A model generated the notes under the pieces. The model was not told the DNA's origin. It did not search any database and saw only the letters and a program-made list of their open reading frames with translations. From a virus, in the IMG/VR virus record IMGVR_UViG_3300020391_000019, positions 1 to 22,925 of that record: a stretch of 22,925 bases of DNA; one strand, written 5' to 3'. The translations under genes were made by a program, and so were the position numbers. Position 1 is the first letter of the stretch, and each line of letters begins with the position of its first letter. Shown one piece after another: positions 1 to 22,925 of the stretch.

Positions 1-2416
1 ATTCTCTAAAAAATGCTTTTTCACCTACTCTAATTATATTTTGAGCTTTTATTAAATTAGGAGAGTATATACCATCTGTACTGCCTGATACAATTAATGA
101 CCCTGTTATTTTAGTATCACCATCCACCATAAGATTTCCACTAATAGGTAATTCAAAATTTGAACCTGTTATACTACCTAATGCTCTTATTCTACTTGGG
201 TTTACTAATTCATTATTATTAAGTGATACTGGGATTCTAAATGTTGCTTGTGATGTAGTTAATTCTAGTTCAGGGCTACTACCACCATTTATTTGGAATT
301 TTAAATTAGTAGTACCTGTTGATAACATTCCTGTATTAGGATTATTCCAAAATGTATATCCTGGTTCAGAATCTGAAGATGATGATACTGTAAATTTACT
401 AGCTGATACTGGGGTATTAAATTTAATATCATCTCCAAACTCAGCTATTGCAAATGATCCTGAGTCAGCATCATTGTCTGAACTTAAACCATTTATTATT
501 CTAAATGTTCCATGTGTTCCTGCTCCTCCATAACTACTATTTCCAATATAAGGGCCAGTAGTATCAGTTGAAAATATACCTAATTTACTATTACTATTAT
601 TAGTTCCTTGAGCTCTCACATGAATTCCACCACCTTTTTTACTACCAGTAGTTAGCCCTTGTGCTATATTAATATATCCTCCATCTATTAATGAAAGACC
701 TTGAATTTCAGAGTCTAATGTAACTGTTTGTTCTGATGCTCCAGTTGTGCCTGATATTGTAAATGAATTATCTGCTCCAGATCCAGATACTCCTATTTTA
801 AAAGTTGGACCAGCTGAAGTTTCAAATACTATATTACCATCAGTTGTACTATTTTCTCCAACTATAATATGTTTAAATGAGCCTGTTGTACCATAAATAG
901 AACCAGTGGCAATTATATCTGAATTAGTTCCTATTATTCCTGCTACATAAAATCTATTTAATGGGTTATTAGTATTAATACCTACTTTTCCAGTTGCCCC
1001 ATCCATGTAAAATGCTGAAGCCCCTCCAAATGATGTTTGTACTGCTGGATTAAGTGTGGGTTGAATTCCAAAATATCCTGTGTTGCTAAAATAAAAACCT
1101 GTTCCGCTAGCTCCAGTTAATAGTGCTGATTGGACTCCATCTGTTCTCCATAAAGAGATATTAGAAGGACCTCCAGTTGATTTAATTAATATTTTACCAT
1201 CATCACTTCCTACACTAGATCCTGATTCAAAATACATTCTAGATGTACCACTTTGAACTTCTAGGCTTCCTGAAACTGTTAATGATCCTGTTATACCAGC
1301 TGATCCAAAAAATTGCCCATCCCATGAGCCAGTATCAATTCCTGTTAATTGTGAACCATCACCTACAAAATGGCCACTTGCACTTATATCACCTCTTACA
1401 TCTAATGTTACATCAGATGAACCTGACATCACTAATGTATTTGTACCTACTGTATGTCTAAAAGATACTAAATCTATGTTTGAGGAAGCATTTACACCAA
1501 AACTTATTTTATCACCATTATTAATGTAAACATTTTTCCATCTTCTATTGTAAGCTCCTAAGTTTATTTGATTACCTATAATAGGATTAAAACCAGTTGT
1601 TGTTAAAGCAACACCATAATTTACACCACTAGATACAAACTTTATTTTTCCAAGACTGTCTAAAATTAACCCATTTTCTGTATCATTTGATCTTAGATAT
1701 AGTGAGCTTGTAGTAAATCTTGATGATATTTCTAACATAGGATTACCTTGGTCAAATCTAAAATCAAGTCTATTTTTTTGATCTATATCTGTTTCAGTTA
1801 TAGTAAAGGCTGAGCCTGATTGTAGTGAAATATCTAATGAACCAGATACTTTCATGGATCCTGTTGCTATAAGATTATCTATTTCAGTTGTAAACTTATT
1901 TAAACCTCCATTAGCACCATGTTTTATACCAAATATTCTCCATCCATAATATTGGGCCTCACCTCCTATTATTAAACTATTATCAGTTAATCTAGCTATA
2001 TCAGCATTTGCATTAGAAGTGCCTAAAAATATTCGAGCTGTAGTTCCAGCTTTGGTATCATGATCAATATAAAGAGTTCCTACTGTTCGAATTCCTCCTC
2101 CAACTGTTTGTAAAGTTAATGGGTATGTTGGTGGTGTTCCAATTAAACCATAACTACCACTAACTTTCAATGAGCCTGATACTTGTAAGTCATTTGTAGT
2201 AGCGTAAAAAGAACCAGTTTGAGAAAAAATACCTCCTCCAATAACAACTGATGGTAAAGTTAATGAAAAAGTAGATTCATCTCCTCTTGTAAATATTAAA
2301 TTATCACCTGATATAGATGCTGTTGTTAATAAAGAACCTGTTGAAATACTTGATGGTCCTTCTATAACACCTGGACTTACTGTTATACTACTATCTACAA
2401 ATCTTACTTGACTCAT
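1..2416 (-). CDS. Fibre-like virion protein, C-terminus beyond the window (partial)
   Basis: An open frame starts at the ATG at 2414-2416 and stays open for about 805 codons to the left edge. It is rich in Gly, Ser and Thr and carries many short repeats of the type TGSLxVSGS (for example VSGSLKVSGS, TGSMKVSGSL, TGSLTVSGSLEV, TGSLIVSGS). Three motifs are familiar from phage tail-fibre and appendage proteins: GDNLIFTRGDESTFSLTL near residues 35-55, GDGSQLTGI near 350-360, and GKVGINTNNPLNRFYVAG near 470-490. Such proteins are usually trimeric beta-structured fibres, and the GIGTxxP-like motif is often followed by a C-terminal S74 self-cleaving chaperone, which would lie outside this window. It follows the gp15-like gene by 28 bases and has a promoter-like element in that gap. 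The role as host-recognition fibre or other appendage is inferred; the repeat pattern is seen directly. Confidence 0.75.
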   Translation of the reverse strand, partial: MSQVRFVDSSITVSPGVIEGPSSISTGSLLTTASISGDNLIFTRGDESTFSLTLPSVVIGGGIFSQTGSFYATTNDLQVSGSLKVSGSYGLIGTPPTYPLTLQTVGGGIRTVGTLYIDHDTKAGTTARIFLGTSNANADIARLTDNSLIIGGEAQYYGWRIFGIKHGANGGLNKFTTEIDNLIATGSMKVSGSLDISLQSGSAFTITETDIDQKNRLDFRFDQGNPMLEISSRFTTSSLYLRSNDTENGLILDSLGKIKFVSSGVNYGVALTTTGFNPIIGNQINLGAYNRRWKNVYINNGDKISFGVNASSNIDLVSFRHTVGTNTLVMSGSSDVTLDVRGDISASGHFVGDGSQLTGIDTGSWDGQFFGSAGITGSLTVSGSLEVQSGTSRMYFESGSSVGSDDGKILIKSTGGPSNISLWRTDGVQSALLTGASGTGFYFSNTGYFGIQPTLNPAVQTSFGGASAFYMDGATGKVGINTNNPLNRFYVAGIIGTNSDIIATGSIYGTTGSFKHIIVGENSTTDGNIVFETSAGPTFKIGVSGSGADNSFTISGTTGASEQTVTLDSEIQGLSLIDGGYINIAQGLTTGSKKGGGIHVRAQGTNNSNSKLGIFSTDTTGPYIGNSSYGGAGTHGTFRIINGLSSDNDADSGSFAIAEFGDDIKFNTPVSASKFTVSSSSDSEPGYTFWNNPNTGMLSTGTTNLKFQINGGSSPELELTTSQATFRIPVSLNNNELVNPSRIRALGSITGSNFELPISGNLMVDGDTKITGSLIVSGSTDGIYSPNLIKAQNIIRVGEKAFFRE

Positions 2417-2435
2417 TTAATTCTTTTTTATATAA

Positions 2436-2445
2436 TTATAAATAT
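2436..2445 (-). promoter_or_regulatory. ATATTTATAA element upstream of the fibre-like gene
   Basis: The minus strand reads ATATTTATAA, ending 19 bases before the start codon at 2416 and touching the stop codon of the preceding gene. The same ten bases or close variants recur upstream of several other genes here. The promoter role is inferred. Confidence 0.35.
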
Positions 2446-3539
2446 TAACCATTAGATATAGTTGGTACTCCTCCATTATTCCATATGACACCTGCTATTA
2501 AAGGATCTGTTGTTGGTAAATCACTTAAAGAGGTAAATATTGGTGGAGAAGGATTATTAGAAAAATTAACAGGTGATGAAGTTAAATTTATTTGGCCTGA
2601 TATATTGTCTCTAGTTCTTCCATCAGGTGTAACTGTTGGGTTGGATTCATATCTTTCAACATTAGAATCTGTTTCCATTTGGAATATAATTTTAGATTTT
2701 GAATTATATTTTTTAACAGCATTTAAATCTTTTTGAACAACATCAGGTACTAGATATCCATACATTTTTATAGTAAAAGTACCTCTTACTAATCTTTCTT
2801 GACTTTGTTGTAATTCTGTAACTGTAGTGAAATTATCTATTCTTGCTCTAAATTTAAATCTTTCAGGATCACCCCAATATGAATCAGAAGCATAATTAAT
2901 TGCCTCTATTATTTTATTTAATTGTTCTACATAGTAAGTTTGAGCTATACAAGTATAAGTTAAATTAACATAATCAGGTACCACATTAGCTATAAATTGT
3001 TCAGTTGGAATCCTATTATTAAGCAAGTTAAAATTACTGTAGAAATCTTTTTCATTATATACTTTTTGAAAAGAAGTATATAAGTTAGGTTCATTTGAAT
3101 CTAATTTTCTAGATAATGTCCTATTTTTTTCAATTGAGTCTCTTTTAAATATTATTATAGGCATCATAATGGCACCTTTTTTATCTCTTAAATATTTGTC
3201 TTTTTGAATTGATTTCCATCTTTCTGGAGAACCATATATAATAGGAACTGCTATTCTTTCTCCATTTTGTATTACAAAAGGTCTAATAACTTTTTCAAAA
3301 TAATACATTATAGATTCATCTATGTCTTGTATACCAATAGAAAAAGGTTTAGTATCATCACCTTTAAAAGACATTTTAGTTGATCTATTGAATGGAAGAT
3401 TAGCTTGATTGTTAGGATTAAATTGTCCTCCTTCCTTAGCATCATTAGGATTGCCATATTCTGAAGAGAAGGGAGTTTGAAGATTTTTTGAAATCTCTTC
3501 TTGTGTCTTAGGAATTGGTTTTATGTATTTTTTAGCCAT
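2445..3539 (-). CDS. gp15-like tail completion / sheath stabiliser protein
   Basis: This 364-aa protein resembles T4 gp15, the protein that caps the tail tube and sheath and joins the tail to the neck. The likeness is by remembered family features: a segment at about residues 78-112 (FEKVIRPFVIQNGERIAVPI then IYGSPERW), which matches the gp15 pattern of a basic/polar residue, VPI, YxS and an aromatic; a central part with a YYVEQLNKIIEAI helix; and a late strand GTFTIKMYGYLVPD where gp15 has a 'VNGWMYP' stretch. It is longer than T4 gp15 (272 aa); the first 60 or so residues are polar and probably disordered. Its start overlaps the end of the gp14-like gene by 8 bases, so the two are likely translationally coupled. 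The position directly after the gp13- and gp14-like genes, as in T4, strongly supports the call. Confidence 0.65.
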   Translation of the reverse strand: MAKKYIKPIPKTQEEISKNLQTPFSSEYGNPNDAKEGGQFNPNNQANLPFNRSTKMSFKGDDTKPFSIGIQDIDESIMYYFEKVIRPFVIQNGERIAVPIIYGSPERWKSIQKDKYLRDKKGAIMMPIIIFKRDSIEKNRTLSRKLDSNEPNLYTSFQKVYNEKDFYSNFNLLNNRIPTEQFIANVVPDYVNLTYTCIAQTYYVEQLNKIIEAINYASDSYWGDPERFKFRARIDNFTTVTELQQSQERLVRGTFTIKMYGYLVPDVVQKDLNAVKKYNSKSKIIFQMETDSNVERYESNPTVTPDGRTRDNISGQINLTSSPVNFSNNPSPPIFTSLSDLPTTDPLIAGVIWNNGGVPTISNG

Positions 3540-4095
3540 TAATTCTTCCTTTCTCTATTTGTACTTTGTCTACTGGTGTGTAATGTGTTTTACATATGAC
3601 AGAGAAATCTCTACCAAAATCTTTTAATCCTGGATTTATTGGGTTTTCAGCATAGTCATAATCTTGATCTTTTCCCACAAAATATTGATTACTAATAATA
3701 TCGTCTACTTCATAATATCCACCATAATAATAAATGATGTCTCCAACTTGTGGGACTAAATCAGCTCCAAAATAATCTCCTTTATCATAATCTTCATTAA
3801 AATCTAAATTTCTTTGCAATAAATCATCGCGTAAAAATTTAAAATCAACATTTCTATAATATTGTACACCAAATTCATCATCTGGGTAAGACTGTGGTTC
3901 ATGTGTAATTAAACAACTTAATATAACGCCTCTATAATAATATTTTGAACCAGCTGATTCACCATAAAGGTTAACTTTTGTTTCCTCTAGTTTGTATTTA
4001 TAGTAAATACATTGTTGAGAAATAACATTACCTATTAGTTCTCTATTAACATGCCTAAATAGGCTTATATCTCTTTTACCACCATATAAAGCCAT
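3532..4095 (-). CDS. gp14-like neck protein
   Basis: This 187-aa protein looks like the T4 gp14 neck family, which completes the filled head so that a tail can attach. Features seen are an early helix NRELIGNVISQQCIYYKYKL (residues about 17-36), which parallels the gp14 'ILADVLVAESIQ' region, followed by the strand YGESAGSKYYYRGVIL. A conserved-looking block near residues 113-140 (VPQVGDIIYYYGGYYEVDDI and then NQYFVGKDQDY) parallels the 'EGDLIYFPMDNSLFEI ... YQLGQ' part of gp14. It is shorter than T4 gp14 (256 aa), mainly at the C-terminus. It lies between gp13-like and gp15-like genes, with one spacer base to the former and 8 bases of overlap with the latter, so the three form a tight operon. 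The call rests on remembered family patterns and gene order. Confidence 0.7.
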   Translation of the reverse strand: MALYGGKRDISLFRHVNRELIGNVISQQCIYYKYKLEETKVNLYGESAGSKYYYRGVILSCLITHEPQSYPDDEFGVQYYRNVDFKFLRDDLLQRNLDFNEDYDKGDYFGADLVPQVGDIIYYYGGYYEVDDIISNQYFVGKDQDYDYAENPINPGLKDFGRDFSVICKTHYTPVDKVQIEKGRING

Positions 4096-4096
4096 A

Positions 4097-5278
4097 CTAT
4101 CCTATATAGATTGTGTAAGGAACTTTATTTAATTCCTTTTGTAAAAAATCATTTTCATTTGCTCTTCTTTCTAATAATTTATCTCTAGAAGTTTCATCAA
4201 AATATGTTCTTAATCTTTCTATTAAAGCATTTTTATCAGCAGTTGCTGATGATAATAAATCTTGTTGATTTAATGTTACTTCAGCATCTGGAATTGGGAC
4301 AGTTGTATATTTACCTCTAATATATCCTAACATTTCTTTAGCTATTGCTAAGGCATATTCAAATATCCATTGTCTACCTATTGAATTAATCTCATTATAG
4401 TTAGGATTTTTGAATGGAACTTGAGAAACTGATGTTACTTTATTAGCTCCATTTTGATATGGGTTTTGTCTTTCTGAATCTTTTATATATTCAAAAGATA
4501 AATACCCACAATGACTACCATCAAAATCACTACCATAAGGTCCTTTAGCTGTAGGTATAGGAAATACTTTTAATTGATTATTTATTAATTCAAAAGAATA
4601 ATTTGATCTTCTAATAGTATCATTAAATTCTATAGCTTGCATTACTTGCATATCATAATTGATAGGCATCATTAAAAAGTTAATAGCTGGTGAATAACTA
4701 CCAAAACCAAAAGAGTCCATTAAATCTATCATTCCTGTACCTGTACCAGCATAGGGATCAAAATATCTTGTTATTGCTGGTGGTGCTTCATAAAATACTC
4801 TTTTAATTTCTATATTATCATCAGCTCCTATACTAGCACTTGCTTGAGCCCAAGCATTCATATCATAACTTTGTTTACCAGCTTTTAATTCTAAAGATCC
4901 TGAATACCATGTTACATTACCTCCTACACCTGCTTCAGTTCCATATTGTTCAGATAATCTAACTACACCTGCCATATTAGGTACAATAAGTTGATCATTT
5001 GATTCAATTAAAGTACTAGAACCTCCTAATGATAAATAATTTTCTCTTACTTGATAAGCATATAATTCATTTCCATATGTAGTTATAGCTTCTTCAAAAG
5101 CTGTATATAAAGAACCTGATTGTAATTCTATGTCAGTTAAAGGATAACCTAATCTTCTAGCTATAAAATCAGCTACTTTATCAGCATCATTTTGAAAATC
5201 AGTTTGGTTATCATAAAAACCAAAAGGAGTTTGCCCAACTGCAAATGAAGAAGACCCGGGCCAAATTGGTATATTCAT
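4097..5278 (-). CDS. gp13-like neck / head-tail adaptor protein
   Basis: This 393-aa protein resembles the gp13 neck family of T4-like phages, which binds the portal after packaging and forms the docking site for the tail. The most diagnostic part is residues about 35-70: a helix ending in FIARRLGYPLTDIELQSG and then LYTAFEEAITTYGNEL, the pattern of a short helix, 'LG.P....EL' and a long acidic helix shared by these adaptors. A beta-rich middle and a C-terminal stretch predicted to be helical (about 310-393) with many charged residues follow. It is longer than T4 gp13 (309 aa), with an extra Gly/Ser-rich part near residues 120-200. It begins 11 bases after the 141-aa gene and is followed after one base by the gp14-like gene. 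Assignment is from motif memory plus context. Confidence 0.7.
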   Translation of the reverse strand: MNIPIWPGSSSFAVGQTPFGFYDNQTDFQNDADKVADFIARRLGYPLTDIELQSGSLYTAFEEAITTYGNELYAYQVRENYLSLGGSSTLIESNDQLIVPNMAGVVRLSEQYGTEAGVGGNVTWYSGSLELKAGKQSYDMNAWAQASASIGADDNIEIKRVFYEAPPAITRYFDPYAGTGTGMIDLMDSFGFGSYSPAINFLMMPINYDMQVMQAIEFNDTIRRSNYSFELINNQLKVFPIPTAKGPYGSDFDGSHCGYLSFEYIKDSERQNPYQNGANKVTSVSQVPFKNPNYNEINSIGRQWIFEYALAIAKEMLGYIRGKYTTVPIPDAEVTLNQQDLLSSATADKNALIERLRTYFDETSRDKLLERRANENDFLQKELNKVPYTIYIG

Positions 5279-5289
5279 AATATTTTAAA

Positions 5290-5715
5290 TTAAGTTGTTG
5301 CTATAAAGTACTCTACTTTAGCTGAACTGCCTGAGGGTTCTACAAACACAGACATTATATCATCATATGAAAATGTATTGATTGAACTACCTGTAATTTC
5401 ACTTGTTGATAACATAAATGATCCACCAGCAGATATTGAAAAATTTAAAAGTTCTGTAGATGATGATACTTTAAGATTAATTGGAGTATTAGAAGAGTAA
5501 TTAGATATTCTACCATATTTAAAACTTCCAGAAGTAAAAGTACCAGCACCTGGTGTATCACTATATTTAAAAATAGTAGTTTCACTTCCTGAAGGTACAG
5601 TAACTATTCTATTATCATAATTTTCTATACCTTTAATGGTAATATGATAGTCAGTACCTCTCTCAGTTCCCTCAAGTAATACTCGTTCTCTTATTAAAAG
5701 GGTAAAGTCAGCCAT
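5290..5715 (-). CDS. Small beta-rich virion-associated protein of unknown function
   Basis: This 141-aa protein has no function I can assign. It is rich in Ser, Thr and Gly, has alternating hydrophobic residues typical of beta strands, and no hydrophobic membrane segment. Its pattern, an N-terminal strand 'FTLLIRERVLLEGTERG', a middle 'RISNYSSNTPINLKVSS' and a later 'SAGGSFMLST', is like small proteins that occur beside capsid genes in many marine phage genomes and may sit on the virion, perhaps as a decoration or cement protein; that role is inference. It lies just after the capsid-gene terminator and carries its own ATATTTATAA element 9 bases before the start, so it probably opens a separate transcript with the gp13-, gp14- and gp15-like genes. 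Confidence 0.6.
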   Translation of the reverse strand: MADFTLLIRERVLLEGTERGTDYHITIKGIENYDNRIVTVPSGSETTIFKYSDTPGAGTFTSGSFKYGRISNYSSNTPINLKVSSSTELLNFSISAGGSFMLSTSEITGSSINTFSYDDIMSVFVEPSGSSAKVEYFIATT

Positions 5716-5724
5716 AGCATTTTC

Positions 5725-5734
5725 TTATAAATAT
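5725..5734 (-). promoter_or_regulatory. ATATTTATAA element between the capsid terminator and the next gene
   Basis: The minus strand reads ATATTTATAA, 9 bases before the start at 5715. It lies in the short spacer between the terminator after gp23 and the next gene, where a new promoter would be needed. This is the strongest single positional argument that the repeated element is a promoter. Confidence 0.4.
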
Positions 5735-5752
5735 GAAAAAAATTAAACAAAT

Positions 5753-5783
5753 AAAAAAAAGACCTGACTAAAAAGCCAGGTCT
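5753..5783 (-). terminator. Rho-independent terminator after the major capsid gene
   Basis: On the minus strand a hairpin with a 7-bp perfect stem (AGACCTG pairing with CAGGTCT, plus two further pairs beyond one mismatch, and a short loop) is followed directly by a run of eight T. It lies 28 bases past the end of the capsid gene, in the right orientation to end that transcript. Confidence 0.85.
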
Positions 5784-5811
5784 AATTTATAGAATTTATG
5801 TTTGTATTTTA

Positions 5812-7458
5812 TTATACAGACGCTAATCCACTAACAAATACTCTTCCGTAAAATTCTGGTCTGATCATTTTCTTAGCATATCTCGTTAATAGACCTTTTC
5901 TTGGTGTGAAAGTGTCTGGATCATATACTAATGGAGTCATAATCAATGGAATGTAAGGAGCAAATACAGCACCTGTTTCTAGGAACTGATTACCTCTATA
6001 TCCCATAAGGATTGTACCTTCAGTCATATATGGGTTTTTATAAACATCATATCTGCTGTTCATTTGACCCATTTTCTGAATACCAAATGCAAATTTACCT
6101 TTTGTAGCATCACCATCAGCATTTGAAGCAAATCCTGGGATTGATTCAATTACTGTAGCAACTGAAGGAGATATCACTGCAAAATTAGCACCACCTCTAA
6201 GAGTTTTCTGGTGAATTTTGTTAGATACTTTTTGCATTTTAGTTCCTAATGTTTGGAACCATTGTCCTTGAGTATTGAAAAAATTTAAGGTTTCATATCC
6301 TGATTTGTCAGCATTTAAAGCTAAATTAGCTTCAGCATTCCAATATTCATCAGCAGCTGATGCATCTTGAATTAACATATCTAGGATCTCTAAATCAATT
6401 TCCATTGAGATGTATTCACTCATAATTGAAGTTAACTCAGCCTCAGCATCTAGTGCTTGGTAAGCATTCAAATCTTGAGCAAATTCAGGAGTCCATTGTG
6501 CTTTTAACTTTCTAGTTTTAGCAACAATTGCTTCTGATTTCATTTTTACATCAATAGAAGGGATTTCTAAAGTAGTAGCTGATTCAGCATTTGGGAATCC
6601 TGCTCCTGCAGCATCTTCAAAATCACCTCTATGATTTGGAGTTGGTTGTTGGTTATATTCTACTACCCAAGTACCAGCACTAGCTAATGCACTAACACTT
6701 GTACTATATACAAATTTAATATTTGTACCCACTGTTTCTGTAAATTGTGGAAGTAATGTAGCACCATTCAATGAACCTGAAGAACATACAAATGCTCTTG
6801 CTCCTCTGTAATCAGGTCTTGTTAATTGAGATCCTGAAATAACAACTACTGAAATATCACCAGCAGCTACAGAAGCTGATAATTCTGATATATAATCTAC
6901 ATCAGACCAATCAGCTGAACCTGATTCAACAGCATCAACAGAAGCTGAGAATTGGTTAATTGAATATCCAAATCTACCAGCACCATAAAGACCACCTGTA
7001 GGGTCACTATCTGGTCCTGGGTTAGTATCACCGTACATTGAAGCTGTGGCTCCATAAACGTCTCCAGCTGGACCGAAATTTAATTCTTTTTCTTGTCCAT
7101 ACTGAAAATCTAGGAAAAATACTAGACCTGAAGGTAAATTCATTGGTTGAACCGAAACAAATTCTTTGGCAGCAATTTGTCCAAATACTTTCCTTACCAT
7201 TGGTAAAGCAACACCTGCCCATTGTGCACCTGCACCACCCGCAGCAGCAAAACCACCTTGGTCAGTTTGAGATTGCTCAACAACAAGTTGTTTTGCTTGG
7301 TTCTCTAGAATTAATGACATGTTATTTTTATTAATCTCACTGTCAATACCTTCTAAAAGTCCTGTTTTTTCCCATTTTGACGCTAGTCTAGCAGCGTCAC
7401 TCTGCATGTTTTTCCAACCTTGTGCAGAGCTTTCTAATAGAGAATTTAATTGACTCAT
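5812..7458 (-). CDS. 23: Major capsid protein, gp23-like
   Basis: This 548-aa protein is the T4-like major head subunit, which forms the hexamers of the shell. The N-terminal 70 residues are helical and polar and would be the propeptide removed by the prohead protease; sites fitting the gp21 rule (Leu or Ile, any residue, Glu, then a cut) include LLE/G at 34-37 and ILE/N at 50-53. The family core is clear from SVQPMNLPSGLVFFLDFQYG (about residues 101-120). A Gly/Ser-rich insertion of about 150 residues follows, then the conserved KSEAIVAKTRKLKAQWTPE and the helix QDLNAYQALDAEAELTSIMS. The C-terminus has TLRGGANFAVISP and the final FTPRKGLLTRYAKKMIRPEF. T4 gp23 is 521 aa, so the size fits. It follows the scaffold gene by 24 bases and ends just before a strong terminator. 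Confidence 0.95.
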   Translation of the reverse strand: MSQLNSLLESSAQGWKNMQSDAARLASKWEKTGLLEGIDSEINKNNMSLILENQAKQLVVEQSQTDQGGFAAAGGAGAQWAGVALPMVRKVFGQIAAKEFVSVQPMNLPSGLVFFLDFQYGQEKELNFGPAGDVYGATASMYGDTNPGPDSDPTGGLYGAGRFGYSINQFSASVDAVESGSADWSDVDYISELSASVAAGDISVVVISGSQLTRPDYRGARAFVCSSGSLNGATLLPQFTETVGTNIKFVYSTSVSALASAGTWVVEYNQQPTPNHRGDFEDAAGAGFPNAESATTLEIPSIDVKMKSEAIVAKTRKLKAQWTPEFAQDLNAYQALDAEAELTSIMSEYISMEIDLEILDMLIQDASAADEYWNAEANLALNADKSGYETLNFFNTQGQWFQTLGTKMQKVSNKIHQKTLRGGANFAVISPSVATVIESIPGFASNADGDATKGKFAFGIQKMGQMNSRYDVYKNPYMTEGTILMGYRGNQFLETGAVFAPYIPLIMTPLVYDPDTFTPRKGLLTRYAKKMIRPEFYGRVFVSGLASV

Positions 7459-7482
7459 TTTATTTAATTTTTAGTTTGTAAT

Positions 7483-8604
7483 TTATTTTAAACCTGCCAA
7501 TTTTTGGAACCTAGCCACCATGGGATCAGTTGCAATAATTGGTTTTTTAGTTTTAAAGTTTCCTGTTGCTTTTGAGGCAGAACCTAAAGATTCTTTAATT
7601 GGTGTTTTTCTTCTTTTTAAACCTTCGTTTAAAGTTTCAAATACCAATTTAGTTTCTTTCACTGTAGTTGCTTTATCAAATGCACCTAATACTTTTACTT
7701 TTTCACTTTCAGTTAAGTTTTTAGCTTTAAAGATTTTATTTGTGTATAACAGTTTAGCATTTAACAGGTTAACTTCTTCAAGCGCTTTATCTTTTATTTC
7801 AATGCTTTCTTCTAAAGTTTTAATAGTAGCATTAGCTTCTTCTAATTCTTTAGAATACTTTTCTTTATAGACTTCAGCGATTGAGGAATCATCTTCTTCA
7901 AGTGATTCTTCAGTTGCTTCTTCAATTGTAACTTCTTCATCTAGTTCAACTTCTTCTGTTTCTTCAGTTTCCATTTCAACATCCATATCGTCTGTTTCTA
8001 CTTCTTCTGTTTCTTCAGCGTTTTCACCAGCTTCTAGTTCTCCTGAGGCAACCATGTCTGCAATAACATCTTCGATAAATCCTTTAAGGTCTTCATCAGT
8101 CATATCTTCAAGATCTAGTTCTTCTTTTTCATCATCTTCACCTTCTTCTTTGCCTTTTTCAAATTCAAATTTGTCTACATCGGCACGTTCAGCTTCAGAT
8201 TCTTCAGTAACTGTTTCTTCTTCATTAACTGAGTCTTCCTCATTTAATTCACCTTCGATTTCTTTTAAAATTTCGTCTAGGTCAAGCTCTTCATCTACCT
8301 CATCTTTCATATCCATTTTTTCTTCAATTTCATCAGATTCTTCCATTTTCTTTTTAGATTTAGATTTGGGTTCTTCAGATCTAGAATCATCAGATCTAGA
8401 ATCATCTTCTTCATATGATTTTCTTGGACCTCCTTCTTCTAAGTCTGATTCATCTAATTCCATTTCTTCTAACTTTGCAGCTAGTAGTTCTTTGAGTTGA
8501 GGTGTGAAGGCTTCCTCTAGAGCTGCTTTTGCATTTGCGATAGCTGTTTCTTTAACGGCTTTGGCATCAGCAATAGCTTCTTTGAGAATGTCTCTTTTTG
8601 CCAT
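7483..8604 (-). CDS. 22: Prohead core scaffold protein, gp22-like
   Basis: This 373-aa, extremely acidic protein is the core scaffold around which gp23 assembles; it is later degraded by gp21. It has an N-terminal amphipathic helix (residues 1-50, including AKAALEEAFTPQLKELLAAK), a long Glu/Asp-rich middle (about 50-230), a coiled coil (about 235-290) and the diagnostic segment NLLNAKLLYTNKIFKAKNL followed by KATTVKETKLVFETLNEGLK. The last residues are ARFQKLAGLK, a tail shared with the 331-aa protein at 21010-22005. Many sites fit the protease rule, for example LEE/GG, LNE/E and LNE/G, as expected for a protein that is cut to peptides. A 15-base perfect tandem repeat at 8377-8406 gives the doubled DDSRS. 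The gene stands directly upstream of gp23, as in T4. A 160-base leader with a possible promoter and hairpin precedes it. Confidence 0.92.
   Translation of the reverse strand: MAKRDILKEAIADAKAVKETAIANAKAALEEAFTPQLKELLAAKLEEMELDESDLEEGGPRKSYEEDDSRSDDSRSEEPKSKSKKKMEESDEIEEKMDMKDEVDEELDLDEILKEIEGELNEEDSVNEEETVTEESEAERADVDKFEFEKGKEEGEDDEKEELDLEDMTDEDLKGFIEDVIADMVASGELEAGENAEETEEVETDDMDVEMETEETEEVELDEEVTIEEATEESLEEDDSSIAEVYKEKYSKELEEANATIKTLEESIEIKDKALEEVNLLNAKLLYTNKIFKAKNLTESEKVKVLGAFDKATTVKETKLVFETLNEGLKRRKTPIKESLGSASKATGNFKTKKPIIATDPMVARFQKLAGLK
8377..8406 (-). repeat. 15-bp perfect tandem duplication inside the scaffold gene
   Basis: The plus strand carries AGATCTAGAATCATC twice in direct succession (8377-8391 and 8392-8406). 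It is in frame and encodes DDSRS twice in the acidic, probably disordered middle of the scaffold protein, a region that should tolerate length change. Confidence 0.9.
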
Positions 8605-8672
8605 TATTCCTAAATTTTATTATGTTGGGAAAGTACGTTTATTTGGAAACGTAATAGAGTTTGTTTTGTTTC

Positions 8673-8698
8673 ATGCTATATGTCCGAAGGAATAGCAT
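8673..8698 (-). other. Candidate hairpin in the leader of the scaffold gene
   Basis: In the 160-base gap upstream of gp22, ATGCTAT (8673-8679) pairs perfectly with ATAGCAT (8692-8698), and inside this TCC and GGA (8683-8685 with 8689-8691) can pair around a GAA loop. It lies between the promoter-like element at 8702-8714 and the start at 8604, so it would be in the leader RNA of the scaffold-capsid transcript. There is no T-run, so it does not look like a terminator. Function unknown. Confidence 0.4.
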
Positions 8699-8701
8699 AT
8701 T

Positions 8702-8714
8702 CAAATATAAATAT
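8702..8714 (-). promoter_or_regulatory. Promoter-like element upstream of scaffold and capsid genes
   Basis: The minus strand reads ATATTTATATTTG, 97 bases before the start at 8604. It combines the ATATTTATA element seen at other genes with TATATTTG, which fits the Bacteroidota -7 consensus TAnnTTTG. I see no good TTTG -33 box at the usual spacing, so it is a candidate only. It lies in one of the longest gene-free gaps, ahead of two genes needed in very large amounts. Confidence 0.4.
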
Positions 8715-8764
8715 ATGAGGATTTTTTAAAGTCGCCAGGTTAGGTTAAGTTATCAAAATAAGTT

Positions 8765-9415
8765 TTAATTTTGAGTTTCTGGGAGTGTTGATAAGATTTG
8801 TTCAAGTGTTTTAATTTCACCTGATTCTATTTTTTCATTGGTTTCATTTCTCCAATCAATAATTACCATATTATCATCTTTACTTCCCTTTAGCAATGCT
8901 TTTTTAGTAAGTGTGTTAACCATTTCTTTTAGTTTTTCTTCATTAAGATTAACATTCTTACCAATTCTAACTAAAATATTCCTAAGCATACCTTTTATAA
9001 ATTGAAATCCTAAAATACCAGCACCAATCATTCCTATAGTTGAAAGTATTCCTTCTTCTAAATTTCTTTTAGCTAAATCCTTAATTATTTCTATTGCATC
9101 TTCATAGCTTACAAAATCTGTATCTTGGGTTGTACCTCCTGATTCATATTCTATTCCAACCCTACTATCACTAGGCCTATCATACATATTTATTGTTCCA
9201 ATTTTTTTACCTTTAGACTTATTGGGGATTGATAAACCACTTCCTTTACTTTTTATACCTAATTTTTCTTTTGCTGCTACTTTAACATTGTCAAAGTTAT
9301 ACTCAAACTCAGGTACATTTTTAAATGATGTTCCAAAAATTCCTGGGTTTGTGTTTATATCTTCTTTTAATAGCCTATTTTCAGCTAAATATTTTCTTAA
9401 ATTAAAATCTTCCAT
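8765..9415 (-). CDS. Tagged protein between protease and scaffold, likely capsid-core/internal protein
   Basis: This 216-aa protein is not one I recognise by fold. The start at 9415 is chosen over one 33 bases upstream because it gives MEDFNLRKYLAENRLLKED, a leader shared with three small proteins at the right end of the window, and because it leaves only two bases after the gp21 stop instead of overlapping that gene. LAE/N in the leader and LEE/G near residue 140 both fit the gp21 cleavage rule. The second site sits just before a hydrophobic, Gly-rich helix (ILSTIGMIGAGILGFQFIKG), which could be membrane-active or buried. The rest is polar and charged. Its place between the genes for the protease and the scaffold fits an internal head protein, by analogy with T4 core proteins gp67, gp68 and the internal proteins. 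The role is inferred. Confidence 0.7.
   Translation of the reverse strand: MEDFNLRKYLAENRLLKEDINTNPGIFGTSFKNVPEFEYNFDNVKVAAKEKLGIKSKGSGLSIPNKSKGKKIGTINMYDRPSDSRVGIEYESGGTTQDTDFVSYEDAIEIIKDLAKRNLEEGILSTIGMIGAGILGFQFIKGMLRNILVRIGKNVNLNEEKLKEMVNTLTKKALLKGSKDDNMVIIDWRNETNEKIESGEIKTLEQILSTLPETQN
9359..9415 (-). repeat. Shared leader-coding repeat, copy 1 (MEDFNLRKYLAENRLLKED)
   Basis: The first 57 bases of this gene encode the same leader as three genes at 22263-22766 and are clearly alike at DNA level too, for example the AT-rich core encoding NLRKYLAEN. It is the only copy within the head gene cluster. Confidence 0.75.
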
Positions 9416-9417
9416 AA

Positions 9418-10017
9418 TTAAAATATTGGGCAATTGCCATTTGCACATAGTATTTCTGTTACTATGCTATTTGCTTTTGCATAATGGTTAATATTATTTT
9501 CTTTTCCTTCTTTTAGTGTCATAAATGAACCTGGATTAGATGGTGTTGAAACAAAATCCCAACATAATAACTCAAAGTCATCTTGTACTTCCATTAAATC
9601 ACCTTTTTGTTCTAGTGAACCCATACCACGAGAAGATACACCTACTGTGATACCATTGTCTATTAATGCTTTTAAAATATTGCCAGATGGTGTAGGTAAT
9701 ATTTCTATTGTACCCATTATGTTTTTACCATCCCAGTTTATGTCCTTAATGTTGTGTGAAACGTTTTTTAAATTAACTACTTGAGATTCAGGGTGATCTA
9801 ATTCACCACATGCTCTATTTTGTTTAACTAGATCCATGTACTTATTTATTTCTCTTTTCCATAAGTCTTCAGAGTAATATCTACCATTACCATTTTCAAC
9901 TTCACAAGTTGCTAATATACCATGTACTAAAGGATTACCTCTTTCAGACATTTTACCTTCTGATAGTAAACCTTTAGTTGGTTTGAATAACTGAGTTTCT
10001 ATAAGTACTTGTTTCAT
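9418..10017 (-). CDS. 21: Prohead core protease, gp21-like
   Basis: This 199-aa protein is the serine protease that matures the T4-like prohead by digesting the scaffold and removing the gp23 propeptide (peptidase family S80, herpesvirus-assemblin-like fold). The expected parts are in order: NGNGRYYSEDLW (about 43-53), the histidine block ACGELDHPES (about 69-78, His75), the serine block GVSSRGMGS (about 126-134, Ser128 or Ser129) and LLCWDFVSTPSNPG (about 150-163), which carries the last acidic residue. The enzyme should also cut itself: LSE/G at residues 18-21 and LKE/G at 168-171 fit its own cleavage rule. Length is close to T4 gp21 (212 aa). It starts 12 bases after the 347-aa gene ends, with no Shine-Dalgarno sequence visible. 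Confidence 0.93.
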   Translation of the reverse strand: MKQVLIETQLFKPTKGLLSEGKMSERGNPLVHGILATCEVENGNGRYYSEDLWKREINKYMDLVKQNRACGELDHPESQVVNLKNVSHNIKDINWDGKNIMGTIEILPTPSGNILKALIDNGITVGVSSRGMGSLEQKGDLMEVQDDFELLCWDFVSTPSNPGSFMTLKEGKENNINHYAKANSIVTEILCANGNCPIF

Positions 10018-10029
10018 ATTATTTTTGTA

Positions 10030-11073
10030 TTAGAATGATGATTTTCCTCCTAACATAGCCATTCTAACTAAAGACTTTATTAGTCTTTCATCAGAATCTC
10101 TACCCACTGCATTTTGAGATTGTATAACTAAATAATCTAAAAGTGGGCCAGGACCAAATTCATATACATCATCATCATCCTTTAAGTCCCTAGCACTTTC
10201 TTCAGCTGATTGCATCTCATTGTAAGCTGTAGTTATAGATTCTAAAAATGATTTTAATATTGGTAAGGGCATTAGACTATCTAATCTTTGAAATACTTCT
10301 GGATCTATATTTTCATTAACATCATTTTCTTCTAAATTTGACTTTATGTCTTCTAATTCATCAGCTACCTTTCTTAACCTTTCAGGGGTAACCTCTTCTT
10401 CATGTAAATCAAAAAAATCTTTATAGTTAGCTGATGTAAATCCTGTACCTGTTACAATACCACCTGCTAATGAAATAGAATGTTCTTTAAGTTTACCATA
10501 CCCTGATGATTTGTGTGGACCTTTTGGTTCTTCTGTAGCTCCTAAACTTGGAGCTTCATCTGTGTAACCTAAATCTTTAACTCCAAACTGTCCGTTTTTA
10601 GTATAAAAAATAGGATCTTTGGCTAAGTTTTTATAAACAATTTCTAGTAACTCATGATCGTTTTTGCCCTCGTTTTTTGAATCTTTCAATTCACAATAAT
10701 AACCCATTTGCACCTGGCCAAAGATCATATTGTTGGGAAGATCTTTATCTTCATAGTCATAATTATGATCTTTAATTTCTTCAACTTCTTTTGATGTTTT
10801 TTTCTCTTCAGCTTTTACCTCAGCTTCAGCTAAGAATTTTTCAAAAGCATTTTCAAATCCTTCTTTTTTTCTTTCAATTGGATTCCCTACCATAGGAGTA
10901 CCAACAAAATGTTCTGAAATGATATTTTTTGATTTTAATATTGTTGATGCTTCATTAAATGTAGCATTATTTTTAATAAGGTTTGGAAATTGACGTTTTG
11001 CCTCTTTTAGGAAAACTCCTTTATGACCTTTATCTTCTTTAATTAATCTATATTGTTCTGTTAATGTTTTCAT
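10030..11073 (-). CDS. Uncharacterised structural-module protein between portal and protease
   Basis: I cannot give this 347-aa protein a function. The N-terminal 55 residues (MKTLTEQYRLIKEDKGHKGV, then a basic segment with EAKRQFPNLIKNN and an ILKSKNIISE helix) look like a small helical module of a type I have seen in other marine T4-like phages. A charged, probably flexible segment (about 75-110, many K and E) follows, then a folded part with GQVQMGYYCELKDS and Gly-rich loops, and a C-terminal helical part (about 225-345) rich in acidic residues. No membrane segment or enzyme motif is seen. It overlaps the upstream gene by one base and belongs to the portal-to-capsid operon, so a role in the head core or virion is likely but inferred. 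Confidence 0.65.
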   Translation of the reverse strand: MKTLTEQYRLIKEDKGHKGVFLKEAKRQFPNLIKNNATFNEASTILKSKNIISEHFVGTPMVGNPIERKKEGFENAFEKFLAEAEVKAEEKKTSKEVEEIKDHNYDYEDKDLPNNMIFGQVQMGYYCELKDSKNEGKNDHELLEIVYKNLAKDPIFYTKNGQFGVKDLGYTDEAPSLGATEEPKGPHKSSGYGKLKEHSISLAGGIVTGTGFTSANYKDFFDLHEEEVTPERLRKVADELEDIKSNLEENDVNENIDPEVFQRLDSLMPLPILKSFLESITTAYNEMQSAEESARDLKDDDDVYEFGPGPLLDYLVIQSQNAVGRDSDERLIKSLVRMAMLGGKSSF

Positions 11074-12332
11074 TATTCACTTTGTTTTAACATTGATGTT
11101 ATATCATCTAATAAACTACTGATCATATCTGTTGAATATACTACACCATATGATCCAGGATTTTCATTATAATATTTTACTGTTTCATTTTTAGCATTTG
11201 ATAAAAGAGTAGAAATAGCATTAACTTTTTTTTCTACTTCATCAAAACTATTAATTCTTTCTTTTTGCATGTCATTAAACTCAAATAACTGTTTTATGTC
11301 ATAAGATTTAGGTTTAATTTTTGGAACAGGTTTAAAGCCTAGTTTATAGTAATAAATATCAGCAGCTCCTTTAGCATTTTTATTTTTAGAGAATGCTCTT
11401 GGAGTTAAATATCCTATTCCTTCACCTTCTTTTACTAATGATTTTAATTTTCCTAATATTTTCTTTAGTTTGATATTGTCTGTTCTATCAGCTAAACTTT
11501 CCAAATAATTTAAATCATCTTGATTTAAACTAGAAATTTTATTAGTATCTTCTTCTCTATCTTTTTTTCTTACATGATCAAGATAAGGTTCTATAGTACC
11601 ATCATCATATTCAATAGTAAAATCTTCAGGATCATTACTGTTGTTTCTATTAATATTTTTAACTTTTTTACCTGATATTGAAGTAGCTTCTTTTAATCTT
11701 AAAACTCTTTCATATTCTTCAGGATAAGTTTTTCTAATATGTGTCCTGAATTTATTGAAGATAATACTTATTTCATCAGCTAATTTATCTAATGTAGTAT
11801 CATCTTTAGCTTTACCTGTTTGTTCTAAATCTCTTAGGAATTTTTTGGCTTGTTCTAGCTCTTTGTATGTTGTAGAAAAGTCAGCTACATTTTCAACATC
11901 ATATGTAATTGCTCCTGTTTCTGGGTCAACATCTGATACTGTTGTTTTTACACCTTTTTTTATATCAGTATCACCAACTTTTATTTCATTTATAATAACC
12001 TCTTTAATTCTATCTACATGACCTTGTACATATTGATGTTCAGACTCTAAATTCATCATTTTAGCCATAGCCATAATTTGGTCAGCTAATAATTGAGCAG
12101 TTTCAACATCTAAAGCATTAGCTCCCCTTTTTAAAGCATTTTTTTCTAAAGAAAATAAAGCATCATGCATTTTAGCTGATCTAATAACTAAATCTTCATC
12201 ATCAACTAAATTTTCACTAACTATTCTTTTGTATAAACTTTGTGCCCCAGGACATATATCAAAATGCTGTGTTTGATAGCCATAAACTTTTACTTCACCT
12301 ACTTCTATTTCTTTAAGCCTGTACTTGAACAT
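11073..12332 (-). CDS. Uncharacterised helical protein of the head operon
   Basis: This 419-aa protein has no recognised family. It is strongly helical by composition. Residues about 85-110 form an amphipathic helix (TAQLLADQIMAMAKMMNLES); a second helical part lies near 165-215 and includes TYKELEQAKKFLRDLEQTG and IIFNKFRTHIRKTYPEEYERV. A polar loop with a basic patch (GKKVKNINRNNS) and an acidic beta stretch (FTIEYDDGTIEPYL) follows, then a C-terminal part with long helices. The start overlaps the previous gene by 20 bases and the end overlaps the next by one, so translation is probably coupled. It may be a core or virion protein; I see nothing that points to catalysis. Confidence 0.65.
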   Translation of the reverse strand: MFKYRLKEIEVGEVKVYGYQTQHFDICPGAQSLYKRIVSENLVDDEDLVIRSAKMHDALFSLEKNALKRGANALDVETAQLLADQIMAMAKMMNLESEHQYVQGHVDRIKEVIINEIKVGDTDIKKGVKTTVSDVDPETGAITYDVENVADFSTTYKELEQAKKFLRDLEQTGKAKDDTTLDKLADEISIIFNKFRTHIRKTYPEEYERVLRLKEATSISGKKVKNINRNNSNDPEDFTIEYDDGTIEPYLDHVRKKDREEDTNKISSLNQDDLNYLESLADRTDNIKLKKILGKLKSLVKEGEGIGYLTPRAFSKNKNAKGAADIYYYKLGFKPVPKIKPKSYDIKQLFEFNDMQKERINSFDEVEKKVNAISTLLSNAKNETVKYYNENPGSYGVVYSTDMISSLLDDITSMLKQSE

Positions 12333-13176
12333 TTTTTAATTCTTCTATTAAATCATAATATTGTAGCAAGTTAGTTAAATCATCATCTTTAACTTTGGAT
12401 GATTTGTCTAAAGTAGGCAACATTTTAATAACTTCATTAACTTTTATTTTAGTTATCTTATCAGAAACTTCACTGTTTAGTCCTTCTAATTCTTCTTTAA
12501 TTTCATTAACTTTTAGATTGTGAAATTCTCTTAGTTTAGGAGTGTTATCAATTGATGTAATTAGTTCTCTTAAGATTTCTTTTTGACTTTCAAGTAAACT
12601 TTCATACTTGTCATTAAATTTGTCTAATAAAACTCTTGTTGTTAAAATTCTTAAATCTTTATCATAACCTTTAAATTCTTCAAGTACATTTTCTTTTACT
12701 TTTTCTTCTTCTATTTTAGCAGCTGATAGATGTTCTAAGATTGTTATTTTATTATCTATGACTTGTTGAGCATTTTTAGGAGTTTCTTGAGAAAAACTTT
12801 CTATTAAAGTATAAAAAGCAGCTTGTACTTTGTAATGAGGTAATTTATGTGAGAAAAATTTGGTAACATCATAATGTTTCTTAATCTCACTAATAAGATT
12901 ATATTTTTGTCTTTTTAATGCTTTTCTGTTTAAATGTTTAGAAGCATTTAGTAAAGTTGATAAAGTTACATCAGCTTGTGTTTCTGTAATGTTTGTTTTT
13001 TTAAAAAGAGTCTCATATAATTTATACTCTCTTCCTAACTCAGTTTTAACAAAATATTCTTTTAAAATACTACTAGCTTTAGAGTCAATACCATTTAGAG
13101 TGTCTGTAGTTATTTGCCTAACTAATAACTCAAAAAGAATGCCAGTGTTTTTATACTTTGAATGCTTAATGTTCAT
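12313..13176 (-). CDS. Uncharacterised helical protein directly downstream of the portal gene
   Basis: This 287-aa protein is almost wholly helical and highly charged, with no membrane span or enzyme motif. It opens with MNIKHSKYKNTGILFELLVR, a strikingly regular start that I associate with proteins at this position in other marine T4-like phages, and has a long Lys/Glu-rich coiled-coil-like second half (about 165-287). T4 has the small core proteins gp67 and gp68 between portal and protease; this gene holds the equivalent place but is much longer and not visibly related. A role in building the prohead core on the portal is possible but inferred. AAGGA lies immediately before the ATG, too close to be a good ribosome site, and an ATATTTATAA element is 18 bases upstream. 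Confidence 0.65.
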   Translation of the reverse strand: MNIKHSKYKNTGILFELLVRQITTDTLNGIDSKASSILKEYFVKTELGREYKLYETLFKKTNITETQADVTLSTLLNASKHLNRKALKRQKYNLISEIKKHYDVTKFFSHKLPHYKVQAAFYTLIESFSQETPKNAQQVIDNKITILEHLSAAKIEEEKVKENVLEEFKGYDKDLRILTTRVLLDKFNDKYESLLESQKEILRELITSIDNTPKLREFHNLKVNEIKEELEGLNSEVSDKITKIKVNEVIKMLPTLDKSSKVKDDDLTNLLQYYDLIEELKNVQVQA

Positions 13177-13194
13177 TCCTTAATGTTTAGTTTA

Positions 13195-13204
13195 TTATAA
13201 ATAT
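13195..13204 (-). promoter_or_regulatory. ATATTTATAA element after the portal gene
   Basis: The minus strand reads ATATTTATAATAA through this site, 18 bases before the start at 13176, in the 39-base gap between the portal gene and the next gene. Confidence 0.35.
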
Positions 13205-13215
13205 ATAAAGATTTT

Positions 13216-15108
13216 TTACTCTTTCAATTGGTTTTCATCTAAAAGTTTATCTTTATTCCCATCCTGTTCAAATACTAATTGTTTTTTAGTGCGTTGAGGT
13301 GATGGAACTTTTTTTAGCATATTAATAGTTTCTAAAGCTAATGGAGAATTGCCTTTAAAATTTGGCTTTAACCTACCATTATCATTATAATCATTTTTTA
13401 CTCCTTCTTTACCTAATGGATCTTTTCCAAAAGCACTATCTTGAGTATGTGATTTAGAATGTTTTTTCTTTGGTCTACCTAGTGGTTTTTTCTCATTATA
13501 CCCATATGGAATATTAGCTGGATCTGATTGTGTTCTACCTAAACCATATAATGAGGCTAAATCATGTGGTGTACCATAAGATTTACCTGTTTCTTGTGGA
13601 TCATTACCTTCAGCTTCTATTTGTGCTAATCTAAAATTACGTTTAGTATCTTGTTTAATTAAATCTCTATATTCATCATATTGGTCTTCACTAAAGTGGA
13701 ATATATTTTCATAAATCCAATCTGATGGAATTAATTTACTATCTAACATAGCTTGAGCTAATGTCATTTTTTCTGTCATTAATGCTACTCTTTCTTGATC
13801 ATATATGATTGAAGGAGTAGTCATTGATAACTCAAAATTAGTTAAATTTTCATCTTTATAACCTTGTGTATATAAATGAACTAATGCTATTTTTTGTAAT
13901 TCAGAAACTACAATTCTTTGAATTCTTTCTATTGTACGAGCAAATCTAATATCTTGTGCTGCTAATGTAGCTTTACCTTCTGTGTTTTCATCATAACCCA
14001 TAAATGCTTTAGGTACTTTAAGTGCAGCAAATAATTTATCTCTTAAATATTCTACATCAGCTATACCATCATATTGTAATCCTGGTGTGGTATCTATTTT
14101 AGTTGCTGTATCATTACCTCTAACTGGTATGTAAAAATCCTCTAACATGTTTTGCATGTTATATTTTAAATTGTACTCTCCTGTTTGTTGGTCAATATAA
14201 GGAGTACGTTTCATTTTAGAAATAGTTTTTTGCATAAAATTTTCTACTTCAGCAGGAGGAATGTTACCTACATTCATATAAAAAACTCGTTTTTCTGGTG
14301 CTCTTACTATTCTATGTATCAACATTGCATCCTCCATTAAAACATACTGTTTAAACAATTTACGTGCTGGTTCTATGTATGCTCTACCATATGGGAGGAA
14401 ATTAGTATCTGTAAGTAACCTAAAATGAGCCATTTCATAATTATCAAATACAATAGCATTACTATTTAGCTCATTAGTACTAGGTACATTGTAATAACCA
14501 TATCCTCCTGTTGATAAACCATCTGGATCAAATTTAAATTGTATATCAGCTGGATTATCTGGGTCTCCACCTTCTAATCTTTCAATATGAAATGCATTAT
14601 AAGGTATAACATTATATACACCAAATTTTTCTGCTATTTCTAATTTTAAGAAAAAATCTCCATACTTACACATATTTCTAATCCAAGGCCAAAGATTAAA
14701 TTCTATATTTAAAACATCATAAAATAAATTATATAATATTTTTTGTATATTTTCATCAGAACTCCTAATTTGAAGTACTTCTCCCATATCATTTTTAAGA
14801 GTACTTTCATCAGCTATAATATCTAAAGCAGAAGCTATAATAGCATCTGTATCCATAGAATCATATTCTGAATATAATTGAGGTCTTAAAACTTGATAGT
14901 TAAAATTACTTTGATAGCCATATAAGGATGTAGGTGATGTTGAGTATAACCTATTAAATCTATCAACTAATGAATTGTTTTCATATTCTCCTGATTGTTG
15001 AATTTTATTAATATCAACAACTCTTAATTGGTCACCACCTTGATTACGAATTATTACATCTGTTGAGAATAACCTTTTTAATCTTGAAAATAATCTTGTA
15101 TCTGCCAT
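13216..15108 (-). CDS. 20: Portal vertex protein, gp20-like
   Basis: This 630-aa protein is the T4-like portal, the dodecameric ring at one vertex that nucleates head assembly, binds the terminase and later the neck. Family features seen are the N-terminal clip/wing part with the YDSMDTDAIIASALDIIADE helix (about 80-99), the segment NLWPWIRNMCKYGDFFLKLE (about 139-158), the stretch AHFRLLTDTNFLPYGRAYIE and the conserved RIVRAPEKRVFYMNVGNIPP. Further on come the channel region around VEYLRDKLFAALKVPKAFMG and the helix ATLAAQDIRFARTIERIQRI. The C-terminal 110 residues are polar, rich in Lys, Pro and Gly, and look disordered. T4 gp20 is 524 aa, so the excess is mostly this tail. The gene follows the terminase gene by 29 bases; ATAAGGA about 11 bases upstream of the ATG is a possible ribosome site, rare in this window. 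Confidence 0.95.
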   Translation of the reverse strand: MADTRLFSRLKRLFSTDVIIRNQGGDQLRVVDINKIQQSGEYENNSLVDRFNRLYSTSPTSLYGYQSNFNYQVLRPQLYSEYDSMDTDAIIASALDIIADESTLKNDMGEVLQIRSSDENIQKILYNLFYDVLNIEFNLWPWIRNMCKYGDFFLKLEIAEKFGVYNVIPYNAFHIERLEGGDPDNPADIQFKFDPDGLSTGGYGYYNVPSTNELNSNAIVFDNYEMAHFRLLTDTNFLPYGRAYIEPARKLFKQYVLMEDAMLIHRIVRAPEKRVFYMNVGNIPPAEVENFMQKTISKMKRTPYIDQQTGEYNLKYNMQNMLEDFYIPVRGNDTATKIDTTPGLQYDGIADVEYLRDKLFAALKVPKAFMGYDENTEGKATLAAQDIRFARTIERIQRIVVSELQKIALVHLYTQGYKDENLTNFELSMTTPSIIYDQERVALMTEKMTLAQAMLDSKLIPSDWIYENIFHFSEDQYDEYRDLIKQDTKRNFRLAQIEAEGNDPQETGKSYGTPHDLASLYGLGRTQSDPANIPYGYNEKKPLGRPKKKHSKSHTQDSAFGKDPLGKEGVKNDYNDNGRLKPNFKGNSPLALETINMLKKVPSPQRTKKQLVFEQDGNKDKLLDENQLKE

Positions 15109-15128
15109 TTTATTATATCCTTATATTA

Positions 15129-15138
15129 TTATAAATAT
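15129..15138 (-). promoter_or_regulatory. ATATTTATAA element between terminase and portal genes
   Basis: The minus strand reads ATATTTATAATAA, starting at the terminase stop codon and ending 20 bases before the portal start. Confidence 0.35.
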
Positions 15139-16712
15139 TATAGAAGCCATTTAATGTCCTCTTCCCCACCAGAATATGGATTGTTTATTTTAAAGGGATT
15201 TTTATCTACTGATGGTGTGTACGCTCCAGTGTGTGATGGTTTTGTTGATGTTATATTACTTAACATATTTTTTGTTAAATCCATCCCATGTTGTTTATAT
15301 TTAAAAGCTGTGTCTCTCATATATTGACCTATTGAAAAACTCATAACTAAATCATCATTATAACCTTGTTGTGCCTCTGGTCTTCCATTTTTCCAAATAA
15401 ATGTTCTCATTTCTTCTATTAATCTTTTACTTTGAATGGTTACTCCTTTATCAGATATTGACTCTCTAAATTTACTAACAACCATTGGTCTTGTTCTTGA
15501 TGACATTGTAAAACCTGGAGTCATTTTTGAAGTATCCATATATTGTTCAAAATATGAATCAGCTCTTACTTCTCCACTTTTAGGTGAGTAATAAAAATTA
15601 GTATAACCTCTATCTATTATTGTTTGTATTGTTGACCAACCTATACTAGCGTTTTCTACTACTAATAAAGCATTATTATATTCAGTTGCTATACCCACTA
15701 ATAAATGTCCATATTCTTTAGTTCCTAATTGTCCTTTATATTCAGCTACTTGTACATTATTTTCCACATCCATAATATGAAAAGCTGAATAATCTTTTCC
15801 ATCTCCTCTAGCAACATCAGCTACAACCATATAGGTTCTAGAATAGTCACATGGCTCCCATACCCATAAATTACGATCTGTTCCTCGTCTCTCCAAAGGT
15901 TCTTTAATATAAGTTTTTTCATAAAACTCCATATACTCAGGATAAAATACAACATCACCAGAGGTTGAAAAATCACAGTCACATTCTTGTGCTGCCATTC
16001 TAGGGTCACCTAGTAATTCATCTTGTCTATCTCTCCATTCTTGATCACGTTCTGGATGTACAAACCAAGGTAATCTAATAGGTAAAAAATCATTTTCTTT
16101 ATTTTCTGCCCTAATCCATGTTTGATGAAACCAATTTCCAGTACCATAAGGTGTAGATATAGCTATACAACCACCACCAGTTGCTAGTGTTTGTTGTGCT
16201 GAGGCCCATATTTCACCTATGTTTTCAATAAATGCTGCCTCATCTATTATTAGTAAACTAACTGCTTCTGATCTACCCGCATCTGATGCTGCTGAAGTTG
16301 CTTTGATTTGAGAACCATTTTTTAAACGTAAATTTAATTTATTATTTTCATCAGCATCTATTTTAAGCCAAGATGGTAAATTTTCATACATAAATTTTAC
16401 CTTTGTGACCATATTTTTAGCTGTATCTTGTTTTGTAGCTATACAAAGTATATTTTTATCCTTATGAAATATCATTAACCATAAACTAAAACCTGCTACT
16501 AAAGTAGAAAGACCTAATTGCCTTGCTTTTAATATCATAGCATAAGGATTATCTTGAAATAATCTTAGTACTTTTTCTTGAAATGGAAATAAATGAAATA
16601 ATATTCTGCCTCTTTGTGGATGCTGTATGTTACAATACTTTTTCATAAAATGTATTGGATCAGAAGCACATTTAAGGTATTCTTGCCTTATGACTTGTTT
16701 TATATCACTCAT
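15138..16712 (-). CDS. 17: Terminase large subunit, gp17-like (packaging ATPase and nuclease)
   Basis: This 524-aa protein is the DNA-packaging motor of a T4-like phage: it pumps DNA through the portal and cuts the concatemer. The ATPase half shows a Q-motif-like FPFQEKVLR (43-50), the Walker A variant KARQLGLST (62-70), Walker B LLIIDEAAF (153-161, with catalytic Glu158) and coupling motif STPYGTG (186-192). The RNase-H-like nuclease half shows the three acidic sites: VADVARGDG (Asp299), LVVENAS (Glu353) and GYNDDLVMS (Asp453/Asp454). It is shorter than T4 gp17 (610 aa), lacking most of the N- and C-terminal extensions. It begins immediately after the spanin-like gene stops (no spacer), unlike T4 where gp16 precedes it; no gp16-like gene is seen nearby. 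Confidence 0.96.
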   Translation of the reverse strand: MSDIKQVIRQEYLKCASDPIHFMKKYCNIQHPQRGRILFHLFPFQEKVLRLFQDNPYAMILKARQLGLSTLVAGFSLWLMIFHKDKNILCIATKQDTAKNMVTKVKFMYENLPSWLKIDADENNKLNLRLKNGSQIKATSAASDAGRSEAVSLLIIDEAAFIENIGEIWASAQQTLATGGGCIAISTPYGTGNWFHQTWIRAENKENDFLPIRLPWFVHPERDQEWRDRQDELLGDPRMAAQECDCDFSTSGDVVFYPEYMEFYEKTYIKEPLERRGTDRNLWVWEPCDYSRTYMVVADVARGDGKDYSAFHIMDVENNVQVAEYKGQLGTKEYGHLLVGIATEYNNALLVVENASIGWSTIQTIIDRGYTNFYYSPKSGEVRADSYFEQYMDTSKMTPGFTMSSRTRPMVVSKFRESISDKGVTIQSKRLIEEMRTFIWKNGRPEAQQGYNDDLVMSFSIGQYMRDTAFKYKQHGMDLTKNMLSNITSTKPSHTGAYTPSVDKNPFKINNPYSGGEEDIKWLL

Positions 16713-17171
16713 TTATAATAGGGCTAATAATGTTAATATAGGTAATATAATAGAGCTTGTAAAACCAGCAAGCTTAAGTAACTTTTGTTTGCGAATTTCT
16801 TTTTTTTGTTGATCTATAGTATCTTCTCTATAATCTAATTCTTTATTTAAATTATCTAGAACTGATTGGAAATTGTTTATTTGTGATTGTTGATTGTCAC
16901 TTTTTTCAACTAATTTAAAGATGATATCTTTTTGTAATGAGATAGTATTTGTATTTAAACTATCTTTTTCTTTATAAACTGTTAATAAACTATCAACAAC
17001 TTCATACTCTAGCAAATCATTTAAAATGATTCTAGCGTCTTCAAGATGCATTATTACCAAAGTATCACCATTTGAATTAATGGTTTCCTTTACTTCTCCT
17101 TTTAAGATAGTTTGAGAATGTATTGGTAATATCATCACTATCCATAGTATTAACGATAGTAGATATTTCAT
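16713..17171 (-). CDS. Secreted coiled-coil protein with C-terminal membrane anchor, possible lysis (spanin-like) partner
   Basis: This 152-aa protein has an N-terminal signal sequence (residues 1-20, ending in PIHSQT, a cut site style common in Bacteroidota), then a segment GDTLVIMHLEDARIILNDLL, a Glu/Lys/Asn-rich coiled coil (about 60-128) and a C-terminal hydrophobic segment (about 132-152, with SSIILPILTLLALL). Thus the middle should lie in the periplasm. This layout recalls spanins, which fuse inner and outer membranes in the last step of lysis, but there is no lipobox cysteine, so a standard Rz1- or u-spanin lipoprotein is not supported. Its first 95 bases overlap the gene upstream in another frame, as Rz/Rz1 genes often do. 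It ends right where the terminase gene starts. The lysis role is inferred. Confidence 0.6.
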   Translation of the reverse strand: MKYLLSLILWIVMILPIHSQTILKGEVKETINSNGDTLVIMHLEDARIILNDLLEYEVVDSLLTVYKEKDSLNTNTISLQKDIIFKLVEKSDNQQSQINNFQSVLDNLNKELDYREDTIDQQKKEIRKQKLLKLAGFTSSIILPILTLLALL

Positions 17172-17457
17172 TTCTTCTTTTTTCTAATTTAGAAAGTTTA
17201 TTTTCTGTTTGTTTTAATATAACCTTTGTGCTATCTATAGCATAAAGCATAACTGTAATTTCTTCTTGTAACTTTTTATTTATTTGGTTTATACTATCGT
17301 TTGATAATAGTAACTTCTGATTTTGTTGTTTTAAGGTATTTATCTCAGTTTCATATGTTTCAATTGGAACTGAGGGTCTAAATATAAAACTTAAAATAAG
17401 AGCTGTTGCTAAAACTAATATAAAAATAGTTTTTATATCTTTCAATAAACTTCCCAT
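17077..17457 (-). CDS. Small membrane protein with periplasmic coiled coil, i-spanin-like
   Basis: This 126-aa protein has one N-terminal membrane segment (about 10-27, TIFILVLATALILSFIF) preceded by a few basic residues, giving an N-in topology, then a long coiled coil rich in Gln, Asn, Lys and Leu (about 35-100), and a basic C-terminus (LKRRSKGNH). Size and layout match inner-membrane spanin subunits of the Rz type. Its last 95 bases overlap the start of the next gene in a different frame. No holin or endolysin is visible in this window, so a full lysis cassette cannot be claimed. An alternative is a structural or membrane scaffold protein unrelated to lysis. Confidence 0.6.
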   Translation of the reverse strand: MGSLLKDIKTIFILVLATALILSFIFRPSVPIETYETEINTLKQQNQKLLLSNDSINQINKKLQEEITVMLYAIDSTKVILKQTENKLSKLEKRRNEISTIVNTMDSDDITNTFSNYLKRRSKGNH

Positions 17458-17467
17458 ATATTATAAT

Positions 17468-17755
17468 CTAATCCTCAGAATCATAATCTAGTTCTTGGTC
17501 AACACCTATACTAAGAGCTGCTTCCATTTCTTTTTCACTAGCTTCATCTCTTTCAGCTTCAAGTCTTTTTTTCTCAGCATTTAATTTTTTTAGCATTTCA
17601 ACAGCTTCTTTTTTAGCTGCTTCTCCTTCAGCGTTTTTATACATTTCTAAATTTTTAGCTATTTCAGCTTTAACTTTATCTAAAGTAGATGATTCCTCTG
17701 ATAGAATTGATACAATCTCCTCTTTAATTAATTGTTTTAGTTCAGACTTTTTCAT
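17468..17755 (-). CDS. Small charged helical protein with a KKSELKQLIKEEI leader
   Basis: This 95-aa protein is nearly all helix: an N-terminal MKKSELKQLIKEEIVSILSE, then a Lys/Glu/Ala-rich coiled coil (about 25-80) and an acidic tail (DQELDYDSED). I do not recognise its function. The first 20 residues are of a kind (Lys-rich helix with LIKEEI) that I have seen at the start of many small marine phage proteins. ILSE/E at residues 17-21 fits the gp21 cleavage rule, so this could be a second style of head-targeting leader, parallel to the FNLKKYLAEN leader. That is inference. The gene has an ATATTTATA element 12 bases upstream and no Shine-Dalgarno sequence. Confidence 0.6.
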   Translation of the reverse strand: MKKSELKQLIKEEIVSILSEESSTLDKVKAEIAKNLEMYKNAEGEAAKKEAVEMLKKLNAEKKRLEAERDEASEKEMEAALSIGVDQELDYDSED

Positions 17756-17767
17756 TATAATATTTTT

Positions 17768-17777
17768 ATATAAATAT
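17768..17777 (-). promoter_or_regulatory. ATATTTATAT element after the kinase gene
   Basis: The minus strand reads AATATTTATATAA here, starting at the stop codon of the kinase gene and ending 12 bases before the start at 17755. It differs from the main form in its last base only. Confidence 0.3.
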
Positions 17778-18307
17778 TAAGGATTTAGTGCCTCTCGCAC
17801 TAGTCTAACACGTTCTTCATTATTGCCTTTAATTTCAACTAAGTTTTTTATTCTATAAATGTATTTGTTCATAAAAAATTTAATTGTATGATCTATAGTT
17901 TGTCTGTATTCAGCATCTGTTTCTCTAACTCCATTATCCTCTATTTCAACTCCTTCAGGTGAAACATAAAATATATAATCATATTCATGTATTAAATCAG
18001 CTGCTAAATGAATAAAATTATCTTTTTCTAAATAATTCATTGATTTTGAACATTGAGCAAAAGCCATAACATCTAAAACTGTTCTATCTGTTATAATTTT
18101 ATCTTGCATTAACTCAGCTGATCTTTCTGATAAAAATATTGTTTGACCCTTTAGTGTAGAGTCAGTATTTAATGGAATACCTAATGACATTAAATGTTTA
18201 GAACGTTCTGTTCTAATTTTATATTCTTCAAATTCCTTAAATTTTCTTAAAATATTAACAAGTGTTGTCTTACCTACACTCATTGTACCACAAAAACCTA
18301 TCTTCAT
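17777..18307 (-). CDS. P-loop nucleoside/nucleotide kinase-like protein (AAA_28 / NadR-like)
   Basis: This 176-aa protein has a Walker A loop GTMSVGKT (residues 7-14) at the very N-terminus, a probable substrate/Walker B region with IITDRTVLDVMAF (71-83), a later strand YDYIFYVSP, and an arginine-bearing lid region RETDAEYRQTID (about 129-140). This order fits the AAA_28 family, related to the nicotinamide-riboside kinase domain of NadR, in which small-molecule phosphorylation is expected. Known phage relatives suggest a role in nucleotide or NAD metabolism, but the substrate cannot be read from sequence. It stands in a block of non-structural genes upstream of the terminase, 3 bases after the 90-aa gene, so the two are likely co-translated. 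No Shine-Dalgarno sequence is seen. Confidence 0.75.
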   Translation of the reverse strand: MKIGFCGTMSVGKTTLVNILRKFKEFEEYKIRTERSKHLMSLGIPLNTDSTLKGQTIFLSERSAELMQDKIITDRTVLDVMAFAQCSKSMNYLEKDNFIHLAADLIHEYDYIFYVSPEGVEIEDNGVRETDAEYRQTIDHTIKFFMNKYIYRIKNLVEIKGNNEERVRLVREALNP

Positions 18308-18310
18308 ATC

Positions 18311-18583
18311 TTAAAATCTTGTTGTTGCTTTCATTGATGGATTCTTATACCAAGGTAATCCTTCTCTACTTTGTTGATATTCTTTAAATTCTTCAAATGT
18401 TTTTTGAATACCAAAAAGATAATATTCTTTTCTTACTGATTTATCATCTGAATTAACTGGAGTAATAGCTGGACCATCTGGATTATGATGTAACCAATTT
18501 TCATTACCTGTTTCTCTAAATAAATGGTGAAGTGCATTATTCACCTTTATTGTTTTATATTCGTAAATTCTCTCTTTTTTCAT
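18311..18583 (-). CDS. Small protein with WLHHNPDGPAI / EYYLFGI motifs, unknown function
   Basis: This 90-aa protein carries WLHHNPDGPAI (about 30-40) and EYYLFGIQKTFEEF (about 53-66). The pairing of 'LHxxxGPA' with 'EYYxxGxxxxxEEF' is a pattern found in small phage and bacterial repeat proteins whose role is unknown; here there is one copy of each half. It ends with a basic tail (MKATTRF). It is predicted to be soluble, with no signal or membrane segment. A weaker variant of the upstream element (ATATTCATAT at 18598-18607) is 14 bases before the start. Confidence 0.6.
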   Translation of the reverse strand: MKKERIYEYKTIKVNNALHHLFRETGNENWLHHNPDGPAITPVNSDDKSVRKEYYLFGIQKTFEEFKEYQQSREGLPWYKNPSMKATTRF

Positions 18584-18639
18584 ATAACTTTTATTTTATA
18601 TGAATATAAGTAAAAAATATTGGAAAGCCAAACTGGTAA

Positions 18640-18885
18640 TTAGATGTTTTCTATATAGAGAATAAAATCATCTATTATAGCCTTTTGTTTTTTTGTAAGA
18701 TCTTTTTTATAATTTTCAAGAACTAACATTGGGTTAAGTGACTCTAATATTAGAGGTTTAATTCCTGATAATGTACTTTCACATAATGAAGTATACTCTG
18801 GAGTATAAACTGAATCATCTCCATAATCTTCAATATCATTAAGATACTGTGTTATTCTTAGTGGTATATTATTTGAGAATTTCAT
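18640..18885 (-). CDS. Small hypothetical protein, translationally coupled to the DUF6884-like gene
   Basis: This 81-aa protein is acidic and probably helical in its second half (ESLNPMLVLENYKKDLTKKQ and onward). I recognise no motif. Its start lies within the last 17 bases of the upstream gene in another frame, a sign of coupled translation and the main reason to accept it as real. The 56-base gap after it holds no clear hairpin. Confidence 0.5.
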   Translation of the reverse strand: MKFSNNIPLRITQYLNDIEDYGDDSVYTPEYTSLCESTLSGIKPLILESLNPMLVLENYKKDLTKKQKAIIDDFILYIENI

Positions 18886-19348
18886 AAATACGTTTTTTTA
18901 ATTTTATAAAAGCTTCCTTAAGTTGTTTAATTTGAGAGTTTAACCAACTTAATCTTTCACCCATACGTTTACCATTCATTGGGTTAATAATATTTTCTTC
19001 TGGAATGTGGTCTCTTAAAGGTTTTATATATTCACTTCCAGCTAGTAATACAAAAGTATCAGATTCAGGTTTAACACCTCTATCATTCATTTGAGATACA
19101 ACAGTTTCAGCCCATTGTTCTTTTTGTGGTTTGTTAAAATCTTTAAGAGTCATATCATATGGTTCTAATTCTTTATCTAAAGGTACTAAATGATGTTTAG
19201 CTGATAAGATATACATTTTATCAGGTTTAAGAGACTCACCATATGCTTTTGTTTTTTGAAACATAGGAGAAGGAGAGTATAAATCTTGAGCTGGGGCTGG
19301 TTTGTCTAACTTTGCTTTAGTACAACTTAAAAGAACTATCTTTGCCAT
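18869..19348 (-). CDS. DUF6884-like protein
   Basis: This 159-aa protein matches a widespread small family, which I believe is DUF6884, by three blocks: VLLSCTKAKLDKPAPAQDLY (5-24), SPMFQKTKAYGESL (27-40) and YILSAKHHLVPLDKELEPYD (46-65). A later strand VLLAGSEYIKPL follows. The Cys at position 9, the Lys/His residues and the PAPA turn are conserved by my recollection and suggest a nucleotide- or nucleic-acid-related active site, but the function is not known to me. A distant relation to YaaA-like or base-modification-associated proteins is possible. The C-terminal 25 residues form a basic helix. It has an ATATTTATAA element 10 bases before the start. Confidence 0.7.
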   Translation of the reverse strand: MAKIVLLSCTKAKLDKPAPAQDLYSPSPMFQKTKAYGESLKPDKMYILSAKHHLVPLDKELEPYDMTLKDFNKPQKEQWAETVVSQMNDRGVKPESDTFVLLAGSEYIKPLRDHIPEENIINPMNGKRMGERLSWLNSQIKQLKEAFIKLKKRIYEILK

Positions 19349-19358
19349 ATTTGTTTTA

Positions 19359-19368
19359 TTATAAATAT
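19359..19368 (-). promoter_or_regulatory. ATATTTATAA element upstream of the DUF6884-like gene
   Basis: The minus strand reads ATATTTATAATAAAAC, including the stop codon of the FAD-enzyme gene, and ends 10 bases before the start at 19348. Because it partly codes for the end of the upstream protein (residues YL and stop), its conservation is under two constraints. Confidence 0.3.
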
Positions 19369-20744
19369 AAGTTACTTTCTAATTGTTTATTTTTGTTTTT
19401 TATTTTAAACTTTCTATCTTTCATATAAGCATCATTCTCTATCATATTTTCAACAACATAAATTCCTTGTGATCCTGATACTGTAATACCCCTAGCTGAT
19501 AAAGCATCTCCTACAAAATGTACATTTGGATATTTTGTTAAAGATAAATTCATATAATTTACTAATGGCTCAGGTGATAGATACTTAACCTCAGGCATAT
19601 AAATTCCCCAATCATTACCTAATGTTGGAAATACTTTTTTCATATCTTCAATAAAATCTTCAATATATAAAGCATAGTCACCTAAAGCATCATATAATGA
19701 GTCCATACTATTAACTACTTCTACTTTTACATAATCACCTTCTGATGTTTTAGATGGTACTCTATTTGAGTTAGGTGAGTAAAATGTACCCTTACCATCT
19801 TTTTGTAATTTTTTAACTGCTTCTCTTGACCAATCAAATGGTTTATCTATACCTCTAATTTCCATTAGTATACCAAAATTAGTCATATCATTTCTATAAC
19901 TTGGATCTTTCTTAGCGTGACCATTGTAACTAATATCTCCATACGTGTGTTCTGCTGCTACATAAGCTGCATTGTTGTTAGTACAAAATGATCTTAATGA
20001 TACACCTTTATCTTCAAATTTTCTATATAGTTTAAAATCATATGAAATGTCTATTAGTTTTTGAAAATGATGTTGTGGTGCTTCAAATCTAACTCCCATT
20101 TGTACTGCTTTAGGTTCAGTTGGTAATTCATATTGTTCTGCTAATTGTTTACCAAAGTCAATTCCTGATTTACCAACACCAAATATTAAACGGTCATATT
20201 TTTGAGTCCAATCACCATTACCATTTAATTCTGTATAAGATAAATAATTTTCTCTAAAATTAATATTAGTTACTTTATTTTCCCAAATAAATTCTACACC
20301 ACCATCAACTAAATAATCATACCAATTTTTACCTATTTCATGTAAATAATCTGTACCAACATGCCATACAGGAAATAGTTTTAAACCAAAATATGGTTTT
20401 ATAAAATCTGGTTCTGCTTGTGGATTTGAGCATTGTACTTCTTCTGGTTTAGGATGAAAACGTTTAAAATTATTTATCACCTGATCCATTAACTCCATTG
20501 CTTTTTCTTCTCCACAATATTTTGATAATTGACCTCCTACACCTGTATGGTAAGTTAATTTACCATCTGACCATCCTCCTGCACCTAACATTCCTGTCAT
20601 TACTTCTTCAGGTAATCTGTTGTATGGGTCCTTACCCATATCTATAATTGTAATTTTACCTTGATAGTTATTATCTACTAATTTGGTTGCTGCATTAATA
20701 CCTGCTACACCTGCTCCTACAATTACTACATTATCACTTGCCAT
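19359..20744 (-). CDS. FAD-dependent oxidoreductase of COG2509 type
   Basis: This 461-aa protein is a two-dinucleotide-domain flavoprotein. The FAD Rossmann motif VVIVGAGVAGINAA lies at residues 6-19, with the ribose-binding acid in ITIIDMG. Blocks typical of the COG2509 family follow: GAGGWSDGKL (54-63), HVGTD (128-132), FGVGKSGIDF (188-197, where relatives have GHSARD), MGVRFE (216-221), SLRSFCTNNNAAYVAAE (249-265), NFGILME (289-295) and near the end FVGDALSARGITVSGSQGIY. The cysteine/proline-rich 'CMCPGG' of bacterial members is replaced by CTNNNA. It also lacks the usual N-terminal extension, starting directly at the Rossmann fold. The reaction and substrate of this family are not settled. 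A flavoenzyme amid head genes is unusual and suggests a host-derived auxiliary metabolic gene. The start overlaps the 51-aa ORF by 11 bases. Confidence 0.82.
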   Translation of the reverse strand: MASDNVVIVGAGVAGINAATKLVDNNYQGKITIIDMGKDPYNRLPEEVMTGMLGAGGWSDGKLTYHTGVGGQLSKYCGEEKAMELMDQVINNFKRFHPKPEEVQCSNPQAEPDFIKPYFGLKLFPVWHVGTDYLHEIGKNWYDYLVDGGVEFIWENKVTNINFRENYLSYTELNGNGDWTQKYDRLIFGVGKSGIDFGKQLAEQYELPTEPKAVQMGVRFEAPQHHFQKLIDISYDFKLYRKFEDKGVSLRSFCTNNNAAYVAAEHTYGDISYNGHAKKDPSYRNDMTNFGILMEIRGIDKPFDWSREAVKKLQKDGKGTFYSPNSNRVPSKTSEGDYVKVEVVNSMDSLYDALGDYALYIEDFIEDMKKVFPTLGNDWGIYMPEVKYLSPEPLVNYMNLSLTKYPNVHFVGDALSARGITVSGSQGIYVVENMIENDAYMKDRKFKIKNKNKQLESNLYL

Positions 20745-20889
20745 AAAATCTATTTAAAGTATTGTACATTCCTGCTACTCCAAAATCTGCACCATGTTTT
20801 TTATTTTGTTCTAAAAAAAACATCATTAATCTTTGAAATGAATTACCTTCATTTTTTCTTACTAAGTAAAATTCTTTATCTATATCCAT
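20734..20889 (-). CDS. 51-aa hypothetical protein overlapping the FAD enzyme start
   Basis: A short frame runs from the ATG at 20887-20889 to a TGA at 20734-20736. It encodes MDIDKEFYLVRKNEGNSFQR and on, through a helix (LMMFFLEQNKKHG), to ADFGVAGMYNTLNRFYGK. It is accepted because it fills the only space between the strong terminator and the FAD gene and overlaps the latter by 11 bases, as coupled genes do. Composition is natural and it has no repeats. I recognise no family. Confidence 0.5.
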   Translation of the reverse strand: MDIDKEFYLVRKNEGNSFQRLMMFFLEQNKKHGADFGVAGMYNTLNRFYGK

Positions 20890-20919
20890 TTGTTAATTTA
20901 TTTTTTATTGTTAATATAT

Positions 20920-20955
20920 AAAAAAAAAGTGACGTCTCCAAACTAGAGACGCCAC
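20920..20955 (-). terminator. Strong rho-independent terminator after the 331-aa gene
   Basis: The minus strand forms a 10-position stem with one mismatch (GTGGCGTCTC pairing with GAGACGTCAC), a 7-base loop, and a following run of T of at least eight. It separates the tagged-protein cluster upstream from the FAD/kinase block. Confidence 0.85.
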
Positions 20956-20976
20956 AACTGTCTAAATAATTTTTTT

Positions 20977-21001
20977 AAAAGCGACTGGCTATGAATCAGT
21001 C
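20977..21001 (-). terminator. Possible weak hairpin ahead of the strong terminator
   Basis: GACTG (20983-20987) pairs with CAGTC (20997-21001) around a 9-base loop, followed on the minus strand by CTTTT. It lies just before the strong hairpin, so the two could act in tandem; alone it is weak. Confidence 0.35.
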
Positions 21002-21009
21002 TATATGTT

Positions 21010-22005
21010 TTATATTCCAGCTAATTTTTTCCATCTAGAAACTTCTTCACTAACACTATCTTCTTCCATCATACTACGCATACTCATTTTTTCTCTACGC
21101 TTAAGTGGATTTATTTCTTCCATTTTAGTTCCATTTGGAATACCACCTGTTTGATCTTTATACCCAAGTTTTTTACCTATTTCATTTGCTTTAAATCCTT
21201 TACCATCTTGATGAGTTCCTACAAGTTTTTTTGTTTCAAAATCTACAACATTATTAATAGGAGCCTCTCCTTCATTTACTTCTTCTTCCATAGTACCATC
21301 ACTATCTTCTTCATAGTTAGGCATATATCCACCTTCTTCTATTTCTTCTCCTTCTTCTATTTCTTCTTCCATAGTATAATCAGGCTTTTTCTTTAAAAAA
21401 CTTTTTGGTTCAGCTCCTGGGTCTATATTATTCTCTTCTATTTCCTTATCTTCATCTACCATTTCAGGCATTTTTTTACCATTTTTCTTTTCATAGACTT
21501 TTTTAAGCTTTTCCTGCATTTTTCTAATTTCTTTTATCTCTTTTTGCATTTCTTTAACTGCTGATTTTGAGATAAGTTCAGATAGATTTTCATCTTCACT
21601 AACCATATTTAATCTTTGTTCCTTAGCTAAAGCCATTTCTTCTAGCTTGTTTATTTTAGCTTCCATTGCTACAATAGCTGATTGAGCATCTATTTCAGCT
21701 AGTTCCATCATATAGGATTTTTTGCTGTTTTTATTTTTACCTTCATTTAAGTTTTCTAATCGTACACCTAGTTTAGGTAATTCTTTTCTTGCTGCTTGAA
21801 CTGGATCTTCAACATCTATATCATGACCTTGTGCTTTTAATCCTCTTGCCATATCATCATAACTTAGTCCTTTATCTTTTAGAAACATATCTAAAATTGT
21901 AAAGATTTCATTTAATAAATCTTCTTTAGATTTTTTACTGTAATAATTTCTAACAGCTTGTTTAATTGTTTCTTCAGAACTTTCTTTTAAATTAAATTTT
22001 TTCAT
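21010..22005 (-). CDS. Acidic coiled-coil core-like protein sharing the scaffold's C-terminal tail
   Basis: This 331-aa protein has an N-terminal MKKFNLKESS, close to the shared FNLKKYL leader but cut short, then a helical domain (about 10-85), a coiled coil (about 100-170) and a Glu-rich middle with repeats TMEEEIEEGE and TMEEEVNEGE (about 215-255). It ends in SRWKKLAGI, matching the gp22 ending ARFQKLAGLK. Several sites fit the gp21 cut rule (Leu/Ile-x-Glu then Gly): LNE/G near 90, IEE/G twice, plus a Val variant VNE/G. High charge, coiled coil, protease sites and scaffold-like tail suggest a prohead core protein or internal protein digested at maturation. This is inference; no family is recognised. 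It is the last gene before a strong terminator. Confidence 0.65.
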   Translation of the reverse strand: MKKFNLKESSEETIKQAVRNYYSKKSKEDLLNEIFTILDMFLKDKGLSYDDMARGLKAQGHDIDVEDPVQAARKELPKLGVRLENLNEGKNKNSKKSYMMELAEIDAQSAIVAMEAKINKLEEMALAKEQRLNMVSEDENLSELISKSAVKEMQKEIKEIRKMQEKLKKVYEKKNGKKMPEMVDEDKEIEENNIDPGAEPKSFLKKKPDYTMEEEIEEGEEIEEGGYMPNYEEDSDGTMEEEVNEGEAPINNVVDFETKKLVGTHQDGKGFKANEIGKKLGYKDQTGGIPNGTKMEEINPLKRREKMSMRSMMEEDSVSEEVSRWKKLAGI

Positions 22006-22010
22006 TTTAT

Positions 22011-22319
22011 TTATATTTTTATTTCAGCTAAACCTCTTTTGCTTATTTCCTTTTTAGTAGATGGTGCTATACTATAATTTTTATGTTTTTTTGGATCATA
22101 CTTTTCCAATTCATCTACACTAACATTGCCATCTGCATCGGTTTTAACTTCACCATACTTATCATCACCCATTCTAACGATACCGACAGTTTTAAACGTT
22201 TTGTGGTAAACCACATCATCTACTTTGAACTTACCACCCTCATATTCATTTACTTCTTTTTCTTCTTCTTTTAATAACTTACCTTCAGCTAAATATTTTT
22301 TTAAATCAAAATCGTTCAT
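22011..22319 (-). CDS. Tagged small protein with SH3-like beta domain
   Basis: This 102-aa protein begins with the shared leader MNDFDLKKYLAEGKLLKEEE, in which LAE/G exactly fits the gp21 cleavage rule. After the leader comes a compact beta-rich part (about 29-75: GKFKVDDVVYHKTFKTVGIV, then YGEVKTDADGNVSVDELEKY) that resembles SH3-like or KOW-like barrels, which often bind nucleic acid or protein. A basic C-terminus follows. A head-packaged small protein released from its leader by the protease is a possible role, inferred from the leader. It ends 5 bases before the 331-aa gene starts. Confidence 0.62.
   Translation of the reverse strand: MNDFDLKKYLAEGKLLKEEEKEVNEYEGGKFKVDDVVYHKTFKTVGIVRMGDDKYGEVKTDADGNVSVDELEKYDPKKHKNYSIAPSTKKEISKRGLAEIKI
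22263..22319 (-). repeat. Shared leader-coding repeat, copy 2 (MNDFDLKKYLAEGKLLKEE)
   Basis: This copy encodes the leader with a Gly directly after LAE, the best match to the T4 prohead protease consensus among the four copies. Confidence 0.75.
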
Positions 22320-22335
22320 TTTTTTATTTTTGTTT

Positions 22336-22548
22336 TTATTTTAAATCAGCTTCTATTATTTCAATTTTGTAAGAATCTAAACCATTTTGGTAGTCGTAAG
22401 CATCATCAGAGTTTTTAAACACCATAACATCATTATCATTTATTCTTCCTCCATCAGGGTAAAAAGGGATTACTACATACACTTTAGATGAAGTTTCTTC
22501 ATTTAATTTACTTTTAGCTAGATATTTTTTTAAATTGAAATTTTCCAT
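22336..22548 (-). CDS. Tagged small protein of unknown function
   Basis: This 70-aa protein starts with MENFNLKKYLAKSKLNEE, the shared leader with Lys in place of the Glu at the predicted cut, so this copy may not be cleaved at that point; LNE/E a few residues later offers another site. The remaining 50 residues (VYVVIPFYPDGGRINDNDVM and on to an acidic end) look like one small alpha/beta fold with strand, loop, helix (NSDDAYDYQNGL) and strand. No family is recognised. It lies between two other tagged genes with short gaps. Confidence 0.6.
   Translation of the reverse strand: MENFNLKKYLAKSKLNEETSSKVYVVIPFYPDGGRINDNDVMVFKNSDDAYDYQNGLDSYKIEIIEADLK
22492..22548 (-). repeat. Shared leader-coding repeat, copy 3 (MENFNLKKYLAKSKLNEET)
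   Basis: Same leader as the neighbouring copies, but with LAK instead of LAE and shorter after the core. DNA identity with copy 4 is high over the ATTTCAATTTAAAAAAATAT core. Confidence 0.72.
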
Positions 22549-22553
22549 TTTTA

Positions 22554-22766
22554 TTACATTTCTTCCATATATTCACTAGCTTTTTCAAACAATGCCTTAA
22601 GTATATTCATCATATCTTCCATGTGATCTTTTTCACCTGCGTTAAATACTTGCTCTAAATATTCTTTCATATCTTCTTTTACAGTGTCTGTGTTCTTGTA
22701 CTTTATTTCTTCTTCTTTTACAAGCTTGTTTTCTGTTAAATATTTTTTTAAATTGAAATCTTTCAT
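22554..22766 (-). CDS. Tagged small helical protein of unknown function
   Basis: This 70-aa protein starts with MKDFNLKKYLTENKLVKEEE, where LTE/N fits the protease rule. The rest is helical and acidic, with DTVKEDMKEYLEQVFNAGEK and then a second helix (MEDMMNILKALFEKASEYME). No family is recognised. It is the first complete gene of the right-hand cluster, 9 bases after the stop of the partial gene. The upstream region is A/T-rich with no Shine-Dalgarno sequence. Confidence 0.6.
   Translation of the reverse strand: MKDFNLKKYLTENKLVKEEEIKYKNTDTVKEDMKEYLEQVFNAGEKDHMEDMMNILKALFEKASEYMEEM
22710..22766 (-). repeat. Shared leader-coding repeat, copy 4 (MKDFNLKKYLTENKLVKEE)
   Basis: Fourth copy of the leader, with LTE in place of LAE. 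After the leader the protein has no resemblance to the other tagged ones. Confidence 0.75.
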
Positions 22767-22775
22767 TTTTCTATT

Positions 22776-22925
22776 TTATATATAAACAAAATATACTTCT
22801 ACACCATCAATTTTTTTAACTTTTGATATGTTTTTTAGAGTACCATAATCTAAACCTAATTCTTCTTCATTGGGCTTTAAAAAGGACATGATAATATCGT
22901 ATCCATCTGGATGTTGTGTTTGAAT
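22776..22925 (-). CDS. Partial CDS, C-terminal 49 residues only
   Basis: An open frame enters from the right edge and ends at a TAA (22776-22778). It reads IQTQHPDGYDIIMSFLKPNE, continues through EELGLDYGTLKNISKVKKID, and ends GVEVYFVYI. The start lies beyond the window. Composition and the close spacing (9 bases) to the next gene support it. I cannot say whether it carries the shared leader, though its size class and neighbours make that plausible. Confidence 0.6.
   Translation of the reverse strand: MQTQHPDGYDIIMSFLKPNEEELGLDYGTLKNISKVKKIDGVEVYFVYI

Follow-up and report, generated by a model that had tools for sequence, protein, structure and literature searches.

We identified a short N-terminal leader shared by four otherwise dissimilar proteins in part of the genome of an uncultured T4-like phage, and propose that it very probably acts as a capsid-targeting sequence (CTS), loading proteins into the prohead and being cut by the gp21-type protease. 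Judged by its sequence features, it is best read as a new, longer, two-site class of the T4 CTS. On balance, we also favor the broader view that a general, interchangeable head-loading code (hydrophobic-x-x-hydrophobic-hydrophobic-x-E, then cleavage) is common to T4-like phages of marine and lake waters, where well over 100 mostly unknown protein families use it. Injected proteins, including a zeta-toxin/polynucleotide-kinase-like enzyme, would then be readable from sequence alone, with the depletion of gp21 sites in the cores as an independent check.

The window, by which we mean the whole 22.9-kb virus record analyzed here, has its main genes all on the minus strand. The four leaders are on this strand as well: MEDFNLRKYLAENRLLKE (ATG at 9415), MNDFDLKKYLAEGKLLKE (start 22319), MENFNLKKYLAKSKLNE (start 22548) and MKDFNLKKYLTENKLVKE (start 22766). 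A degenerate leader pattern applied to the whole window matched exactly these four starts, while a reversed control pattern gave 0 matches, which confirms the preliminary description in that the four proteins share one leader. With predicted gp21 sites marked by arrows, three of the copies read MEDFNLRKYLAE↓NRLLKE↓D (9362..9415), MNDFDLKKYLAE↓GKLLKE↓E (22266..22319) and MKDFNLKKYLTE↓NKLVKE↓E (22713..22766). In the remaining copy, MENFNLKKYLAKSKLNE↓E (22498..22548), the predicted inner site is gone: it has YLAK/S instead of YLAE (YLAKSKLNE), is one residue shorter and retains only the end site KLNE↓E. The consensus originally given for all four leaders fits three of them, and the 22548 copy lies outside both this consensus and the first cleavage rule because of YLAK/S and the residue it lacks.

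The first tagged gene (8765..9415, minus strand, 216 aa, with a hydrophobic segment at about residues 122-140) lies between the protease (9418..10017) and scaffold (7483..8604) genes, as had been claimed. The listed open reading frame that begins at 9448 more plausibly uses the ATG at 9415, which gives this 216-aa protein and places its start immediately behind the stop of the protease gene. The other three tagged genes are consecutive at 22011-22766, further upstream and in the same direction as the head genes. They encode proteins of 102 aa (22011..22319), 70 aa (22336..22548) and again 70 aa (22554..22766; charged and, from its sequence, probably helical), all on the minus strand and none matching a known family. 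Past the leader, the cores of the four proteins each fall into a separate cluster, which upholds the earlier statement that similarity stops there. No homologues of the four cores were found among the fetched loci.

The expected prohead protease is indeed encoded in the window (9418..10017, minus strand; Peptidase_S77, PF03420, E 5.5e-25), with an N-terminus, VLIE↓T, that resembles LLIE↓T of T4 gp21. Also on the minus strand are a gp22-like scaffold (7483..8604, assigned by position and similarity; N-terminus ILKE↓A, C-terminus RFQKLAGLK), the major capsid protein gp23 (5812..7458; PF07068, E 4.6e-73; maturation site likely at TGLLE↓G), the portal gp20 (13216..15108; PF07230, E 3.6e-69) and a terminase (15138-16712), and the window further holds several core-region genes. 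The gene upstream of the protease (10030..11073, minus strand), whose product is possibly a core protein, has an N-terminus, MKTLTEQYRLIKE↓D...VFLKE↓A, that obeys the cleavage rule. Other likely gp21 substrates in the clade follow L/I-x-E, too (scaffold LKE↓A, gp23 TGLLE↓G, gp21 LIE↓T). A coiled protein (21010..22005, minus strand; MKKFNLKES..., C-terminus RWKKLAGI) is similar, by eye, to gp077 of Flavobacterium phage immuto, which bears the full leader. Two further conserved genes of the window are found in many such phages: an FAD-type oxidoreductase-like gene (19359-20744, 51 matches in fetched loci), which belongs to a co-directional group of genes upstream of the terminase, and a gene near the terminase for a P-loop (GTMSVGKTTL) protein (17777-18307, 64 matches).

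The leader extends far beyond the window. A strict DNA pattern detected at least 178 leader genes in at least 120 IMG/VR loci; together with other sources, these amounted to at least 179 distinct proteins in at least 82 unrelated core clusters. A looser IMG/VR pattern, in which only residues 1-10 were fixed and later residues were unselected, yielded 131 leader genes with 100 unrelated core clusters, in agreement with the idea that diverse small proteins wear the leader. Set against these 131 leaders, none of 1,625 ORFs in random IMG/VR loci (130 loci, about 1.2 Mb) carried it, and chance is ruled out. Among 84,980 cellular genomes the strict pattern had a single match, on a phage-like contig of 5.7 kb from a Candidatus Pelagibacter MAG (CAJQJC010000016.1, locus L421). 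Several tagged genes and a protein C-terminus reading KLAGLI are found on this contig, which appears to be phage DNA that was placed in the MAG during binning. Searches of cultured phages used short, and hence insensitive, queries: tblastn with the bare 20-aa leader gave no matches, and a 24-aa query against 50,697 records found only the T4-like Flavobacterium phage immuto, which has four leader genes. None of the titles and abstracts that we searched describes this leader.

Codons at L6, L10, A11 and T16 of the leader are more uniform than elsewhere in the tagged proteins. The uniformity is unusual at L6 and L10, so that some of the resemblance between leaders at the DNA level may stem from a recent spread of the module. 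Uniform codons at the four positions would also suit a leader that works chiefly as DNA, serving recombination or translation start and thereby shuffling cores, with a peptide of little function. We regard this as very unlikely: synonymous variation at F4, K14, N13, Y9 and E12 is at background level, the end site takes Glu but not Asp, unrelated leaders on homologous cores obey the same rule, and the cores are depleted of (L/I)xE.

These features fit a leader that acts as a peptide, and its conservation ends at a (L/I/V/M)xE motif. This end site falls at residue 17/18 or, in leaders that hold an insert of about six residues, at 23/24, so that its position is bimodal. The end site is present in 91/100 unrelated proteins, mostly with L or I at P3, and a shuffle control reached a mean of 37.5/100 and a maximum of no more than 51. 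The inner YLxE occurs in 92/100 leaders, and 6 of the 8 leaders that lack it keep the end site. T4 gp21 cleaves after L/I-x-E, and Asp in place of the Glu stops processing of the T4 CTS (PMC9026906). At the leader end site, Glu outnumbers Asp by 88:3, whereas within cores (L/I/V/M)xE and xD stand at 171:264. The proposed gp21-type sites thus hold with regard to the L/I-x-E rule; they need extending in that YLAE is not the sole site, as a second L-x-E ends the leader. Hydrophobic L6, Y/F9 and L10 precede YLAE↓ in 4/4 window copies, the site itself being lost in the 22548 copy; in the wider sample these three residues were set by the search pattern. Conservation of the whole leader, beyond its sites, could also mean that it is a prohead targeting or docking tag only, uncut by gp21. 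Against this, the preference for Glu is strict, the tail of variable length ends in LxE and the cores avoid LxE, so that we consider an uncut tag highly improbable.

A cleaved leader is also consistent with what happens when leaders are exchanged, as homologous cores were found behind unrelated leaders as well. The P-loop kinase-like core follows MDNFNLKKYLTEGSLLKE↓, MISLVQLLKE↓, MYKLRDIILE↓ or MIRLIDLLLE↓; throughout this family the Glu column is near-invariant and the remainder of the leader is replaced. Across 12 core families, (L/I/V/M)xE was located at or before the junction in 45/45 alternative leaders (shuffle 21.8, downstream windows 13%), a set that is not fully independent, given possible relatedness among the leaders of one family. 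Another leader type, (M/F)QKLAG(L/I)ITE, is the same motif as the scaffold C-terminus RFQKLAGLK, and one L117 protein carries both leader types in tandem. From this repetition of the scaffold C-terminus and the stacking of both types, our analysis suggests that some leaders borrow the docking motif of the scaffold. More generally, (F/M/W)(Q/K)KLAG(I/L) forms the C-terminal end of the scaffold (7483-8604) and of the 21010-22005 protein, and with ITE or LNE added it is an N-terminal leader on about 10 other proteins (L174, L176, L337, L371, L396, L117). A different recurring leader, MKKSELKQLIKEEI...ILSE↓E, begins the window protein encoded at 17468..17755 (minus strand). Its form M(K/N)xSELKQLIKEEI...LxE recurs N-terminally before unrelated cores (window 17468-17755, L029, L064, L397, L125), some of which have the main leader elsewhere.

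If gp21 cuts the leaders, the cores would meet it as well. Over 150 tagged cores unrelated to one another, (L/I)xE reaches 0.78 (0.66-0.90) of its expected frequency, and (L/I)xD reaches 1.24. The corresponding values are 1.15 and 1.15 for untagged proteins of the same loci, 1.12 and 1.19 for acidic untagged proteins, and 1.17 and 1.15 for random loci. When untagged proteins were resampled 20,000 times, no draw came down to the (L/I)xE value of the tagged cores. A separate set of untagged proteins with a short N-terminal hydrophobic-xx-hydrophobic-hydrophobic-x-E behaved like the tagged ones ((L/I)xE 0.81, 0.66-0.96; (L/I)xD 1.23), and proteins without an N-terminal (L/I/V/M)xE showed no depletion (1.15 and 1.14). 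Because the cores are depleted of (L/I)xE and not of (L/I)xD, the most economical view is that tagged proteins would encounter gp21 and have to survive it. The four cores of the window itself show no depletion (7 (L/I)xE vs 3 (L/I)xD), a number too small to test; the window scaffold is enriched (19 (L/I)xE vs 11.0 expected).

These data also bear on the possibility that the tagged proteins are scaffold-like parts of the prohead core, which would be taken into the prohead only to be destroyed by gp21, leaving no surviving cargo. The cores are acidic like T4 gp22 and gp67, and the core of the protein in the slot after the protease (8765-9415) contains four (L/I)xE. As a class, however, the cores avoid the site that the window scaffold accumulates; they are extremely diverse, and some are enzyme-like. 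We therefore think it unlikely that degradation is their fate.

Surviving cargo of this kind would consist of small, acidic cores (median charge -7.7 per 100 aa vs -1.7). Membrane-like segments were predicted in 7/155 cores, and we dropped the idea of membrane cargo because this rate does not exceed the background of 7.2%. The same segments were the one hint that the tag might send proteins to another destination in the host, such as the membrane, the replication site or the host polymerase. We give hardly any credence to this, as their frequency is not above background and the leader goes together with T4-type heads and follows the gp21 rule. Almost none of the cargo could be named with Pfam, PHROGs or PADLOC. 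A Pfam scan of 145 tagged proteins gave few matches (Zeta_toxin/AAA, HD, DUF5872), and marginal PADLOC matches to Cas10, Cas11 and REase, the only ones to bear on a possible anti-defence role of the cargo, were set aside because they were too weak (E about 1e-4, one member each). The predicted structure of the kinase-like cargo (pLDDT 86; leader at low confidence, core confident) resembles zeta toxin and polynucleotide kinase in its modeled fold. A Cys-rich tagged family (CPxATQ...YGPLN...GNC; L377:5378-5815 and relatives) is possibly metal-binding and has a distant homologue in an actinomycete phage, annotated as a high-potential iron-sulfur protein; AlphaFold2 gave a pLDDT of 46 for this cargo.

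The association with T4-type heads was surveyed in 49 leader contigs of at least 25 kb, mostly fragments, 24 of which were without any head marker tested. Wherever a head gene was informative, it was T4-type (25/25), which supports the claim that the portable leader is tied to such heads. The protease gp21 was present in 20/49 of these contigs. Of the 29 without it, 5 had a large terminase and all 5 of those had the T4 portal; a terminase without T4-type head genes was found in 0 of the 49. Among longer leader contigs, gp21 was present in 6/6 of at least 150 kb and in 10/12 of at least 100 kb. One of the two exceptions stops soon after the T4 portal and the other is without all tested head genes. 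Random contigs of similar size had gp21 in 5/34, three of the five being near-identical in length and match. Within the limits of fragments, this survey gave no sign that the leader is equally common in phages that lack a gp21-type protease, the outcome that was to count against the proposal. In 77 loci fetched using the protease of the window, a leader gene directly follows gp21 in 12 by motif, plus at least one close variant, mostly in the nearest relatives. The remaining loci have either no gene in this slot or different genes, some of them bearing the leaders QKLAGLITE or LKQLIKEEI.

The closest known counterpart is the CTS of T4 IPI, IPII, IPIII and Alt, which are processed by gp21. Like the present leader, it is short, N-terminal and followed by unrelated mature parts, and a gp21-type protease is encoded in T4 and in the window alike. 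Both have an L/I-x-E site with L/I at P3 and E at P1, and hydrophobic residues at the T4 CTS positions tested for targeting, 4 and 7 (P7 and P4), are also found in the present leader (PMC9026906). It is length and site number that set the leader apart from the T4 CTS proper: 17-24 residues and two tandem sites, compared to about 10 residues and one site. In addition, over 100 core families stand behind the present leader, unlike the T4 CTS, and the T4 internal proteins are small and basic, whereas the present cores are small and acidic. There is little overall identity with T4 MKTYQEFIAE, as had been pointed out, but to call the leader unlike the T4 one in sequence was too strong, because YLAE aligns with T4 FIAE and cyanophages have intermediate forms (MKTFKQYITE↓A). 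A likeness of the leader (KKYLAENKL) to T4 gp22 (KEWLAENKL) was discarded because the window scaffold has no such sequence. In the giant phage SPN3US, gp53 and gp54 share identical first 15 residues (MANFVKSKLARESVE) on diverged head proteins, and propeptides of ejection proteins contain sites for a related protease, as in the present leader; SPN3US differs in its A-x-E or S-x-E rule and in propeptides that are mostly over 100 residues long (PMC5694885).

We propose the following mechanism. During prohead formation, the conserved hydrophobic face of the leader (F-[DN]-L-K-K-[YF]-L) would bind a partner, presumably the prohead core or shell, and thereby pull the attached protein into the prohead. 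The gp21-type protease would cut after the Glu of the inner L/I-x-E (YLAE↓) and at the leader end (LLKE↓, LNE↓ or LTE↓), releasing the core protein, which would remain in the head alongside the DNA and enter the host at infection. The leader would thus be a portable module whose acquisition turns very different proteins into head cargo. The head loading proposed in the preliminary description probably holds, with the depletion of gp21 sites in the cores and the MS data on related cyanophage leaders bearing on it indirectly; the second site, at the leader end, departs from that proposal. That most of the cargo is injected into the host appears somewhat likely to us. To our knowledge, only a few laboratory phages have had their injected proteins identified. 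With a signal that can be read from sequence, candidate injected proteins of uncultured viruses could be listed and tested singly, and the leaders would represent a new natural means of packaging proteins into phage heads.

Leaders of the same design are found on non-structural proteins detected in virion preparations of T4-like cyanophages. For Synechococcus phage S-CREM2, which has a published virion proteome (PMC10665884, Table 3), we inspected the N-termini of all 219 proteins encoded by the genome (OR473000). Three enzymes detected by MS begin with a T4-CTS-like leader: a SAM hydrolase (MKDFDSFLEE↓), an APH-like kinase (MKRFDAFLTE↓) and a cytidylyltransferase (MKNFSSFLTE↓A). The same holds for two further proteins with no known function (MKDLHSFLTE↓ and MQTFSMFFSE↓), and in an MS-detected Cas9-like protein FASFMAE↓A is located at residue 25. 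The strict leader form, defined post hoc after the data had been seen, is present in 5/27 MS-detected proteins (those outside the proteins that we classed as tail and head) vs 0/134 undetected ones (p about 1e-4). A general motif, fixed beforehand, gave 6/27 vs 4/134 (p 0.002). The authors of the S-CREM2 study allow that such proteins might be contaminants (PMC10665884). The T4-CTS-like leaders on MS-detected proteins argue that the SAM hydrolase, the APH-like kinase, the cytidylyltransferase and the Cas9-like protein are true head cargo. If so, the leader would explain the SAM hydrolase, kinase and cytidylyltransferase in cyanophage virion preparations, for which the authors did not exclude contamination.

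In S-SZBM1, the sole enzyme detected by MS (PMC9146016) is a cytidylyltransferase that begins with MRFRQFIIE↓A, and a cytidylyltransferase-like NMNAT has been reported in S-SCSM1 virions (PMC9602691). The consulted portions of PMC10665884 and PMC9146016 make no mention of leaders on the S-CREM2 and S-SZBM1 proteins. In sequence, these cyanophage leaders (MKxFxxFLxE) stand between the T4 CTS and the leader described here; they have 9-10 residues and one site, whereas the present leader is longer and has two. Two other S-SZBM1 genes begin with MKSFKSFLSE↓ and MKTFKQYITE↓A, the latter being near T4 MKTYQEFIAE↓A.
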